The position numbers and the translations under genes were made by a program. From Bradyrhizobium sp. PSBB068 (GTDB taxonomy: Bacteria; Pseudomonadota; Alphaproteobacteria; Rhizobiales; Xanthobacteraceae): a stretch of DNA of 64,000 nucleotides. Below are positions 1 through 64,000 of the stretch, in pieces. Each line of letters opens with the position of its first letter. Position 1 is the stretch's first letter. The notes under the pieces are model-generated. The model was not told where the DNA came from. It did no database searches and saw nothing but the letters and a program-made list of their open reading frames with translations. The stretch covers positions 6,520,001 through 6,584,000 of the forward strand of contig CP069300.1 of NCBI GenBank assembly GCA_016839165.1, written 5' to 3'.

Positions 1-9
1 GAGTTTCCG

Positions 10-411
10 ATGATTGGTCTAGTGCTGGTGACCCATGGGCGCCTTGCCGACGAGTTCAGGGCGGCGCTCGAACACGTCATGGGTCCGCAGAAACAAATTG
101 AAGCGATTACGATCGGTGCCGAGGACGATTCCGATCTCTGTCGAAGCGACATTATCGAGGCGGTGAACCGCGTCGATAGCGGCGACGGCGTTGCGATCCT
201 CACCGACATGTTCGGCGGCACGCCGTCGAACCTCGCGATCTCCTGCATGAGCCGCCCGAAGGTGGAAGTGCTCGCGGGCATCAATCTTCCCATGCTGGTC
301 AAGCTTGCCAAGGTTCGCGAGGAGCGTTCGCTGCCCGACGCGATCGCGATGGCGCAGGAAGCCGGCCGCAAATACGTCACCATCGCCAGCCGCGTTCTCG
401 CAGGCAAATGA
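10..411 (+). CDS. PTS EIIA component, mannose type (regulatory)
   Basis: 133-residue cytoplasmic EIIA of the mannose family. The phosphoryl-accepting His is residue 9 in the VTHG motif, and the FGGTPSN segment near residues 68-74 is typical of the family. No sugar permease domain follows. The gene overlaps HPr by four bases (ATGA), so the two are co-translated. In alphaproteobacteria this pair belongs to the nitrogen-type PTS chain (PtsP, HPr, EIIA), which regulates rather than transports; an HPr kinase gene is expected just upstream, outside the window. Length is normal for the family. The start ATG follows a weak GAG-rich leader at the left edge, so its promoter is not visible. Confidence 0.93.
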   Translation: MIGLVLVTHGRLADEFRAALEHVMGPQKQIEAITIGAEDDSDLCRSDIIEAVNRVDSGDGVAILTDMFGGTPSNLAISCMSRPKVEVLAGINLPMLVKLAKVREERSLPDAIAMAQEAGRKYVTIASRVLAGK

Positions 412-734
412 GCGACGAGGCCCCGGGCGAAAACCATGTCGGCCCGGGCGTGCCAGCGGGCGCCATTTCCCGTGAACTGTTGATCGTCAACAAGCGCGGC
501 CTGCATGCGCGGGCATCCGCGAAATTCGTGCAGCTGGTCGAGCGCTTCAACGCCGAGGTCTGGGTCACGCGCGGCGGCGAGACCGTCGGCGGCACTTCGA
601 TCATGGGCCTCATGATGCTGGCCGCAGGGCCCGGCACCACCGTCGTTGTCTCCGCCAAGGGCGAAGAGGCGCAACAAGCGCTCGACGCCATCGCTGAACT
701 CGTCGCCAGCAAGTTCAACGAGGAAGGCACGTAA
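408..734 (+). CDS. Phosphocarrier protein HPr
   Basis: 108-residue HPr. The His that receives phosphate from enzyme I is residue 33 in GLHARAS, and the regulatory Ser is residue 64 in GGTSIMGLMML, matching the Ser46 context of other HPr proteins and suggesting control by an HPr kinase. About 18 extra N-terminal residues precede the usual HPr start; an internal start cannot be excluded. It is translationally coupled to the preceding EIIA. It should pass phosphate to that EIIA and to EIIA-Ntr elsewhere in the genome, and so modulate carbon, nitrogen and potassium responses. Confidence 0.93.
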   Translation: MSDEAPGENHVGPGVPAGAISRELLIVNKRGLHARASAKFVQLVERFNAEVWVTRGGETVGGTSIMGLMMLAAGPGTTVVVSAKGEEAQQALDAIAELVASKFNEEGT

Positions 735-760
735 CGGCGCGCTCGACCCGTGAGGAAACC

Positions 761-2374
761 CTACTTCGCCGGCGGCACCAGATAGACTTTCCACGCCGTC
801 GACGGACCGGGATGGCCGTTGAAGAAGCGCATGGTGGTCATCACCAGCGGCTCGGCATCCTTGGCATGCTCGGCCATCCACGCCTCGCATGGTTGCAGGA
901 ACACCGGATCGGTGGTGTCGCAGATGCCGATGAAGCCGAGACGCCTGGCTTCGTCGAGCGACGTCAGCCCCGATGACCATGCTTCGCCCGGCACCAGCGA
1001 TGCCGGATGATCCGGACTGTAGAACGTCATCGGCTCGCCGATGTCCGAGCGTGCGATGACCACGGCCCAGCGCGAATGGAAGTTCGCCTGCCAGGTCTGG
1101 GTGAGCTCGCGCGCCAATTCGGAGCGCGCGGCGTAGGTCGAGCCGCCGGTACGGTTGGACGCGATCTCCTGCGTGGCGATCGAGGGCGCGGCCATCAGCG
1201 TCGCGATCGTGGCCACCAACCAGACCGCAATGATCGAGAACAGCGCCATGCGGGGGAAACGCAGCGAGGGGATCGCAACCAGCGCCAGCGGCACCAGGAA
1301 GAACAGCGGAATGCCCCAGTCGGTCTTGATATAGACGGTGAATGCCAGCGCGCCGAGCGGCGGCCCGATCGCGACGATCGCCTGGATGATCCAGACGTTG
1401 AACGCCTGCGGAAGGTTGACGGCCGGATTGGGTCTGCGCGACCAGATCCGCGCCAGCACGTCCGACGGCCGCCATGGCACCGAGCCCAGCAGCAGCGCGA
1501 CGAGGCCCAGCACGACGGGAATCGCGAGCAGCCCGAGATTGTGGATGATATACCCGATCACGAGCTGGACGTTGAGCTCGCGGCTCGACAGCGCATAGAC
1601 GTCGCCGGCATAGGTGAACGGCACGAAGTTCACCTCCTCGAGCCACACCAGGTGCGGAATCATCGCCACGATCATCGTGCCGATCGCAACCCATGGCGCC
1701 GGCGAGCGCAGGAACTGGGCCCGCTGCGGATGGATCAACGCGGCAAGCCCGATGGCGCCGATCATCGTCACCCCCCAGTACTTGGTCATCAGCGCCAGCA
1801 TGCCGGCGAAGCCGAGCCAGAGACCCGATTTGAAGCTGCGCTTCTCGAACGCGTTCAGATAGGCCAGCACCAACAGCGGCAGCGGCACCAGCTGCGCGAG
1901 GTCGGCATTGTATTTGAAGCCCTTGAAGTTGAAGATCGGGTAGAGCGCGAGCATCACCACCATGAAGAACGCGCGGCGCCGATCCACGACGCGCAGCGCG
2001 ATCAGCCAGCACACCACGAGCGCGAAGCTGACGGTCGCCATCGCAAGCGCATAGGTCGACCAGTTGGTGACCGGGAAGATCCTGAACCAGACCCCGGCGA
2101 TCCAGCCCGACAGCGGCGGATGCTTGCCATAGCCGAGCAGGAAACGCTGCCCCCAGGCATAGGCCTCCGCGACGTCCATATGGACGTCCTGCGCGGCCTT
2201 CAGCTTGACCAGGATAAGCGTCCAGAGAAACGCGTGGACCAATGCGAAGCCGATCACGAACCACAGGCTGGCTCTGGGATCGATGGCCCGTGAGGCAATC
2301 CAGGCCGCGATCCGGCGGATCGTCAGCCTGCGAGTGGTGCGCCGGGCGGCAGGAAGAATGGAAGCGGTCGACAT
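761..2374 (-). CDS. Glycosyltransferase family 39-like membrane protein
   Basis: Multi-pass inner-membrane protein of about 537 residues resembling ArnT/PMT-type glycosyltransferases, which use polyprenyl-phosphate sugars. An acidic first-loop segment (DVAEAYAWGQ) followed by HPPLSGW fits the GT39 acidic and HPP motifs. About ten hydrophobic segments follow, then a soluble periplasmic C-terminal region. The reading frame is open to 2431; I chose the internal Met at 2374 (MSTAS) because the upstream residues look non-coding, and the start is uncertain. It is convergent with HPr and lies alone. The acceptor substrate (lipid A, glycan or protein) is not visible from the sequence. Confidence 0.8.
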   Translation of the reverse strand: MSTASILPAARRTTRRLTIRRIAAWIASRAIDPRASLWFVIGFALVHAFLWTLILVKLKAAQDVHMDVAEAYAWGQRFLLGYGKHPPLSGWIAGVWFRIFPVTNWSTYALAMATVSFALVVCWLIALRVVDRRRAFFMVVMLALYPIFNFKGFKYNADLAQLVPLPLLVLAYLNAFEKRSFKSGLWLGFAGMLALMTKYWGVTMIGAIGLAALIHPQRAQFLRSPAPWVAIGTMIVAMIPHLVWLEEVNFVPFTYAGDVYALSSRELNVQLVIGYIIHNLGLLAIPVVLGLVALLLGSVPWRPSDVLARIWSRRPNPAVNLPQAFNVWIIQAIVAIGPPLGALAFTVYIKTDWGIPLFFLVPLALVAIPSLRFPRMALFSIIAVWLVATIATLMAAPSIATQEIASNRTGGSTYAARSELARELTQTWQANFHSRWAVVIARSDIGEPMTFYSPDHPASLVPGEAWSSGLTSLDEARRLGFIGICDTTDPVFLQPCEAWMAEHAKDAEPLVMTTMRFFNGHPGPSTAWKVYLVPPAK

Positions 2375-2547
2375 GGCCTGTGCCTGAGGCATGACCCGGA
2401 AAAGGGGAGCGTGGCTTTCCGGAGGGATCATACCGAGTGGAAGCGGACGTGCGATGAGTGATTGCTCACCAGCACATCGGCGCGCTTTAGCGCGTTTTTG
2501 TGGCCAGTGAAATCAGCTTGGCGTGAGAACGCCTCCAACGAGCCCGT

Positions 2548-3315
2548 TCACTTCTCGAGAAGCTCAGGCCGGTACTCGAAATGCATGGTATCGTAGTGAT
2601 ACCACCTGCCGCCCCAGATGAAGCCGTGGCGCTCGAAGATGTCGACGATCTCTTGCGGCATCCGGTTCTTGTAGGGGATGGTTTTACCTTTGCCCGCCCA
2701 CAGCCAGTAGTCCGAGACCTTCAGGTTGAGGTCGATCGCGGCGGCATAGCCATGCATGCTCATCCGCCCGGTATCGGCGACGGCGCGACAAGATAGCACA
2801 CCCGCGATCGGAAACGCCGCGGCGCGCAGCGCCGGATCGAGCGCGTCGATCTCGGCGGAGACCTGCTTCAGCCGCTCGGCGACGCCGTTGGCCCGTGTGA
2901 CCTGAACCGGCTTGCCCCAGGATTTCGGCAGCCAGGTGATCGTCACCAGGTTCCGCTTGACCTCACCGGTGTTGCAGTCGCCATACATCTTCTTGAAGAA
3001 GGCCTCGTTGCGGAAGCGGCCGGGATCGACATCCACAGCCGGCGGCGCCGCCGGCCCCAACGGATAGGGCAGCCGCATCTGGTCGAGGATCGATGCATTG
3101 CGCAGCATCTGATCGAACGGCTTGTCGGAGACGCCATCGTCGACCGGCATCACCGTGCCGTCCCGCCAGGTGATCGTGGTGTCGTCATGGGTGGCGAGCG
3201 CATCGGGATAGGCGCGCACCAGGCGGTCGAGCAGTTCGCTTTTGCTCTGAGCATGCGCAAGCGGCGGCAGCAGCGCCAGCAGGGCAACGATGCAGGCCGC
3301 CCCTCGCGCGGCCAT
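2548..3315 (-). CDS. Secreted M15-family peptidoglycan peptidase
   Basis: 255 residues with an N-terminal signal peptide ending near AHA-Q. The zinc site of the M15 (VanY/D-Ala-D-Ala carboxypeptidase-like) fold is visible: SMHGYAAAIDLN supplies His and Asp, and YDTMHFEYRPEL near the C-terminus supplies the last His. It likely trims peptidoglycan cross-bridges or stem peptides in the periplasm. Its ATG follows directly on the TGA of the upstream caspase gene with no spacer, so the two are almost certainly one operon. The precise bond cleaved (endopeptidase or carboxypeptidase) is not determined. Confidence 0.85.
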   Translation of the reverse strand: MAARGAACIVALLALLPPLAHAQSKSELLDRLVRAYPDALATHDDTTITWRDGTVMPVDDGVSDKPFDQMLRNASILDQMRLPYPLGPAAPPAVDVDPGRFRNEAFFKKMYGDCNTGEVKRNLVTITWLPKSWGKPVQVTRANGVAERLKQVSAEIDALDPALRAAAFPIAGVLSCRAVADTGRMSMHGYAAAIDLNLKVSDYWLWAGKGKTIPYKNRMPQEIVDIFERHGFIWGGRWYHYDTMHFEYRPELLEK

Positions 3316-4686
3316 TCAGCGTTTCCCGACCTGATCGATCAGCGCGACATTGGCCTCCTCGATCGCGTTCAGCTTCGGATTCCAGCTGTTCGGCGCATAC
3401 CAGGGGAAGCGCGAAAAATACGCTTTGAGATCGGCGGAATCGAAATAGCGGCCCCTGCGGGCAAAGATCTCGTTGCGGGCAATCCGCAATTCATCGCGCG
3501 ACAACCGCCGCAGATCGGCCGGCGTCAGCAGACGCCGGTCGGAATCCGGGAAGATGAATCCGCTTGGTGCGCCGCCGCCGGATTCAAAGCGATCGATCAG
3601 CGCGACATTGGCGCTCTCGACCGCATTGAGCGGCGGATCCCATGAGCGTGGGACGTACCAGGCGAACCTGCTGAAGCGCGCGGTCAGGTCCGGCGCGTTG
3701 AAATAGCGTCCGCGCCGCGCGAAGATCTCGTTGCGGGCAATCCGCAGATCGTCCTTGCTGAGCGCGCTGAGATCGATCTCCGACAGCAGGCGGCTGTCGG
3801 AATCCGGAATGATGAAGTCCGATTGCGTGCGCGCCACTTGCGGCGCCGACGGCGACGCACTTGGCGGCGGCAGGTTCTGCTGCGGCGGAATCACCGTTGC
3901 CGGCGGATCGGCGGTCGCGACCTGTGCCGGCGCATTGCCGGCGAAATAGAACGAGCCGTCGATCGGCGAGGTCGAGACCCAGGGCTGCTGCGCGCTGCCG
4001 GTCGCGCGCTTGACGACGAGCCCGACCTGATTGAAGGCCTGCAGCACGTCGAGCCCGGGCTTCTGCATGGTGTCGACCAGCGCGCGCGTGTAGGGGCTGT
4101 GGCCGTCATCGCCGTCCAGCGCGACGTTGCCGGGCTGGGTCGCATAGGACAACAGCGTGCCCTCGGGCGCGCGGATCTGGGCGAGGCCGCCGTCGGCGGC
4201 GCGCAGGCCGCGCCCGCCGAACGGATTGTTCCGGCAGGCGTCGAGGACGACGATGTTGAGCCGCGTGCCCGCGCCTTCCATCTGCCGCAGCACCAGGCCG
4301 ACATCGACCATCTGGAAATCGACATCGGCCTCGCGTGTCGGATTGGCCGACACCGGCACCAGATAGTTCGTGCCGCGAACCTGGATGCCGTGGCCGGCGT
4401 AATAGAACAGCGCGACGTCCGCGCCCATCAGCTGGCTGCCGAAGCGCTGGATCGCGGCATCGAAGCCGGCCTTGTCCAGATCCACCTGGGCCTGCCCGCC
4501 GACCAGCGCAAAGCCCAGCCGCTGCAGCGTCTCGGCCACCAGCTGCGCGTCGCCTTTCGGGTTCTGCAGCCGCGACACGTTCTGATAGGTCGAATTGCCG
4601 ACCACCAGCGCCACGCGCTTGTCGGCGGCCGCGGGCGCCGCGAACAAGATGGCGAGCAATCCGGCGGCGAGAAGGGTCCAGCGCAT
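3316..4686 (-). CDS. Caspase-like peptidase (C14) with two YARHG domains
   Basis: About 456 residues with a signal peptide. An N-terminal caspase p20-like domain carries the catalytic His in YYAGHG and the catalytic Cys in DACRNNP. A proline-rich linker leads to two tandem YARHG-type domains, each with RIARNEIFARRGRYF and a downstream WY pair, separated by about 85 residues. YARHG domains are thought to be extracytoplasmic and possibly cell-wall associated, which fits the co-transcribed M15 peptidase immediately downstream. The frame is open to a GTG at 4698; the ATG at 4686 gives a better signal peptide. Substrate and activation signal are unknown. Confidence 0.85.
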   Translation of the reverse strand: MRWTLLAAGLLAILFAAPAAADKRVALVVGNSTYQNVSRLQNPKGDAQLVAETLQRLGFALVGGQAQVDLDKAGFDAAIQRFGSQLMGADVALFYYAGHGIQVRGTNYLVPVSANPTREADVDFQMVDVGLVLRQMEGAGTRLNIVVLDACRNNPFGGRGLRAADGGLAQIRAPEGTLLSYATQPGNVALDGDDGHSPYTRALVDTMQKPGLDVLQAFNQVGLVVKRATGSAQQPWVSTSPIDGSFYFAGNAPAQVATADPPATVIPPQQNLPPPSASPSAPQVARTQSDFIIPDSDSRLLSEIDLSALSKDDLRIARNEIFARRGRYFNAPDLTARFSRFAWYVPRSWDPPLNAVESANVALIDRFESGGGAPSGFIFPDSDRRLLTPADLRRLSRDELRIARNEIFARRGRYFDSADLKAYFSRFPWYAPNSWNPKLNAIEEANVALIDQVGKR

Positions 4687-4847
4687 CGTCAGATCCACGG
4701 ATTTCGGGCCGAAAGACCTAGCAGAAACATGCCCGGAAATCGATCATTGCAAGGCTACGGGAAACACCCCGTGATTCGCCGTCACATCCCTGCAAAATAC
4801 CGCAATATGGTTGCCCGCGCGGGGGTGCGGATGCTATCCCGCGCCCC

Positions 4848-6659
<1,812 letters not shown>

Positions 6660-6868
6660 GGCGACGTCACGGACTGTCGCCGGCCTGCCTGATATGATCG
6701 CGCCAGCCCGGCTCTCAGCAAAAATCTCGAAAACAACCCCATGCAAAGCAGCTGGAGGCGGATAGCGACACGCCGCCGCATGCGCGCATGTTGCCCGTTC
6801 TTGTCCCAGCAACAAAACGCACCATGATTTGAATCGCCTTCGCAGGACGGCCCGACTAAGCTCCTGCC

Positions 6869-7201
6869 ATGTTGCGCATCTTGTCCCTCCTCGTCGTCAT
6901 CCTCGCATTGCTGCAGCCGGACCCGAGTTCGGCCGCGTCCTCGAAAAAGCGGCAGAGCGCGCGCTGGCATGGCTATGGCTTCCTGCCCGGCTACCGGCAG
7001 CCGCCCAATCAGACCATTCCGGTGCTCGGCCCGCGCGGCGCCGCCCGGGGCTACCCGGACTTTTCACCGCAATATTGGTATGGCGGCGACTGGCATTACT
7101 TCGGCCGCCCCGGATTCCATGGCGGGGGACGCTACAATGGCGGCAGCTACGGCCCGTGCTGGGTCTGGACACCGATCGGGCGCGCCTGGGAGTGCGGCTA
7201 G
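6869..7201 (+). CDS. Small secreted Gly/Tyr/Trp-rich protein, unknown function
   Basis: 110 residues. It has a clear signal peptide (hydrophobic residues 3-16, cleavage near SSAAS). The mature part is rich in Gly, Tyr and Trp (YWYGGDWHYFGRPGFHGGG) and ends with two Cys that could pair. I do not recognise a characterised family. It stands alone between lepA and an MFS gene; no operon partner is evident. The signal peptide and consistent third-position GC support it as a real gene. Confidence 0.7.
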   Translation: MLRILSLLVVILALLQPDPSSAASSKKRQSARWHGYGFLPGYRQPPNQTIPVLGPRGAARGYPDFSPQYWYGGDWHYFGRPGFHGGGRYNGGSYGPCWVWTPIGRAWECG

Positions 7202-7330
7202 GCTAATCGCCGTCCATGCATAGCGGGAAGTCCGGCCGTCGAGCAGGCCAGCTTGCCCGCGGCGGACGGATGCGCCACGATCACCCTAAGCGCGGACCAA
7301 CAACAGCAAGACCGCGCAACGGGGAAACGC

Positions 7331-8557
7331 ATGAGCAAGGCCGCTCGGTTCGATTATGGCTGGGTCGTCGTCGGCGCGGGCGCGCTGATGACCTGCGTCG
7401 GCTTCGGCACCATGCTGTCGCTCGCCGTGTTCCTGCAGCCGATCTCCGATGCGATGGGCTGGTCGCGCGCCGGGGTGTCGGCCGCGGCGACGCTGGATTT
7501 CCTCTGCATGGGCTTTGCGGCGTTCGCCTGGGGCGCGCTGTCGGATCGCTTCGGCACCCGCATCGTGGTGCTGGCCGGCAGCCTGCTGCTCGGGCTTGGC
7601 TTGGTGACCGCAAGCCAGGCGCAGAGCCTGTGGCAATTCCAGCTCTGCTTCGGCGTGCTGATCGGGATCGCCGCCGGCAGCTTCTATGCGCCGATGATGG
7701 CGCTTGCGAGCGCCTGGATCGACAAGCATCGCAGCCTCGCCGTCGCGCTGGTGTCGGCCGGCATGGGCGTTTCGCCGCTGACGGTCGCCCCCTCCGCAAG
7801 CTGGCTGATCACGGCCTATGATTGGCGCTTCGCGATGCTCGTGATCGGCATCGCCGCATGGGTGCTGCTGATCCCTGCCTCGTTCCTGGTGCGCCCGGCG
7901 CCGCAGGGAACGAACGTCGCGATGCCAACGGCTGCGAGCGCGCCGCAAACCGAATGGACCGTGGCGCAGGCGCTGCGCACGCCGCAATTCATCACGCTGG
8001 CGCTGGCGCATTTCGCCTGCTGCGCGGCGCATTCGGGGCCGATCTTCCACATGGTGTCCTACGCCATGGTCTGCGGCATCGCGCCGCTCACCGCGGTCAC
8101 GGTCTACAGCCTCGCCGGCTTCTCCGGGCTCGGCGGCCGGCTGCTGCTTGGTGTGCTGGCGGATCGGCTCGGCGCCAAGCCGGTGCTGGTCGGCGGCCTG
8201 CTGGTGCAGGCACTGTCGATCGCGACTTATCTCGCGGTGGCGCAGCTCGGCGAGTTCTACGCGCTGTCGGTCGTGTTCGGCCTCGCCTATGGCGGCGTGA
8301 TGCCGCTCTATGCCGTGCTGGTGCGCGAGTTCTTCGGCGCGCGCATCATGGGCACGGTGTTCGGCGCGGTGTCGGCGTTCGCGAGCCTCGGCATGGCGCT
8401 CGGGCCGTGGGCCGGCGGCTACGTGTTCGACACGTTCCATGGCTATACGTGGCTGCACGCCGGTTCCTTCGCGATCGGCCTCGCCGCCGTCGCCGTGGCG
8501 CTGAGTTTCTCGACCAAGCACCGACCCTCGCTCGATCTCGGCCGCGCTGCCGCCTGA
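7331..8557 (+). CDS. MFS transporter, monocarboxylate/oxalate-formate antiporter-like
   Basis: 408 residues with twelve predicted membrane segments in two six-helix halves. The start ATG at 7331 follows GGGGAAAC, a good ribosome site; an upstream open extension to 7253 is judged non-coding. The loop 2-3 signature GALSDRFGTR and the N-terminal DYGWVVV are typical of MFS permeases for organic anions. The substrate cannot be read from the sequence. A flavoprotein oxidoreductase gene follows 140 bases downstream on the same strand and may act on the imported compound. Confidence 0.87.
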   Translation: MSKAARFDYGWVVVGAGALMTCVGFGTMLSLAVFLQPISDAMGWSRAGVSAAATLDFLCMGFAAFAWGALSDRFGTRIVVLAGSLLLGLGLVTASQAQSLWQFQLCFGVLIGIAAGSFYAPMMALASAWIDKHRSLAVALVSAGMGVSPLTVAPSASWLITAYDWRFAMLVIGIAAWVLLIPASFLVRPAPQGTNVAMPTAASAPQTEWTVAQALRTPQFITLALAHFACCAAHSGPIFHMVSYAMVCGIAPLTAVTVYSLAGFSGLGGRLLLGVLADRLGAKPVLVGGLLVQALSIATYLAVAQLGEFYALSVVFGLAYGGVMPLYAVLVREFFGARIMGTVFGAVSAFASLGMALGPWAGGYVFDTFHGYTWLHAGSFAIGLAAVAVALSFSTKHRPSLDLGRAAA

Positions 8558-8697
8558 GCGCGGATGCGTCAGCCGCGCTCGCGCGTCGGTGATGGATAGC
8601 CGGCCTGCATCGGCGCCGTCCCGCCTTGCCCTCCCCTGCCGGATGGGTCACCATCGCGCGCCCTCAACAAGAATGTCAGAACGGGCCGAGGACACGC

Positions 8698-9870
8698 ATG
8701 AACAGGCCGCAGGGAGTAGACCTTGTCGAGCGGGCGCGCGCGCTGGCGCCGCTGATCATCAGCGAGGCCGACGAGATCGAACGGACCCGGCGACTGACAC
8801 CTGCCGTCACGGCGGCGCTGGTCGAGAACGGACTGTACCGCGCGCTGCTGCCGAAGCGTTTCGGCGGCGCCGAGGCGACGCTGGACGCCTTCATGCAGAT
8901 GCAGGAGGAGATCGCCAAGGCTGACGCATCGACCGCCTGGTGCCTCGGCCAATGCAGCGTCTGCGCCATGACCGCGGCCTATCTCGAGCCCGACGTGGCC
9001 GACGAGATCTTCAACACCGCGCCCGGGATTCTCGCCTGGGGCGCGATCGCCCATGAAGTCCGCGCCGAGCCCGGTGGCTACCGCGCCAGCGCGCGCTGGG
9101 ATTTCGCCTCGGGCTCGCGGCAGGCGAGCTGGCTCGGCGCCCATGTCCGCATCGTCGAAGCGGATGGTTCGCCGCGCAAGAAGGCCGACGGCTCGCCGGA
9201 GATCCGCACCATCCTGTTCCCGATGTCGCACGCTGTGATGTACGACGTCTGGGATGTGATCGGCCTGAAGGGCACCGGCACCGATTCCTATTCGGTCGAC
9301 AACCTCTTCATCCCTGAAAAATTCGCCGCGCTGCGCGACGATCCCAGCGCGTGCCGCGAGGGAGGGCCGCTCTACAAGCTCTCCACCAACATGGTGTTCA
9401 GCATGGGCTTCGCCGCGACCTCGCTCGGCGTCGCGCGCGCCATGCTGGATGCGGCGACCGAGTTGGCGCGGGGCAAGACCCCGCAGGGCCTGAAAGCGAT
9501 GCGCGACAACAATTCGGTGCAGGGCCAGATCGGCCGCACCGAAGCCAGCCTGCGCGCCGCGCGCGCCTATCTGTACGCGACCGCCCACGAGGTCTGGAGC
9601 GATCTTGCGAGCGGCGGTCCCATCACCGAGGCGCACCGCATCGCGATCCGCATCGCCTCGACCTGGACCATCCACCAGTCGGCCGCGGTGGTCGACATCG
9701 CCTATCACGTGTCGGGCGCGACCGCGGTATTCGCGAAAAATCCGTTCGAGCGACGGTTTCGCGACATGCACGCGATCGCACAGCAGATCCAGGCCCGCGA
9801 CACGCAGTATGAAGACGCCGGCAAGGCAATCCTGTCGGGCAATCTCGCAGCCCCGCCCACGGCGCGCTGA
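8698..9870 (+). CDS. Acyl-CoA dehydrogenase-fold flavoprotein (possible group D monooxygenase)
   Basis: About 390 residues with the three-domain acyl-CoA dehydrogenase fold: an N-terminal helical part (residues 1-120), a beta domain around the WDFASGSRQASW and GLKGTGTDSYSVDNLFIP segments, and a C-terminal four-helix domain. The GTGTDSY-type segment and the C-terminal AYHVSGATAVF/NPFERRFRDMHA region are shared with flavin-dependent hydroxylases such as HsaA- and DszC-like enzymes as well as true dehydrogenases. It may therefore be a monooxygenase that needs a separate flavin reductase. The first Met after a purine-rich site at 8698 is used as start. It is co-directional with the MFS gene. Confidence 0.8.
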   Translation: MNRPQGVDLVERARALAPLIISEADEIERTRRLTPAVTAALVENGLYRALLPKRFGGAEATLDAFMQMQEEIAKADASTAWCLGQCSVCAMTAAYLEPDVADEIFNTAPGILAWGAIAHEVRAEPGGYRASARWDFASGSRQASWLGAHVRIVEADGSPRKKADGSPEIRTILFPMSHAVMYDVWDVIGLKGTGTDSYSVDNLFIPEKFAALRDDPSACREGGPLYKLSTNMVFSMGFAATSLGVARAMLDAATELARGKTPQGLKAMRDNNSVQGQIGRTEASLRAARAYLYATAHEVWSDLASGGPITEAHRIAIRIASTWTIHQSAAVVDIAYHVSGATAVFAKNPFERRFRDMHAIAQQIQARDTQYEDAGKAILSGNLAAPPTAR

Positions 9871-9979
9871 GGCGCGATGAAATCGGATTGAACCGGAGCG
9901 CGCGCTCATCTGCCATGTCGGCCCTGCCCCTAAATCCGAACATCGCCGGGTGCGCACGGACTACGCAGGGAGGTGCGCT

Positions 9980-10243
9980 ATGAGCCGCGCAATCGAGCTG
10001 TCCTTCTCGGATAAGGCTGACAGCTTCAAGGTCTGGATCTTCGCGGAGGACTTGAGCCGCGAACTCGAAAGGTCAGAGCTGGGATTTCTGCCTATGACTG
10101 AGGCCGATGCTGTGACGAACTTCCTGCGAATTCGGGAGATAAAAGCGAGCAAGCTGAAAAGGTGCGTCGAACTTGTCGATAAACTTGTCGACAAACACTA
10201 CATGCGTGAGCACGTGACCATTCAGCAAAGGAAGACGGACTGA
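9980..10243 (+). CDS. Small hypothetical protein (87 residues)
   Basis: 87 residues, soluble, with no signal peptide and no recognised domain. The start at 9980 is set by a strong AGGGAGGTG ribosome site; the 30-base upstream extension is disregarded. The C-terminal half is helical and basic (KASKLKRCVELVDKLVDKHY). Its lower GC than the neighbours and its isolated position next to repeats are compatible with an accessory gene. Function unknown. Confidence 0.6.
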   Translation: MSRAIELSFSDKADSFKVWIFAEDLSRELERSELGFLPMTEADAVTNFLRIREIKASKLKRCVELVDKLVDKHYMREHVTIQQRKTD

Positions 10244-10288
10244 GTGAGCGCTTCCGCTTCAGGTCATTTTCGAACCATATCAGCAAGC

Positions 10289-10374
10289 GTAGCCCGGAAG
10301 AGCGAAGCGACATCCGGGACCGGCACGCAGATCGCAAGATCAATCCCGCATATCGCTTCGCTCACGCGGGCTAC
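10289..10374. repeat. Palindromic dispersed repeat (31-bp inverted arms)
   Basis: Two arms, 10289-10319 and 10344-10374, form an imperfect 31-bp inverted repeat beginning GTAGCCCG and containing GAGCGAAGCGA. The arms are separated by 24 bases. There is no coding potential. It resembles the REP-like palindromes common in bradyrhizobial intergenic regions and forms the first part of the 516-base gene-free stretch after 10243. Confidence 0.75.
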
Positions 10375-10399
10375 TCACTAGGCGGCTGCGCACGTATTC

Positions 10400-10520
10400 G
10401 GCCTCGTGGTTCGAGACGCACCGCAAGCGGCGCTCCTCACCATGAGGGTCTACTACCATGCCGCAAATCCAGACCTCATCCTGAGGAGCCCGCCAAAGGC
10501 GGGCGTCTCGAAGGATGGCC
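10400..10520. repeat. Palindromic repeat of the TCGAGACG / CGTCTCGA type
   Basis: The outer arms GTGGTTCGAGACGC and GCGTCTCGAAGGATGG, and the inner arms GCTCCTCACCATGAGG and CCTCATCCTGAGGAGC, pair with each other, so the whole 120-base unit can fold into one long hairpin. It is not coding. Together with the preceding palindrome it fills most of the interval between 10243 and 10760; the remaining ~240 bases before the chemoreceptor contain nothing I recognise beyond its promoter region. Confidence 0.75.
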
Positions 10521-10759
10521 ACAGGAACGCTCCTCACCGATTTCTCCCATACGCGATTGCCCTGCCGCTTGCAGGGAGCGGCGAAGCGAGTCTGCCGTCC
10601 GATTGAGGCAACCGGACTCATCTCGACTCAGCCGCATGGTACGAAAGTAGGCCCCGGCGACGCTGGTCCGGGCACGAATTTCGGCGGCGCAACATACGGT
10701 TGTTAAGCTTTTTCTGAGACCTTCCCGGCGGCGCAAATGCCTGGAGTTCCGCTGGTCCC

Positions 10760-12727
10760 ATGTTCAAGCTTCGATCGATTGCCGCTCGCCTGATTCTGGC
10801 GATTTCACTGACCGTCGCGGTCGCCTGCGCCATCCTCGGCGGCTTCTCGATCAGCCAGCAGCGTGCGCTGACCCGGCTCGCGCTCGATCAGCAGCTCAAG
10901 CTGCAATATGACAGCGTGATCGCCGCCATCGACTATGAAGGCCGCACCGCGCTTGCGGTCTCCGCCGTCATCGCTGCCCTGCCGCCGGTCGAAGAGGCGA
11001 TCGCCAAGGGCGACCGCGATGGGCTCGGCAAGCTGCTCGGCGCCCCCTGGGCGGCGATCAAGGCGCAGGGCATCCCGCTGATCTCGTTCTGGCAGGCCCC
11101 GGCGACGAGCTTCTACCGGATCCACACCCCGAAAATCTTCGGCGACGACGCCTCCACACGGCGCATCACCGTGGTGGAATCGATCAAGGCCGGCAGACCG
11201 ATCGTCGGCGTCGAGCCCGCCCGCGAGGCGCTTTCGATCTTCGGCATGACCCCGGTCATGCGTGACGGCAAGACGCTGGGCAATGTCGATATCGGCGTCG
11301 CCTTCGGCAAGGAATTCGTCGACCGCGCCAAGAAGCGCTTCGGCATCGACCTCGCCGTGCATTCGTTCGACGGCCAGAACTTCAAGCGGCTGTCGTCCAC
11401 CTTCGGCGACAGCGTGGTCGCGACCCCGGACGAGCTCAAGAGCGTGATGAACGGCGCGGCCGTGCTGCGCGACGCCGTTCTCGACGGCCATGCGGTGGAG
11501 CTCTATCTCGGCCAGATCAAGAACTATGCCGGCGAGCCCGTCGCCGTGCTCGAGATCATCAAGGACACCAGCGACTATGCCGCCGCTGCGGCGAGCGCGC
11601 AACGCAATCTGATCCTCGGCGTGGTCGCGATCCTGGCCGCCGCCATATTGCTCGCGTTCCTGCTCGGCCGCGGCCTGTCGCGGCCGCTCACCGCGATCAC
11701 CGCCATCATGAACCGGCTGTCCAGCGGCGACACCGACGTCACCATCCCCGGCAGCGAGCGCCGCGACGAGCTCGGCACGATGGCGAAGGCCGTCGATGTG
11801 TTCCGCCGCAGCATGATCGAGACCTCGTCGCTGCGCGACGCGCAGGAGGCCGACAAGGTGAAGGCCGCGGCCGACAAGCAGGCGCTGCAGCGGCAGATGG
11901 CCGACCGCTTCGAAGCCGACGTCAAGGGCATGGTCGCCGCCGTCGCGCGCTCGTCGGGCGACATGCAGCGCGTCGCAGGCGAGATCACGGCCAGCGTCAA
12001 CGGCACCTCGGAACGGACTTCCGCGGCAGCCGCCGCATCCGAGGAGGCGTCGGCCAGCGTCAACGCGGTCGCCGCGGCGACCGAGGAGCTGGCGTCGTCG
12101 ATCACCGAGATCGGCCGCCAGGTCACCCATTCCAGCCGCGTCGCCGACAGCGCGGTCGCCAAGGCTGCGGAGACCACCGAGATGGTGACGAGCCTTGCCG
12201 CATCCGCGGAGAAGATCGGCGACGTGCTGCGCCTGATCAGCGCGATCGCGAGCCAGACCAATCTCCTGGCGCTCAACGCCACCATCGAGGCCGCGCGTGC
12301 CGGCGAGGCCGGCCGCGGCTTCGCCGTGGTTGCCGCCGAGGTGAAGGGATTGGCGAGCCAGACCGCGAAGGCGACCGACGAGATCGCCGGCCAGGTCGGT
12401 GCGATCCAGTCCGCCACCGGCAATTGCGTCAGCGCGATCGGCGACATCAGCGGCACCATCCGCGAGATCTCCGGCATCGCCACCGCGATCGCGGCCGCCG
12501 TCGAGCAGCAGGACTCGGCGACCCGGGAGATCGCCCGCAGCGTGCAGCAGGCCTCCTCCGGCACCGTCGAGGTCTCCGCCAATATCGCAGGCGCGAGCGA
12601 GGCCGCCGGCCAGTCCCGCGCGCTCACCGGCAACGTGCTGGATACATCAGGCCAGCTCGGCGACCACGCCGCCGCGCTGTCGCACAGCGTCGACACGTTC
12701 CTCGCCGGACTGCGCAACGCGGCCTGA
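10760..12727 (+). CDS. Methyl-accepting chemotaxis protein with periplasmic Cache-type sensor
   Basis: 655 residues. Transmembrane helix 1 spans about residues 9-29. A periplasmic sensor of roughly 250 residues follows, resembling the double-Cache type ([29 protein letters not shown]). Transmembrane helix 2 lies near 282-302, with a HAMP domain to about 356 and a cytoplasmic methyl-accepting signalling domain. The CheA/CheW-binding hairpin tip is conserved around [19 protein letters not shown]. There is no C-terminal CheR-docking pentapeptide. It stands alone without other chemotaxis genes, so it must work with a kinase encoded elsewhere. The ligand is unknown. Confidence 0.95.
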
Positions 12728-12801
12728 CCGGTGGGGCTGCGCTATGTGACGTACAGGGCACTGTGGTAGATAGACGCCACACGCCCTCGCGGAGCCTCTC
12801 C

Positions 12802-13257
12802 ATGCGCAAGCCGGCAACATCGACCAGCAAGGCGGCAGGGCGTGCGCAAGCAAGATCGGCAGATGCGCTGTTCGGCGCCTACCCTGCCCCCGTCAAAGCC
12901 AAGCTGCTGGCGTTGCGGCGGCTGATCTTCGAGACCGCGAAGGCGACCAAAGGCGTCGGGGCGCTGGAAGAGACGCTGAAATGGGGCCAGCCGAGCTATT
13001 TGACGCCGGAGACCGGCAGCGGCAGCACGGTCCGGATCGATCAGGTGAAGCCGGCCGCCGATCAGGTCGCGCTGTACTTCCACTGCCAGACCAATCTGGT
13101 CGAGACCTTCCGCGAGCTCTATCCCGAGCTCAGCTACAGCGGCAACCGCGCGATCCTGCTCGATGTCGGAGGCAAGCTGCCGGAGGCGGCGTTGCGCCAC
13201 TGCATTGGGCTGGCGCTGACGTATCATTTGCGGCGGAAGGCGAGCCCCAACGAGTGA
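12802..13257 (+). CDS. DUF1801 domain protein
   Basis: 151 residues from an ATG preceded by a GGAG ribosome site. The longer open frame upstream overlaps the chemoreceptor and is not real. The body matches the DUF1801 (YdhG-like) fold: an early helix LLALRRLIFETA, then EETLKWGQPSY, a beta-rich centre and the final RHCIGLALTYHLRRK. Proteins of this family are small and cytoplasmic and their activity is unknown. The gene is followed by a palindromic repeat. Confidence 0.8.
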   Translation: MRKPATSTSKAAGRAQARSADALFGAYPAPVKAKLLALRRLIFETAKATKGVGALEETLKWGQPSYLTPETGSGSTVRIDQVKPAADQVALYFHCQTNLVETFRELYPELSYSGNRAILLDVGGKLPEAALRHCIGLALTYHLRRKASPNE

Positions 13258-13379
13258 TCTCGCAGGGCGGGCAAAGGAGGCAGCGACGTGCCCACCATTC
13301 ACGTGGTGCTCACCATGGTGGGCGCCCACGCCTTGTTCACCCTGCAAGGTCGGCTTCGCCAGCACGACTGAGAAATAAT

Positions 13380-13503
13380 CGTCGTCCCGGCGAAGGCCGG
13401 GACCCATACGCCGCGGCGGATGTTGTGAATGGGACTCGTCATTCCGGCGGCGCGCAACGACCGGCATTTGGGGTTATGGGTCCCGGCCTTCGCCGGGACG
13501 ACG
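13380..13503. repeat. Palindromic repeat with perfect 29-bp inverted arms
   Basis: Arms 13380-13408 and 13475-13503 are exact reverse complements over 29 bases, beginning CGTCGTCCCGGCGAAGGCCG. The 66 bases between them are not coding. The element lies between the 3' ends of the DUF1801 gene and the convergent EAL gene, so it could serve as a bidirectional terminator as well as being a dispersed repeat. Confidence 0.85.
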
Positions 13504-13548
13504 CTGAATTTGTGGCACGATCCAGCGCAACGACGTTGTGGCAGCTTC

Positions 13549-15753
13549 CTACGCCACCAGCGCCGTGGCGACCCGCTGCGCCTTCAAGAGGCTGATGACC
13601 TCGGCGTTCGGCCGGGCGCGGCTGAACAGGAAGCCCTGGCCCTCGTGGCAGCCCTCGGCGCGCAGGCAGCTCAGCTCCGCCTCGGTCTCGACGCCCTCGG
13701 CGGTGATGGTGACGCCGAGCCCGACGCCGAGGCTGACGATCGACCGCACGATCGCCTGCGCGTCCGGGTTGGCGCCGAGGTCGCGCACGAAGGACTGGTC
13801 GATCTTGATCTTGTCGAACGGGAAGCTGCGCAGATAGCTGAGGCTGGAATAGCCGGTGCCGAAATCGTCCATCGACATCCGCACCCCGAGCGCGCGCAGC
13901 GCGTGCAGCGTCGCCAGCACCTGGCTGCTCTTCTCGAGCAGCAGCGTCTCGGTGATCTCGAGCTCGAGCCGCCGCGCCGGCAGGCCGGATTGCCGCAAGG
14001 CATCGGTGACCAGCGCCAGCAGATTGCCGGTGCGGAATTGCAGCGGCGACAGATTGACCGCGACGCGCACGTCGTCGGGCCATTGCGCGGCGTCCATGCA
14101 GGCACGATGCAGCATCAAGCTGCCCAACGGATTGATCAGGCCGGTCTCCTCGGCCACCGGGATGAACTCTCCGGGCGAGATCATGCCGCGTTCCGGATGC
14201 GGCCAGCGCACCAGCGCCTCGAGCCCGGTGATGCGTCCGCTGCTGAGATCGACCAGCGGCTGGTAGTACGGCTGCAGGCCTTCGTTCTGGATCGCATCGC
14301 GCAGGTCGATCTCGATCTTGCGGCGGCTCTGGGCGCGCGCATCCATCTCGGCCTCGAAGAACGAGAAGGTGCCGCGGAAATCGCTCTTGGCGCGCGACAG
14401 CGCCATGTCGGCGCTCTTCAGCAGCTTTTCGGAATCCTCGCCGTCGCCGGGCGACATCGCGATCCCGATGCTGGCGCCGATCACCACCGAATGCCCCTCG
14501 AGCAGATAGGGCTCGCTGATCGCATCCAGGATCCGCCGCGCCAGCAGCACGGCGTCCTCGGGCCGCATCACGCCGCCCTGCACGATGGTGAATTCGTCGG
14601 AGTTGAGACGGGCCAGCGCATCTTCCTCGCGCAGCGTCGAGCGCAGACGCTTGGCGACGGCGCGCAGCAGCTTGTCGCCGATGCCGTGGCCGAGCGTCTC
14701 GTTGACCGCCTTGAAATTGTCGAGCCCCAGCATCAGCACCGCGACCTTGTCGGTCGAGCGGCGGGTATGCTGCAGCATCTCGTCCATCTGCTGGCGCAGC
14801 AGGTTACGGTTGGGCAGGCCGGTCAGGCTGTCGTGCTGGGCCATGAAGGCCAGCCGCGCCTCGGCGCGCTTGCGCTCGGTGATGTCCATCAGCGCGAGCA
14901 GCATCGCCGGCTGGTCGCCGTGCATCAGCTGGCGCGAATAGATCGCAAGGTCGATCAGCGTGCCGTCCGCGCGCACATGCTTCCAGGTCCGCGCCGCCTG
15001 CTCGTCGCTGCTGCGGCCGGCGGCCCAGGGCAATTCGGCGTCGAACGCCTGAAGGCTCTTGATCGTCATCTTCTCGAACTCGGCACGCACATAACCATAA
15101 TGCGCGATCGCGGCGTCGTTGACCGCGAGGATCCGTTCGCCGTCGAGCGCGCACAGGATCATCGGCACCGGATTGCCGTCGAACAGCAGGCGGAACGACG
15201 CCTCGCGCTGTTTCAGTTCGGTGATGTCGACACGCAGGCCGACGATGCCGCCATCAGAGGTCAACCGCTCCTCGATCAGGACCACACGGCCATCGGCCAG
15301 GACCTGCTCGTGCCGCTCGCCCGGCTGGTACATCTTCTGCAGTCGCTCGGCGATCCACTCTTCCTCGCGCCCGGCGGCCTCGGGATAGTCGCCGCGCGCG
15401 ACGCCGATGCGGATGGTGTCTTCGAGGCGCGCACCGCGCTCGAACAGGTCGGAGCTGCGCTTGTAGATTTCCGAGTATTTCCTGTTCCAGAGGGTGTAAC
15501 GGCCTTCGGGGTCGAGGAACACGATGCCTTGCGGCAGGATGTCGATCGCCTCACGCAGGCGCGCGTTCGACTTGCGCGCCTCGGCGATCGCCGCCTCGGC
15601 CTGCGCGCGCTGGCGCACCAGTTCACCGATCTCGACCGCGGGACGGCGTGAACGGCCCGACATTTTCGGCACCGGCTTGGACCGGCGGCCCGGCGGGACC
15701 GACAGTTTGGCCTGCTTTGGTTTCTTGATCTTCTTCGGCCGCATCATCGGCAT
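13549..15753 (-). CDS. PAS-GGDEF-EAL protein; degenerate GGDEF, likely c-di-GMP phosphodiesterase
   Basis: About 734 residues. A basic Lys/Arg-rich N-terminus and a coiled-coil precede two PAS-like domains (around AIDILPQGIVFLDPEGRYTLWN and FDGNPVPMILCALDGERIL). A GGDEF domain follows in which the signature is NSDEF, although the upstream inhibitory RxxD (REED) is kept. The C-terminal EAL domain has the substrate-binding LEALVRW, metal-binding NLSPLQF and DDFGTGYSS, and the late Glu in GVETEAE all intact. It should therefore degrade c-di-GMP, with the GGDEF part as a sensor. The frame is open to 15918; I chose the Met at 15753, and 15771 is also possible. It is cytoplasmic with no membrane segment. 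Confidence 0.9.
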   Translation of the reverse strand: MPMMRPKKIKKPKQAKLSVPPGRRSKPVPKMSGRSRRPAVEIGELVRQRAQAEAAIAEARKSNARLREAIDILPQGIVFLDPEGRYTLWNRKYSEIYKRSSDLFERGARLEDTIRIGVARGDYPEAAGREEEWIAERLQKMYQPGERHEQVLADGRVVLIEERLTSDGGIVGLRVDITELKQREASFRLLFDGNPVPMILCALDGERILAVNDAAIAHYGYVRAEFEKMTIKSLQAFDAELPWAAGRSSDEQAARTWKHVRADGTLIDLAIYSRQLMHGDQPAMLLALMDITERKRAEARLAFMAQHDSLTGLPNRNLLRQQMDEMLQHTRRSTDKVAVLMLGLDNFKAVNETLGHGIGDKLLRAVAKRLRSTLREEDALARLNSDEFTIVQGGVMRPEDAVLLARRILDAISEPYLLEGHSVVIGASIGIAMSPGDGEDSEKLLKSADMALSRAKSDFRGTFSFFEAEMDARAQSRRKIEIDLRDAIQNEGLQPYYQPLVDLSSGRITGLEALVRWPHPERGMISPGEFIPVAEETGLINPLGSLMLHRACMDAAQWPDDVRVAVNLSPLQFRTGNLLALVTDALRQSGLPARRLELEITETLLLEKSSQVLATLHALRALGVRMSMDDFGTGYSSLSYLRSFPFDKIKIDQSFVRDLGANPDAQAIVRSIVSLGVGLGVTITAEGVETEAELSCLRAEGCHEGQGFLFSRARPNAEVISLLKAQRVATALVA

Positions 15754-16090
15754 CGCACGCCCCACGCGCATTCCAGTTCGGCGACATTTCTGCGATAAGT
15801 CTCTGAAAAATTGGTATCTCTTGACGAATAGCTGCGCGCGTTGAGAAGCCGCAGCATGCCTGCTTAGGAGGCGAGTTCGTGCCGGGAGCGACTTGCTGCC
15901 GGTATGCAAGTGACGCACGGCGCGGATTTGCGGCGTGGCAGAGCCGGCGCGTGGTGAAGGAAGCGTAAATCCACGCGCGGCTGCACAATGAATGCACCGA
16001 AAGTGCCTCGAGCGCTCGAATGTTTGCCAATGTGTGACAGGGTTATCGCAGGGTTAAGGCAGCACCCAAGCGGCGACTTCCGATTGCGGG
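15754..16090. other. Intergenic region without a gene
   Basis: The 337 bases between the GNAT and EAL genes, which are both on the minus strand, contain no supported gene. They include a TTAT-N7-TTAA element at 16043-16057 that resembles a CtrA site with one mismatch, and presumably the EAL gene promoter. Nothing else was recognised. Confidence 0.5.
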
Positions 16091-16570
16091 CTATAGCGGT
16101 TTGACCATGCGGATCGTCTCCGAACGAAAACCACCGCGCTCATAGAAATCAATCGCGCGCCGATTGTCGGCGAACACATCGAGACTGAGGAACCGATACT
16201 TCATGTCGCGCGCCCAATCCTCGGCGTGGCTCATCAACAGTTTCGCGATGCCCTGCCCCTCCGCCTCCTCCGTGAGGGCAAGGATCGCGACGTAGCCACA
16301 TGCCTCGTCGGTGACGCCATCCTTTCCGGGCTGCATATGGATGTAGCCCAACCGCACATCATCGTCCGACACGGCGATGAGCGTCCGGGAGTTTTCGACG
16401 GCCTGGTTCACGGTGGCGGCCATGTAGCGGTCTTGAAACTGTTCCATCGCTTCCAAGCCATGCCACGCGGGACCGGGGACGCCTGAAAGACGCGGAGAGA
16501 GCGCGGACAGAAAGTCGCGGTCTGATCGGGTTGCCTCTCTCACTCGAACCGAACCTGTGTCAATCGGCAT
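16091..16570 (-). CDS. GNAT-family N-acetyltransferase
   Basis: 159 residues spanning a complete GNAT fold. The acetyl-CoA-binding stretch is EEAEGQGIAKLLMSHAEDWA, corresponding to motif A (Q/RxxGxG/A), followed by the strand LSLDVFADNRRAIDFYERGGF typical of motif B. The substrate is unknown; the family includes protein, amine and antibiotic acetyltransferases. It is transcribed alone and divergently from mepA. Confidence 0.88.
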   Translation of the reverse strand: MPIDTGSVRVREATRSDRDFLSALSPRLSGVPGPAWHGLEAMEQFQDRYMAATVNQAVENSRTLIAVSDDDVRLGYIHMQPGKDGVTDEACGYVAILALTEEAEGQGIAKLLMSHAEDWARDMKYRFLSLDVFADNRRAIDFYERGGFRSETIRMVKPL

Positions 16571-16728
16571 TTCATTCTCCCACCATGGCTCTCACGAAAG
16601 CCAGAGCAACTACAGCAGATCGCCGCAGGCAAGCTCAATCCGCCCTGTGGGCGATCAAGCAAATGGGATGGGAGTGCGGTTCGTCTGCCACGAATCCGTG
16701 CTAGCCTTGCGTGGACAGAGTGATCCAA

Positions 16729-17676
16729 ATGACATCCTGCCTGCGTCTGATCCCGCTCCTGATCTCCGCCCTCGTCGCCTGCACCATCTCCGCGCGGGCG
16801 CAGGACAAGGGCTCGCTCAATCCGCAGCCATTGCCGCCGCTCGCCAACCCCAACGATCCGACGATCGGAGCGAAGCAGCTGTTCGCACGCAAGGTGCTGC
16901 CGGCAGCGATGCCGACGAGATCGATCGGCGGCTACACCAAGGGCTGTCTCGCCGGCGCCGCACAGATGCCGCTCAACGGCGACACCTGGCAGGTGATGCG
17001 CCTGTCGCGCAACCGCTATTGGGGCCATCCCGACATGATCGCGCTGTTGAAGCGGCTGGCCGCCAACGCGCACAGGGACGCCGGCTGGCCCGGCATCCTG
17101 GTCGGCGATATCGGCCAGCCGCGCGGCGGCCCGGCGCTGTCCGGTCACGCCAGCCACCAGATCGGGCTCGACGCCGACATCTGGCTGACGCCGATGCCCG
17201 ATCGCAAATTGTCGCGCGAGGATCGCGAGGAGATGTCGGCCGTCATGATGGTGCGCGACGACCGGCTCGATATCGATCCGCGCGTGTTCACATCAGGTCA
17301 TGTGCTGGTCATCCGCGACGCGGCGCGCGAGCCGGCGGTGCAGCGGATCTTCGTCAATCCGGCGATCAAAAAGGCGCTGTGCCGTGAGGCCAAGGGCGAC
17401 CGCAGCTGGCTGTCGAAGATCCGGCCGTGGTGGGGCCACGACTACCACTTCCACATCCGCATGCGATGTCCGGCCGGCAGCCCCGCCTGCGAGGGACAGA
17501 AGCCGCAGGCGGAGGGCGAAGGCTGCAAGCCGTCCGATCTCGCCTTCTGGTTCAAGGATTCGGTGCTGCATCCGAAGCCGCCGCCGAAGCCGCCGAAACC
17601 GCGCCCGCCGATGACGCTGGCGCAGATGCCGGCGGACTGCAGGACGGTGCTGAACGCAGCCGACGCCAAGCAGTGA
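16729..17676 (+). CDS. mepA: Penicillin-insensitive murein endopeptidase MepA
   Basis: About 315 residues with a signal peptide ending near SARAQ. It is an M74-family metallopeptidase that cleaves D-Ala-mDAP cross-links in the periplasm. Zinc-site segments are visible: SGHASHQIGLDADIW supplies His and Asp, and WGHDYHFHIRM supplies the distal His cluster. Several Cys residues typical of MepA are present. A proline/lysine-rich tail of about 30 residues follows the catalytic domain. The frame is open from a GTG at 16711; the ATG at 16729 is preferred. No obvious operon partner. Confidence 0.92.
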   Translation: MTSCLRLIPLLISALVACTISARAQDKGSLNPQPLPPLANPNDPTIGAKQLFARKVLPAAMPTRSIGGYTKGCLAGAAQMPLNGDTWQVMRLSRNRYWGHPDMIALLKRLAANAHRDAGWPGILVGDIGQPRGGPALSGHASHQIGLDADIWLTPMPDRKLSREDREEMSAVMMVRDDRLDIDPRVFTSGHVLVIRDAAREPAVQRIFVNPAIKKALCREAKGDRSWLSKIRPWWGHDYHFHIRMRCPAGSPACEGQKPQAEGEGCKPSDLAFWFKDSVLHPKPPPKPPKPRPPMTLAQMPADCRTVLNAADAKQ

Positions 17677-17822
17677 CATCCAAGCAATAACATCTTCGTC
17701 AGGCGGCTATGCCGGCCGGCTGGAAGTACGTTATGATCCCGCGTCGTCGCGCCGTAAGCGCGATCGAGCCATGGATCGCGGCGCCGATCTGTTTCATCCG
17801 TCATAATTGCATTGGATCAGAC

Positions 17823-18332
17823 ATGCGCAAATCGCTCATCGCCGCATCGCTGCTGCTCGTCTCGGCTCCCGCCTTCGCGGCAGAGGAGCCGAGCGGTTGC
17901 GACAAGTTCAAATGGTCGATCGACCGCGCCCGCGCCGCGCTCACCGCGCCGGATCGCGCCAAGCTTGCCTCGGGCAGCGAACAGGCGGCGCTGCCGCCGA
18001 CCGCCATCACGCTGGCGCTGGTTGCTCCTACCGATGCCAAATTGCCCTCGCCGCCGGAGCGCGCGCCGAAGGACGGCACCTTCGCCGGTTTCACCAGTTT
18101 CAAGGCCGCGCCAAAGGCCGGGCTCTATACCGTCAGCCTCTCGGCCGGCGCCTGGGTCGACCTGGTGCAGGACGGGCATGTCCTGAAGCCGAAGGCGTTC
18201 AGCGGCGCGACCGATTGCGACGGCATCCGCAAGACCATGAAATACGACCTCGCCGCCAGCCCGTTCGTGCTGCAGGTCAGCGGCTCAAAGGAGAACGCGC
18301 TGTCGATCGCGATCCAGCCGTCGAGTGAATAG
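17823..18332 (+). CDS. Secreted hypothetical protein upstream of the molybdate operon
   Basis: 169 residues with a clean signal peptide (MRKSLIAASLLLVSAPAFA-A). The mature protein has two Cys (GCDKF near the N-terminus and TDCDGIRKT near residue 133) that could form a disulfide, and a beta-rich pattern (GLYTVSLSAGAWVDLV). I do not recognise a characterised family. It is co-directional with modA 190 bases downstream, but the structured leader in between suggests a separate transcription or regulation unit. Confidence 0.75.
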   Translation: MRKSLIAASLLLVSAPAFAAEEPSGCDKFKWSIDRARAALTAPDRAKLASGSEQAALPPTAITLALVAPTDAKLPSPPERAPKDGTFAGFTSFKAAPKAGLYTVSLSAGAWVDLVQDGHVLKPKAFSGATDCDGIRKTMKYDLAASPFVLQVSGSKENALSIAIQPSSE

Positions 18333-18354
18333 GACGATCCGTTCGACAAAGAGT

Positions 18355-18425
18355 GGCTTTACCGTAAGCCCCAGCCTGCTATGTTTTCCGAGCGATATCC
18401 CCGAGGACCGTAAGTCCGTCGGGGA
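18355..18425 (+). promoter_or_regulatory. Structured leader of modABC (two hairpins)
   Basis: Upstream of modA lie two stem-loops. The first pairs GGCTT (18355-18359) with AAGCC (18366-18370). The second is an 11-bp stem: TCCCCGA with TCGGGGA (18398-18404 with 18419-18425) continued by GGAC with GTCC around a CGTAA loop, with one bulged G. The octamer ACCGTAAG occurs in both. No T-run follows, so it is not a classical terminator. It may be a cis-regulatory RNA for molybdate uptake. I could not match it to the Moco riboswitch from memory. Confidence 0.35.
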
Positions 18426-18521
18426 CCCGCGGAACAGCGCTTCCGTGCGTCGCGCCCAGACCTCATTGAACGCCTGATTTGCGCGCGCTCGCTTGCGCGC
18501 GATCTCGCACGGAGCGCTTCC

Positions 18522-19322
18522 ATGCCACGACTTTCCGTTTCAAGGCTCGCCGGCCTTCTCACTGCCTTCGTCATCCTGCTCGGCGCGATCGATTCGCCGG
18601 TGCGCGCCGAGGACAAGACGCTCACCGTCTTCGCCGCCGCCTCGATGAAGAACGCGCTCGACGAGATCGATGCGGCCTATACCGCCAAGACCGGCGTCAA
18701 GATCAGCGCCAGCTATGCGGCGAGCTCGGCATTGGCGAAGCAGATCGAGCAGGGCGCGCCGGCCGACGTGTTCGTCTCCGCCGACACCGACTGGATGGAC
18801 TATGCGGTCAAGCAGAAGAACATCAACGAGCCGACGCGGGTCAATCTGCTCGGCAACTCGATCGTGCTGATCGCGCCGAAGGATTCCAGGATCGACAACG
18901 TCAACATCGGACCCGGCTTCGACCTCGCCAAGCTCGCCGGTGACGGCAGAATCGCCACCGGCGACGTCAAGGCGGTGCCGGTCGGCAAATATGCCAAGGC
19001 CGCGCTGGAGAAGCTCGGCGCCTGGCAGGCCGCCGAGCCGAAATTCGCGATGGCCGAGAGCGTGCGCGCGGCGTTGACGCTGGTGGCGCGTGGCGAGGCC
19101 GTGCTCGGCATCGTCTATTCGACCGACGCCAAGGTCGAGCCCGGCGTCAAGGTCGTCGGCACCTTCCCGGCCGACACCCATCCGGCGATCATCTATCCGG
19201 TGGCGGCGACCACGACTGCAAAGCCCGAGACATCAGACTATCTCGTCTTCCTGCGCTCGTCCGCGGCGAAGACGATCCTCGAGAAATACGGCTTCAAGTT
19301 CCTGATCAGTCCGACGACCTGA
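18522..19322 (+). CDS. modA: Molybdate ABC transporter, periplasmic binding protein ModA
   Basis: 266 residues with a signal peptide (cleavage near VRAED). The ModA pattern is clear: LTVFAAASMKNALDEI at the start of the mature domain, then SYAASSALAKQIEQGAPADVFVSAD, and VKVVGTFPADTHPAIIYPVAAT near the end. It binds molybdate or tungstate in the periplasm and delivers it to ModB. Its TGA overlaps the modB ATG (ATGA), giving a tight modABC operon. Length is normal. Confidence 0.95.
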   Translation: MPRLSVSRLAGLLTAFVILLGAIDSPVRAEDKTLTVFAAASMKNALDEIDAAYTAKTGVKISASYAASSALAKQIEQGAPADVFVSADTDWMDYAVKQKNINEPTRVNLLGNSIVLIAPKDSRIDNVNIGPGFDLAKLAGDGRIATGDVKAVPVGKYAKAALEKLGAWQAAEPKFAMAESVRAALTLVARGEAVLGIVYSTDAKVEPGVKVVGTFPADTHPAIIYPVAATTTAKPETSDYLVFLRSSAAKTILEKYGFKFLISPTT

Positions 19323-20017
19323 TGTTCGAGATCTCGCCGACCGAATGGACGGCGATCCTGCTGTCGCTGCGGGTCGCCGTCATCGCAACGCTGGTGGCGA
19401 CCCCGTTCGGGATTGCGCTCGCCTGGCTGCTGGCGCGGCGCGATTTCTGGGGCAAGTCGCTGCTCGATGCCGCCGTGCACCTGCCGTTGGTGCTGCCGCC
19501 GGTCGTCACCGGCTACCTGCTGTTGCTGACGTTCGGCAAGCGCGGACTGGTCGGCGGCTGGCTCGCCGATCATCTCGGCATCGTGTTCGCGTTCCGCTGG
19601 ACCGGCGCGGCGCTCGCCTGCGGCGTGATGTCGTTTCCGCTGCTGGTGCGGCCGATCCGCCTGTCGATCGAAGCCGTCGACCGCCGCCTCGAGCAGGCCG
19701 CCGAGACGCTCGGCGCCGCGCCGTGGCGGGTGTTCGCGACGGTGACGCTGCCGCTGGCGCTGCCGGGCGTGCTGGCCGGCATGGTGCTCGGCTTCGCCAA
19801 GGCGATCGGCGAGTTCGGCGCGACCATCACCTTCGTCTCCAACATACCCGGCGAGACCCAGACCATCTCGTCGGCAATCTATTCGCTGATCCAGACGCCT
19901 GACGGCGATACCGCCGCGGCACGGCTCGTGATCGTCTCGATCGTGATCGCGATGGGCGCGCTGATCGGGGCCGAAGTGTTTGCACGCCGCGCCACCGCGC
20001 GCCTGCACGGGCAATAA
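19322..20017 (+). CDS. modB: Molybdate ABC transporter permease ModB
   Basis: 231 residues with about five membrane helices. The EAA loop that contacts ModC is present around AAETLGAAPWRVFATVTLPLALPGVLAG, followed by GFAKAIGEFGATITFVSNIPGETQTI, a ModB hallmark. It forms the membrane channel of the molybdate importer. It is coupled to modA by a four-base overlap, with modC two bases downstream. Confidence 0.95.
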   Translation: MFEISPTEWTAILLSLRVAVIATLVATPFGIALAWLLARRDFWGKSLLDAAVHLPLVLPPVVTGYLLLLTFGKRGLVGGWLADHLGIVFAFRWTGAALACGVMSFPLLVRPIRLSIEAVDRRLEQAAETLGAAPWRVFATVTLPLALPGVLAGMVLGFAKAIGEFGATITFVSNIPGETQTISSAIYSLIQTPDGDTAAARLVIVSIVIAMGALIGAEVFARRATARLHGQ

Positions 20018-20019
20018 CC

Positions 20020-20691
20020 ATGCTGCGCGTCGACATTCAAAAGCAGCTCGGCGAGTTCTCGCTCGCGGCAGCGTTCGCCAGCGAGGGCCGCGTCACCGGC
20101 TTGTTCGGCGCATCCGGCTCCGGCAAGACGTCGCTGATCAACACCATCGCGGGGCTGCTGCGTCCAGATCGCGGCACCATCATGATCGACGGCGAGACGG
20201 TCGACGATACCGCTTCCGGCATTCATGTGCCGACCTGGCGCCGCCGCATCGGCTACGTGTTCCAGGACGCGCGGCTGTTTCCGCATCTCGATATCAGGCA
20301 GAATCTCGACTACGGCCGCCGCATGAACGGCCTCACTGAAGACCCCGCGCAGCACAAGCGCGTCGTCGATTTGCTCGACATCGGCGCCCTGCTCGACCGC
20401 CGCCCCGGCAAGCTCTCCGGCGGTGAGCGGCAGCGCGTCGCGCTCGGCCGGGCGCTGCTGTCCAAGCCGCGGCTCTTGCTGCTCGACGAGCCGCTGGGTG
20501 CGCTCGACGAAAGCCGCAAGCTCGAGATCCTGCCCTATCTGGTGCGCCTGCGCGACGAGGCCGGCGTCCCGATGGTCTATGTCAGCCACGACGCGGCCGA
20601 GCTGCGCCAGCTCGCCACCCAGATCGTGATGCTGCGCCGCGGCCAGGTCACCGCGTTCGGCGGTGTTAAGGTGTTGACGGCGGGCGGGTAG
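20020..20691 (+). CDS. modC: Molybdate ABC transporter ATPase ModC, lacking the C-terminal regulatory domain
   Basis: 223 residues. The nucleotide-binding domain is complete: Walker A GASGSGKTS, Q-loop FQDARLFPHL, signature LSGGERQRV, Walker B LLLLDEPLGALD and switch His in YVSHDAAE. It stops shortly after the core domain, whereas typical ModC proteins are about 350 residues and end in a TOBE/Mop domain that binds molybdate. Direct feedback inhibition by molybdate through that domain would therefore be absent. The stop codon region shows no sign of a frameshifted remainder. Confidence 0.93.
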   Translation: MLRVDIQKQLGEFSLAAAFASEGRVTGLFGASGSGKTSLINTIAGLLRPDRGTIMIDGETVDDTASGIHVPTWRRRIGYVFQDARLFPHLDIRQNLDYGRRMNGLTEDPAQHKRVVDLLDIGALLDRRPGKLSGGERQRVALGRALLSKPRLLLLDEPLGALDESRKLEILPYLVRLRDEAGVPMVYVSHDAAELRQLATQIVMLRRGQVTAFGGVKVLTAGG

Positions 20692-20785
20692 CTGGCCGTT
20701 TTTCCGAAACTCGGCATAAGATAGCCCATCTTGTCTGCTAGGCCCGCGTCGGGGCATCCCGATCAGGCATGGGGAAAGGTGCATC

Positions 20786-21883
20786 GTGCGACTGACTGGC
20801 TGGGTATTGCTGCTGATCGGCGGGCTGCTATGCGCCACGATTTCGTGGGCAGCGCTCGGCTTCCTGCTGATGGGCATCGGCCTGATCTCGCTGCAGGTCG
20901 CCGAGCGTCGGCGACGCCGCGAGGATCGTGCCGTGCCGGCCGGGACCACAGGATTTACCCCTCCGCGTCTCAGCCCGGGGCTGCAGCCGCCCACCCTCGA
21001 CCCGGTCGCCGGCCAGGACACCGGGCCCCAACGTCAGCCCCGCCGGGTGGCCTGGCCGGACAAGAAGGGGGAGGCGCCCTATGATCGGCAGGCCTGGCGC
21101 CGGCTGGTCGAAAGCGATCCCGATCTCGCCCAGATCGCCAAGGTGCTGTCCGATTACGGCCCGCAATATGTCGACGAGCTCGCGACCAGCTATCTGGCCG
21201 CGCCCGACAAGAGCCGCCTCTCGGCCATCGTCGACGGCATCATCGCGCGAGCCCGGGGCGGCCAGCCGGCCCCGCCGCCCGCGCCGGTCGAAGGATCGCG
21301 GCCACCGCCCTTGCCGCCCCGGCCGGAGCCTCAGGCGCCCGCTCCTGCCGCCAAGCCGACGGCTTCGCCGAGCAATCCTGCCGATGCGCTGGAAGCATCC
21401 CTGCTCGCCACGGTCGAGGAGGCTACCGCCAGGATCGCCGCCGAACGCGCCGGTCTCTTCAAGCCTGCCAAGGACAAGGCCAGCGACAGCCGGTCGTCGA
21501 CGGCGAGCCAGCGGGAGCCGCTGTTCGGTCGTGCCCCCCGGGACGCGAAGCCCGCCGAGCCACCACCAATGCCGGCTGCACGACCGGCCATGCCGATGGA
21601 GACATCCGCCAACCTCGAAGCGTCGCCGATCGCCGCCGTCAGCGAGGCCGCCACCAGGCGGGCGGACACAACCAGCCCGGCGGCCGCGAAGACAGCGCCT
21701 GCGAAGACAGCTGCGGACAATCTCGACGAGACGCTGCTCGCAGCGCTGGCCGAGATTTCCGGCCAAAAGCTCAAGGGCGAGTCCAAGCCGGACGCCGCCT
21801 CCAAGGACCCGCCGGCCGACGACGGGCTGTCCGACATGGTCAAGAAATTCGCGCCGGATTCGAACTTCCTGCGCAAGCAGTGA
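20786..21883 (+). CDS. Proline-rich membrane-anchored hypothetical protein
   Basis: 365 residues from a GTG start with a GGGAAAGG ribosome site. Two hydrophobic segments at residues 4-20 and 22-40 form a membrane hairpin, followed by an Arg-rich stop-transfer region (ERRRRREDR). The remainder is a long low-complexity region rich in Pro and Ala (PAPPPAPVEG, PPPLPPRPEPQ), with two short helical repeats of the type DALEASLLATVEEATARIAAE and DNLDETLLAALAEISGQ. No catalytic motif. Possibly an envelope scaffold; function unknown. It ends just before a dispersed repeat. Confidence 0.75.
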   Translation: MRLTGWVLLLIGGLLCATISWAALGFLLMGIGLISLQVAERRRRREDRAVPAGTTGFTPPRLSPGLQPPTLDPVAGQDTGPQRQPRRVAWPDKKGEAPYDRQAWRRLVESDPDLAQIAKVLSDYGPQYVDELATSYLAAPDKSRLSAIVDGIIARARGGQPAPPPAPVEGSRPPPLPPRPEPQAPAPAAKPTASPSNPADALEASLLATVEEATARIAAERAGLFKPAKDKASDSRSSTASQREPLFGRAPRDAKPAEPPPMPAARPAMPMETSANLEASPIAAVSEAATRRADTTSPAAAKTAPAKTAADNLDETLLAALAEISGQKLKGESKPDAASKDPPADDGLSDMVKKFAPDSNFLRKQ

Positions 21884-21892
21884 CGGCGACCT

Positions 21893-21995
21893 AAAGCGCG
21901 ATAAGATTGGGTTGAATCGTCATCGCGCCTCAGTTGCTTGTTTGTGCATGATCTTGTCGGAAAACCGCTTCGCACTTTTCCGGATCATGCTCTAA
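21893..21995. repeat. Dispersed ~100-bp double-hairpin repeat, copy 1
   Basis: The element consists of a first palindrome (AAAGCGCGAT ... ATCGCG.. arms around TGGGTTGAATCG) and a second, longer one (GCATGATC ... CGGAAAA facing TTTTCCG ... GATCATGC). It recurs at 36068-36170 and 54205-54304 with about 90 percent identity by eye. Its right end contributes the TAG stop codon of the minus-strand antiporter gene at 21992-21994. Not coding. Confidence 0.9.
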
Positions 21996-23785
21996 ACCCC
22001 CGCCACCGACGCCCAGATGTCGGCGAGCTTACGCCGCACGGTCTGCATCCGCGTCTGCGGCACGACCACCTCATCCTCCTCCGGCAGGCGCAGGCCGACG
22101 ACGTTGACGCGGCCGCCGCTGATGCTGCGCGCCACCAGCACGATCTCATCGAGCGCAAGCTCGGCCCCTTCCTTCGGCGCGCGGTCGAGATTGATGTCGA
22201 AATAATCCGCGAGCGTCAGCTTGGCGGCGTTCTCGTCGACCTTGACACCGTAGATCTCGGCGAGCTCGCCGAGCGTATGCTCACCCGACACCATGAAGTC
22301 GCCGAGCAGATGCGGATCGGGCGCACTCGACGGCGCCATGTCGACGAAGAAGCGGTCGAGCGCCTCGGCGCGCTCCGGCGGCGCCAGCAGATAGATGTAG
22401 TCGCCGGGCGCGACCGGATCGGCCTCGACGGGCGTCAGGATGCGTTCCTCGCGGATCACCAGCGTCGGCTTCGACCAGGATGGGATCAGCCCGCGACGGA
22501 AATACAGGCTCTTCGGCCGCACCGGATAGCCGACCAATTGCTGCTCGAGCTGGCCGGGCAGATCCAGTTCGACGCGGCGCGGGCCGCGTTCGGCGCGCGG
22601 CAGCGCGACATGCAGACGGCGCGCCGCCGGCGCCAGGGTCCAGCCCTGCAACAATAGCGAGATGATGACGACGACGAAGGCGACGTCGAAATACAGATAG
22701 GCCTTCGACAGGCCGACCAGCATCGGGATCGAGGCGAGGAAGATCGCGACCGCGCCGCGCAGGCCGGTCCAGGCGATGAAGACCTTCTCGCGCCAATTGA
22801 ACTTGAACGGCGCGAGGCAGATCAGAACCGCCAGCGGGCGCGCCACCAGCATCAGCGCGAATGCCACCAGCACCGCGCCGCCGGCGCTGGAGAGCAGGCG
22901 ATGCGGCGACACCAAGAGGCCCAGCAGCACGAACATCACGATCTGGGCCAGCCAGGTCGCGGCGTCGAGGAAGGTCACCACCGAATTATGCGCGCGCGTC
23001 GGCCGATTGCCGATGATGATACCGGCGAGGTAGACCGCGAGGAATCCGGAGGCATGCACGATCTGCGAGCCGCCAAAGATCACCAGCGCCGCCGTGGTGA
23101 CGAACGGCGCATGCAGGCCCTGCGGCAGCGCCACATAGTTTAGTGCGATCACCACCAGCCGGCCGCCGATCACCCCGATGATGGCGCCGAACACGGCCTC
23201 CTGGATGAACTCCATCGCGATGTGCGACGCCGAGCTCTGGCCGACCGAAATGAACTCGACCAGCATCAAGGTGAGGAAGATCGCAAACGGATCGTTGGTG
23301 CCGGATTCCGCTTCCAGGGTGGCGCCGACGCGGGGGCGCAGCCGCAGGCCCTGGGTATGCACCAGGAGGAACACCGCCGCGGCGTCGGTCGAAGCCACGA
23401 CGGCGCCGACCAAGAGCGACTCGGTCCAGTTGAGGTCGAGCACATAGCGGGCGACCGGCGCCGTGATCAGCGCGGTCAGCAGCACGCCGGCGGTCGCCAG
23501 CATCATCGAGGGCGCCAGCACGGTGCGAATGCTGGCAAACCGCGTCTTCAACCCGCCGTCGAACAGGATCAGCGCCAGCGCCACCGAGCCGACCAGATAG
23601 GTGGTTCGGACGTCGTCGAACTGGAGATGGCCCGGCCCGGCATCGCCCGCCAGCATGCCGACCAGCAAGAACACCAGCAGCAGGGGGGCGCCGAACCGCA
23701 ACGCCAGCAGGCTGGACAGGATGCCGGCCATCACCAGCACCGCGCCGAGCAGGATCGCTATACTGACGGAGTCGAGGGATGCCAT
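21992..23785 (-). CDS. K+/H+ antiporter, CPA1 family (NhaP2/CvrA type)
   Basis: 597 residues. Twelve or so membrane segments occupy about residues 8-400, with CPA-family motifs LILFDGGL in the first part and ASTDAAAVF plus EAESGTNDPFAI in the core, where the paired acidic residues transport ions. The soluble C-terminal region contains a TrkA-C-like domain (PVRPKSLYFRRGLIPSWSKP.. EDYIYLLAPPE) and a final CorC/HlyC-like domain near GEHTLGELAEIYGV. It exchanges cytoplasmic K+ (or Na+) for protons. It is convergent with the proline-rich gene and divergent from an MscS channel, forming an ion-homeostasis neighbourhood. Confidence 0.93.
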   Translation of the reverse strand: MASLDSVSIAILLGAVLVMAGILSSLLALRFGAPLLLVFLLVGMLAGDAGPGHLQFDDVRTTYLVGSVALALILFDGGLKTRFASIRTVLAPSMMLATAGVLLTALITAPVARYVLDLNWTESLLVGAVVASTDAAAVFLLVHTQGLRLRPRVGATLEAESGTNDPFAIFLTLMLVEFISVGQSSASHIAMEFIQEAVFGAIIGVIGGRLVVIALNYVALPQGLHAPFVTTAALVIFGGSQIVHASGFLAVYLAGIIIGNRPTRAHNSVVTFLDAATWLAQIVMFVLLGLLVSPHRLLSSAGGAVLVAFALMLVARPLAVLICLAPFKFNWREKVFIAWTGLRGAVAIFLASIPMLVGLSKAYLYFDVAFVVVIISLLLQGWTLAPAARRLHVALPRAERGPRRVELDLPGQLEQQLVGYPVRPKSLYFRRGLIPSWSKPTLVIREERILTPVEADPVAPGDYIYLLAPPERAEALDRFFVDMAPSSAPDPHLLGDFMVSGEHTLGELAEIYGVKVDENAAKLTLADYFDINLDRAPKEGAELALDEIVLVARSISGGRVNVVGLRLPEEDEVVVPQTRMQTVRRKLADIWASVAGV

Positions 23786-24001
23786 GCGCCTTCGGAAGTC
23801 TCAAATACTTGCAATTGCATCCTTATCGTCGCCACACTGGGACGCCAACCGATTTCTGCCGTCAGCGGCAATCCGCCCGCCTTGCCCTAGGTCACCCCGA
23901 CACTGTGGTGTATCGATGGTCGGGTGAGCGCCGTTGCGGGATTCTCCCCTCGCATTCGAATCACATTTGCCTGACCCGCGCTTCAAGTTGAGACTTTGCC
24001 G

Positions 24002-25318
24002 ATGGACATGAGCTGGAAGGACATCCTGGAATCGATCCAATTGGCGGCGCGCTCGGTCGGCGCCGAGGTCGCCTCGCCGTGGTTCTATCTGCAGTTCGGC
24101 ATCATCCTCGCCGCCGCTGGCCTCGCCTATGCCGCCGATACCGCCATTCATGCGCGGGTCAACATGGCGACACTGGCGAGCCGCTGGCCGCTGCCGCTCC
24201 GGCACTTCGCCCGCGTGATGGTATCGAGCGCCTCGACGGCGGTGTTCGCGGTGTTGATGGTGATCTCGCGCATCGTGATGTGGCACGCGACCTGGCCGAG
24301 CCGCAGCTATCTGATCGCGGTTTCCGCCAAGCTGGCGCTGGCCTGGCTCGTGATCCGCCTCGTGACCTCGGTGATCGACAATGCCTTCATCGTCAAACTG
24401 GTCTCGATCGCGGCCTGGGTGGTCGCCGCGCTCAGCATCGTCGGCCAGCTCGACTGGGCGGCCGATACGCTGGATTCGTTCGCCGTCGTGGTCGGCGGCC
24501 TGCGCCTGACGCCACTGCTGCTGATCAAGGCCGGCGCGCTGCTGATCGTGGCACTGTGGCTGAGCAATATCGCCAGCAATTTCATCGACGGCCAGATCAC
24601 GCGCTCGACCGACCTGACCCCGTCGATCCAGGTGTTGCTGGTCAAGATCATTCGCATCGGCCTGATGGTGATCGCGGTCGCCATTGCGTTGAGCGCGGTC
24701 GGCATCAACCTGTCGGCGCTTGCGGTGCTGTCCGGCGCGGTCGGCGTCGGCATCGGTTTCGGCCTGCAGAAGATCGTCGCCAACTTCATCTCGGGCATCA
24801 TTCTGCTGGTCGACAAATCGGTGAAGCCGGGCGACCTCGTCACCATCGGCGACAGCCAGGGCCGTATCAGTGCGATGAAGACCCGCTACATCTCGGTCGC
24901 CGCCGGCGACGGCCGCGAGTTCCTGATCCCGAACGAGGACCTGGTGACACAGAAGGTCACCAACTGGACCTACACCGACAAGAATACGCTGGTGAAGATC
25001 GCCTTCGCCGCCAACTACGACGCCGATCCGAGGCTGGTCTGCAAGCTCGCGATCGATACCGCGACGGCCCACGCCCGAGCGCTCAAGGGCAAGCCGCCGA
25101 ACTGCATCCTGACCGAATTCGCCGAACTCGGCATGAAGTTCTCGCTGACCTTCTGGATCGCCGATCCCGATGGCATGGACGGTGTGAAGAGCGACGTCAT
25201 GCTGTCGCTGTGGGACGCCTTCAAGCAACAAGGCATCAAGGTGCCCTACCCGGTGCGGGAACTCCGCATCCGCGGCGGCGCGCTGCCGGTCGAGAGCGTG
25301 GTCGAGGTCTCCAGTTAA
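24002..25318 (+). CDS. Mechanosensitive ion channel, MscS family
   Basis: About 438 residues. Five predicted membrane helices are followed by the pore helix ALAVLSGAVGVGIGFGLQKIVANFISG, with the Gly/Ala packing of MscS TM3. The beta domain begins LVDKSVKPGDLVTIGD, and a cytoplasmic alpha/beta vestibule ends the protein. It releases solutes on hypo-osmotic shock. A TTG at 23996 extends the frame by two codons; the ATG at 24002 is used. Divergent from the K+/H+ antiporter. Confidence 0.93.
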   Translation: MDMSWKDILESIQLAARSVGAEVASPWFYLQFGIILAAAGLAYAADTAIHARVNMATLASRWPLPLRHFARVMVSSASTAVFAVLMVISRIVMWHATWPSRSYLIAVSAKLALAWLVIRLVTSVIDNAFIVKLVSIAAWVVAALSIVGQLDWAADTLDSFAVVVGGLRLTPLLLIKAGALLIVALWLSNIASNFIDGQITRSTDLTPSIQVLLVKIIRIGLMVIAVAIALSAVGINLSALAVLSGAVGVGIGFGLQKIVANFISGIILLVDKSVKPGDLVTIGDSQGRISAMKTRYISVAAGDGREFLIPNEDLVTQKVTNWTYTDKNTLVKIAFAANYDADPRLVCKLAIDTATAHARALKGKPPNCILTEFAELGMKFSLTFWIADPDGMDGVKSDVMLSLWDAFKQQGIKVPYPVRELRIRGGALPVESVVEVSS

Positions 25319-25354
25319 AGCTCGGCAAGAGCCGAGCTGGAACGGCGTCGGAAG

Positions 25355-25484
25355 TTCACCTCTCCCTTTGGGAGAGGTCGATTTGCGAAGCAAATCGGGT
25401 GAGGGGTTGCGGCCTAACGAGAGAGCAGGTGCCCTCACCCGGATTGCTTCGCAATCCGACCTCTCCCTGACGGGGAGAGGTGAA
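25355..25484. repeat. Palindromic dispersed repeat (TTCACCTCTCCC type), copy 1
   Basis: The outer arms TTCACCTCTCCC and GGGGAGAGGTGAA are inverted. Nested hairpins ATTTGCGAAGCAAAT and GGATTGCTTCGCAATCC lie inside, with GGGTGAGGG opposite CCCTCACCC. A related copy lies at 39284-39429. Not coding. The element occupies most of the 381-base gap between the MscS gene and map; the remaining ~215 bases hold the map promoter region and nothing I recognise. Confidence 0.88.
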
Positions 25485-25699
25485 CCGAGGCCACGCCAAG
25501 CCGATTCAGCTAGACTCATCGCGCTTTGGCGGTTCAAGTGTGGCTTGTTTTGGGATGGCGGCCGCCGCCGTTCCGGTTCAAGCTGGGAAATCAAGCCGTT
25601 TCGACATTGTCCCCATGCCCAAGCTTGGCTTGCGCCGGGCGCGCCGATCATTAAATTAGAGCCTGAAATCAGCCTCTTGCCCGCAGAAACATCCCGCCC

Positions 25700-26524
25700 A
25701 TGAGCTATATCGACGCCACCGACACCTCGCTTCGCAAGACCGGACAGATCAAGCTGCACGGACCGAGCGGCTTTGCCGGCATGCGCAAGGCGGGTGCGCT
25801 GGTGTCGAAATGCCTCGATGCGCTGACCGACATCGTCAAGCCGGGCGTTCCGACCTCCGAGATCGACGAGTTCGTCCGCAAGTTCGCCTTCGACCACGGC
25901 GCCTATCCGGCGACGCTGATGTATCGCGGCTATCGCTACTCGACCTGCACCTCGATCAATCATGTGGTCTGCCACGGCATGCCGGGCGACCGCCCGCTGA
26001 AGGAAGGCGACATCGTCAATGTCGACGTCACCTTCATCGTCGACGGCTGGTACGGCGACTCGAGCCGCATGTATGCGATCGGCGCGATCGCGCGGAAGGC
26101 GGAGCGGCTGATCGAGGTGACCTATGAAGCGATGATGCGCGGCATCGCCGCGGTGAAGCCCGGCGCCACGACAGGCGATATCGGCCACGCCATCCAGAGC
26201 TTCGTCGAACCGCAGGGCATGAGCGTGGTGCGCGACTTCTGCGGCCATGGCCTCGGCCGCCTGTTCCACGACGAGCCGAACATCATCCATATCGGCCGCC
26301 CCGGCGAAGGCGCGCCGCTGAAGCCCGGCATGTTCTTCACCATCGAGCCGATGATCAATCTCGGCAAGCCGCATGTGAAGATCCTGTCCGACGGCTGGAC
26401 CGCGGTGACCCGCGACCGCTCGCTGTCAGCCCAGTTCGAGCACTCGGTCGGCGTCACCGCCGACGGCGTCGAGATCTTCACGCTGTCCGAACGCCATGGC
26501 GAGAAGCCGTGGGTTCAGGTGTAA
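25700..26524 (+). CDS. map: Methionine aminopeptidase, type I
   Basis: 274 residues. Metal ligands of the pita-bread fold are visible: the two Asp in NVDVTFIVDGWYGDSS, the His in GHGLGRLFHDEPN, and Glu in FTIEPMI and FEHSVGV. CHGMPGD supplies the substrate His. It removes the initiator Met from nascent proteins. The N-terminus is slightly longer than in E. coli. It is transcribed alone. Confidence 0.96.
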   Translation: MSYIDATDTSLRKTGQIKLHGPSGFAGMRKAGALVSKCLDALTDIVKPGVPTSEIDEFVRKFAFDHGAYPATLMYRGYRYSTCTSINHVVCHGMPGDRPLKEGDIVNVDVTFIVDGWYGDSSRMYAIGAIARKAERLIEVTYEAMMRGIAAVKPGATTGDIGHAIQSFVEPQGMSVVRDFCGHGLGRLFHDEPNIIHIGRPGEGAPLKPGMFFTIEPMINLGKPHVKILSDGWTAVTRDRSLSAQFEHSVGVTADGVEIFTLSERHGEKPWVQV

Positions 26525-26541
26525 CGGCCACGCTTCGCATC

Positions 26542-27741
26542 TCAGTCACGCTCCGTCGCAAGATAGATCAGCGCGCATAACGGCAGAGTAGCGCCGATCG
26601 CGGTCGCGAGCATCCAGCCGCCCACGGCATAGGCCCAGGCGCCGACCGCCGAGCCCGCCGCACCGGCGAGGAAGAACGTCGCCATATAGAGTCCGTTGAG
26701 CCGGCTGCGCGCTTCGGCGCCCAGCACGAACAGCGACCGGAAGCCGAGCACGACGTTGGCCTGCACGCCGAAATCGATCGCGATCGCGCCGGCAACGAAC
26801 AAGGCCAGCGAGAGCGTCGAACCCGGCCGACCGAGCGAAGTGAGCAGGAAGCCGCCGCTGGTCAGCAACATCGCCCCTGCCGTCGCCGGACGGGTCCAGC
26901 CGCGATCCGCGACGCGTCCCGCGATCGGCGCGGCCACGGCGCCGGCGACACCCAGAAGCGCGAAGATCGCGATGCCGGATTGCGACAGGCGATAGGCGGG
27001 GCCGGCAAGGACCAGCGGCACCGTGGTCCAGAACAAGCTGAAGACGCCGAACAGGCTGGCCTGATAGAGCGCGCGCCGCCGCAGCGCCGGGGTATTGCGG
27101 ACGAGGTGCACCATCGAGCTCAGCAACGTGCGATAGCCGAGCCTGGTGCGCGGAACGCGCGGCGGCAAAGTCCTGCGCAGCAGCAACGCGAGCAGCACCA
27201 TCAGCGCCGACGACATCCAGTAGACCACGTGCCAGGACGACGCCGAGGCGATGAAGCTCGACGCCGGTCGGGACAGCATGACGCCGATCATCAACCCGCT
27301 CGTGACGTTGCCGACCACTTGCCCCCTGATGCGCTCGGGCGCGAGATGGCCCGCATAGGGAATCAGGATCTGCACGGCGACCGAAGAGAAACCGACCGAC
27401 AGCGCCGCGGCGAAGAACTGCAACGGATGCCGCGAAAGCGCCGCCGCGGCCAACGCGACCGCTGCGACCGCGATCGTGGTCGTGACCAGCCGGCGGTTTT
27501 CGATCAGATCGCCGAGCGGCACGATCAGCAGCAATCCCGCGCCGTAGCCTAGCTGCGTCATGGTCACGAGCAGGCCGGCATGCTCCGGCTGCAGACCAAG
27601 CTCGGTCGCGATCGGTCCGGCCAGCGGCTGGGCGTAGTAGATGTTGGCAACCACCAGCCCGCAGGACAGCGCCAGCAGGAAGGTGAGCCAGGTCGAGACC
27701 GAATCCGGCTCGGGCCGGGTATCGGATGTGATCGTCGTCAT
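26542..27741 (-). CDS. MFS efflux transporter controlled by adjacent TetR regulator
   Basis: 399 residues with twelve membrane segments. The start at 27741 has GGAG nine bases upstream; the longer frame to 27846 runs through the operator and is not used. The N-terminal half (VANIYYAQPLAGPIATELGL.. GDLIENRRLV) resembles arabinose-efflux/drug-proton antiporter MFS proteins. The promoter contains a palindrome at 27751-27776 that is nearly identical to one in front of the TetR gene, so the pump is probably repressed by that regulator and induced by its ligand. The substrate is unknown. Confidence 0.88.
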   Translation of the reverse strand: MTTITSDTRPEPDSVSTWLTFLLALSCGLVVANIYYAQPLAGPIATELGLQPEHAGLLVTMTQLGYGAGLLLIVPLGDLIENRRLVTTTIAVAAVALAAAALSRHPLQFFAAALSVGFSSVAVQILIPYAGHLAPERIRGQVVGNVTSGLMIGVMLSRPASSFIASASSWHVVYWMSSALMVLLALLLRRTLPPRVPRTRLGYRTLLSSMVHLVRNTPALRRRALYQASLFGVFSLFWTTVPLVLAGPAYRLSQSGIAIFALLGVAGAVAAPIAGRVADRGWTRPATAGAMLLTSGGFLLTSLGRPGSTLSLALFVAGAIAIDFGVQANVVLGFRSLFVLGAEARSRLNGLYMATFFLAGAAGSAVGAWAYAVGGWMLATAIGATLPLCALIYLATERD

Positions 27742-27750
27742 GGGGTCTCC

Positions 27751-27776
27751 AATTTGGGAATATTCATTTCCTAAAT
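27751..27776. promoter_or_regulatory. Putative TetR operator in the MFS promoter
   Basis: 26-bp palindrome with half-sites TTGGGAA and TTTCCTAAAT, located 10 bases upstream of the MFS start codon. It matches the site at 28421-28446 at 21 of 26 positions when that site is read on the minus strand. Confidence 0.7.
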
Positions 27777-27790
27777 AGCCAAACCAAAAA

Positions 27791-28405
27791 TCACCCGACC
27801 AGTCGCATCGCGACCTCGACCGCAGCCGGCGTATCCGCCGGCGCACGACCGGAGCGTCCGACGACGCGCAGGCCCTGGGTGAGACACACCATCATGCGCG
27901 CCGTGTCCTCCGCATCGATGCCGTCCACGATCGATCCGTCCGCCTGCCCTTGCCGGATCAGGTCAGCCAGGAACGCCTCGTTGCGCGCCAATGTCGCGCC
28001 GACCCGCACGGCGACTTCGCGGTCCGCGATGGCCAGTTCGACGGCGCTGCCGACAATCATGCAGCCGCGCCGTCCCTCGATCCCTTTCGCCGACTCGACA
28101 TAAAAGCCGAGCACGGCGCGCAGCCGCTCGCGTGCCGATCCCTGCGTTCGGGCAACCGACGCAATCTGCTCGTTGCGCAGGCGCATGTAGCGATCGAGTG
28201 CGGCCAGGAATACCGCCCGCTTGTCCTTGAACGCCTTGTAGATGCTGCCGGAGGCCAGCCCCATCCCCGCCGCCAGATCCTCGATCGAGGTGGCGTTGTA
28301 GCCGTGTTCGCGAAACACCCGGATCGCCTTGTCGAGCGCGACGTCGACGTCGAATTCCCGCGGCCGCCCGCGTGGGCGCCGCGCCTGCTCCGACAATCTG
28401 GCCAT
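27791..28405 (-). CDS. TetR-family transcriptional repressor
   Basis: About 204 residues. The N-terminal helix-turn-helix is clear: ALDKAIRVFREHGYNATSIEDLAAGMGLASGSIYKAFKDKRAVFLAAL. The C-terminal ligand domain ends with GRAPADTPAAVEVAMRLVG. It lies upstream of, and on the same strand as, the MFS gene with a 49-base gap, so the pair form a regulator-pump unit. Its own promoter contains the same palindrome as the MFS promoter, implying autoregulation. An alternative start three codons upstream (28414) has its ribosome site too close. Confidence 0.92.
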   Translation of the reverse strand: MARLSEQARRPRGRPREFDVDVALDKAIRVFREHGYNATSIEDLAAGMGLASGSIYKAFKDKRAVFLAALDRYMRLRNEQIASVARTQGSARERLRAVLGFYVESAKGIEGRRGCMIVGSAVELAIADREVAVRVGATLARNEAFLADLIRQGQADGSIVDGIDAEDTARMMVCLTQGLRVVGRSGRAPADTPAAVEVAMRLVG

Positions 28406-28420
28406 CGTCCTCATGCTCCC

Positions 28421-28446
28421 ATTTAGGAAAAGATCATTCCCTAAAT
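28421..28446. promoter_or_regulatory. Putative TetR operator in the regulator's own promoter
   Basis: Plus-strand half-sites ATTTAGGAA (28421-28429) and TTCCCTAAAT (28437-28446) form a palindrome just upstream of the tetR start. The same 26-bp pattern occurs in the downstream MFS promoter. Confidence 0.7.
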
Positions 28447-28450
28447 CAAT

Positions 28451-29191
28451 TCACATCTTTGTGCGCTGCAAGATCAATAATCGCCGCGTGCGCCGCTCGA
28501 TCTCCTCGGGCGTGTGGTTGTCGCCGATCGACATCGCGCAGATCCGCGACAGGTGCAGATAGGGCAACCCGGTCTCTTCCGCCCAGGCGTTGAACTGCGC
28601 CTGCACCTTGGCAAGATCGCGCTTCGACTTGACCTCCTCGGCAATATCCACGCCTGCATCGCGCAGGCAGGCCGCGACGTCGCGCGAGGTGACAAAACCG
28701 TCCCAGCCGAGGAAACGCAGCAGCATCTGCCCGGTGTTGCCGCCGAGCCGGCTGCCGCGCTTGGCGAGCAGCTCCAGCAGCCCGATCTCGTTCGATGACG
28801 GCCATGCGCTAAGGAACCTGCCGAAGCTGCCGTGCTCGCGCGCGATCTCCTGCACGAAGCGGCCATTGTCGCGCACCGACATGATCTTGGCGCCGTTGCG
28901 CACGATCCTGGCGTCGCTCGTGAGCTTCTCCCAGAATTCATCGGGCCTGAAGGCGAGCTTGGTCGGCTGGAAGCCGAAGAAGGCTTCCTCGAAGCCCGGC
29001 CATTTGGCGTCGATCACGCTCCAGGCAAAACCCGCGCAGAACACGCGTCTGGTCATTTCAGCCAGCACGCGGTCGTCGCCGAGCTTGGCCAGTGCCTTGG
29101 CGCCCGCCGGCGGGTGCAGCAGCTTCTCCAGCGCCTTCGGTCCGCCCTTGCGCTTTTCGGCACGCGCGCGGATCACCTTGAATGACGTCAC
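28451..29191 (-). CDS. DNA-3-methyladenine glycosylase I-like protein
   Basis: 246 residues from a GTG start set by a GGAGG ribosome site at about 29198; the much longer open frame upstream is antisense to radC. The body matches the adenine-glycosylase (Tag) family: [26 protein letters not shown], then [18 protein letters not shown]. It likely excises alkylated purines as the first step of base excision repair. Canonical Tag zinc-finger Cys/His residues are not obvious, so substrate range may differ. It is divergent from radC, another DNA-metabolism gene. Confidence 0.82.
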
Positions 29192-29308
29192 GCCGCCCTC
29201 CTCCTTTCGATCTCGCTGCAGGCAACGGTAATTCGCTCGCCGCGCGGTGGCAAATCTCGACAGCATCAGCCCTTGCAAAACGCGGCAGGCACGGCAAGGT
29301 TGTGGCCG

Positions 29309-30022
29309 ATGCCCGCCAAGCCCGATGCCAGCACCGGAGAGCCCGACGAGACGCCGCACTATCACGGCCACCGCGAACGGCTGCGCGAGCGCTTCTACGC
29401 GGCGGGGCCCGACGCGCTGACCGACTATGAGCTCTTGGAGATGGCGCTGTTCGCCGCCATCCCACGCCGCGACACCAAGCCCTTGGCCAAGGCGCTGCTG
29501 AAGAAATTCGGCTCGTTCGCCGAGGTGGTGCACGCGCCGGTGGCGCGGCTGCGCGAGGTCGAGGGCGTCAAGGATGCCTCGATCAACCAGCTCAAGCTGC
29601 TCGCCGCCGCCGCCGGGCGGATCGCCAAGGGCGAGATCAAGCGCAGCATCGCGCTGTCGTCGTGGAACGACGTGATCGCCTATTGCCGCACCAGCATGGC
29701 GTTCGCCGACAAGGAGCAGTTCCGCCTGCTGTTCCTCGACAAGCGCAACCAGCTGATCGCCGACGAGGTGCAGCAGACCGGCACCGTCGATCACACCCCG
29801 GTCTATCCGCGCGAGGTGATCAAGCGCGCGCTGGAATTGTCCGCGACCGCGCTGATCCTGGTGCACAACCATCCCTCCGGCGATCCGACGCCGTCGCAGG
29901 CCGACATCCAGATGACGAAAGCGATCGTCGACATCGCCAAGCCGCTCGGGATCGCCGTGCATGACCACATCATCGTCGGCAAGAACGGGCATACCAGCTT
30001 CAAGGGCATGAAATTGATGTAG
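29309..30022 (+). CDS. radC: RadC-family (JAB1/MPN) DNA repair-associated protein
   Basis: About 237 residues from the ATG at 29309. An N-terminal helix-hairpin-helix-like region ([36 protein letters not shown]) is followed by a JAMM metalloprotease-like domain with [15 protein letters not shown] providing the H-x-H-x-D zinc ligands. RadC proteins are widespread but their biochemical role remains unsettled. Convergent genes are absent; a TPR protein follows on the same strand. Confidence 0.93.
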
Positions 30023-30072
30023 TCTTGCGGCGTTGAGATACGTCACACACCGGGGCGCCTCCACGGAGACAG

Positions 30073-31437
30073 ATGATGTCGAAAGGTCCCAGCGCGGCTC
30101 TCACTTCCGACGAGATTGGTGCGATGGCACGCGACGCCATCGCAGAGGGACAGGCGGACCGCAAGCAGGCGGCATCGCAGAAAATTCAACCGCTGCGAGA
30201 GGCCCAGCGTCACCAGCCGGAGGCGGCGATGGCGCTGGTATGGATTGTCGACCAGCACAGCCTCGCAAGGGACGAGGCGGCAGGTCTGCTGCTGGAGATC
30301 GCGGATGCCCATGATGACGATATCGGTGTCCTCTCGGCGCTTGGACAATGCCTCGAAGCGGTGCGCGACATCGACGATCTGAACGCGCCGCCGCCGGACC
30401 ACCCGATCTTCCGGACCATGGTCGAGAAGCTGGGCCGCCTGGCGAAGCTCCATGAGGGGCCGCGTGAACAGGAATGGATCCTGCGCGGGCTCGCCACGGC
30501 CGCGCGAATGATGGCGCGCCAGAACGATGCAATCGCCGAGCATTGTCTTCGCAAGCTGGTCGAAATCGATCCGCGCAAGAGCCCGCCGCACTACAATCTG
30601 GGCCTCTTCTACAAGACACGCGGCAGGTTCGCGGAAGGCGTGGCGGCCAACCAGGCCGCCGCAAGCCTGTCGCAAGAGGTGATCGACAGCCACCAGTGGA
30701 ATCTCGGGATCTGCGCTACGGGCGCCGGGAACGCGGAGATCGCTATGGATGTGTGGAAGCGGATGGGCCAGAAAATCGAGCCTGGACGATTCGGGTTGCC
30801 AGAAGGCGGATATCCGGCCTGCAAGGTGAAGCTCGCCGAGCGGCCGCTTGCCGAGCGGGCCGCGGACTCAGACGATCCGGGCCAGGAGGAAACGGTGTGG
30901 ATCGAACGGCTGAGTCCGTGCCACGGCATCATCCGCAGCGTGCTGTACGGCAAGCTCGGCGTCGACTATGGCGATGTCATCCTGACGGATGGCGCCCCGA
31001 TTACGCATCACACCTATGGCGAGCAGCAGATCCCGGTCTTCCCGCATCTCGCGACGCTGCTGCGTCGAAACTACCGGTTCTTCGATTTCGCCGGCACGCA
31101 GGAGACCGCACGGCAATTGGCCGACATCACCGACGAGCTGGACGGGGACGCCGTGATCTATTCGCACTCGGAGGGCTTCAAGATCATGTGCGCGAATTGC
31201 TGGCGCAACCCGGATATCGATCACGCCGATCACGAGCAAATGGAGACGCACGTCGTCGTCGGCCGCATTGCCGCGCCTCCCGACATCGCGCCTGCGCGAC
31301 TTTTGCACCTGATCGACACCGCCATCGAGAAGCGGGCAACCTGCCAGCTCTACGCGCCCGATCTTTGCGCGGCGGCCGGACAAGCGGCGCGCGAGCGGAT
31401 CGACCGACGCCGGTTTGCGCTGTTGGCGAACAATTAG
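30073..31437 (+). CDS. TPR-containing protein, unknown function
   Basis: 454 residues, no signal peptide, soluble. The region of residues 120-220 contains TPR-like helical pairs (HCLRKLVEIDPRKSPPHYNLGLFYKTRGRFAEGVAANQAAA, then WNLGICATGAGNAEIAMDVWKRMG). The C-terminal half carries conserved-looking but unassigned segments (ITHHTYGEQQIPVFPHLATLLRR, VIYSHSEGFKIMCANCWRNP). I do not recognise the family. The start has two tandem ATGs after GGAGACAG. It is followed by a palindromic repeat. Confidence 0.7.
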   Translation: MMSKGPSAALTSDEIGAMARDAIAEGQADRKQAASQKIQPLREAQRHQPEAAMALVWIVDQHSLARDEAAGLLLEIADAHDDDIGVLSALGQCLEAVRDIDDLNAPPPDHPIFRTMVEKLGRLAKLHEGPREQEWILRGLATAARMMARQNDAIAEHCLRKLVEIDPRKSPPHYNLGLFYKTRGRFAEGVAANQAAASLSQEVIDSHQWNLGICATGAGNAEIAMDVWKRMGQKIEPGRFGLPEGGYPACKVKLAERPLAERAADSDDPGQEETVWIERLSPCHGIIRSVLYGKLGVDYGDVILTDGAPITHHTYGEQQIPVFPHLATLLRRNYRFFDFAGTQETARQLADITDELDGDAVIYSHSEGFKIMCANCWRNPDIDHADHEQMETHVVVGRIAAPPDIAPARLLHLIDTAIEKRATCQLYAPDLCAAAGQAARERIDRRRFALLANN

Positions 31438-31564
31438 GCACGCCGCGGTCCTGGTGAATGCCGGACGACGGTGAAACAGCTTGTTCGGCGTCACCACCTG
31501 CGCATGCGGGCGATCCGGTATTCCAGAGGCGCCAGTGCTTGAGGGGAGAGGACGTGGCTGCTCC

Positions 31565-31671
31565 CGTCATTCCGGGGCATCGCAAAGCGATGAGCCCGGA
31601 ATCCATTGGGCCGCAAACCAAACGGTGGAATGGATTCCGGGCTCGACGCTGCGCGTCGCCCCGGAATGACG
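31565..31671. repeat. Palindromic repeat (CGTCATTCCGGGG type), copy 1, upstream of glgX
   Basis: CGTCATTCCGGGG at the left end faces CCCCGGAATGACG at the right end; inner arms GCCCGGAATCCATT and AATGGATTCCGGGC also pair. Not coding. It lies in the 381-base gap before glgX; a second copy follows glgX at 33957-34095. The rest of the gap shows only the glgX promoter region. Confidence 0.88.
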
Positions 31672-31818
31672 ATGGAGAGAACGATCGCGCCGACACGCCG
31701 AGCATCCCCCCACGTCATACAGCCATCGGCTCTTCCCGCTAACATCGCCCATGCAACGTTTTCCGCGCGGCGGCGTTTGTTGCAGGTTGATTTGTCAGCT
31801 CCAGACTTTGGGGGACCG

Positions 31819-33933
31819 ATGTCCGACTATGTCATTGAGGAAGGACTACCCTACCCGTTGGGCGCCCATTGGAGTGGCCACGGCACCAACTTTGCGGTGT
31901 TCTCCGCCAACGCCACCAAGGTCGAGGTCTGCCTGTTCGACGGTGAGCGTGAGACGCACCGCTTCGAGCTGCCCGAATATACCGACCAGGTGTTTCACGG
32001 CTTCATCAACGGCGTGCAACCGGGCACGTACTACGGCTATCGCGTCTACGGCCCGTACCAGCCCGACGGTGGCCACCGCTTCAATCCGAACAAGCTGCTG
32101 CTCGATCCCTACGCCTGCGCCCATGCCGGCGGGCTCACCTGGAATCCGGCCGTGTTCGGCTACAAGATGGAGACCGGCGACGACTTGACCTTCGACGAGC
32201 GCGACAGCGCCCCGTTCATGCCGAAATGCGTGGTGGTCGACCCCAATTTCGACTGGGTGCAGGAGGCCCAGCGCCAGGACGTGCATTGGGACGAAACCGT
32301 GGTCTACGAGACCCACGTCAAGGGTTTTACCAGGCAGCATCCGGGCGTCCCCGAAAACCTGCGCGGCACCTATGCCGGCTTCGGCTCGGACGCCGCGATC
32401 GATCACCTGAAGGCGCTCGGCATCACCTCGGTCGAGCTGCTGCCGGTGCATTCCTTCATCAACGACAGCAACCTGCTGGACAAGCACCTCACCAACTACT
32501 GGGGCTACAACACGATCGGCTTCTTCGCGCCGGACCCGCGCTACGCCGCCGACGTCGCCAACAGCCTGCGCGAATTCAAGGAGATGGTGTCGCGGCTGCA
32601 TGGCGCCGGGCTCGAGGTGATTCTCGATGTGGTCTACAACCACACCGCCGAAGGCAATGAACGCGGCCCGACGCTGTCGTTCAAGGGCATCGACAATGCG
32701 AGCTATTATCGCCTGCTGCCCGACAAGCGGCGCTACTACATCAACGACACCGGCACCGGCAACACGGTAAACCTGTCGCATCCGCGGGTGATCCAGCTGG
32801 TGATGGACAGCCTGCGCTACTGGGCCGGCCACATGCATGTCGACGGCTTCCGCTTCGACCTCGGCACCATCCTTGCGCGCGAGGTCTACGGCTTCGACGA
32901 GCAGTCCGGCTTCCTGAAGGCTGTCAACCAGGACCCGCTGCTCGCCACCGTCAAGCTGATCGCCGAGCCCTGGGACTGCGGCCCCGGCGGCTACCAGGTC
33001 GGCGGCTTCCCGCCGGGCTGGGCAGAGTGGAACGACAAATACCGCAACACCGTGCGCGACTTCTGGCGCGCGGAGGCAACACCGGCCGCGCTGGCGCCGC
33101 GGCTGCTCGGCTCGCATGACGTGTTCAACCGCGAAGGCCGCCGCACCTGGGCCAGCGTCAACTTCGTCACCGCCCATGACGGCTTCACGCTGAACGACTG
33201 GGCGAGCTACGACGCCAAGCACAATGAGGCCAACGGCGAGCACAACAACGACGGCTCGTCGGACAACCACTCCTGGAATTGCGGCGCCGAGGGCCCGACT
33301 GATAACCCCGAGATCCGGACTTTACGCGAACGCCAGAAGCGCAACATGCTGGCGACGCTGCTCGCCTCGCAGGGCACGCCGATGCTGCTCGGCGGCGACG
33401 AGTTCGGCCGCACCCAGCGCGGCAACAACAACGCTTATTGCCAGGACAACGACATCTCCTGGCTCGACTGGAATTTCTCCGACGACGCCGAAAAGCTGCT
33501 CGCCTTCACCAAACGAATGATCAAACTGCGGCGCGACTATCCGATCCTGCGCCGGAGCCGCTTCCTCTCCGGCGATCGCGATCCGCAGCTCGAGATCCGC
33601 GATGTGGTCTGGATCAACGCCTCGGGCGCCGAGATGTCGCAAGGCGACTGGACCACCGGCTGGATCAAGTGCTTCGGCGTCGTGCTCGACGGCCGCGCCC
33701 GCAAGACCGCGATCGCCCGCCAGGGCGAGGACGACACCGTGCTCGTCATCCTCAACAGCTATGAAGGCGAGGTCGACTTCAAGCTGCCGCCGACCACGGC
33801 AGGCCCGCATTGGTCGCTGCTGCTCGACACCAATGCGCCGGAGCAAGCCGCGGGTGCGCAGTTCGCGTTCGAGAGCACCTACAAGGCGGCCGGGCGTTCG
33901 TTCGTCCTGCTGACGGCCGGCGAGGTGAAGTAG
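31819..33933 (+). CDS. glgX: Glycogen debranching enzyme GlgX
   Basis: 704 residues from the ATG at 31819 (GGGGGACCG ribosome site); the upstream frame runs through a repeat. An N-terminal CBM48-like domain (PLGAHWSGHGTNFAVFSANATKVEVCLFD) leads to a GH13 barrel. Catalytic landmarks are DVVYNHTAEG, the nucleophile in GFRFDLGT, the acid/base in IAEPWDCG and the transition-state stabiliser in TAHDGFT. It hydrolyses alpha-1,6 branches of phosphorylase-limited glycogen. No other glycogen genes are adjacent. It is flanked on both sides by copies of the same palindromic repeat. Confidence 0.96.
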   Translation: MSDYVIEEGLPYPLGAHWSGHGTNFAVFSANATKVEVCLFDGERETHRFELPEYTDQVFHGFINGVQPGTYYGYRVYGPYQPDGGHRFNPNKLLLDPYACAHAGGLTWNPAVFGYKMETGDDLTFDERDSAPFMPKCVVVDPNFDWVQEAQRQDVHWDETVVYETHVKGFTRQHPGVPENLRGTYAGFGSDAAIDHLKALGITSVELLPVHSFINDSNLLDKHLTNYWGYNTIGFFAPDPRYAADVANSLREFKEMVSRLHGAGLEVILDVVYNHTAEGNERGPTLSFKGIDNASYYRLLPDKRRYYINDTGTGNTVNLSHPRVIQLVMDSLRYWAGHMHVDGFRFDLGTILAREVYGFDEQSGFLKAVNQDPLLATVKLIAEPWDCGPGGYQVGGFPPGWAEWNDKYRNTVRDFWRAEATPAALAPRLLGSHDVFNREGRRTWASVNFVTAHDGFTLNDWASYDAKHNEANGEHNNDGSSDNHSWNCGAEGPTDNPEIRTLRERQKRNMLATLLASQGTPMLLGGDEFGRTQRGNNNAYCQDNDISWLDWNFSDDAEKLLAFTKRMIKLRRDYPILRRSRFLSGDRDPQLEIRDVVWINASGAEMSQGDWTTGWIKCFGVVLDGRARKTAIARQGEDDTVLVILNSYEGEVDFKLPPTTAGPHWSLLLDTNAPEQAAGAQFAFESTYKAAGRSFVLLTAGEVK

Positions 33934-33956
33934 GGACGGGCGCAACTGCCCACCCT

Positions 33957-34095
33957 CGTCATTCCGGGGCTCGCGAAGCGAGAGCCCGGAATCCATTCAT
34001 CGGCAGAATCGGCGGCCCGATGGATTCCGGGCTCGTGCTGAGCCTGTCATCGGGCGCGCGTTCGCGCGACCCGTTGGCACGCCCCGGAATGACGG
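33957..34095. repeat. Palindromic repeat (CGTCATTCCGGGG type), copy 2, downstream of glgX
   Basis: The same outer arms as the copy at 31565 (CGTCATTCCGGGG and CCCCGGAATGACG) and the inner AGCCCGGAATCCATTC / GATGGATTCCGGGCT pair, with a longer and more diverged right half. Not coding; probably also acts as the glgX 3' hairpin. Confidence 0.85.
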
Positions 34096-34203
34096 AAGGA
34101 GCACGTCTCCCCAAAGGGCCCCCTCCCCGCGACCCCGGCGGCCAATTGACATTCGCTCGCCGAGTGCCAGACTTCGCGGAAAATTAGGGGTGGAGACCGC
34201 TGG

Positions 34204-36067
<1,864 letters not shown>

Positions 36068-36069
<2 letters not shown>

Positions 36070-36170
36070 AGCGGGATGAGATTTGGTTGAATCGTCATCG
36101 CGCTTTAGCCCTTTGTCTGAGCATGATCTTTTCGGAAAACCGCTTCGCACTTTTCCGGATCATGCTTTAG
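36068..36170. repeat. Dispersed ~100-bp double-hairpin repeat, copy 2
   Basis: Same element as 21893-21995, with first palindrome arms AAAGCGGGATGA and TCATCGCGCTTT and a long second palindrome from GAGCATGATC to GATCATGC. Its left end supplies part of the TAA stop codon of the sigma-54 activator (36067-36069). Confidence 0.9.
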
Positions 36171-36237
36171 ATGACGGCTCGTTGCCGCGGCATGTTTCGA
36201 CATGGCATGCCGGTCGCGAATGGAAGGATGGTCTGAC

Positions 36238-37224
36238 GTGAAGGAAACTCACCACGAAGGGCTGGGCGCGGAAGGATATGGCGTGGCCACCGTCGCGGAC
36301 AATGGCACTGTCCTTGACACCTGGTTCCCGGCGCCCAGGCGCGGCAATCCGGCCGGCCCATCAGGGTCAACGGTTCTCACAGCCGAGCAGGCCCGCGCTG
36401 CCCTGGATCCGAGAGCAGCGGCGTGTCTGCACGCTGACGCCCGCCGTGCCGTTTCCGTGATCCCGGTCAAGACCGTCATCGATGATCTGGCGCAACCCCC
36501 ACATGATGCCCATGACGTCTATCTGCGGCTTCATCTGCTGAGTCACCGCCTGATCCGGCCGCACGGCGCCAATCTGGATGGACTGTTCGGTATCCTCGCA
36601 AATGTTGCCTGGACGTCGATGGGGCCATGCTTGCCCGAGCAGATTGAAGCGCTTCGCTGGGCCGCTCGCGCATCATCCTCCACCCTGGACGTCCGCAGCA
36701 TCGACAAGCTGCCACGGATGACCGACTACGTGGCGCCGGACGGCATCCGTATCGCCGATGCCAATCGCGTGCGACTGGGTGCCTATCTCGGCCGCGGAAC
36801 GACCGTGCTCCATGAGGGGTTCTGCAACTTCAACGCCGGGACTTTGGGGACCTCGATGGTGGAGGGACGCATCAGTGCGGGCGTCGTGGTTGGCGACGGC
36901 ACGGATGTGGGTGGCGGCGCATCGATCATGGGCACCCTTTCAGGTGGCGGCAAGCAGGTCGTGTCGATCGGCGAGCGCTGTCTGCTCGGCGCCAATTCCG
37001 GCACCGGCATCGCGCTTGGCGACGATTGTATTGTCGAGGCCGGTTGCTACGTCACCGCCGGCACGCTCGTCCGCCAGCGATCGGGAGAGGTCGTCAAGGC
37101 GCTCGAGCTATCCGGCAAGCCTAATATCCTGTTTCGACGCCACTCGCAGACAGGGGCGATCGAAGCGATCCCTCGCAACACATCCTGGGGCAGCCTGAAC
37201 CCAGCCCTTCATGCCGTCACTTGA
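36238..37224 (+). CDS. dapD: Tetrahydrodipicolinate N-succinyltransferase, actinobacterial DapD type
   Basis: About 328 residues from a GTG (alternatives ATG 36202 or 36220). The C-terminal half is a left-handed beta-helix acyltransferase (hexapeptide) domain: HEGFCNFNAGTLGTSMVEGR, VVVGDGTDVGGGASIMGTLSGGG and GERCLLGANSGTGIALGDDC. These segments and the length match the DapD form found in actinobacteria rather than the shorter (about 280-residue) proteobacterial enzyme. It would succinylate tetrahydrodipicolinate in the diaminopimelate/lysine pathway. A second, ordinary dapD is expected elsewhere in the genome, so this copy may have another role or have been acquired. It has no lysine-pathway neighbours. 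Confidence 0.85.
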   Translation: MKETHHEGLGAEGYGVATVADNGTVLDTWFPAPRRGNPAGPSGSTVLTAEQARAALDPRAAACLHADARRAVSVIPVKTVIDDLAQPPHDAHDVYLRLHLLSHRLIRPHGANLDGLFGILANVAWTSMGPCLPEQIEALRWAARASSSTLDVRSIDKLPRMTDYVAPDGIRIADANRVRLGAYLGRGTTVLHEGFCNFNAGTLGTSMVEGRISAGVVVGDGTDVGGGASIMGTLSGGGKQVVSIGERCLLGANSGTGIALGDDCIVEAGCYVTAGTLVRQRSGEVVKALELSGKPNILFRRHSQTGAIEAIPRNTSWGSLNPALHAVT

Positions 37225-37318
37225 GAGCAGTGAAAACGAAGCTGGCCCGACATAGGCGGACGCAGCCGTAGCGCCAACGGCGAACGACGACGGAGGTGAC
37301 AGGCCGCGGCACGCCGTT

Positions 37319-37873
37319 TCAGGAAAACTCGTTCCAGCTCACGCGCCGCGCGTCGACGTCGCCGAGCGTGATCGGATCGTGGATGTTGCGGACGCTCTGG
37401 AAGCCCGAGCGCAGGTAGATCAACGGATCGACCGCGGTCGCGGCGCGGACATGCTGGACCTCGCCGATGAAGATCGAGTGGGTCTTGGTTTCCAGCTCCT
37501 GGCTCAGGACGCAGTCGAACGCCGCGACGGCATCCTCCAGCACCGGGGCGCCGGTCGCGCCGGTGGTCCAGCGCCCGAACGCAAAGCGATCGTCGCCGTT
37601 GACGCCCTTCTGGCCGGAGAAGGTCAGCGCCAGCAGCGCGTGCTCCTCGTTCAGGAAGTTGATGACGAAATGGCGCTCCTCGCGGATGCGCGCGTGCGCG
37701 CTGGCATTGCGGTTGACGCAGACCAGAACCGAGGGCGGATTGTCCGACAGCGAGCAGGCCGAGGTCACCGTCAGGCCGGTGCGCTGCCCGGTCTCCGAGC
37801 CGACCGTCACCAGCGCGACCGCGCCGGCGCAATGGCGCATCGCCTGCTTGAAACTCTGTGCGTCGACCGTCAT
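37319..37873 (-). CDS. Flavin reductase (HpaC-like) partner of the LLM monooxygenase
   Basis: 184 residues with the split-barrel flavin reductase fold: FKQAMRHCAGAVALVTVGSE, GLTVTSACSLSDNPPSVLVCVNR and HFVINFLNEEH are characteristic of HpaC/FRP-like proteins that reduce FMN with NAD(P)H. It is the second gene downstream of the sigma-54 promoter, separated from the luciferase-like monooxygenase by 82 bases that contain a strong hairpin. It would supply reduced flavin to that enzyme. Confidence 0.9.
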   Translation of the reverse strand: MTVDAQSFKQAMRHCAGAVALVTVGSETGQRTGLTVTSACSLSDNPPSVLVCVNRNASAHARIREERHFVINFLNEEHALLALTFSGQKGVNGDDRFAFGRWTTGATGAPVLEDAVAAFDCVLSQELETKTHSIFIGEVQHVRAATAVDPLIYLRSGFQSVRNIHDPITLGDVDARRVSWNEFS

Positions 37874-37916
37874 GTCGCAACCTCAGTACTGAAATATATT
37901 TCCTCCAACATATGCC

Positions 37917-37950
37917 AGGCGGGGTGCGAGGCAAGCCCCGCACCCCGCCT
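37917..37950 (-). promoter_or_regulatory. Intercistronic stem-loop between LLM oxygenase and flavin reductase
   Basis: Arms AGGCGGGGTGCGAGGC (37917-37932) and GCCCCGCACCCCGCCT (37935-37950) pair at 15 of 16 positions over a two-base loop. It begins six bases after the monooxygenase stop codon and no T-run follows, so it more likely stabilises or attenuates the transcript than terminates it fully. Confidence 0.6.
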
Positions 37951-37955
37951 AGCTG

Positions 37956-39056
37956 TCATGCGGCCTTCTCGAACTCGGCGCCGAGATGCTTCAGCCGCGG
38001 CATTACCTCGTTCTTGAGCAGGTCCAGCGAGTGCCGCCAGGCCTCCGGCTTGTGCTTGTAGTCGAAGCCGAACACACAGAGCACGCCGAAGCCGCCGACC
38101 TCCCGGTAGATCTGCTCGATCTTCTCGGTGACCGTCTTGGGCGAGCCGACGATCCAATTCCGGCGCGCGCAATATTCGACGGTGACGTCGCTGTCGGGAA
38201 CGTCAGGCGCGTGCTTCAGATAGTCCTTGAAGCCGAAATGGCCGAGCAGAGGCAGGAAGTACTCGCCCATCATCCGGCCCATCATGTCGCCGGTCGAGAG
38301 CTTCCATGCCTCCTCGTCGGTATCAGCCACGAACACCTCGCGCACCAGCCGCCAATCCCTGCGGCTCGGCTTGCGGCCGGTCTTGGCAGCACCGGCTTCC
38401 ACCGAATCCCAGTGGCTGCCGACATAGGCCGGGTTGAGGTTGAGGCTCATCGGGATGAAGCCGCGCTCGCCGGCGAGCTTCAGCGTGTCCGAGTTCTTCG
38501 ACAGGCCGGCGACGCCGATCGGCGGATGCGGGCCCTGCAACGGCTTGATGTGGGGTTTGAGGAAGTCGAACATCGTGTCCGGCTTGTTCACTGTCCAGTA
38601 CTTGCCCTTGTGCGTCCACGGTCCGGGCTCGGACCACATCTTCAGGATGATCTCGAGCGCTTCCCGGGTCATGTCGCGGTTCTGCCCGGACATGCCGTCG
38701 ACATTGAACATCGCCCAGTCGCTCGGCAGGCCGGAGGCAGCGACGCCGAAATTGAGCCGTCCATTCGAGAGGTGGTCGAGCATCGCGACGCGGTTGGCGA
38801 GCTCGGCAGGATGATGATACGGCAAGAGGAAGCCGCCGGGCCCGATGCGGATGTTCTTGGTCTGCAACAGCGCCTGCGCCACCAGCAGATCGGGCGACGG
38901 GTGCGGCTCCCAGGGCGCGGTGTGATGCTCGCCGATCCAGGCCTCCTGATAGCCGAGCTCGTCGAGCCAGCGCAGGGTCTGCAGGTCCCAGTCGTGGCCC
39001 TCCTTCAATCCGCACTCCGGCGGGTGCGAGGGCATGGTGAAGTAGCCAAGCTCCAT
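37956..39056 (-). CDS. Luciferase-like (LLM class) flavin-dependent monooxygenase
   Basis: 366 residues of the bacterial luciferase TIM-barrel family: MELGYFTMPSHPP at the N-terminus, EAWIGEHHTAPWEP, RIGPGGFLLPYHHPAELANRVAMLDHLSNGRLNFG and ARRNWIVGSPKTVTEKI near the end. It should oxidise an organic substrate with O2 and reduced FMN from the flavin reductase encoded downstream. A consensus sigma-54 promoter ends 67 bases upstream of the start, with GGAAGGAAA as ribosome site. The substrate is unknown; relatives act on alkanesulfonates, long-chain alkanes, ketones and thiophenes. Confidence 0.92.
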   Translation of the reverse strand: MELGYFTMPSHPPECGLKEGHDWDLQTLRWLDELGYQEAWIGEHHTAPWEPHPSPDLLVAQALLQTKNIRIGPGGFLLPYHHPAELANRVAMLDHLSNGRLNFGVAASGLPSDWAMFNVDGMSGQNRDMTREALEIILKMWSEPGPWTHKGKYWTVNKPDTMFDFLKPHIKPLQGPHPPIGVAGLSKNSDTLKLAGERGFIPMSLNLNPAYVGSHWDSVEAGAAKTGRKPSRRDWRLVREVFVADTDEEAWKLSTGDMMGRMMGEYFLPLLGHFGFKDYLKHAPDVPDSDVTVEYCARRNWIVGSPKTVTEKIEQIYREVGGFGVLCVFGFDYKHKPEAWRHSLDLLKNEVMPRLKHLGAEFEKAA

Positions 39057-39122
39057 GTGCGTTTCCTTCCTTCGTTGGGTTCAGTCATGCAATGCGTCTT
39101 GCCGCGCATTGGCACGACAATC

Positions 39123-39138
39123 AGCAAGCGCTGTGCCA
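39123..39138 (-). promoter_or_regulatory. Consensus sigma-54 promoter of the monooxygenase operon
   Basis: Read on the minus strand the sequence is TGGCACAGCGCTTGCT. It has GG and GC elements exactly 12 bases apart and matches the TGGCAC-N5-TTGCW consensus. The predicted start of transcription is near 39112, giving a leader of about 55 bases before the monooxygenase start codon. Confidence 0.85.
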
Positions 39139-39220
39139 GCAAGGAAATCGCGGGGAATGGATCAGATCGGCCGGATTTCGGCCGGCTCTGGCCGAACGCC
39201 TGGCTGATGAGCGCTGCAAA

Positions 39221-39263
39221 CGTCTCACCGTCGCGAGACGTGTCGCAGCCGTGAGACGCTGCG
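39221..39263. promoter_or_regulatory. Candidate enhancer (UAS) for a sigma-54 activator
   Basis: Three copies of a CGTCTC/GAGACG half-site (CGTCTCAC at 39221, GAGACG at 39235, GTGAGACG at 39251), plus a TCGCAGC/GCTGCGA inverted pair (39243-39249 with 39257-39263). They lie about 110-150 bases upstream of the predicted transcription start, the usual position for enhancer-binding proteins of the AcoR type. Confidence 0.55.
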
Positions 39264-39283
39264 ATAGCGATGACCTAGTTTAC

Positions 39284-39429
39284 TCCCTCTCCCCGTTCTT
39301 ACGGGGAGAGGGTCGGGGTGAGGGGCTGCGTCCTCATATGCGATGACAGATGAAATCGCGGAGGCTCCCCCTCACCCGAATTCGAGCTTTGCTCGAATTC
39401 GACCTCTCCCCGCAAGCGGGCGAGGTGAA
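39284..39429. repeat. Palindromic dispersed repeat (CTCTCCCC type), copy 2
   Basis: Related to 25355-25484: CCCTCTCCCCGTTCTTACGG and the GGTGAGGGGC segment face CCCCCTCACCC and CGACCTCTCCCCGC; a nested GAATTCGAGC/GCTCGAATTC hairpin lies in the right half. It sits just downstream of the large MscS gene and upstream of the sigma-54 enhancer region. The 386-base interval 39057-39442 is fully accounted for by this repeat and the regulatory sites. Confidence 0.85.
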
Positions 39430-39442
39430 GCGAAGCGCCCGA

Positions 39443-41797
39443 TCAGCCAGCCGCGCGGCGCGGCATCGTGTTGGTATCGGGCTCGGAGGGCGCCGGGATC
39501 TGCATCAGGATGGTCTGGCCCATCGAGGCGATCTCGATGCCCTCCTCCTGGAAGCGGCGCTTCATGCGGCGGTTGAACTCGCGCTGCACCGACCAGCGGC
39601 CGCCATCGGTGCAACGGATCTGGCCAACGATGGTGACGACCGAGCCGTCGACCTTGTCGACGCCCCACAATTCGAGGTCGCCGCGGATCAGCGCGCGATA
39701 CGTGGTCTCCTGGCGCATCCCCGCCACGATGTCCTTCAGCACCTCGCCGGCGCGGTCGGTGTCCTCCTTGTAGGACACGTTGACGCTGACCGCGGCATTG
39801 CCGGCGCCGCGGCTGGCATTGGTGATCGTGGTCACCGCGCTGAACGGCACGACATGCACGGAGCCGTCGCCGGCACGCAGCCGCATGGTGCGGATCGAGA
39901 CGTTCTCAACCACGCCCGAGAGGCCCGACACCGTGACGGTGTCGCCGACCTGCACGGTGTTCTCGATCAGGAGGAACAGCCCGGTGATCAGGTCCTGCAC
40001 CAGCTTCTGCGAGCCGAAGCCGATCGCGATGCCGACGATGCCGGCGCCGGCGAGCAGCGGCGCGACATTGACGCCGATCTCGCTGAGCGCGGTGAGCCCG
40101 ACCACCGCAACGATCATGCAGAACAGCGCGGTGCGCAGCATCGGCTGGAAGGTGCGCAGGCGCGCCGCGCGGGCGTAATGCCCCTCGCGCGACAGCGTGT
40201 CGACCTGGCGATCCATCAGCGCATTGGCGCCTTCCCAGATCACGGCCGCGGCAAGCGCGGCGATGCCGATCGTCATCACCGCCGAGATCAGCCGGGAGCC
40301 GATCTGGCCGCCATAGAACCAGACGATGGCATCGACGCCCCAGACCTCGAGCAGCGCGACGAAACCGATCACGGCAATCACCGCCGTGACCACCTTGCGC
40401 AGCAGCGGCAGATAGCGGTTGGCGCGGGTCTCCAGCCCCGGGAAGCGCTGCATCAGGTCCGGGCTGATGCGGAAGCCGCGATCGATCAGGCTCAGCACCA
40501 CCATGGTGACGAGGCGGGTGACCAGCAGCACCGCGACGGTGCCGACGAAATATTGCAGCAGCAGCGAATAGCCGTTGCGGATGTTGAGCGCCCACACCGC
40601 CCATAGCGCGAGGTCGAGCGCGATCGCCAGCACATGCCAGAGCGAGGCGAGACGGTTGCGCGTCCGCGCCGCAAGCCCGGTGCGATCGGCCGGGGCGCGG
40701 ATGACATCGGCGACCTGCCGGCGACACTGCAGAATGATGACGACAACGAACAGATGCACGATCAGCATCACGAGCCGCAGCAGCGCGGCATAGCCGGCGC
40801 GATGCAGCCCGAGCAGCAACGCGACATTGGCAAAGCAGATGCCCGATACGCCGACCGCTACAATGCGTCGCGCCCAGATCTCGATATAGGCCGCGGTTTC
40901 GGCCCGGACGCGGAACAGGCCGAACGGACCGGCCAGCGCCCGCACCGCACAGATCAGCGCCCGCGAGAGCGCATAGGCATTGACGACCGCAAGGATCACG
41001 AGCCGGGTGGTCGACTGGTCGCCGATCTCGGTGCCGAGCAGCGCGGTGGCGACGCTGACAAAGACCACGACCGGCAACAGCTCGAGCACGAGGCGCCCGA
41101 GCACGAAGGGCAGCCGGATCACCGACTGCCAGGCCCGCGCCAGGCTGAGCCGGCGGCGATGCAGCTCGGGCTCCGGCGTGACGTCGGCGACCGACGACGG
41201 CGGATCGGCGCTGGCGAGCGCCTGCGCCGGCACCCGCGCCGTCTGCGGCAATCGCTGCTCCAGGAACGCCACCGGCCGCTTGATGAGGCGGAACACCACC
41301 CACTCGACAAGCAGCGCGCAGCCGAACACCAGCGCCAGCTTCCAGGCGATATCGATCAGCAGGCCATAGGCAGCCGGATCATTCGCGGTGCGCAGGAACC
41401 AGTAGTAGAACGACGGAAAGTTGGTCAGCGTGCGCGCGACATCGGCAACCTCGCGCGACATCTCGCCGACCTGTTCGGACACCATCAGCAGGAGCTGCGC
41501 GCCGAGACTGTCCGCGGTGAGCGGGATCGGCGAATGCTGCTCGGGCACAGGCTCCGCAGCCACCGGCTGGGCAGCAGCCTGCGGCGAGGCCTTGGCGATG
41601 GCGCGCAGCGTGTTGATGATCTCGCCGCGCTTCTTGTCGTCCTGCAACGTCTCGAGCGCGCGCTTGGCTTGCTCAGGCGTCAGCGTGTCGCTGGTAACGG
41701 GCTGCGGCGAAGCCGGCTTGGCGCCCGGCTGCGCCAGTGCGGGAGAGATGAGCAGAGTGAAGACGAGAAGAATCGCAAAACGGAGTCTGTGCGACAC
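39443..41797 (-). CDS. Large mechanosensitive channel of the MscS superfamily (YbiO-like)
   Basis: About 784 residues from a GTG with a GAGG ribosome site; this start gives a good signal peptide (RLRFAILLVFTLLISPALAQ). A periplasmic N-terminal segment is followed by some ten membrane helices, and the MscS pore helix VAPLLAGAGIVGIAIGFGSQKLVQDLITGLFLLIE leads into a beta domain (VQVGDTVTVSGLSGVVENVSIRTMRLRAGDG). Its size and architecture resemble E. coli YbiO. It should gate on membrane tension. The longer frame to 41866 is not used. It is the second MscS-type gene in the window. Confidence 0.92.
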   Translation of the reverse strand: MSHRLRFAILLVFTLLISPALAQPGAKPASPQPVTSDTLTPEQAKRALETLQDDKKRGEIINTLRAIAKASPQAAAQPVAAEPVPEQHSPIPLTADSLGAQLLLMVSEQVGEMSREVADVARTLTNFPSFYYWFLRTANDPAAYGLLIDIAWKLALVFGCALLVEWVVFRLIKRPVAFLEQRLPQTARVPAQALASADPPSSVADVTPEPELHRRRLSLARAWQSVIRLPFVLGRLVLELLPVVVFVSVATALLGTEIGDQSTTRLVILAVVNAYALSRALICAVRALAGPFGLFRVRAETAAYIEIWARRIVAVGVSGICFANVALLLGLHRAGYAALLRLVMLIVHLFVVVIILQCRRQVADVIRAPADRTGLAARTRNRLASLWHVLAIALDLALWAVWALNIRNGYSLLLQYFVGTVAVLLVTRLVTMVVLSLIDRGFRISPDLMQRFPGLETRANRYLPLLRKVVTAVIAVIGFVALLEVWGVDAIVWFYGGQIGSRLISAVMTIGIAALAAAVIWEGANALMDRQVDTLSREGHYARAARLRTFQPMLRTALFCMIVAVVGLTALSEIGVNVAPLLAGAGIVGIAIGFGSQKLVQDLITGLFLLIENTVQVGDTVTVSGLSGVVENVSIRTMRLRAGDGSVHVVPFSAVTTITNASRGAGNAAVSVNVSYKEDTDRAGEVLKDIVAGMRQETTYRALIRGDLELWGVDKVDGSVVTIVGQIRCTDGGRWSVQREFNRRMKRRFQEEGIEIASMGQTILMQIPAPSEPDTNTMPRRAAG

Positions 41798-42121
41798 GAA
41801 GGCCTCATAAAAACAATCGCGCGACGGAAGATTCCTGCAAGAGAATCTGCCCCGCGCTCGCGTCATGTCGGATTATTCCTTTTCGCCCCGATGATGTGTC
41901 GGAAGTTTGCCGCTGTGGCGGCCATGTCTTGGCATTTGCCGCAACACAATCGTCACAAGTGTTGAGCGGCGTTTACGCATGCAACGCGCATCCCGCTGGG
42001 CCGGCCGAGCCGGGTCACCACACGTCAGGGATGAGACGCCGGAATCTTTCGCTTGACGCAGGCCGGCGGCCATGATGTTCTTATTTTGTTCTTTTGGTTC
42101 CGATTGCGTTTCGAGGTGATC
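41798..42121. other. Divergent intergenic region
   Basis: 324 bases between the large MscS gene and the ClpS-AAA gene contain no supported gene. They should hold both promoters. A TTGACG hexamer at 42053-42058 could be a -35 element for the AAA gene, but no good -10 follows at 16-18 bases. Confidence 0.4.
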
Positions 42122-43855
42122 ATGCACGACGTGTTCAGCGACGACGGTCCGGTCCGGCTCTTCATTCATGATGACGACGAAACGCCGCTGGAGTTCGTGC
42201 AGGACCTGTTGCGTACGGTGTTCGGGAAATCCGAGCAGGAAGCCATTGCCTGCGCCGCCTTGATCGAGGCCAACGGCGCTATTCCCTGCGGCCCCTATCC
42301 GGGACCGGTCGCACGGGCCATCTTCAACTCGGCGAAATGGCTGATCCGCTCCAACGGCCAGCCGTTGATGATTAGCACCGAATCCGCCGACGCCAGCCGC
42401 CCCTGCGATCTCTGCGAAGCCCCGCGGGCCGTGACGGAGATTCTGATCCCCGGTACGACGACTGCATCGCTGTGCAGCGACTGCCTGCTCGCGGCACGCC
42501 GCAGTTCGGAAGACTTGCCGGGCGAGACGTTTCGATCCGCTTACGTTGCGCTCGACTGGCATTTCGCCGGCGTGCCGCGCAACCTGATCGTGACACGGGC
42601 GCGACAGTTTCCGGGCCACATGCGCGCCGATGTTCAGGTCGCGATCGACAAGCTGTTCACCGATCCGATCCATTTCTTCGGCATCCATGAGGAATATCGC
42701 TACGAGACGCTCGACTTCGCGGCGCTGATGAAGGCTGGCCGCAATGCACCGGCGATCGCGCCGCCGCAATATCGCGATGTCGATATCGGCGAGGCCGAGC
42801 CGGTGAAGTGCCTCGTCAATGGACTATGGCTGTGCCGAACCGGCGAGCTGCGCTACGCCGTGCTGCTGACATTCTATCGCGAATACAATCACGAGCCGTC
42901 GCTGCGCATTGAGATTGCGTTACCTGCCGGCGCGGCCGGCAATGCTTTCGTGCAACGCACTTTCGCCGAGCTGGAAACGGCCGTGCATGCGGCGCGCTCC
43001 TATCGCGGCAAGATCCTGTCGCTGGAGGATGGCGCCAATTATCGCGGACGTTCGCGTGGTCTGACCGTGCATCGCCTGCCGACGGTCGCCCGCGACGACG
43101 TGATCCTCCCGGACCGGACGCTGCGGCTGCTCGACCGCAACGTGCTCGGGTTCGTCGACAGCCGCGATCTGCTGCGCAAGCTCGGCCAGTCGACCCGCAA
43201 GGGCATCCTGCTCTACGGCCCGCCCGGCACCGGCAAGACCCACACCATTCGCTATCTCGCCACCAGCCTGCCCGGCCACACCACGCTGATCATCACCGCC
43301 GAGCAGGTTGGCCTGCTCGGCGCCTATATGAGCCTCGCGCGACTGCTGCAGCCGACCATGGTGGTGATCGAGGATGTCGACCTGATCGCGCGCGACCGCG
43401 AGGACATGGGCGGACCGTGCGAGGAATCCCTGCTGAACAAGCTGCTCAACGAAATGGACGGCCTGAAGGAGGATTGCGACATCCTGTTCGTGCTGACCAC
43501 CAACCGGCCGGAAGAGCTGGAAGGCGCGCTGGCCGGTCGGCCCGGCCGCATCGACCAGGCGATCGAAGTGCCGCTGCCCGACGAGGCAGGCCGCGGCAAG
43601 CTGATCCGGCTCTACGGCCGCGGCCTGCCGCTCGTACCGTCCGTCATCGATGCAGCGGTGCAGCGCACCGAAGGCGTCAGCGCCGCCTTCATCAAGGAAT
43701 TGATGCGCCGTATCGCCCAGGCCAGCATCGCCCGCGACGGTGGCCAGGATGTCACCGCTGACGACATCGACGGCGCACTGAACGAGATGTTGTTCGACGG
43801 CGGCCGGCTCAATCTGAAGCTGCTCGGCGGCGCGCAGGGAATGAGCGCGGGGTGA
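42122..43855 (+). CDS. ClpS-like / zinc-finger / AAA+ ATPase fusion protein
   Basis: 577 residues from an ATG behind GAGGTGATC. Residues 10-85 resemble the Clp adaptor ClpS (VRLFIHDDDETPLEFVQDLLRTVF ... EANGAIPCGPYPGPVA ... QPLMIST). Residues about 95-125 hold two CxxC pairs (CDLC and CSDC) like the ClpX N-terminal zinc finger. After a linker domain of ~190 residues comes one AAA+ module with Walker A GPPGTGKT, Walker B VVIEDVD, sensor 1 LTTNRPEE and arginine finger RPGRID, closest in style to FtsH/Cdc48-type ATPases. No protease domain and no ClpP-docking IGF loop were seen. It probably recognises N-degron-like or other substrates and unfolds them. It is transcribed alone. Confidence 0.88.
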   Translation: MHDVFSDDGPVRLFIHDDDETPLEFVQDLLRTVFGKSEQEAIACAALIEANGAIPCGPYPGPVARAIFNSAKWLIRSNGQPLMISTESADASRPCDLCEAPRAVTEILIPGTTTASLCSDCLLAARRSSEDLPGETFRSAYVALDWHFAGVPRNLIVTRARQFPGHMRADVQVAIDKLFTDPIHFFGIHEEYRYETLDFAALMKAGRNAPAIAPPQYRDVDIGEAEPVKCLVNGLWLCRTGELRYAVLLTFYREYNHEPSLRIEIALPAGAAGNAFVQRTFAELETAVHAARSYRGKILSLEDGANYRGRSRGLTVHRLPTVARDDVILPDRTLRLLDRNVLGFVDSRDLLRKLGQSTRKGILLYGPPGTGKTHTIRYLATSLPGHTTLIITAEQVGLLGAYMSLARLLQPTMVVIEDVDLIARDREDMGGPCEESLLNKLLNEMDGLKEDCDILFVLTTNRPEELEGALAGRPGRIDQAIEVPLPDEAGRGKLIRLYGRGLPLVPSVIDAAVQRTEGVSAAFIKELMRRIAQASIARDGGQDVTADDIDGALNEMLFDGGRLNLKLLGGAQGMSAG

Positions 43856-43862
43856 TCGCCGG

Positions 43863-45977
43863 TCAACGCGCCAAACGAGGCGGCAGCAGCAACTCGCGCT
43901 CGCCGGCGGCAACGCGCGCGAGTTCATCCGACATCCGCGCCAGCACGCGGTCCCAGGCCTGCGGTCTGTCCTGGCGGAACAGCCGCATGGTCGGATACCA
44001 GGGCGTGTCGGCGCGATCGCGCAGCCAGCGCCAGTCGAGCGCATAGGGACACAGCATCCAGACCGGGCGCCCGAGCGCGCCGGCGAGATGCGCCACCGAG
44101 GTGTCGACGGCGATGACGAGATCGAGCGCGCAGACCGCCGCCGCGGTGTCGGCGAAATCGCCGAGCGTCGGCGCGAGGTCGACGATATCGGCGCCGAGTC
44201 GCCGCAGCACCGGCGCATCGTCCGGTCGCGGCTCTTTCTGCAGGCTGTAGAGCTGGACACCAGGCGTGACCAGCCGCGGCAGCACGGCGTCCGCCGGCAG
44301 CGAGCGCTGGCGGTCGCCCTTGTGCCTGGGATTGCCGGCCCAGACCACGCCGACCTTCAGCGCGGACACGCCGCTGAGCGCGTCGCGCCAGCGGGCAAGC
44401 TTGCCGGCATCCGCCTGCAGATAGGATGTCGCCGCCGGAATGGTCTCGACGGTGGTGCGGAAGATCCGCGGCAGGCTGAGCAGCGGCAATTGCAGATCGA
44501 ACGGCGGCAATGGCTCGCCGCGGGCAAACACCACGACACCGGGCAGCATCGGCCGCAGCAGCGCGACCAGCGCCGGCTGCACCTGGAGCATGATCCGGCC
44601 GCCTTTGCCCATCAGCATCGGAACGTAGCGGACGAAATTGATGACGTCGCCGAGCCCGTATTCGGCGAACAGCAGCAGCGTTCGTCCCGCCAGCGGCTCG
44701 CCCTGCCATTCCGGCTCGTCGAACACGGGATCGCCATCGCTCAGCATCCTGGTCTTGCGGCGCCACTGATACTCTTCAAAGCCCTCCTCGAACTCGCCGT
44801 TCATCAGCAGGAAATGCGCGTGGTTGTAGTGCGCCAACGGCTGTTCGGGATCGAGCGTGATGGCCCGGCGCGAAGACACGATCGCCGCATCGATGTCGCC
44901 GGCATTGCGCAGCGCGACCGCCAGATTGGCGTGCCCCTTGGCATAGAGCGGTTCGATCTCGATGGCGCGCCGATGCGCCGCGACCGCAGCCTCGACCAGA
45001 TTCTGCGCCTCGAAGATGATTCCGAGATTGGTGTGCGCGGCAGCGTAATCCGGCTTGAGCGCCAGCGCGAGCTCGGCGCAGGCGATCGCCTCGTCGACTT
45101 GCCCAAGCTCGAACAGGCAGGCCCCGAGATTGTTGAGGATGACGTGATCGGAGGGATCGCGGGCCGAGAGCTGCCGGTAGAGACGGACCGCCTCCTCGCG
45201 CTCGCCGCGTTCGTGCAGCACCATGGCAAGCAGGCGCTGCGGCGCGAGGTTGCCCGGATCGAGCGCCGTTGCGCGCCGGTAGTGCAGGATCGCGTCCTCG
45301 AGCCGGCCCAGGCGGTAGAGCGCCGCGCCAAGGCCGCCATGCAGCCCGGGATTGTCGGGATCCAAGCCAAGCCCGCGGCGATAGGCGGTGACGGCAGCGT
45401 CGTGCTTTTTCTGATCGGTGAGCGCATTGCCGAGATTGAGCCAGACGCCGCGATAGGCCGGATCGCGCGCGATCACCTCACGATAGGCTTGCTCCGCCTC
45501 GACCGGCCGCTGCTGCCCGGCCAGGGCAACGGCAAGGTTGAACCGCGCCCGCGTCAGGCCGCCGTCGAGCGCGATGGCGCGGCGGAACGCCGCCTCGGCC
45601 TCGTCGAAGCGCGACAGGTCGCACAACGCCACGCCGAGCTTGATGTGCAGGCCGGCATCCTTCGGCCGCAGCATCACGCCGCGCTGAAACGCCGCCACTG
45701 CGCCTTCGTGCTCGCCCTTCACGGCGAGCGCATCGCCGAGCGTGCCGAACGCCGGTCCATGCTGCGGATCGAGGCTGAACACCCGGTTCAGCAGCACTGC
45801 GCCTTCCGCGGCGCGATCGGTCACGAAGGCGATGACGGCGGACAGATGCAGCGCCGGAATATGGTCGGGATCGGCGGAGAGGATGTCGCCGCACAGCGTG
45901 CCGGCCTCCATCGCGCGCCCCGCGCCGTAATGCGCCACCGCATCCAGCAACATCCGATCAATCGCCACCTTGCCCAT
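43863..45977 (-). CDS. TPR-repeat protein with C-terminal glycosyltransferase 9-like domain
   Basis: About 704 residues. A long run of roughly a dozen 34-residue TPR units (for example YRGVWLNLGNALTDQKKHDAAVTAYRRGL) spans residues 10-400. A C-terminal domain resembles heptosyltransferase/GT9 and TPR-linked glycosyltransferases: KVGVVWAGNPRHKGDRQRSL and DLVIAVDTSVAHLAGALGRPVW, the latter a nucleotide-sugar binding hallmark. Related bradyrhizobial proteins are often near surface polysaccharide or flagellin glycosylation genes; none is nearby here. The start at 45977 follows GGCGGGGG; the frame to 46097 overlaps the Rrf2 operator. Confidence 0.87.
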   Translation of the reverse strand: MGKVAIDRMLLDAVAHYGAGRAMEAGTLCGDILSADPDHIPALHLSAVIAFVTDRAAEGAVLLNRVFSLDPQHGPAFGTLGDALAVKGEHEGAVAAFQRGVMLRPKDAGLHIKLGVALCDLSRFDEAEAAFRRAIALDGGLTRARFNLAVALAGQQRPVEAEQAYREVIARDPAYRGVWLNLGNALTDQKKHDAAVTAYRRGLGLDPDNPGLHGGLGAALYRLGRLEDAILHYRRATALDPGNLAPQRLLAMVLHERGEREEAVRLYRQLSARDPSDHVILNNLGACLFELGQVDEAIACAELALALKPDYAAAHTNLGIIFEAQNLVEAAVAAHRRAIEIEPLYAKGHANLAVALRNAGDIDAAIVSSRRAITLDPEQPLAHYNHAHFLLMNGEFEEGFEEYQWRRKTRMLSDGDPVFDEPEWQGEPLAGRTLLLFAEYGLGDVINFVRYVPMLMGKGGRIMLQVQPALVALLRPMLPGVVVFARGEPLPPFDLQLPLLSLPRIFRTTVETIPAATSYLQADAGKLARWRDALSGVSALKVGVVWAGNPRHKGDRQRSLPADAVLPRLVTPGVQLYSLQKEPRPDDAPVLRRLGADIVDLAPTLGDFADTAAAVCALDLVIAVDTSVAHLAGALGRPVWMLCPYALDWRWLRDRADTPWYPTMRLFRQDRPQAWDRVLARMSDELARVAAGERELLLPPRLAR

Positions 45978-46085
45978 ACCGCCCCCGCCTTCAAGACCCC
46001 GATGCGGATTAAACGCGCGACGTTGCCAAATCCGGCACGCGAATATCGGATCGCGGCCCGCCAACGCCCTCTTGACGCTCGCCCC

Positions 46086-46112
46086 ATCATGTAACATATG
46101 AAGTTACATGAT
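46086..46112. promoter_or_regulatory. Perfect 10-bp inverted repeat overlapping the Rrf2 start codon
   Basis: ATCATGTAAC (46086-46095) and GTTACATGAT (46103-46112) are exact inverted copies 7 bases apart. The right arm contains the start codon of the Rrf2-family gene, so binding of that regulator would block its own expression and that of the following methyltransferase. Confidence 0.75.
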
Positions 46113-46572
46113 CCGCGATAGCCGCCTGTCCAGCGTCCTGCACGGCGTGCTCCACATGATCGGGGCGGGCGAGCCGGTCACGTCGGAGCAACTTGCACAG
46201 GCGATGGCCACCAACCCGGTGGTGGTGCGCCGCGTGATGGCGGGCCTGCGCGAGCAGGGCCTGGTCCATTCGGAGAAAGGCCATGGCGGCGGCTGGACAC
46301 TGGCGCGCGCGCCCGCCGACATCACGCTGGCGGACATCTATCGCGCGGTCGGCGCGCCGACGATCGTTGCGATGGGCCACCGGTCGGAAAATCCCGGCTG
46401 CCTGGTCGAACAGGCGGTCAACGACGCGCTCTCCGGCACGTTTCGCGAGGTCGAGGCGCTGTTCCTGAAACGGCTCAATGCGGTGACGCTCGAAGCGCTC
46501 GCGAAGGATTTCAAGCGCCGGCTCGCCAAACACAAACAAGGCCTCGAGGACCAGATCCATGCAACAAAATGA
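46108..46572 (+). CDS. Rrf2-family transcriptional regulator
   Basis: 154 residues with the Rrf2 winged helix (RLSSVLHGVLHMIGAGEPVTSEQLAQAMATNPVVVRRVMAGLREQGLVHSEKGHGGGWTLAR). Only one Cys is seen in the region that carries three in the Fe-S-binding members, so it probably senses something other than an Fe-S cluster, as in YwnA-type relatives. It overlaps the methyltransferase by 14 bases and sits behind a perfect palindrome, suggesting autoregulation of the pair. The start is fixed by the family N-terminus although the ribosome site is weak. Confidence 0.92.
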   Translation: MIRDSRLSSVLHGVLHMIGAGEPVTSEQLAQAMATNPVVVRRVMAGLREQGLVHSEKGHGGGWTLARAPADITLADIYRAVGAPTIVAMGHRSENPGCLVEQAVNDALSGTFREVEALFLKRLNAVTLEALAKDFKRRLAKHKQGLEDQIHATK

Positions 46573-47377
46573 GTCGGCGAAACCTCTTCCGTTCAACGAT
46601 CCCGCGCACTGGGACAAGATGGTCGCCACCTATGAGGCGCAGTCGCAGCCGTTCACGACGTTGTTCGCCGATGCTGCGATCGCAACACTTCCGATCGGTC
46701 CGTCATCCAGGGTACTCGATGTCGCCACTGGCACCGGTGCCGCGGCGCTCGCCGCCGCACGGACCGGCGCCGACGTCACCGCGATCGACTTCTCCGCCGG
46801 CATGGTGGCGCGGGTCGGCGCGCACGGCCTTCCCAATATCGAGGCACGGCAGATGGACGGCCAGGCGCTCGATCTGCCCGATGCCGCCTTCGACGCCACA
46901 GTCTCGGTGTTCGGCGTGATGCTGTTTCCGGACTGGCGCGCCGGACTGCGCGAGCTGGCGCGGGTGACGCGCCCCGGCGGGTCGGCAGCGATTGCGGTCT
47001 GGAAGAGCGCAGACGGCGCCGCCCTGCATCTCTTGCTCGCGCAGGTCATCCGGCGGCTCTATCCGGACAACGTCACGCCGATGCCCTGCACCGGCCTCGC
47101 GGAACTCGCCGATCCCGGCCGCCTCTCGGCTGCGGTCGTCGCCGCCGGCTTCTCCGATCCTGTCGTCATTGAAGTCACCCATGACTTCAAGCTCAATGTC
47201 GCCAACCCTGCCGACATCGACAAACTGTTCGCGTTCATGCCGCATTGGAGCGGGCTCGATGCGGACCAGAGCACGGCAGTTGCGCGCGCCTTCCGGAGCG
47301 AGATCGAGCAACGGCGGGTCGGCGACGTCTTCTCGATTCCTTCCACTGCGCTGATCGCGACAGCCCTGCGCCGATAG
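46559..47377 (+). CDS. Class I SAM-dependent methyltransferase
   Basis: 272 residues. The SAM-binding motif I is VLDVATGTGAAALAAA, followed by the acidic end of strand 2 in VTAIDFSAGM, then ALDLPDAAFDATVSVFGVMLFPDW as motif II and LARVTRPGGSAAIAVWK as motif III, in the style of UbiE/Methyltransf_11 enzymes. The acceptor is unknown. Its overlap with the Rrf2 gene implies joint transcription; the small molecule it modifies may be the signal the regulator senses. Confidence 0.9.
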   Translation: MQQNESAKPLPFNDPAHWDKMVATYEAQSQPFTTLFADAAIATLPIGPSSRVLDVATGTGAAALAAARTGADVTAIDFSAGMVARVGAHGLPNIEARQMDGQALDLPDAAFDATVSVFGVMLFPDWRAGLRELARVTRPGGSAAIAVWKSADGAALHLLLAQVIRRLYPDNVTPMPCTGLAELADPGRLSAAVVAAGFSDPVVIEVTHDFKLNVANPADIDKLFAFMPHWSGLDADQSTAVARAFRSEIEQRRVGDVFSIPSTALIATALRR

Positions 47378-47566
47378 CTCGCGCTGCCCGGTCCAACATG
47401 CGAGCCGGTACGTTATCGATGACCAGCTTGCGTGTGTTGAATGATAGCGATTCATCGCGCAACCGCGCGACCGTCTTCTCAAATCGTGCAATGACCGCGC
47501 GTCTGCCGGCGCCAGGCTGAGCTATCCGCTGACATTGACCGACAGTGTGGTGCTCGCGCCGTATCC

Positions 47567-47689
47567 GGCGGGCTGAATCCCAAACTCGCGGGCGGCACCG
47601 TGCTGGGCCTTGGGGCGGAGTATGGCGGGCTCGGCGGCACCACACGGATCTGGACGTTCTCGGCCAGGGCGCGCGTGCCGTTCAACTGA
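47567..47689 (+). pseudogene. Remnant of a beta-barrel/autotransporter-like C-terminus
   Basis: One frame reads LNPKLAGGTVLGLGAEYGG then TRIWTFSARARVPFN and a stop, which has the alternating pattern and terminal aromatic of an outer-membrane barrel. Just upstream another frame reads YPLTLTDSVVLAPYPAG before a stop, as if a frameshift separates two pieces of one protein. No start or upstream barrel is present. The surrounding 377 bases between the methyltransferase and the next small gene contain nothing else I recognise. Confidence 0.35.
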
Positions 47690-47754
47690 TCGGAAACGAG
47701 GCCGCCGGCCCCGCAGCCTCGGCGCTGCGGGTCCACGGCAGCGCCGTTCTCGCT

Positions 47755-47931
47755 TCACCTGCGCCGGCGCTTGTCGTCGTCACGCTTGTCCTCGTCACCC
47801 GGCGGCTGCAGGCCGGGGCTGTTGGCCCAGCGGTCGAGTTCCTCGATCACCCGCCGGTAACTCGGCCGAAGCACGGGCGGACCGCCGGGCTCCTGCGAGA
47901 GTTTTCGGGGCAGCTTGACCTGTTCTGGCAT
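47755..47931 (-). CDS. Small charged hypothetical protein (58 residues)
   Basis: Short frame starting MPEQVKLPRKLSQEPGG with GGAG seven bases upstream of the ATG, and ending in a highly charged tail (DEDKRDDDKRRRR). The central SYRRVIEELDRWANSP is helical. It is too short for similarity judgement; the ribosome site and third-position GC favour a real gene. It lies upstream of nothing obvious on its strand. Confidence 0.45.
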   Translation of the reverse strand: MPEQVKLPRKLSQEPGGPPVLRPSYRRVIEELDRWANSPGLQPPGDEDKRDDDKRRRR

Positions 47932-48003
47932 GACGAGGCTCCAGAGCTGGGGGCTGTGCGCGGCCCGACGATTGGATCGCCGGCCACGACGGAGGGCTGA
48001 AGA

Positions 48004-48282
48004 TTACTTGCGGCCTTGCGACTGCGCAGGCGCCACGACCGGCTGCGGGGAAGCGGCTTGCTCCCACGGCGCAGGCAGGATCACCCGCGCCGGCGGCAGG
48101 GTCTGCGACGTGCGCTGCATATTCGCAGTTGCCGGCTGCGGTGCGTCGCCGGGATTATCCGCGCGGGCGATCGCAATCGTGATGCCCAGCGCCAATGCTG
48201 CGAGCCCAAGTCCCGCGCCGATCGAAGCGGCGGTGATGCCGGGCCGCGGCCGGTTCAAGATGGCAAGATGAGATGAGGTCAT
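48004..48282 (-). CDS. Small single-pass membrane protein
   Basis: 92 residues with one hydrophobic helix at about residues 17-39 (ITAASIGAGLGLAALALGITIAIA) followed by a Pro/Ala/Gln-rich tail. Signal-anchor topology is likely. No known family. It lies in a run of small minus-strand genes ending near the DUF3597 gene. Confidence 0.55.
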   Translation of the reverse strand: MTSSHLAILNRPRPGITAASIGAGLGLAALALGITIAIARADNPGDAPQPATANMQRTSQTLPPARVILPAPWEQAASPQPVVAPAQSQGRK

Positions 48283-48364
48283 CGCAACTGCTCCTCACGC
48301 AATACGCATCGCTCGGCGCCGTACAGGACGCGAAGGCCCTGCACGGCTCAAGGCAGGCCGGTCG

Positions 48365-48775
48365 TCAGGTCTTGATGTCGGCCGGCAGCTTGCCGCCATT
48401 GGCGGCGAGCTTGGCCATCACCTGCTGATGCAGCCAGACATTCATGGTGGCGGTGTTGTTGGTATCGCCGGTGTAGTGCAGCTCCTTCGCGAGCTCCTTG
48501 CGCGCCGCAAGGCTCGAGTCGAGGCCGAGCGCCTTCATCAGGTCGACGATCGAGGTGCGCCAGTCGAGCTTCTCGCCGGTGGCCGCCGCCGCCTTGTCGA
48601 CGATCGCAGCGACATCGACCGTTTGCGCCGCCGGCGTCCCTGGCGCCGCCGAGGTGGAAGCTGGCGATGTTGATGCCGATGCCGTGCCGGGCGCGGCCGT
48701 CGTTGTGATCTCAGCCGTCTTGGCTTGTGCGCCATGGCCGAAGATTGCACCCATGATGCTTCCGAAAATGCTCAT
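48365..48775 (-). CDS. DUF3597 domain protein
   Basis: 136 residues. An N-terminal MSIFGSIMGAIFGHG segment and an Ala/Thr/Ser/Pro-rich linker lead to the DUF3597 domain (VDVAAIVDKAAAATGEKLDWRTSIVDLMKALGLDSSLAARKELAKELHYTG ... MNVWLHQQVMAKLAANGG). Function is unknown; a solved structure exists for the family but no activity. A TGAC-N4-GTCA box 93 bases upstream resembles the tandem boxes in front of the nearby sensor kinase. Confidence 0.85.
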   Translation of the reverse strand: MSIFGSIMGAIFGHGAQAKTAEITTTAAPGTASASTSPASTSAAPGTPAAQTVDVAAIVDKAAAATGEKLDWRTSIVDLMKALGLDSSLAARKELAKELHYTGDTNNTATMNVWLHQQVMAKLAANGGKLPADIKT

Positions 48776-48867
48776 GTTCTCTCACTCCATGCGCCCGGGA
48801 CGGCGTGGTCCCGTGGCTGGTTCCAGTGACGAGCAAACGATAAGCAGGCCATTGGCCGAGCGGAAGA

Positions 48868-48879
48868 TGACCATCGTCA
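48868..48879. promoter_or_regulatory. TGAC-N4-GTCA box upstream of the DUF3597 gene
   Basis: TGACCATCGTCA has the same palindromic outer bases and CGTCA half as the tandem TGACTTTCGTCA boxes at 53662-53695. As a single occurrence of an eight-base pattern it could be chance. Confidence 0.25.
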
Positions 48880-48980
48880 CTATCGGAGTGTGGGACGGCG
48901 TGGTGCAATTTGGGGCGAGAATCGTGCGGTCGTGCACCGCACGTCGCGAGCGTTTCATCGTACGCCCCACGTGCGATGAA

Positions 48981-49031
48981 GTCAGCCGTCCCGGCCCGAT
49001 TCGCCAGCCCCGAGAAGTCGGGACGGCTGAC
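48981..49031 (-). terminator. Candidate 3' hairpin of the GTPase operon
   Basis: GTCAGCCGTCCCG (48981-48993) and CGGGACGGCTGAC (49019-49031) pair perfectly over 13 bases with a 25-base loop, starting 17 bases after the GTPase stop codon. No strong T-run follows, so termination is a guess. Confidence 0.4.
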
Positions 49032-49047
49032 ACCAACGCGCGTTGAG

Positions 49048-49560
49048 CTAGAGCTGGCGGCGGCGGATGGTCTGGGCGAGCTCGACAAAGCTTTCCGCGA
49101 TGCCGACGCCTGTCTTGGCGCTGACCGACTTGACGCTCGACTTGGCGAGTGACTTGGCGAGCCCGGCAATCGCGCCGGCGCTGCCCGCGGCTTCCGGCAG
49201 GTCGATCTTGTTCAGCAACGCGCGGTAGGGCCGGCCCGGAAAGCGCTCCTCGAAACCGCGGACCAACTCGACCATCCGGGTCACGGTCTGCGGCCGCGTG
49301 ACGTCGGAGACGATGATGGCGGCAGACGCGCCGGTGACGTAGACGGTGTCGAATATCTGCGTGCCGAAATCGCCGTCGGTATCCCACAGCACGAGGCGCA
49401 TCGGATCGCCGCCGTCGGCCGGCGCCACGTCGTGGCTCAGGATCTCGACGCCCAGCGTCGATTTGTACTGGCCCTCGAACCGGTTGTAGATCAGCCGGTA
49501 GAGGATCGACGTCTTGCCGACCCCCATATCGCCGAGCAGCATGACTTTCGCGGTGAGCAT
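49048..49560 (-). CDS. Ras/Rab-like small GTPase
   Basis: 170 residues, a complete Ras-superfamily G domain in a bacterium. G1 is GDMGVGKTS, G2 Thr lies in KSTLGVE, G3 is WDTDGD, G4 is NKID and G5 is SAK. The Gln that follows DxxG in Ras and Rab (DTAGQ) is Asp here, so intrinsic GTP hydrolysis should be slow and a partner GAP likely. There is no lipidation motif. Its ATG overlaps the stop of the preceding OmpA-family gene by one base (TGATG), so the two are translated together. It probably acts as a nucleotide switch for that membrane protein. Confidence 0.9.
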   Translation of the reverse strand: MLTAKVMLLGDMGVGKTSILYRLIYNRFEGQYKSTLGVEILSHDVAPADGGDPMRLVLWDTDGDFGTQIFDTVYVTGASAAIIVSDVTRPQTVTRMVELVRGFEERFPGRPYRALLNKIDLPEAAGSAGAIAGLAKSLAKSSVKSVSAKTGVGIAESFVELAQTIRRRQL

Positions 49561-51302
49561 CAGCGGGCCACTTCGCCTCGATAGACCGTCTCGAACGCGA
49601 CGCGGCGGTTGCCGCCGACGGTGGCGTCGAGCCGGTCGGTGATCGGCATCGCCGCAGCGCGCGACACCAGGATCAGTCGCGACGGATCGACACCGAGCGC
49701 GGTCAACCTGCGCTGGACCTGCTCCGCCCGCTTGCGCCCCAGCGTCTTGTTGGTGCCTTCGGTGCCGCTCTGATCGGCGTAGCCGACGACCCGTATCTTG
49801 AGATCGCTGTTCGCCAGCAGTCCGGCGAGCTCGCGCAGCTGCTGCTCGGCCTGGTCGTTGTAGAGGACTTCATCCGAATTGTTGGCGAAGAAGATCGCGG
49901 TCGAAGAGATGAAGCGGTCGAGCCGCGCCGTCGGGCCGTCGGCGACGGATTGCAGCTTCGTAAATTGCTCACCCAGTTTCGCGTACTGCTCGCCGAGCTT
50001 GTCATACTGCGCGGTCAGCCCGGCGATCTTCTGGTCGCCCGACTTCGCCTGCGCGCTCATCGCCTCGCGCATCTGGTCGAGGCTCGCCTGCAGGCGCTTC
50101 AGGCTTTCTGCGATGCTGGCCTGCGATGCGGCAAGCTGATCCGGCGCGGACACGAGCCCGATCCGGTTGACGATCCTGTACGGCGCCGCGGCCGCAGCGA
50201 GCGCGTCGATCAATGGCGCGGTCTCGAGCTGGCTCGGCTCGATTCCCGTAACGGCCACGCTTGCCTTGCCGTGATCGAAGTCGAGCCGTAGCGGGAACGT
50301 GGCCAGCAACGGCTGCTTCGCTGCGAGCTGGTCGAGCGCCGCATGGGTCCGCCGCTCGAAAAGACTGCGCGACACCGAGGTCGCGGCAAGCCAGAGCAGC
50401 AGCGCCAGCACAGCGGCGAGCACGCCAAACAGGATCACTTTGCCGCGCCGGCCTGCGATCCGCGGCGGCGTATCATCGGTCTCGATCGCGGCTGCGAGCG
50501 AGGCAAGCATCGGGCCATCGCAATCCGCGCCCCGGTCGATGCGCTCGATCGCGTCGAAGAATAGCGAATTGATCCGGGCATTGTCCGCCGGGCGCAGCGG
50601 GCCCAGGCACTCCGCGGCCAGGATGAAGCGGGGTGAGGCGCGCAGCGCGATCTGCCGGCCGCCGAAATCGAGCGTTTGCAGATTGCCCTCGCCGGCGAGC
50701 GCCTGCACCGAGAACTCCAGGATCGCGGCCACCATCGCGCTGAGCAGATCGGCGCGCTCGTCGGGGGTCGCGTCGCGCTTCCAGTCGGCGATCAGGCGGC
50801 CGTTGCCGCGCTCGATGATCAGCAGCCGGTTGACCCGCGGCGGGCTGTCGGCCAGCACGAACTCGCTGATCGGGCGCCCCGTTGCCAGCGACTTGATCCG
50901 CCCCACCCACAGTTGCGCCGAGGTCAGCGCGTTGATGCGCTGCTCGAGCGAGGCAACCACCTCCCTGAACGCATTCGCAACCGCGGCGCTGACCAGCCGG
51001 CCGACGATCGGATAGAGCGCTTCGATCATCTGCTCGCGCGAATTCTTGATCTCACTGCGGATCGCGGAGACCACCACCGGCGCGATCGCGCTGGCGAGCT
51101 CGCGCGGCCGGTTGACCTCGGCGCGCTCCAGCGCCTCGACCAGAATGCCGGCGGTGGCCGTCTCCAGGCGATCGGAATTGCCGACATAGCGCTGCAGCGA
51201 GTCGAGGTCGGCCTCCAGCGACGACAGGCGCGTCGCCTCGGGCTGAAACAGCAATGTCTTGAGCTGCTCGATCTCGCGATTCTGGCCGGCAGCAGCTGCC
51301 AT
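49560..51302 (-). CDS. Inner-membrane OmpA-family protein with roadblock-like cytoplasmic part
   Basis: 580 residues. The N-terminal ~280 residues are cytoplasmic: a short IEQLKTLLF motif, helical segments (residues ~30-130), then about residues 165-245 with a roadblock/LC7-like pattern (NRLLIIERGNGRLIAD ... LLSAMVAAILEFSVQAL ... LDFGGRQIALRASPRFILAAE). One membrane helix (VILFGVLAAVLALLLWLA) lies near 287-306. The periplasmic part has a BON-like segment, a coiled coil with KLGEQYAKLGEQFTKL repeats, and a C-terminal OmpA peptidoglycan-binding domain (FFANNSDEVLYND ... VVGYADQSGT ... LGRKRAEQVQRRL). It links a cytoplasmic GTPase to the cell wall. It lies two bases after the coiled-coil gene and is coupled to the GTPase. 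Confidence 0.88.
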   Translation of the reverse strand: MAAAAGQNREIEQLKTLLFQPEATRLSSLEADLDSLQRYVGNSDRLETATAGILVEALERAEVNRPRELASAIAPVVVSAIRSEIKNSREQMIEALYPIVGRLVSAAVANAFREVVASLEQRINALTSAQLWVGRIKSLATGRPISEFVLADSPPRVNRLLIIERGNGRLIADWKRDATPDERADLLSAMVAAILEFSVQALAGEGNLQTLDFGGRQIALRASPRFILAAECLGPLRPADNARINSLFFDAIERIDRGADCDGPMLASLAAAIETDDTPPRIAGRRGKVILFGVLAAVLALLLWLAATSVSRSLFERRTHAALDQLAAKQPLLATFPLRLDFDHGKASVAVTGIEPSQLETAPLIDALAAAAAPYRIVNRIGLVSAPDQLAASQASIAESLKRLQASLDQMREAMSAQAKSGDQKIAGLTAQYDKLGEQYAKLGEQFTKLQSVADGPTARLDRFISSTAIFFANNSDEVLYNDQAEQQLRELAGLLANSDLKIRVVGYADQSGTEGTNKTLGRKRAEQVQRRLTALGVDPSRLILVSRAAAMPITDRLDATVGGNRRVAFETVYRGEVAR

Positions 51303-51304
51303 GC

Positions 51305-51667
51305 TTATTTGCCCGTGCGGCCGGATCCCAATCCGCTGATGACGGTGCCGAGCTGGGTGATGGCCGCGCCGACATCCTTCAGCGAGTCGAGCCGCTTCTG
51401 CTCGGTATCCCGCTCGAGGTCGGAGAGCCGCGCAGAAAGCGCGGTGAGCTCGTTGGTGAAATCCGCCTGCATCTGCTTCAGCGATGCCCGCATCTCCTCG
51501 CGCAGACCCGAAAGGTTGGTCTCGAGCGAACGTTGCGCGCCGCCAAACAGCAGGTCGCGGACCTGATCGATCGCCGCCATGCCATGCGCTGCGGCATCCG
51601 CGCCGTTGCCGGCCGCCGCGTTTGCCAGTCCATCCGAATCCTTGGTCTGGCGCTCGATACCCTTCAT
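51305..51667 (-). CDS. Small coiled-coil protein of the OmpA/GTPase operon
   Basis: About 120 residues from an ATG with AGGGA seven bases upstream; the frame to 51724 is not used. The region IDQVRDLLFGGAQRSLETNL resembles the N-terminal IEQLKTLLF segment of the following OmpA-family protein. A coiled coil follows (LREEMRASLKQMQADFTNELTALSARLSDLERD). No membrane segment. Its stop lies two bases before the OmpA gene start. It may be a soluble partner that competes for or bridges the same binding site. No known family recognised. Confidence 0.75.
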   Translation of the reverse strand: MKGIERQTKDSDGLANAAAGNGADAAAHGMAAIDQVRDLLFGGAQRSLETNLSGLREEMRASLKQMQADFTNELTALSARLSDLERDTEQKRLDSLKDVGAAITQLGTVISGLGSGRTGK

Positions 51668-51827
51668 GGTCGTTCCCTGCTCACTCAAAGCTGCGCAATC
51701 CGGACCTGCCGTGTCGAAAAGCAAATCCGGAACAATCCTATAGCCAATTTTGTGGGCGCGGCCCAGAGAAAGGCGAGCAATTTCAGCCAGATCAGCGGCC
51801 TGGTTGTACGGACAAGGCCAATTATTT

Positions 51828-52484
51828 CTAGTAAGTTATTGCCTTTATTGCGAGTTCCGTGCGGTTCTTGACCTGGCATTTCTCCAGGATGGTGCTGACA
51901 TAGTTCTTCACCGTACCCTCGGCCAAATGCAGCCGCTCGCCGATCTCGGTATTGCTCTTGCCCTCGACGATCAGCGTGAGAATTTCATTCTCCCGCGCGG
52001 TCAGCCCGTCGCGAACCGGCAGCTTCGCCGAGACGCGCGGGCCGCGGAGCCGCTTGAACTCGTCGAGAATGCGCGCTGCGACACCGGGCGAAAGCCCGGA
52101 CTGGCCGTTGATGACCGCGCGGATCGTCGATGCGATCTCCTCCATCCTGGCATCCTTGAGCAGATAGGCCTTGGCGCCCGCGCTGACCGCTTCGAAGATC
52201 AGGTCGTTGGTCTCGAACGTCGTCAGCACGACGATGTGGGTCTGCGGCAGCTCGCGGAGAATCCGCTGGGTCGCTGCGATGCCATCGACGCGCGGCATCT
52301 GCAGGTCCATCAGGATGACGTCCGGCCGGTAGCGCCGCGCGAATTCGATGGCCTGCTCGCCGTCGGCAGCACCGGGAAGGATCTCGAAATCATCGTTCTG
52401 CTGGGCAAGCAGTGTTGCGATACCTTCCCTGATCAGGGTCTGATCCTCGGCGATCAGCACCCGTACCTTCTCAATCCTGCTCAC
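51828..52484 (-). CDS. NarL/LuxR-type response regulator
   Basis: 218 residues. The receiver domain has the acidic pair in LIAEDQ, phospho-acceptor Asp in DVILMDLQMPRVDG, Thr in VVLTTFET and Lys in YLLKDA. The C-terminal LuxR-type helix-turn-helix is LTARENEILTLIVEGKSNTEIGERLHLAEGTVKNYVSTILEK. It lies 41 bases downstream of the cognate histidine kinase on the same strand. Two identical palindromes upstream of the kinase gene are candidate binding sites for autoregulation. Confidence 0.95.
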   Translation of the reverse strand: MSRIEKVRVLIAEDQTLIREGIATLLAQQNDDFEILPGAADGEQAIEFARRYRPDVILMDLQMPRVDGIAATQRILRELPQTHIVVLTTFETNDLIFEAVSAGAKAYLLKDARMEEIASTIRAVINGQSGLSPGVAARILDEFKRLRGPRVSAKLPVRDGLTARENEILTLIVEGKSNTEIGERLHLAEGTVKNYVSTILEKCQVKNRTELAIKAITY

Positions 52485-52525
52485 GGGCTTGCGTCATCCT
52501 CTCGAAGGTCCTGAATGCAACGGCA

Positions 52526-53596
52526 TCAATCGGCCAGCACACCGACCGATCCGGCCGGCGGCACCGCCACGGGGAGCGATATCCGGACCAGCGTTCCCTG
52601 TCCGGGTGCGCTCTCGACCGCGCAGCTTCCGCCGACAAGTTCAGCAAATTCGGCCATTCCGATCAATCCGAAATGTCCGGGATGAGGGACCGCGGGATCG
52701 AAGCCGTGGCCGTCGTCGCGGATCTCGACCACGAGCTTGCGGCCGACCGCCGCCGGTGCATCGAAGGCGTGAAAGGAGACCCGGCGTGCCTGCGCATGGG
52801 CCTGGACGTTGCGCAGCGCCTCGCTGAGGATGCGTTGAACCGTCAATCCGCAATCGCGCAACCCGGCACGCGCCTCTTCGTCGATCTGGATCGACACCCG
52901 GACGCCGCTGCGTGCGGCAAAGTCGCTGAGCAGTCCCTCGACATCGGGATCGAGCTTCAGGTCGTCGGGGGTGCGCAGGCGATCGATGGCCTCACGGGCG
53001 CGCGAAAGGCCGCTCGCTGCGGCATCTTCGGCGGTTGCCAGGCTGTCCGCCACGCGCGCCGGATCGGCCGAGAGATAATGCCTGATCAGCCGGATCTGGG
53101 TCAGAAGCGCCACGATCGAATGCACCAGCGTGTCGTGCAGATCACGCGCCAGCCGCAGCCGCGTTCGCGCCAGCGAGGCAAAGCGCACCTCCGCGCTCGC
53201 CGCCTCGAGCTGCTGCTCCATCAGGCGCCGCGCCCGGCGCTCGCTGCCGAGCAGCGTTTCGACCTGACGCCCGGCAAAGTCGGGCATGGCGATGACGAAG
53301 TAGTGCGACCGCGCGCCATTCCACCGCACCACCGCCGTCATCGGCTGCGCGATGCCCGGCGATGCGCCGCGCACGCCGGCCAGCGCAATGATGTCCCGCC
53401 GGCCGCCGGCAAGCGCCGCCAACTCGGCTTCCATGCCGACCAGCAGCATGCACTCGCAGCAATCGACGCCGATCGCGGGAAGCCATTCGACCAGCCGCCC
53501 GATTTTCCGCTGCATGCTCCGGTCGGCCCCGATGACGGCGAGACCGATGACATCGGCTTCTGCGGCCGCAAGCAAATCCGCGCTCAAATCGATCAT
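52526..53596 (-). CDS. HisKA_3-type sensor histidine kinase
   Basis: 356 residues without membrane segments, so cytoplasmic. The N-terminal 130 residues form an unassigned sensor region with a Cys pair (DCCEC) near residue 48. The dimerisation domain contains the phospho-acceptor His in LARDLHDTLVHSIVALLTQI. The ATPase domain shows the N box in EALRNVQAHAQA and G box DDGHGFDP with GHFGLIGM. It pairs with the NarL-type regulator downstream. The clustered Cys could sense redox or a metal. Its promoter carries two copies of TGACTTTCGTCA. Confidence 0.93.
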   Translation of the reverse strand: MIDLSADLLAAAEADVIGLAVIGADRSMQRKIGRLVEWLPAIGVDCCECMLLVGMEAELAALAGGRRDIIALAGVRGASPGIAQPMTAVVRWNGARSHYFVIAMPDFAGRQVETLLGSERRARRLMEQQLEAASAEVRFASLARTRLRLARDLHDTLVHSIVALLTQIRLIRHYLSADPARVADSLATAEDAAASGLSRAREAIDRLRTPDDLKLDPDVEGLLSDFAARSGVRVSIQIDEEARAGLRDCGLTVQRILSEALRNVQAHAQARRVSFHAFDAPAAVGRKLVVEIRDDGHGFDPAVPHPGHFGLIGMAEFAELVGGSCAVESAPGQGTLVRISLPVAVPPAGSVGVLAD

Positions 53597-53661
53597 GCGT
53601 TGCCCATCAACTCAGCGAGCAGCCCACTCTGGCGTAAGCCGGCTGCGGTCGTAAACGAATA

Positions 53662-53695
53662 TGACTTTCGTCACAACCGATCTTGACTTTCGTCA
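53662..53695. promoter_or_regulatory. Tandem identical palindromes upstream of the two-component genes
   Basis: TGACTTTCGTCA occurs exactly at 53662-53673 and again at 53684-53695, 22 bases apart (two helical turns). Each copy is a TGAC-N4-GTCA palindrome. The pair lies 66 bases upstream of the kinase start, between divergent genes. Confidence 0.6.
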
Positions 53696-53733
53696 GATGC
53701 CGCCGCCGCACGAAATGCGGTTCTCTCTCGGAC

Positions 53734-54153
53734 ATGAGCAAAGGCGCAATCCACGATGTGCCACATGCCGTCGCCGATGGCGACGCCAGCCGGGCCGCGC
53801 CCTGGGAGGGTCGCGCCAGTCGACCGGAGCTTGGACTGACAATGAGGGCCGCGCCACGGAAATCGTCGCGCATCGAACTGCACATGTTGGCGGAAGCAGA
53901 GAAGCCAGCGCGGCGCCGGCGCCTGAGCGCGACCCAGAAGGTCGCGTTGCGGGAAGCCCTCGCAGGCCGCTTGCAGCTCTATCCGCGCGGATATGCTGCG
54001 AGCAAGACCGGACCGTTCCACTCACGGCGCGCCATTCTCGGCCTGGTGCGCGCCGGCCTGATGAGCCTCAGCGCCACGGCGCGCTATGCGGCCGTGACCA
54101 AACGCGCCCGGGAAATCTACGCGGCTGCGGCCGACAACGCAGCGAGCGAATAG
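53734..54153 (+). CDS. Hypothetical basic protein
   Basis: About 139 residues from the Met at 53734 (an internal Met at 53842 with an upstream GGAGC is an alternative). The C-terminal half is helical and basic (RRRRLSATQKVALREALAGRLQLYPRGYAASKTGPFHSRRAILGLVRAGLMSLSATARYAAVTKRAREIYAA), suggesting a nucleic-acid-binding helical fold, but no family is recognised. It is divergent from the sensor kinase and shares the region with the tandem palindromes. Its stop precedes a dispersed repeat. Confidence 0.5.
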   Translation: MSKGAIHDVPHAVADGDASRAAPWEGRASRPELGLTMRAAPRKSSRIELHMLAEAEKPARRRRLSATQKVALREALAGRLQLYPRGYAASKTGPFHSRRAILGLVRAGLMSLSATARYAAVTKRAREIYAAAADNAASE

Positions 54154-54204
54154 GCCGGCGCAGGTCGCGGCTGACCTCCGGCGCGCCGTTCGCGATCCCG
54201 CTAC

Positions 54205-54304
54205 AGCGCGATGAGATTGGGTTGAATCGTCATCGCGCTTTAGCTCCTTGTTTGAGCATGATCTTGTCGGAAAGCCGCTTCGCACTTTTCCGGATCACGC
54301 TTTA
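54205..54304. repeat. Dispersed ~100-bp double-hairpin repeat, copy 3
   Basis: Same element as at 21893 and 36068: AGCGCGATGA facing TCATCGCGCTTT, then GAGCATGATC...CGGAAAG facing CTTTTCCGGATCACGC. Its right end supplies the TAA stop codon (54302-54304) of the minus-strand gene that follows. Confidence 0.9.
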
Positions 54305-54610
54305 GAACGGGAACGAGAACTCCCGGACCGGGGACTTGCTGTCAAAGCCCACCCCCTTCGCCGGCCCCTTGCGATAGTGGCCGTTGTAATCACCGACGCG
54401 ACGCCCGTCGGTCGAGAGACAGGCGAGGTCGTCGCGGCCGGCAGCCATTGGCCGGCGCCCCTGATAGCGCGTTCGCCAACAGTTGCAGTCCTGATCGCAG
54501 ACCACCCTGATCCGCTCAACCGCCGGCTGCCAGGTGCGATCCGCAGCCGGACCGGCGGGACTGATCAGGACAAGCGCGACCTGTGCGAAACCGACGATCA
54601 GGTTAACCAT
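54302..54610 (-). CDS. Small secreted Cys-containing protein
   Basis: About 102 residues from the ATG at 54610; a GTG at 54622 is also in frame. A hydrophobic N-terminus (VNLIVGFAQVALVLISPAGPA) looks like a signal peptide. The mature part holds a CDQDCNC cluster and a later Cys, and is basic with YNGHYRKGP. Similar small secreted proteins are common in bradyrhizobia but have no known role. Its stop codon is formed by the dispersed repeat, so an ancestral C-terminus may have been cut. Confidence 0.5.
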   Translation of the reverse strand: MVNLIVGFAQVALVLISPAGPAADRTWQPAVERIRVVCDQDCNCWRTRYQGRRPMAAGRDDLACLSTDGRRVGDYNGHYRKGPAKGVGFDSKSPVREFSFPF

Positions 54611-54787
54611 GACGGTATCCACCCCTTGAGAGCGCCTCGGATCGGCATGCCCACGAAAGTCGTGCCGTCTTTCATAGCAGCTTGCCCTTGAATGAACCGG
54701 CCGTCATGAGGCCGTCGCACTGCACAAACTTGTGCAGATGCTTATTTTGTTGCCGGATTCGTGCTATAGTTCGACTCGAACAGAGTG

Positions 54788-55075
54788 ATGGCTGGCACGC
54801 CTATGCGGTTTCTCGGTCTCGTTCTAAGGACGCTTTTTCTGCTCGTCGTGGTGGTAACAACGGCCCGGGTGGCCATGCCCCAGAATGAGAGCTTTGCGAC
54901 TTTGTACGACACCCCTTCTGACCTGTTCCGCATCCTGCTCGGTGCCGCCGTCTGCTTCTTCGTTTGCATCCAGATCTTCCGATATTCGCGGGATCCTGTT
55001 GACATGCGCAGATGGGTTCCGATCGGTCTTGCGGTCCTGCCGCTGGCGCTGATTTGCGCACGCGTCATCTGGTAG
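54788..55075 (+). CDS. Small three-helix membrane protein
   Basis: About 95 residues with three hydrophobic segments (LVLRTLFLLVVVVTTARVA, ILLGAAVCFFVCIQIF, WVPIGLAVLPLALICARVIW) separated by short charged loops. It resembles the small conserved membrane proteins of bradyrhizobia of unknown function. A GTG one codon upstream and an ATG at 54803 are alternative starts. It is antisense to the 3' continuation of the truncated hydrolase. Confidence 0.7.
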   Translation: MAGTPMRFLGLVLRTLFLLVVVVTTARVAMPQNESFATLYDTPSDLFRILLGAAVCFFVCIQIFRYSRDPVDMRRWVPIGLAVLPLALICARVIW

Positions 55076-55099
55076 CGCGCAGCGTCCCGCCTCGGCGCC

Positions 55100-55642
55100 C
55101 ATACCGCCCGCCACGCGCTGCCCTTGCGGATCATTCTCCAGATCGGACAGGCTGAGCTGGCGTGCGCGGCCGACCGGCTTGACGAATTCCGGATTGGTGC
55201 CGGAAAGATTGATCTCGTTGCCGAGTTCGAAGGCGGCCAGAACGATGCCCTTGGCTTCCAGGCGATCGAGGACCGGCTGCAATGTCGCGTGGAATTGCTC
55301 GGGGTCGGCAGCGGACAGCGGCGTGCTTCCGAACGGATCGTAGCCGCCGAAATGGTAGATCAGCCACTCGATCCTGATGCCGCGCTGCCAGGCTCGCTCG
55401 GCGTAGTCGATGCCCTTGTCGTCCAGCGTGATGGAGGCGCGGATGACCGACACGCCGGCTGCATGGATCGCATCCAGCATAGCATTCTGATCCGCGACGC
55501 TGAGCACATAGGGATTGATGACGTTGACGCCGACGGCGGCCTCGCCGGCCCGCGCCGCGGAGATCGCGCCCAGAAGAGCCGCGAGCGTAAGCAGAACGCG
55601 CGTTGAACCAAGCGCGAGAAGCAAGCAGAAAGCCCTCGCCAT
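55100..55642 (-). pseudogene. N-terminal fragment of a secreted glycoside hydrolase
   Basis: The first ~180 residues look like a secreted TIM-barrel glycoside hydrolase: signal peptide, GVNVINPYVLSVADQNAMLDAIHAAGVSVIRASITL, and the acid/base motif FELGNEINLSGTNPEF. After LENDPQGQRVAGG the frame continues antisense to the small membrane gene with no hydrolase-like sequence, so the second half of the barrel, including the nucleophile, is missing. It lies 10 bases downstream of the alginate lyase gene, so an intact ancestral operon for polysaccharide breakdown was probably truncated. Confidence 0.7.
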
Positions 55643-55652
55643 GACTGCTCCG

Positions 55653-56609
55653 TCAGCTGTTCGGCAGGGGCGCGCCCCAAACTGCCGTCACGTTGCCACC
55701 GAGCCTTGGATTGTTGAATGGCCGTCTCGCGCGGATGATCGCCGGCAAGTCCGGGCTGTGAAACCGGGCGTAGTACGGCTCCATCCAGGCGAGATCGCCC
55801 TGGAAGGTCCAGGGGAAGAGTTGCTGCTGAACCTGGGTGCGAGCGCCGAAACTGCGCTCATCCTTGACGGCGCGCACGATCAGGCCAGCGAGCCGATGGA
55901 TCGCTCCATTGTTCTCGGCATAGAGGTCGATGTTCCGCCGGCTCGCGAGTTCGGCGCAGAACACCAGCGGCGTGAGCGCAAAATTGTGGTAGTGCAGCGC
56001 GCGCTCGCCGCGCTTCAACTCGCGTTCCAGTTCGCCATGCGGGCCGATATCCCTGATGCCCTGACGCGCCCGGGAGATGCCGGCATCGACCAGGTCACCG
56101 CGATCCGTCAGGGTGCCGATCGACATCAGATCGAGGCCGGCCCAATAGACCAGATTGTTGCCGAGGTGATTGATGCGATCCGCATCGCGGGTTTCCTCGG
56201 CAATCCGGATCAGCCACGGCTTGATCTGCTGGAAGCGATGATCGGCCTTGGTGGGTGCCGCCGGGAAGCGCAGCAGCGCGAGCGCGAAATCGGTCCCGGC
56301 CCAGGAGCGCTCGAAATCGCTCTGATAATTGGCGCCTGATGTCAGCAGGGCGCTTCCCCTCGCCCAGCCTGCAAGCAAGTCCATGACGCAATCCAGATCG
56401 TGTTCATCGGCGGCCTTGTTGACCTCTGCAATGAACGCGTGCAGCGGCTTGATCGCTTCCGCGTATCCGCCTGCATTCTGGTAGAAGCCCGGTGGATCGA
56501 CCGACGTCAGTGCCGGTGGCGCCTCGCACGTCCTGGCCGCGGCCGGTTGCGCAAGGCAGACAAGAGCGATCGACACGCCGATCGCCGCGAAACGGACGTC
56601 ATGCTTCAT
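55653..56609 (-). CDS. Alginate lyase family (PL5, AlgL-like) secreted enzyme
   Basis: About 318 residues from an ATG with GGAG upstream; the frame to 56780 lacks support. A signal peptide (FAAIGVSIALVCLAQPAAA) precedes an alpha/alpha-barrel lyase domain with INHLGNNLVYWAGLDLM and RGERALHYHNFALTPLVFCAEL, the segments that hold the catalytic Asn, His and Tyr in AlgL. It should cleave mannuronate-rich or related uronic polymers by beta-elimination in the periplasm. The hydrolase gene downstream is broken. No alginate biosynthesis genes are seen, so the substrate may be another exopolysaccharide. Confidence 0.85.
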   Translation of the reverse strand: MKHDVRFAAIGVSIALVCLAQPAAARTCEAPPALTSVDPPGFYQNAGGYAEAIKPLHAFIAEVNKAADEHDLDCVMDLLAGWARGSALLTSGANYQSDFERSWAGTDFALALLRFPAAPTKADHRFQQIKPWLIRIAEETRDADRINHLGNNLVYWAGLDLMSIGTLTDRGDLVDAGISRARQGIRDIGPHGELERELKRGERALHYHNFALTPLVFCAELASRRNIDLYAENNGAIHRLAGLIVRAVKDERSFGARTQVQQQLFPWTFQGDLAWMEPYYARFHSPDLPAIIRARRPFNNPRLGGNVTAVWGAPLPNS

Positions 56610-56813
56610 TGAAAGAACTCCGCGAGCCACCGCGGGAAGACACCCCACGTCGTGAGCGCGGATACAGTCATCGAGAACCGCACGCAACAAGACAACAAAA
56701 TCTAAAGTGATGCGCCGCAGAACCGGGTTCAGGCACCGTTCAGATTTGAACCCCCGTTCAGCGCGAGCGCCGACGATCACGGCAATATGAAGATTAGCTG
56801 CGAAGGCAAGCTT

Positions 56814-56828
56814 TACAGTTTACCTGTA
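56814..56828. promoter_or_regulatory. Putative MarR operator
   Basis: TACAGTTTACCTGTA, with 5-bp inverted arms, lies immediately before the MarR gene. The short arms make it a weak candidate. Confidence 0.4.
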
Positions 56829-56847
56829 TATGTGTCATCACACCGGC

Positions 56848-57300
56848 ATGAACAGTTCACCGGCCCGTGCCGGCTCAGCGCGGACATCCGCGCTCGCCGA
56901 AGATCTTCGCCTGTTGATCGGAACGCTGAAGCGCCGGCTGCGCGAGCAGGGGCAACGTGACGACCTGCCGCCGTCGCAGGTCGCGGTGCTGCTGCGCCTC
57001 GAGAAGGACGGCCCCGCGACCGTGTCCAGCCTGGCGCGGTCGGAGAGAATGCGTCCGCAGTCAATGAGTTCGGCGATCTCGGCGCTCGAGGCCGCAGGCC
57101 TGGTCCGCGGTGCGCCGGATCCGGACGATGGCCGCCAGACAATCATGTCGCTCACCGACATTTGCCGCGAGCGACTGCGCACCGGCCGCGCCGCGCGACA
57201 GGACTGGCTGGCGCGCACCATCGCGGCGCGGCTGTCGGCGCGGGAGCAGGATGAACTCGCCGCCGCGGTCGGCTTGCTGAAGCGGCTGGTCGCGGACTGA
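56848..57300 (+). CDS. MarR-family transcriptional regulator
   Basis: About 150 residues (ATG at 56830 is an in-frame alternative). The winged helix is RREQGQRDDLPPSQ-like then VAVLLRLEKDGPATVSSLARSERMRPQSMSSAISALEAAGLVRGAPDPDDGRQTIMSLT. It is the first gene of a four-gene run with an isochorismatase-like hydrolase, a small membrane protein and an MFS permease, and probably represses it until a phenolic or similar compound appears. A short palindrome precedes it. Confidence 0.9.
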   Translation: MNSSPARAGSARTSALAEDLRLLIGTLKRRLREQGQRDDLPPSQVAVLLRLEKDGPATVSSLARSERMRPQSMSSAISALEAAGLVRGAPDPDDGRQTIMSLTDICRERLRTGRAARQDWLARTIAARLSAREQDELAAAVGLLKRLVAD

Positions 57301-57353
57301 CGCCGGTCGCCGCCGCCAATCGCGAAGAACATCCGGTTGAAAAGGTAACAATC

Positions 57354-57929
57354 ATGGCCCTCACGACGCTCGATCCGATCACCGCGCTCATCGTCGTCGA
57401 TCTGCAGGCCGGGCTCGCCGGCGCGCCCTTCGTTCATCCGTTCGCCGACGTCGTGGCGCGCGCCCGCGCCCTGCTCAATGCGTTTCGGCGGCGTGGACTG
57501 CCGGTCGTGCTGGTCAATGTCGACGGCGTTGCCCCCGGTCGAACCGAGCGTCCGCGCCACAACAGTGCATTTCCCGACGGCTGGACCGACCTGCTCCCGG
57601 AACTTGACCGGCAGCCGGGCGACATCGTCGTCACCAAGCGGACCTGGGGCGCCTTTGCCAGCACCGATCTGGAGATGCAGCTAAAGGCCCGCGGCGTCAC
57701 GCATGTCGTGGTCGCAGGCGTTGCGACCGGCACCGGCGTCGAATCCACGGCACGGCAGGCCTTTGAGGCCGGCCTCAACGTCACGCTCGCGATCGACGCC
57801 ATGACCGATGCGCGGCCGAACGCCCATGACTACAGCATCGAACAGGTATTCCCCCGGCTCGGTGAAACCGGCTCGACCCAGGCGATCATCGATCTGCTCG
57901 AAAGGATCCACGCGCATGAACTGGCTTGA
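57354..57929 (+). CDS. Isochorismatase-like hydrolase lacking the nucleophile Cys
   Basis: 191 residues with the isochorismatase fold. The Asp of the triad is in IVVDLQ and the Lys in VTKRTWGAF. Where cysteine hydrolases of this family have Cys (GIATxxCVEST), this protein reads GVATGTGVEST, so a Gly occupies the position. Vinyl-ether isochorismatases also lack that Cys, so the enzyme may cleave an ether rather than an amide. It overlaps the next gene by 14 bases. Confidence 0.88.
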   Translation: MALTTLDPITALIVVDLQAGLAGAPFVHPFADVVARARALLNAFRRRGLPVVLVNVDGVAPGRTERPRHNSAFPDGWTDLLPELDRQPGDIVVTKRTWGAFASTDLEMQLKARGVTHVVVAGVATGTGVESTARQAFEAGLNVTLAIDAMTDARPNAHDYSIEQVFPRLGETGSTQAIIDLLERIHAHELA

Positions 57930-58245
57930 CCTCGTCGCCTACTTCTTCGGCGGCGCCTTCCTCACCAACGCGATCCCGCATGTCGTCGCCGGCATCATGG
58001 GCGAACCGTTCCAGACCCCGTTCGCCAAACCGCCGGGAGAAGGATTGTCGACGTCGACCGTCAATATCATCTGGGGCTTCTTCAATCTTTTCGTCGGCTA
58101 TCTGCTGATCTGCCGCGTCGGCGAATTCGCCCTCCGCAACACAAGCGATGTCGCGGCCGTCGGTCTCGGCGGACTTCTATTCGGTATCGTCATGGCGCGG
58201 CGGTTCGGACGGTTCCACGGCGGGAATGATCCACAGCGAACATGA
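57916..58245 (+). CDS. Small membrane protein of the MarR operon
   Basis: 109 residues with three hydrophobic segments (DLVAYFFGGAFLTNAIPHVVAGIMG, TVNIIWGFFNLFVGYLLI, VAAVGLGGLLFGIVMARRF). No known function. It overlaps the hydrolase gene upstream by 14 bases and the MFS gene downstream by four (ATGA), so it is co-translated with both. Confidence 0.85.
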   Translation: MNWLDLVAYFFGGAFLTNAIPHVVAGIMGEPFQTPFAKPPGEGLSTSTVNIIWGFFNLFVGYLLICRVGEFALRNTSDVAAVGLGGLLFGIVMARRFGRFHGGNDPQRT

Positions 58246-59489
58246 GACGCGTCTTTCGATCACTCGCAAGCTTCAACTACCGGGTCTGGGCGGCCGGCGC
58301 GCTGGTGTCGAACATCGGCACCTGGATGCAGCGCGCCGCGCAGGACTGGCTCGTCCTGACCCAGCTGACACATCACAGCGCATCCGCCGTCGGCATCGTG
58401 ATGGCGCTGCAATTCGGCCCGCAGCTCCTGCTGATGCCGTGGTCCGGACTCGCCGCCGATCGCTTCAACCAGCGGCGGCTGCTGATGGCGACGCAGGCGA
58501 CGATGGGCACATTGTCGCTCATCCTCGGCGTTCTCACCGTCACCGGGCTGGTGCAGCTCTGGCACGTCTATGTGTTCGCGTTTCTGTTCGGCTGCAGCGC
58601 CGCGCTCGACGCCCCGGTCCGCCAGACTTTCGTGGCCGAGCTGGTCGGTGATCGGGACTTGTCGAACGCCATCGCGCTGAACTCGACCTCGTTCAACGCC
58701 GCGCGCATGGTCGGCCCCGCGATGGCCGGCCTTGTCATCGCCTCGGTCGGCACCGGCTGGGCGTTCCTGTTCAACGGGGCGTCCTTCATGGCGGTGCTGA
58801 CCTCGCTGTGCCTGCTGCGCAAATCCGAGCTGCGACCGAATGCGCGCGCAGCCCGTGCCAGCGGCGGCATCATGGAGGGATTTCACTATGTCTGGTCCCG
58901 CCCCGATCTCAGGGCGACCCTGGTCATGCTGTTTCTGATCGGCACTTTCGGGCTGAACTTTCCGATCTTCATCTCGACCATGGCGGTCGGCGTCTTCCAT
59001 ACCGACGCGCGCGGCTTTGGCCTGCTGTCATCGATGATGGCGATCGGGACGATGTCGGGAGCGCTGCTGGCGGCGACACGCGACCAGCCGCGCTTTGTCG
59101 CGTTGATGCTGGGCTCGGCGATCTTCGGCGTCGGCTGTACACTGGCCGCGCTGGCGCCGAACTACTGGCTGTTCGCCGCCGCCCTGGTCGTGATCGGCAT
59201 CGCCTCATTGACGATCCTGAATACCTCGAACGCACTGATGCAACTCTCGACCGAGCCCGCGATGCGCGGGCGCGTGATGGCGCTGCGGCTCGGCGTCGCG
59301 CTAGGCGGCACGCCGATCGGCGCACCGATCGTAGGCTGGGTCGCCGACCATCTCGGCCCGCGCTGGGCGCTCGGCGTCGGTGCGGCAGCAGGGTTTGCCG
59401 CCGCGCTCGTCGCGCTCGGCATGCTCTCGCGGGCGAACGCCGCGGCCGGACAGCGCAGCGGACATGGCAGCATGCCGCCGGCCGAATGA
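58242..59489 (+). CDS. MFS exporter, EntS-like
   Basis: 415 residues with twelve membrane segments. FNYRVWAAGALVSNIGTWMQRAAQDWLVLTQLTHHSA and the loop GLAADRFNQRRLL match the EntS/enterobactin-exporter-like MFS group, with ALNSTSFNAARMVGPAMAGL in the second quarter. It likely exports the compound whose presence the MarR protein senses. It ends the four-gene operon. Confidence 0.9.
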   Translation: MRRVFRSLASFNYRVWAAGALVSNIGTWMQRAAQDWLVLTQLTHHSASAVGIVMALQFGPQLLLMPWSGLAADRFNQRRLLMATQATMGTLSLILGVLTVTGLVQLWHVYVFAFLFGCSAALDAPVRQTFVAELVGDRDLSNAIALNSTSFNAARMVGPAMAGLVIASVGTGWAFLFNGASFMAVLTSLCLLRKSELRPNARAARASGGIMEGFHYVWSRPDLRATLVMLFLIGTFGLNFPIFISTMAVGVFHTDARGFGLLSSMMAIGTMSGALLAATRDQPRFVALMLGSAIFGVGCTLAALAPNYWLFAAALVVIGIASLTILNTSNALMQLSTEPAMRGRVMALRLGVALGGTPIGAPIVGWVADHLGPRWALGVGAAAGFAAALVALGMLSRANAAAGQRSGHGSMPPAE

Positions 59490-59532
59490 GCCAGGGTCGC
59501 ATTCAGACGTACCCGTAGCGTGACGTCATTCA

Positions 59533-59598
59533 CGTCATTGCGAGCCGCCGATCGGCGCGAAGCGCCGCCGGACGACAGGCTCGGCGAAGCAATCCATC
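59533..59598. repeat. Partial palindromic repeat (CGTCATTGCGAG type)
   Basis: CGTCATTGCGAG at the left and GGCGAAGCAATCCAT at the right resemble the two ends of a repeat common in bradyrhizobial intergenic DNA, with a GCGCGAAGCGC hairpin inside. It lies between the convergent MFS and phasin genes. Confidence 0.45.
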
Positions 59599-59636
59599 AT
59601 TTCCGCCCGGCCGCGCCGGCGTGCGGGCCGACGATC

Positions 59637-60065
59637 TCAGGCCGATTTGTTCGGACGGACGCTGGCGCGGAACTCCTCAAAACTCTCCTTCATGCGATCC
59701 TGGATGATCTTGACCGCATCTGATGTCGATTGCCGCGCGGTCGACGCGCTGTCCTGGGCACCCTTCACCGCAATGTCGAACATCTTCCGCGCGAATTCGG
59801 TCTGCAAGGCGAGGTTCTCCTGAACCTTGCCGAGCGGCTTGTACTCGCGCGCCAGCGTCGAGGCCTCGCGCAGGCCGGCCTCCAGCACCTCGCGCTGCTT
59901 CTGCGCCACCGATTGCGCGCCCTGTGCGGCGACCTTCGCGCTCTGGCCGAGCGCCTCGAGGTTCTTCTTCTGGGTCTGCAGCAATTCGTCCACGTTCAGC
60001 TTCGGCAAGCCGAGATCAGTACCGAATTTCCGCAGCATATCGATGTATGAGCTGTTATCCGTCAC
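59637..60065 (-). CDS. Phasin family protein
   Basis: 142 residues of the PHA granule-coating family: entirely helical, amphipathic, with LLQTQKKNLEALGQSAKVAAQGAQSVAQKQREVLEAG and a C-terminal helix DAVKIIQDRMKESFEEF. It binds the surface of polyhydroxyalkanoate granules and controls their size. It lies 15 bases downstream of the depolymerase gene, last in the PHA cluster. Confidence 0.93.
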   Translation of the reverse strand: MTDNSSYIDMLRKFGTDLGLPKLNVDELLQTQKKNLEALGQSAKVAAQGAQSVAQKQREVLEAGLREASTLAREYKPLGKVQENLALQTEFARKMFDIAVKGAQDSASTARQSTSDAVKIIQDRMKESFEEFRASVRPNKSA

Positions 60066-60080
60066 GATATCCTCCTGTGG

Positions 60081-61031
60081 TTACGAGTTCTGGCGCCGGT
60101 CTCCGGACGTTGGAATGAGATCCCTGAGGTAACTGGTGGTCCGCGAGAGCAGGGTTGGCGACGCGGCCTGTCGGCTCTCGTCGGCGAGAAACGCCTCGAT
60201 CAGGCCCGCGGTCTCCGCCGGCCGCGTCACGATGAACAGGTGCCCGTCGTCGATCAAATGCAGCTCTGCGTTCGGGATCAGGCTCGCCATGATGTGCCCG
60301 TTGATCGGAGGCACCAGCGGATCGTCACGGCCCATCAGGATCAGCGTCGGCTGCGGCAGCGACCACAGCCAGGGCAGGCTGGTCCAGCCGGTCATCGCCA
60401 GCAGCTGGTAGAAATAGCCCATGCTGCGCGCGCCATGCATCGCAGCGGCGTGCCGGCCGATCAGTGAGGGATCATCGCGAAACGCCCCGCCATAGATATC
60501 GGCGGCGATCCGGTTCATGTAATCCTTGTCGGTATAGCGGCGCGGCGTCGCCATCTTCCACAACACCGACGGACTTGCCGGCACCATGGTGAAACCCGGC
60601 GCGGTCGCCGCAAGCACCAGCCGGCGGCAGCGTTTCGGAAATTGGTGTGCGAATTGCTGCGCAATCCCGCCGCCCCAGGACACGCCGGCGACGTCGACCT
60701 CGGCGTAGCCCAGCTCGGCGACGAGATCGGCGGCAAGCCGCGCCAGCGTCGACGGGCGATACGGCCACGCCGGTCTCGGCGAGCCGCCGACGCCGGGGAC
60801 GTCGAAGATGATGGCTGACGTGCCGGTGAGCGCGTCGAGGAACGGCTTTGCCAGCTCCCAATTGGCGCCGATCCCGTTGAACAGCAGGAGTGGCGGCCGG
60901 CTGCCGCTGCCGCGCCTGATCGCGACCTGAAGCAGCTGGCCGTCGATCGTGACCTGCCGCGTCTCGATCGCGCCTCGCTGCCTGTCGGGCGATGGGCTTG
61001 CGGTGTCGGCGCTGGTGAGATCCTCAGTCAA
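60081..61031 (-). CDS. phaZ: Intracellular polyhydroxyalkanoate depolymerase (alpha/beta hydrolase)
   Basis: About 316 residues from a TTG that overlaps the end of the synthase frame. The alpha/beta hydrolase triad is visible: Ser in GVSWGGG, Asp in GRDDPLVP and His in DDGHLFI. LLLFNGIGANWELAKPFLDAL and SPSVLWKMATPRRY fit the medium-chain PHA depolymerase group. It mobilises stored polymer into hydroxy acids. It stands between phaC and the phasin gene. Confidence 0.87.
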   Translation of the reverse strand: MTEDLTSADTASPSPDRQRGAIETRQVTIDGQLLQVAIRRGSGSRPPLLLFNGIGANWELAKPFLDALTGTSAIIFDVPGVGGSPRPAWPYRPSTLARLAADLVAELGYAEVDVAGVSWGGGIAQQFAHQFPKRCRRLVLAATAPGFTMVPASPSVLWKMATPRRYTDKDYMNRIAADIYGGAFRDDPSLIGRHAAAMHGARSMGYFYQLLAMTGWTSLPWLWSLPQPTLILMGRDDPLVPPINGHIMASLIPNAELHLIDDGHLFIVTRPAETAGLIEAFLADESRQAASPTLLSRTTSYLRDLIPTSGDRRQNS

Positions 61032-62713
61032 AGACGTAGGTTCCCGGCGCTTTGGCGAGGATCGGATGGCGCGCGCTGCCGAGCGCGGCCGGCGCACTGA
61101 CCTCCTCGCCCGAGCGCGGCTGCAGCCAGTCGCGCCAGTCGAGCCACCAGCTTCCCTTGCGCTTCTCGGCCGAGGCCATGAACGCATCGGGCTTGTTCGC
61201 GGACGCCGGCCCGATCATGAAGGAGGCCTTCGGATTGCTCGGCGGATTGAGCAGACTCTGCAGGTGCCCGCTGTTCGACAGCAGAAGGTGGTGCCCTCGC
61301 CCATGATCTGGGCGGTCTTGTAGACGCCCTTCCACGGCGTGATGTGGTCGGTCATGCCCGCGACGACGTAGCTGTCGGCCTTGACCTTGCTCATGTCGAT
61401 GGTCTTGTCGTTGAGCGTCAGCTTGCCGGCGTTGACGAACGGGTTGGAGAAATAGAGATCGAGATAGTCGCCGTGCAGCGCCGCCGGCAGGCGGGTGGTA
61501 TCGGCGTTCCAGTACAGAATGTCGAACGCCGGCGGCTGGTTGCCGAGCAGATAGTTGTTGACCCAGTAGTTCCAGATCAGGTCGTTGGGCCGCATCCAGG
61601 CGAACATCCGCGCCAGGTCGTGGCCGTCGACGATGCCGCGCAATTGTGACGACGCCTTCGCCGCCCGCATGGTCTCGGGCGTCATCAGGCAGCCGAACGC
61701 GCTCTCGGATCGAGCAGGCAGACCGCCAGCACGAGATTCTTGATCTTCTTATCGGCCGCGGAGCCGAGCGTCGAGAAATAGGCCGTCGCCGTGATGCCGC
61801 CGGAGCAGGATCCCATCATCGAGACGTCTTCACTGCCGGAGATCTCGCGCGCCGCGTCGACCGCCTCGTCCAGCGCGGCGACGTAGGTGTCGAGCCCCCA
61901 GTCACGATGCGCCGCGGTCGGATTGCGCCAGCTCACCGCAAAGACCTGGATGCCGCTCTCCAGCAGGAAGCGGACCATGCTCTTGTCCGGCGAGAGATCG
62001 AGCGCGTAGTACTTGTTGATCTGCGGCGGCGTGATCACCAGCGGCCGCTTCCCGACCATCGGCGTGGTCGGCGTGTACTGGATCAGCTCGAGCAGCTCGT
62101 TGCGGAAGATCACGGCGCCCGGCGTGGTCGCGAGGTTCTCGCCGACCTTGAAGGCCTTCATGTCCACCATCGACGGCATGCCGCGATTCTGCGTGAGATC
62201 GCCGATGTAGTTCTTCAGGCCGCTCCACAGGCTCTGTCCACCGGTGTCGATGAACTTGCGTACTGCCGCCGGGTTGGTGACCATGGTGTTGGTCGGCGCA
62301 ACCGCGTCGATCAGGATATCCGTGATCAGATGCGCGCGCTGCTTGTCGATGTCGCTGAGGCTGGTCTTGTCGACCAGGCCGCTGACCGCCTCGCCCCAGG
62401 CCAGATAGGCCTTGAGCAGGCCCGAATGCAGCGAGCTCTCCTTCCAGGTTGGATCGTTAAATCGCTTGTCGCCCGCCTTCGGCGCTCGCTCCGACTTGCC
62501 GGCGGCGATCGAGCCGAGCTCGCTGACGAATGACAGCCACTGCTCGGTCGCGACCTTCGGTTCGTTGATGACGGCCTTGAACAGGATGCCGGCGCCCTCG
62601 ACCAGATCCTGGCCCTGGATGCCGACCAGTGGATTGAGCGCCAGCGTGTTGCGCGACGCGGCCTCGGACATGTCGGAGGCCGGCTGATCCGGGGCGCTTT
62701 TTTCCGTACTCAT
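61024..62713 (-). pseudogene. phaC: PHA synthase PhaC interrupted by two single-base frameshifts
   Basis: Three frames together encode one class I-like synthase of about 563 residues. Residues 1-336 (62713 to ~61706) carry the Cys of the lipase-like box, MGSCSGG. The second piece (~61706 to ~61285) carries the catalytic Asp in MTDHITPW. The third (to 61024) carries the His in NSGHLQSLL. Each junction is restored by one base in a doublet: a G after CCG near 61706, and a C after TTC near 61284. Both changes are single-base losses, so sequencing error is possible; if real, the protein is truncated after residue ~340 and inactive. The ATG overlaps the MaoC stop (ATGA). Confidence 0.9.
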
Positions 62714-63186
62714 TGCTTTGCTCCCGCTGCGGGAATCAGGAGCGCCAGCGTCTCGGCGATCAGAGCAGGCTTCTCCGATCCCTCGACCTCCAGCGTGTTC
62801 AGGGTTTTCATGATCACCTGGCCGCCGTCCCTCGGCTCGATGCCGGACAAGACAACCCGCAGCCGCACCCTTGCGCCCGCGGGCACCGGCGTCAGGAAGC
62901 GGACCTTGTCGACCCCGTAGTTCAGCCCGGCGGCGGCGTCGCGCGGAATGATGCCGACCTGCATCGCCAGCGGCGCCACCATCGCGAGCGTCAGATAGCC
63001 ATGCGCAATCGGACCGCGGAATGGGCTCTCGCGCCTGGCCCGTTCGACGTCGACATGAATCCATTGGTGATCGCCGGTGCAGGACGCGAACGTGTCGATG
63101 CGTTGCTGATCGATCGCGACCCAGTCGGAGAGCCCGAGCTCCTTTCCGACATGTTCGCCCAGGCCGGCCAGTGTGAGGTTGCTCAT
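62710..63186 (-). CDS. MaoC-like (R)-specific enoyl-CoA hydratase
   Basis: 158 residues with the hot-dog fold. The hydratase motif region is TGDHQWIHVDVERARRESPFRGPIAHGYLTLAM, including the Asp and His of the active site. It would hydrate enoyl-CoA to (R)-3-hydroxyacyl-CoA, feeding the PHA synthase whose gene overlaps its stop by four bases. A PhaJ-type function is inferred from this context. Confidence 0.9.
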   Translation of the reverse strand: MSNLTLAGLGEHVGKELGLSDWVAIDQQRIDTFASCTGDHQWIHVDVERARRESPFRGPIAHGYLTLAMVAPLAMQVGIIPRDAAAGLNYGVDKVRFLTPVPAGARVRLRVVLSGIEPRDGGQVIMKTLNTLEVEGSEKPALIAETLALLIPAAGAKQ

Positions 63187-63228
63187 TTTGTTGTCCTCCT
63201 CGATCGTTTCTTTGGCGTGCTTGTCCCG

Positions 63229-64000
63229 TCACATGTCGCCGTATTGCTCGCGCAGCTCCTTCTTGTTGATCTTGCCGACGCTGGTCTTGGGAATGCTGTC
63301 GATGAACATGATCGTGCCGGGGATGCCATATTTCGAGATCACGCCCTGGTCGGCGAATTGCTTGAGATGCTCCTTAATCGATGCATCGGTGAGGCTGTCG
63401 GCGCCGGATGGCTTCTTGACCACGAGCGCAAGCGGCCGCTCGCCCCATTTCTCGTCTTTGACGCCGATCACCGCGGCCTCGGCCACTCCGGCGCATTGCG
63501 AGATCAGGTCCTCGATCTGCAGCGAGGAGACCCATTCGCCACCGGTCTTGATCACGTCCTTGATCCGGTCGGTGATGTGAACATGGCCGCCCGGACTGAT
63601 CACCGCGATATCGCTGGTGTGCAGATAGCCGCCGGCCCAGAGCTGCTCCGAGCCCTCCGGATTGTTGTAGTAGCCCTGGGTCAGCCAGGGCGCACGCAGC
63701 ACGATCTCGCCGGCTGACTTGCCGTCATGCGGGATGTCCTTCATGTCGGGATCGACGATGCGCAGTTCGACCAGCGGACCGGCGATGCCGGCCCTGGTGC
63801 GGAATTCGACCTCGCCGGCGGGGTCGCCGCTGAGATCCCTGGAGCTGACATGGGACACCGCGGCGAGCGGCCCGGTCTCCGACATGCCGTAACCGGCAAA
63901 GATGTCGATGCCGGCCTCGAGCGCCTGCTTGGCCAGCGCCTTCGGCAGGGCCGACCCGCCGATCACCATCTTCAGCCCATGAAGATCGACCTTGGCCGCA
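63229..64000 (-). CDS. AMP-forming acyl-CoA synthetase, C-terminal part
   Basis: Frame open to the right edge; the N-terminal portion lies outside the window. The visible part starts before VIGGSALPKAL and contains the adenylation motifs GYGMSETGPLAAV, WLTQGYYNN, YLHTSDIAVI and DRIKDVIKTGGEWVSS, with the catalytic Lys in KTSVGKINKK. It activates fatty acids to acyl-CoA. It is the first visible gene of the PHA cluster and could supply precursors for MaoC and the synthase. Confidence 0.93.
   Translation of the reverse strand, partial: AAKVDLHGLKMVIGGSALPKALAKQALEAGIDIFAGYGMSETGPLAAVSHVSSRDLSGDPAGEVEFRTRAGIAGPLVELRIVDPDMKDIPHDGKSAGEIVLRAPWLTQGYYNNPEGSEQLWAGGYLHTSDIAVISPGGHVHITDRIKDVIKTGGEWVSSLQIEDLISQCAGVAEAAVIGVKDEKWGERPLALVVKKPSGADSLTDASIKEHLKQFADQGVISKYGIPGTIMFIDSIPKTSVGKINKKELREQYGDM

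Follow-up and report, generated by a model that had tools for sequence, protein, structure and literature searches.

A ClpS domain joined to a YjoB/Bcs1-like AAA module in a patchily distributed gene of Bradyrhizobium

The window, the whole 64-kb stretch of DNA that was analysed (G000:C1:6520001-6584000, in the 7.67-Mb genome of Bradyrhizobium sp. PSBB068), holds a gene whose product carries a ClpS domain, a four-cysteine (Cys4) segment, a middle domain and an AAA module on one chain. The ATG at 42122 is common to this gene and a 95%-identical orthologue (L002). The features are as follows.

42122..43855, + strand: whole gene, ClpS - Cys4 knuckle - middle domain - AAA, 577 aa plus stop (ORF, Pfam, orthologues)
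42149..42373, + strand: ClpS domain, residues 10-84 (Pfam, phmmer, residue counts)
42404..42484, + strand: zinc-knuckle-like CxxC...CxxC segment, Cys 95, 98, 118 and 121 (weak match to the ClpX C4 finger)
42533..43030, + strand: middle domain, residues 138-303 (predicted sheet with a long C-terminal helix)
43154..43801, + strand: AAA module, residues 345-560 (classic clade, YjoB/Bcs1-like)
43217..43240, + strand: Walker A GPPGTGKT, residues 366-373 (alignment A3)
43292..43327, + strand: pore-loop-1 stretch of Cdc48/FtsH, here 8 residues shorter, residues about 391-402, including VGL 396-398
43361..43381, + strand: Walker B VVIEDVD, residues 414-420, in ED order
43502..43504, + strand: Asn461, sensor 1 by position (alignment A3)
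43538..43549, + strand: R473 and R476 in GRPGR, Arg-finger pair by position (alignment A3)
39443..41866, - strand: MscS-family mechanosensitive channel, syntenic neighbour, context only
43863..46097, - strand: TPR protein, syntenic neighbour, context only

Relatives were collected with the middle domain: its RQFPGHMRAD motif served for the genome scan, and a scan of genome contigs with this domain found 105 relatives, of which 80 were kept (L046-L125). Alignment A3 consists of the window protein and 49 of these 80 loci, leaving out near-copies (>93%) and seven truncated or disrupted loci. Bradyrhizobium accounts for 67 of the 80 and Mesorhizobium for 7, with the rest in Aestuariivirga, Taklimakanibacter, a 'Frankia' record and three MAGs. 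Of 36 genomes of the genus, counting our own, 18 carry the gene or a recognisable part. In 12 of them the copy is full-length and has ClpS; in G001 an in-frame stop interrupts it, in G004 it is divided over two frames, in G025 its 5' end is truncated, in G016 and G021 it begins only after the ClpS and zinc part, and G011 retains a remnant. An order-level sample has the gene in 11 of 397 genomes (8 of the 15 same-genus genomes in that sample), and our genome is the sole carrier among 289 in a class-level sample. The family is narrow and patchy in the sampled genomes, mostly Bradyrhizobium, and is under purifying selection, since comparison with 12 window-clade orthologues gives no pairwise dN/dS above 0.41 in any domain, the ClpS and zinc parts among them (simple Nei-Gojobori counts; zinc part usable for 10 of the 12; mean dS reaching 0.98).

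The MscS-family channel gene adjoins the fusion gene in 20 of the 80 loci, joined by the TPR gene in 16, and other locus groups have the gene in different surroundings. Clustering of 2983 flanking ORFs, spurious ones included, yields no conserved gene partner among the 60 largest clusters; one of these spans two synteny groups (18 + 1 loci) and the others one each. Farther along the window, a Ras-family small GTPase gene (49048-49560, - strand) lies directly downstream of a gene for an OmpA-domain protein (49560-51302, - strand), a pair that recurs in 10 of the 80 loci; many of the loci do not extend that far.

A sequence-only reading of this DNA had described a ClpS adaptor, a ClpX-type zinc finger and an AAA+ ATPase in one protein, and we find that the fusion of ClpS to AAA holds. 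PF02617 (ClpS) matches residues 10-84 with 39.6 bits against a gathering threshold of 23 (E 4.6e-10, hmmscan), phmmer aligns residues 9-90 with the ClpS chain 2w9r (E 2.3e-5) and residues 9-88 with 1mbu (YljA/ClpS; E 5.7e-5), both without a gap, and ClpS is detected at E<0.01 in all 50 members of A3, an alignment chosen without truncated loci. The N-terminal extension is missing, with just 9 residues before the ClpS domain from the ATG at 42122; in E. coli ClpS this extension, residues 1-25, engages the ATPase pore. Our own genome encodes two ordinary copies of ClpS, as well as ClpX and ClpA, elsewhere, so the fusion protein is no replacement for them.

The binding pocket of the fused domain is altered. 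In E. coli numbering (window residue + 17), N34, D35, D36, M40, M62 and H66 are D17, D18, D19, L23, A45 and E49 of the window protein. Residue counts over the 76 of 80 loci with a complete ClpS region (L060, L066, L081 and L115, truncated or disrupted, were left out), many of them close relatives and ten of them symbiosis-island near-copies rather than independent events, give 0/76 for H66 (E 50, L 11, S 8, D 2, five others), 0/76 for the gatekeeper M40, 10/76 for M62 and 1/76 for E79, which we take to be a contact to ClpA, compared with 31/31, 30/31, 31/31 and 29/31 in a set of 31 ordinary ClpS loci from our own and related genomes. D35 (74/76), T38 (75/76), L99 (74/76) and the V43/V65 class of the pocket shell are retained, while N34 stands in 47/76 (D in 26) and D36 in 53/76, all five named residues being 31/31 in ordinary ClpS. 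The loss of His66 that had been noted by eye is thus confirmed, with Glu in the window and an acidic residue in 52/76 (E 50, D 2); that Asn34 is Asp is correct for the window and fails as a family trait.

The excerpt of PMC12493166 lists pocket residues, names Met40 as the E. coli gatekeeper and gives N47, D49 and H79 as peptide contacts of Caulobacter ClpS, which at an offset of 13 (our own mapping) are N34, D36 and H66. The earlier reading gave N34, D35 and H66 as amino-group contacts; N34 and H66 agree with this source, which has the D36 equivalent instead of D35. The three mapped contacts are not retained as a set (D, D and E in the window), and the hydrophobic pocket with the gatekeeper M40 and with M62 is not found in the fusions. 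The same excerpt treats Leptospira ClpS1, with a His-to-Asp replacement and a changed gatekeeper, as a ClpS adaptor. The pocket has kept its shell, with its entrance and charge changed, which is compatible both with a new specificity and with lost N-terminus binding; an altered substrate choice is a plausible possibility.

Two same-genus loci, L155 (1582-3231, + strand) and L156 (683-2395, - strand), encode what by eye is a beta-lactamase/serine-hydrolase-like domain followed by a C-terminal ClpS that, unlike the AAA fusion, retains NDD, Met40 (TPMEFV) and the His66 equivalent. A 238-aa ORF at L157 (3145-3861, - strand) by eye joins a Clp N-domain to ClpS, that is, an adaptor to a docking domain.

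The Cys4 segment behind ClpS is real as a CxxC...CxxC pattern and weak as a ClpX finger. The motif C..C.{15,35}C..C occurs in 58 of 80 loci; those without it include the Mesorhizobium group, the symbiosis-island group and L071-L073. The knuckle is dispensable for the architecture. zf-C4_ClpX matches the window weakly (11.6 bits, E 0.26) and reaches E<0.01 in 9 of 50 A3 members (best 1.1e-4), and a ClpX-like identity is possible.

The middle domain of about 165 residues (138-303) has no Pfam family among the best 25 of 27 matches and no PDB sequence match at E<=10. Modelled alone it gives pLDDT 81.4 and pTM 0.78, and the folds listed by a structural search with this model are START/Bet v1-like and weakly scored (best E 2.7e-4, TMq about 0.3); we rejected a START-like assignment on this weak match. 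Neither YjoB nor Bcs1 appears among the 50 matches listed for the domain alone.

The AAA module (PF00004, residues 362-485, 72 bits; hmmscan, window protein) has the motifs for hydrolysis. Walker A, Asn461, which we take to be sensor 1, and Arg473 and Arg476, presumably the Arg finger, are invariant across A3; Walker B reads IEDVD, in the order ED instead of DE. Bcs1 also has ED in its Walker B. A ClpX-type motor was rejected: NCBIfam and PDB sequence matches place the module in the classic clade (PAN, FtsH, Cdc48; best sequence matches Cdc48/p97), the clpX family is absent among the best 25 of 38 NCBIfam matches of the window protein, and a TIGR00382 scan of our own genome marks seven places, of which the window locus is not one and the true ClpX scores 664.9 bits.

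The stretch that carries pore loop 1 in Cdc48 and FtsH is short. HMMER alignment to Cdc48 D2 leaves eight residues missing where the WYG pore loop stands, a gap that is split or placed slightly earlier in other HMMER alignments, and comparison with ten FtsH-like sequences of related genomes, named by motif, leaves out the FVG segment; no aromatic-hydrophobic-Gly pore loop 1 is found, the stretch being 8 residues short against Cdc48 and the FtsH-like sequences. Walker A and the [VI]ED[VI]D Walker B stand 40 residues apart in all 50 A3 members, with three residues more in the plasmid copy L036. Since the stretch is 8 short and of a single length in all 50 members, the motor is, as far as sequence can tell, unlikely to be a threading unfoldase; the earlier reading had called it an unfoldase. 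The missing stretch has a counterpart in Bcs1, which the excerpt of PMC11143374 describes as lacking the conserved pore loop; that of PMC12219900 describes a Bcs1 loop at the pore-loop site (PL1), then a charged DDR motif in contact with the folded substrate.

No protease domain is found among the best 25 of 27 Pfam matches of the 577-aa protein, in agreement with the earlier reading. Its further statement that a ClpP-docking loop is lacking has to be qualified, as a [VIM]GL triplet at 396-398, which to us resembles the ClpA docking triplet, is present in 38 of 50 A3 members (VGL 15, IGL 15, MGL 8); the triplet lies inside a predicted helix of the AAA core (393-408 in the model), outside any Clp-type loop. 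A second triplet, LGF 342-344, is LGF or MGF in just 7 of 50.

An AlphaFold2 model of the full protein built from A3 (pLDDT 78.3, pTM 0.59) was compared with the PDB by Foldseek. Bacillus YjoB (7w42/7w46) ranks first (E 1.6e-18, TMq 0.43-0.44, 461-475 columns), and Bcs1 fills six of the first ten rows (TMq 0.30-0.40), with rmsd of 9-15 A over the long alignments; p97, FtsH and the proteasome ATPases give TMq 0.34-0.38, so that YjoB alone exceeds other AAA proteins by TM-score. The full model aligns to YjoB over 461 columns, whereas the middle domain taken alone has neither YjoB nor Bcs1 among its 50 listed matches. The fusion protein shares with the YjoB/Bcs1 type a single classic-clade AAA module without canonical pore loop 1, the Bcs1 side of this trait being taken from the excerpt of PMC11143374.

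The same motor also occurs without ClpS. A tblastn search of 72,556 plasmids with the middle domain of a ClpS-less relative matches 46 records, all rhizobia by genus (Rhizobium 27, Sinorhizobium 16, Mesorhizobium 2, Paraburkholderia 1), and in 8 of ten plasmid regions examined the ClpS-less gene stands beside nif/fix or P450 genes. It lies between nifK and nifE in L034, where the annotation divides it into two genes on different frames, close to fdxB and to a gene of the NifX-associated kind in L035, upstream of fixABCX-nifA-type genes in L037 and L038, 3.7 kb downstream of a P450 gene with pitrilysin genes following in L039, and directly upstream of cytochrome P450 genes in the Rhizobium plasmids L177-L179; in L177 SDR and polyprenyl synthetase genes follow, an order like that of the gibberellin operon. 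In L036 the gene is beside groESL, VOC and TlpA-type genes, and L180 has none of nif/fix, P450 or the other listed neighbours. A NifA-type UAS lies 78-80 bp upstream of a 1-mismatch sigma-54-type site in L037 and L038, and L036 has such a pair at a greater distance upstream. NifA control as a rule for the plasmid copies was rejected: just 2 of the 10 loci have a pair within 500 bp of the annotated start, against 21 among 3278 background windows.

A ClpS-bearing, zinc-less symbiosis-island group of Bradyrhizobium comprises ten near-identical loci, nine with a UAS-like site; its sigma-54-like site is a 2-mismatch match (L098; visible in the sequence of L101 and L112), and fdxB, nifX and nifN lie 4.4-6 kb away in L101. 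A midpoint-rooted tree of 60 rows splits the plasmid clade from the ClpS-bearing clade with full support, nests the symbiosis-island group inside the latter and also places L015/L016, which lack ClpS, there, as a single loss of ClpS within Bradyrhizobium. If these placements hold, the family entered symbiosis regions twice. The ClpS-less plasmid clade and the nested loss indicate that the motor can be kept when ClpS is absent. For the window copy, too, control by NifA was rejected: TGT-N10-ACA occurs 0 times in the 64 kb against 3.8 expected, no UAS/sigma-54 pair lies within 500 bp upstream of the gene, and no NifH scores above cut-off in the genome, so the window copy is not nif-linked. Two NifH-family matches below the nifH cut-off (195-210 bits; G000:C1:1606933-1607697 and 1633129-1633860) are perhaps BchL/BchX-type subunits of a photosynthetic Bradyrhizobium.

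We favour, at a probability of about 0.5, a ClpS-guided, protease-independent remodelling chaperone of the YjoB/Bcs1 kind, a non-threading AAA protein with its own recognition head. The N-terminal ClpS would capture a client or partner protein, possibly via a re-specified N-terminus pocket; the Cys4 knuckle that often follows could dimerise or bind a partner; the middle domain and the AAA ring would form the body; and ATP hydrolysis would do conformational work on a folded client instead of threading an unfolded chain into a protease. Here we infer ring formation, ClpS as client binder, the handling of folded clients and the direction of the work. Arguing for this are ClpS and AAA together in 50/50 A3 members, YjoB/Bcs1 at the head of the Foldseek matches, the short pore-loop-1 stretch, near-complete loss of E79 and M40 with D35, T38 and L99 retained, dN/dS of at most 0.41 and the separate ClpS, ClpX and ClpA. 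Against it stand Bcs1 TM-scores no better than those of other AAA proteins, the high rmsd, a full-model pTM of 0.59, a middle domain that alone matches neither YjoB nor Bcs1, best sequence matches to Cdc48/p97, the variable gap placement and the persistence of the motor without ClpS in the plasmid clade and L015/L016.

The last point, together with loss of His66 and M40 in 76/76 and of M62 in 66/76 and the better conservation of the middle domain and AAA than of other parts, suits a different division of labour, in which the ClpS fold is a docking or assembly module only, without N-terminus binding, and a Bcs1/YjoB-like body acts on a client recognised by the middle domain. We regard this as possible but on the doubtful side, since the pocket shell retains D35, T38, the V43/V65 class and L99, and since Leptospira ClpS1, where His is likewise replaced by an acidic residue and the gatekeeper is changed, is treated as a ClpS adaptor (excerpt of PMC12493166). 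The remodelling reading can also be extended to an N-terminus-guided, protease-free branch, in which a ClpS pocket of new specificity, through the acidic residue for His66 and the changed gatekeeper, would pass folded proteins that bear particular N-termini on to a Bcs1/YjoB-like ring to be assembled or relocated, and the motor would have been drawn into symbiosis regions on two occasions, one without ClpS and one with it, perhaps servicing nitrogenase or other metalloenzymes; taken as a whole we think this rather unlikely.

Less probable again is the self-contained adaptor-unfoldase of the earlier reading, here taken to thread substrates, whether or not a separate protease takes part. One chain does combine ClpS with an ATPase that has its hydrolysis residues, and the ClpA-loop-like triplet in 38/50 leaves ClpP docking possible by sequence, but the pore-loop-1 stretch is short in all 50 members, no protease domain is among the Pfam matches listed, the AAA module falls outside the ClpX/ClpA clade, and of the two triplets one sits in a predicted core helix and the other is poorly kept. 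A role as an IetA-like ATPase in anti-phage defence or another conflict, suggested by matches of PADLOC IetA to the AAA part (64.8 bits, E 2.2e-18) and of NCBIfam IteA/IetA (56.1 bits, cut-off 510), was rejected as very improbable, as these cover little outside the AAA module, no protease is among the ten window neighbours scanned and the chromosomal neighbours are conserved in 20/80 loci.

The known role of ClpS is that of an adaptor that hands proteins over for degradation. Its attachment to a motor that lacks the usual threading loop would uncouple the reading of an N-terminus from the breakdown of the protein, and would offer a one-protein system for testing whether ClpS-type recognition can serve chaperoning; with plasmid relatives beside nif/fix genes, the same motor is a candidate accessory factor in bacteroids. 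The titles and abstract openings listed by literature searches aimed at such a fusion contain no published ClpS-AAA fusion, and a search for YjoB together with Bcs1 returned no papers; both halves are of known kinds, and by these listings what appears to be new is their combination.

Among known systems, IetA has a related AAA module, with hardly any match beyond it, a score far below the curated cut-off and no protease partner adjoining the fusion gene. ClpX likewise carries CxxC...CxxC before an AAA module, and the fusion protein differs from it in AAA clade, pore-loop-1 stretch and a marginal zinc-finger score. The ClpS adaptors of E. coli, Caulobacter and our own genome are of the same family, gap-free over about 80 residues; the fusion has an ATPase and no N-terminal extension, and H66, M40, E79 and mostly M62 are replaced. 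Leptospira ClpS1 resembles it in having, by nature, an acidic residue in place of His66 and an altered gatekeeper, but is free-standing beside ClpA and has different replacements (excerpt of PMC12493166). Bacillus subtilis YjoB (7w42, 7w46), a chaperone, and mitochondrial Bcs1 (8t14, 8tp1, 9gsn, 6ukp), the first structural matches, align over long stretches and have a single AAA module. The pore loop stated as lacking in Bcs1 (excerpt of PMC11143374) parallels the short pore-loop-1 stretch of the fusion protein, though its TM-scores to Bcs1 are no better than to other classic AAA proteins; it differs from both in its N-terminal ClpS and Cys4 knuckle, and its middle domain, taken alone, has neither of them among the 50 matches listed.
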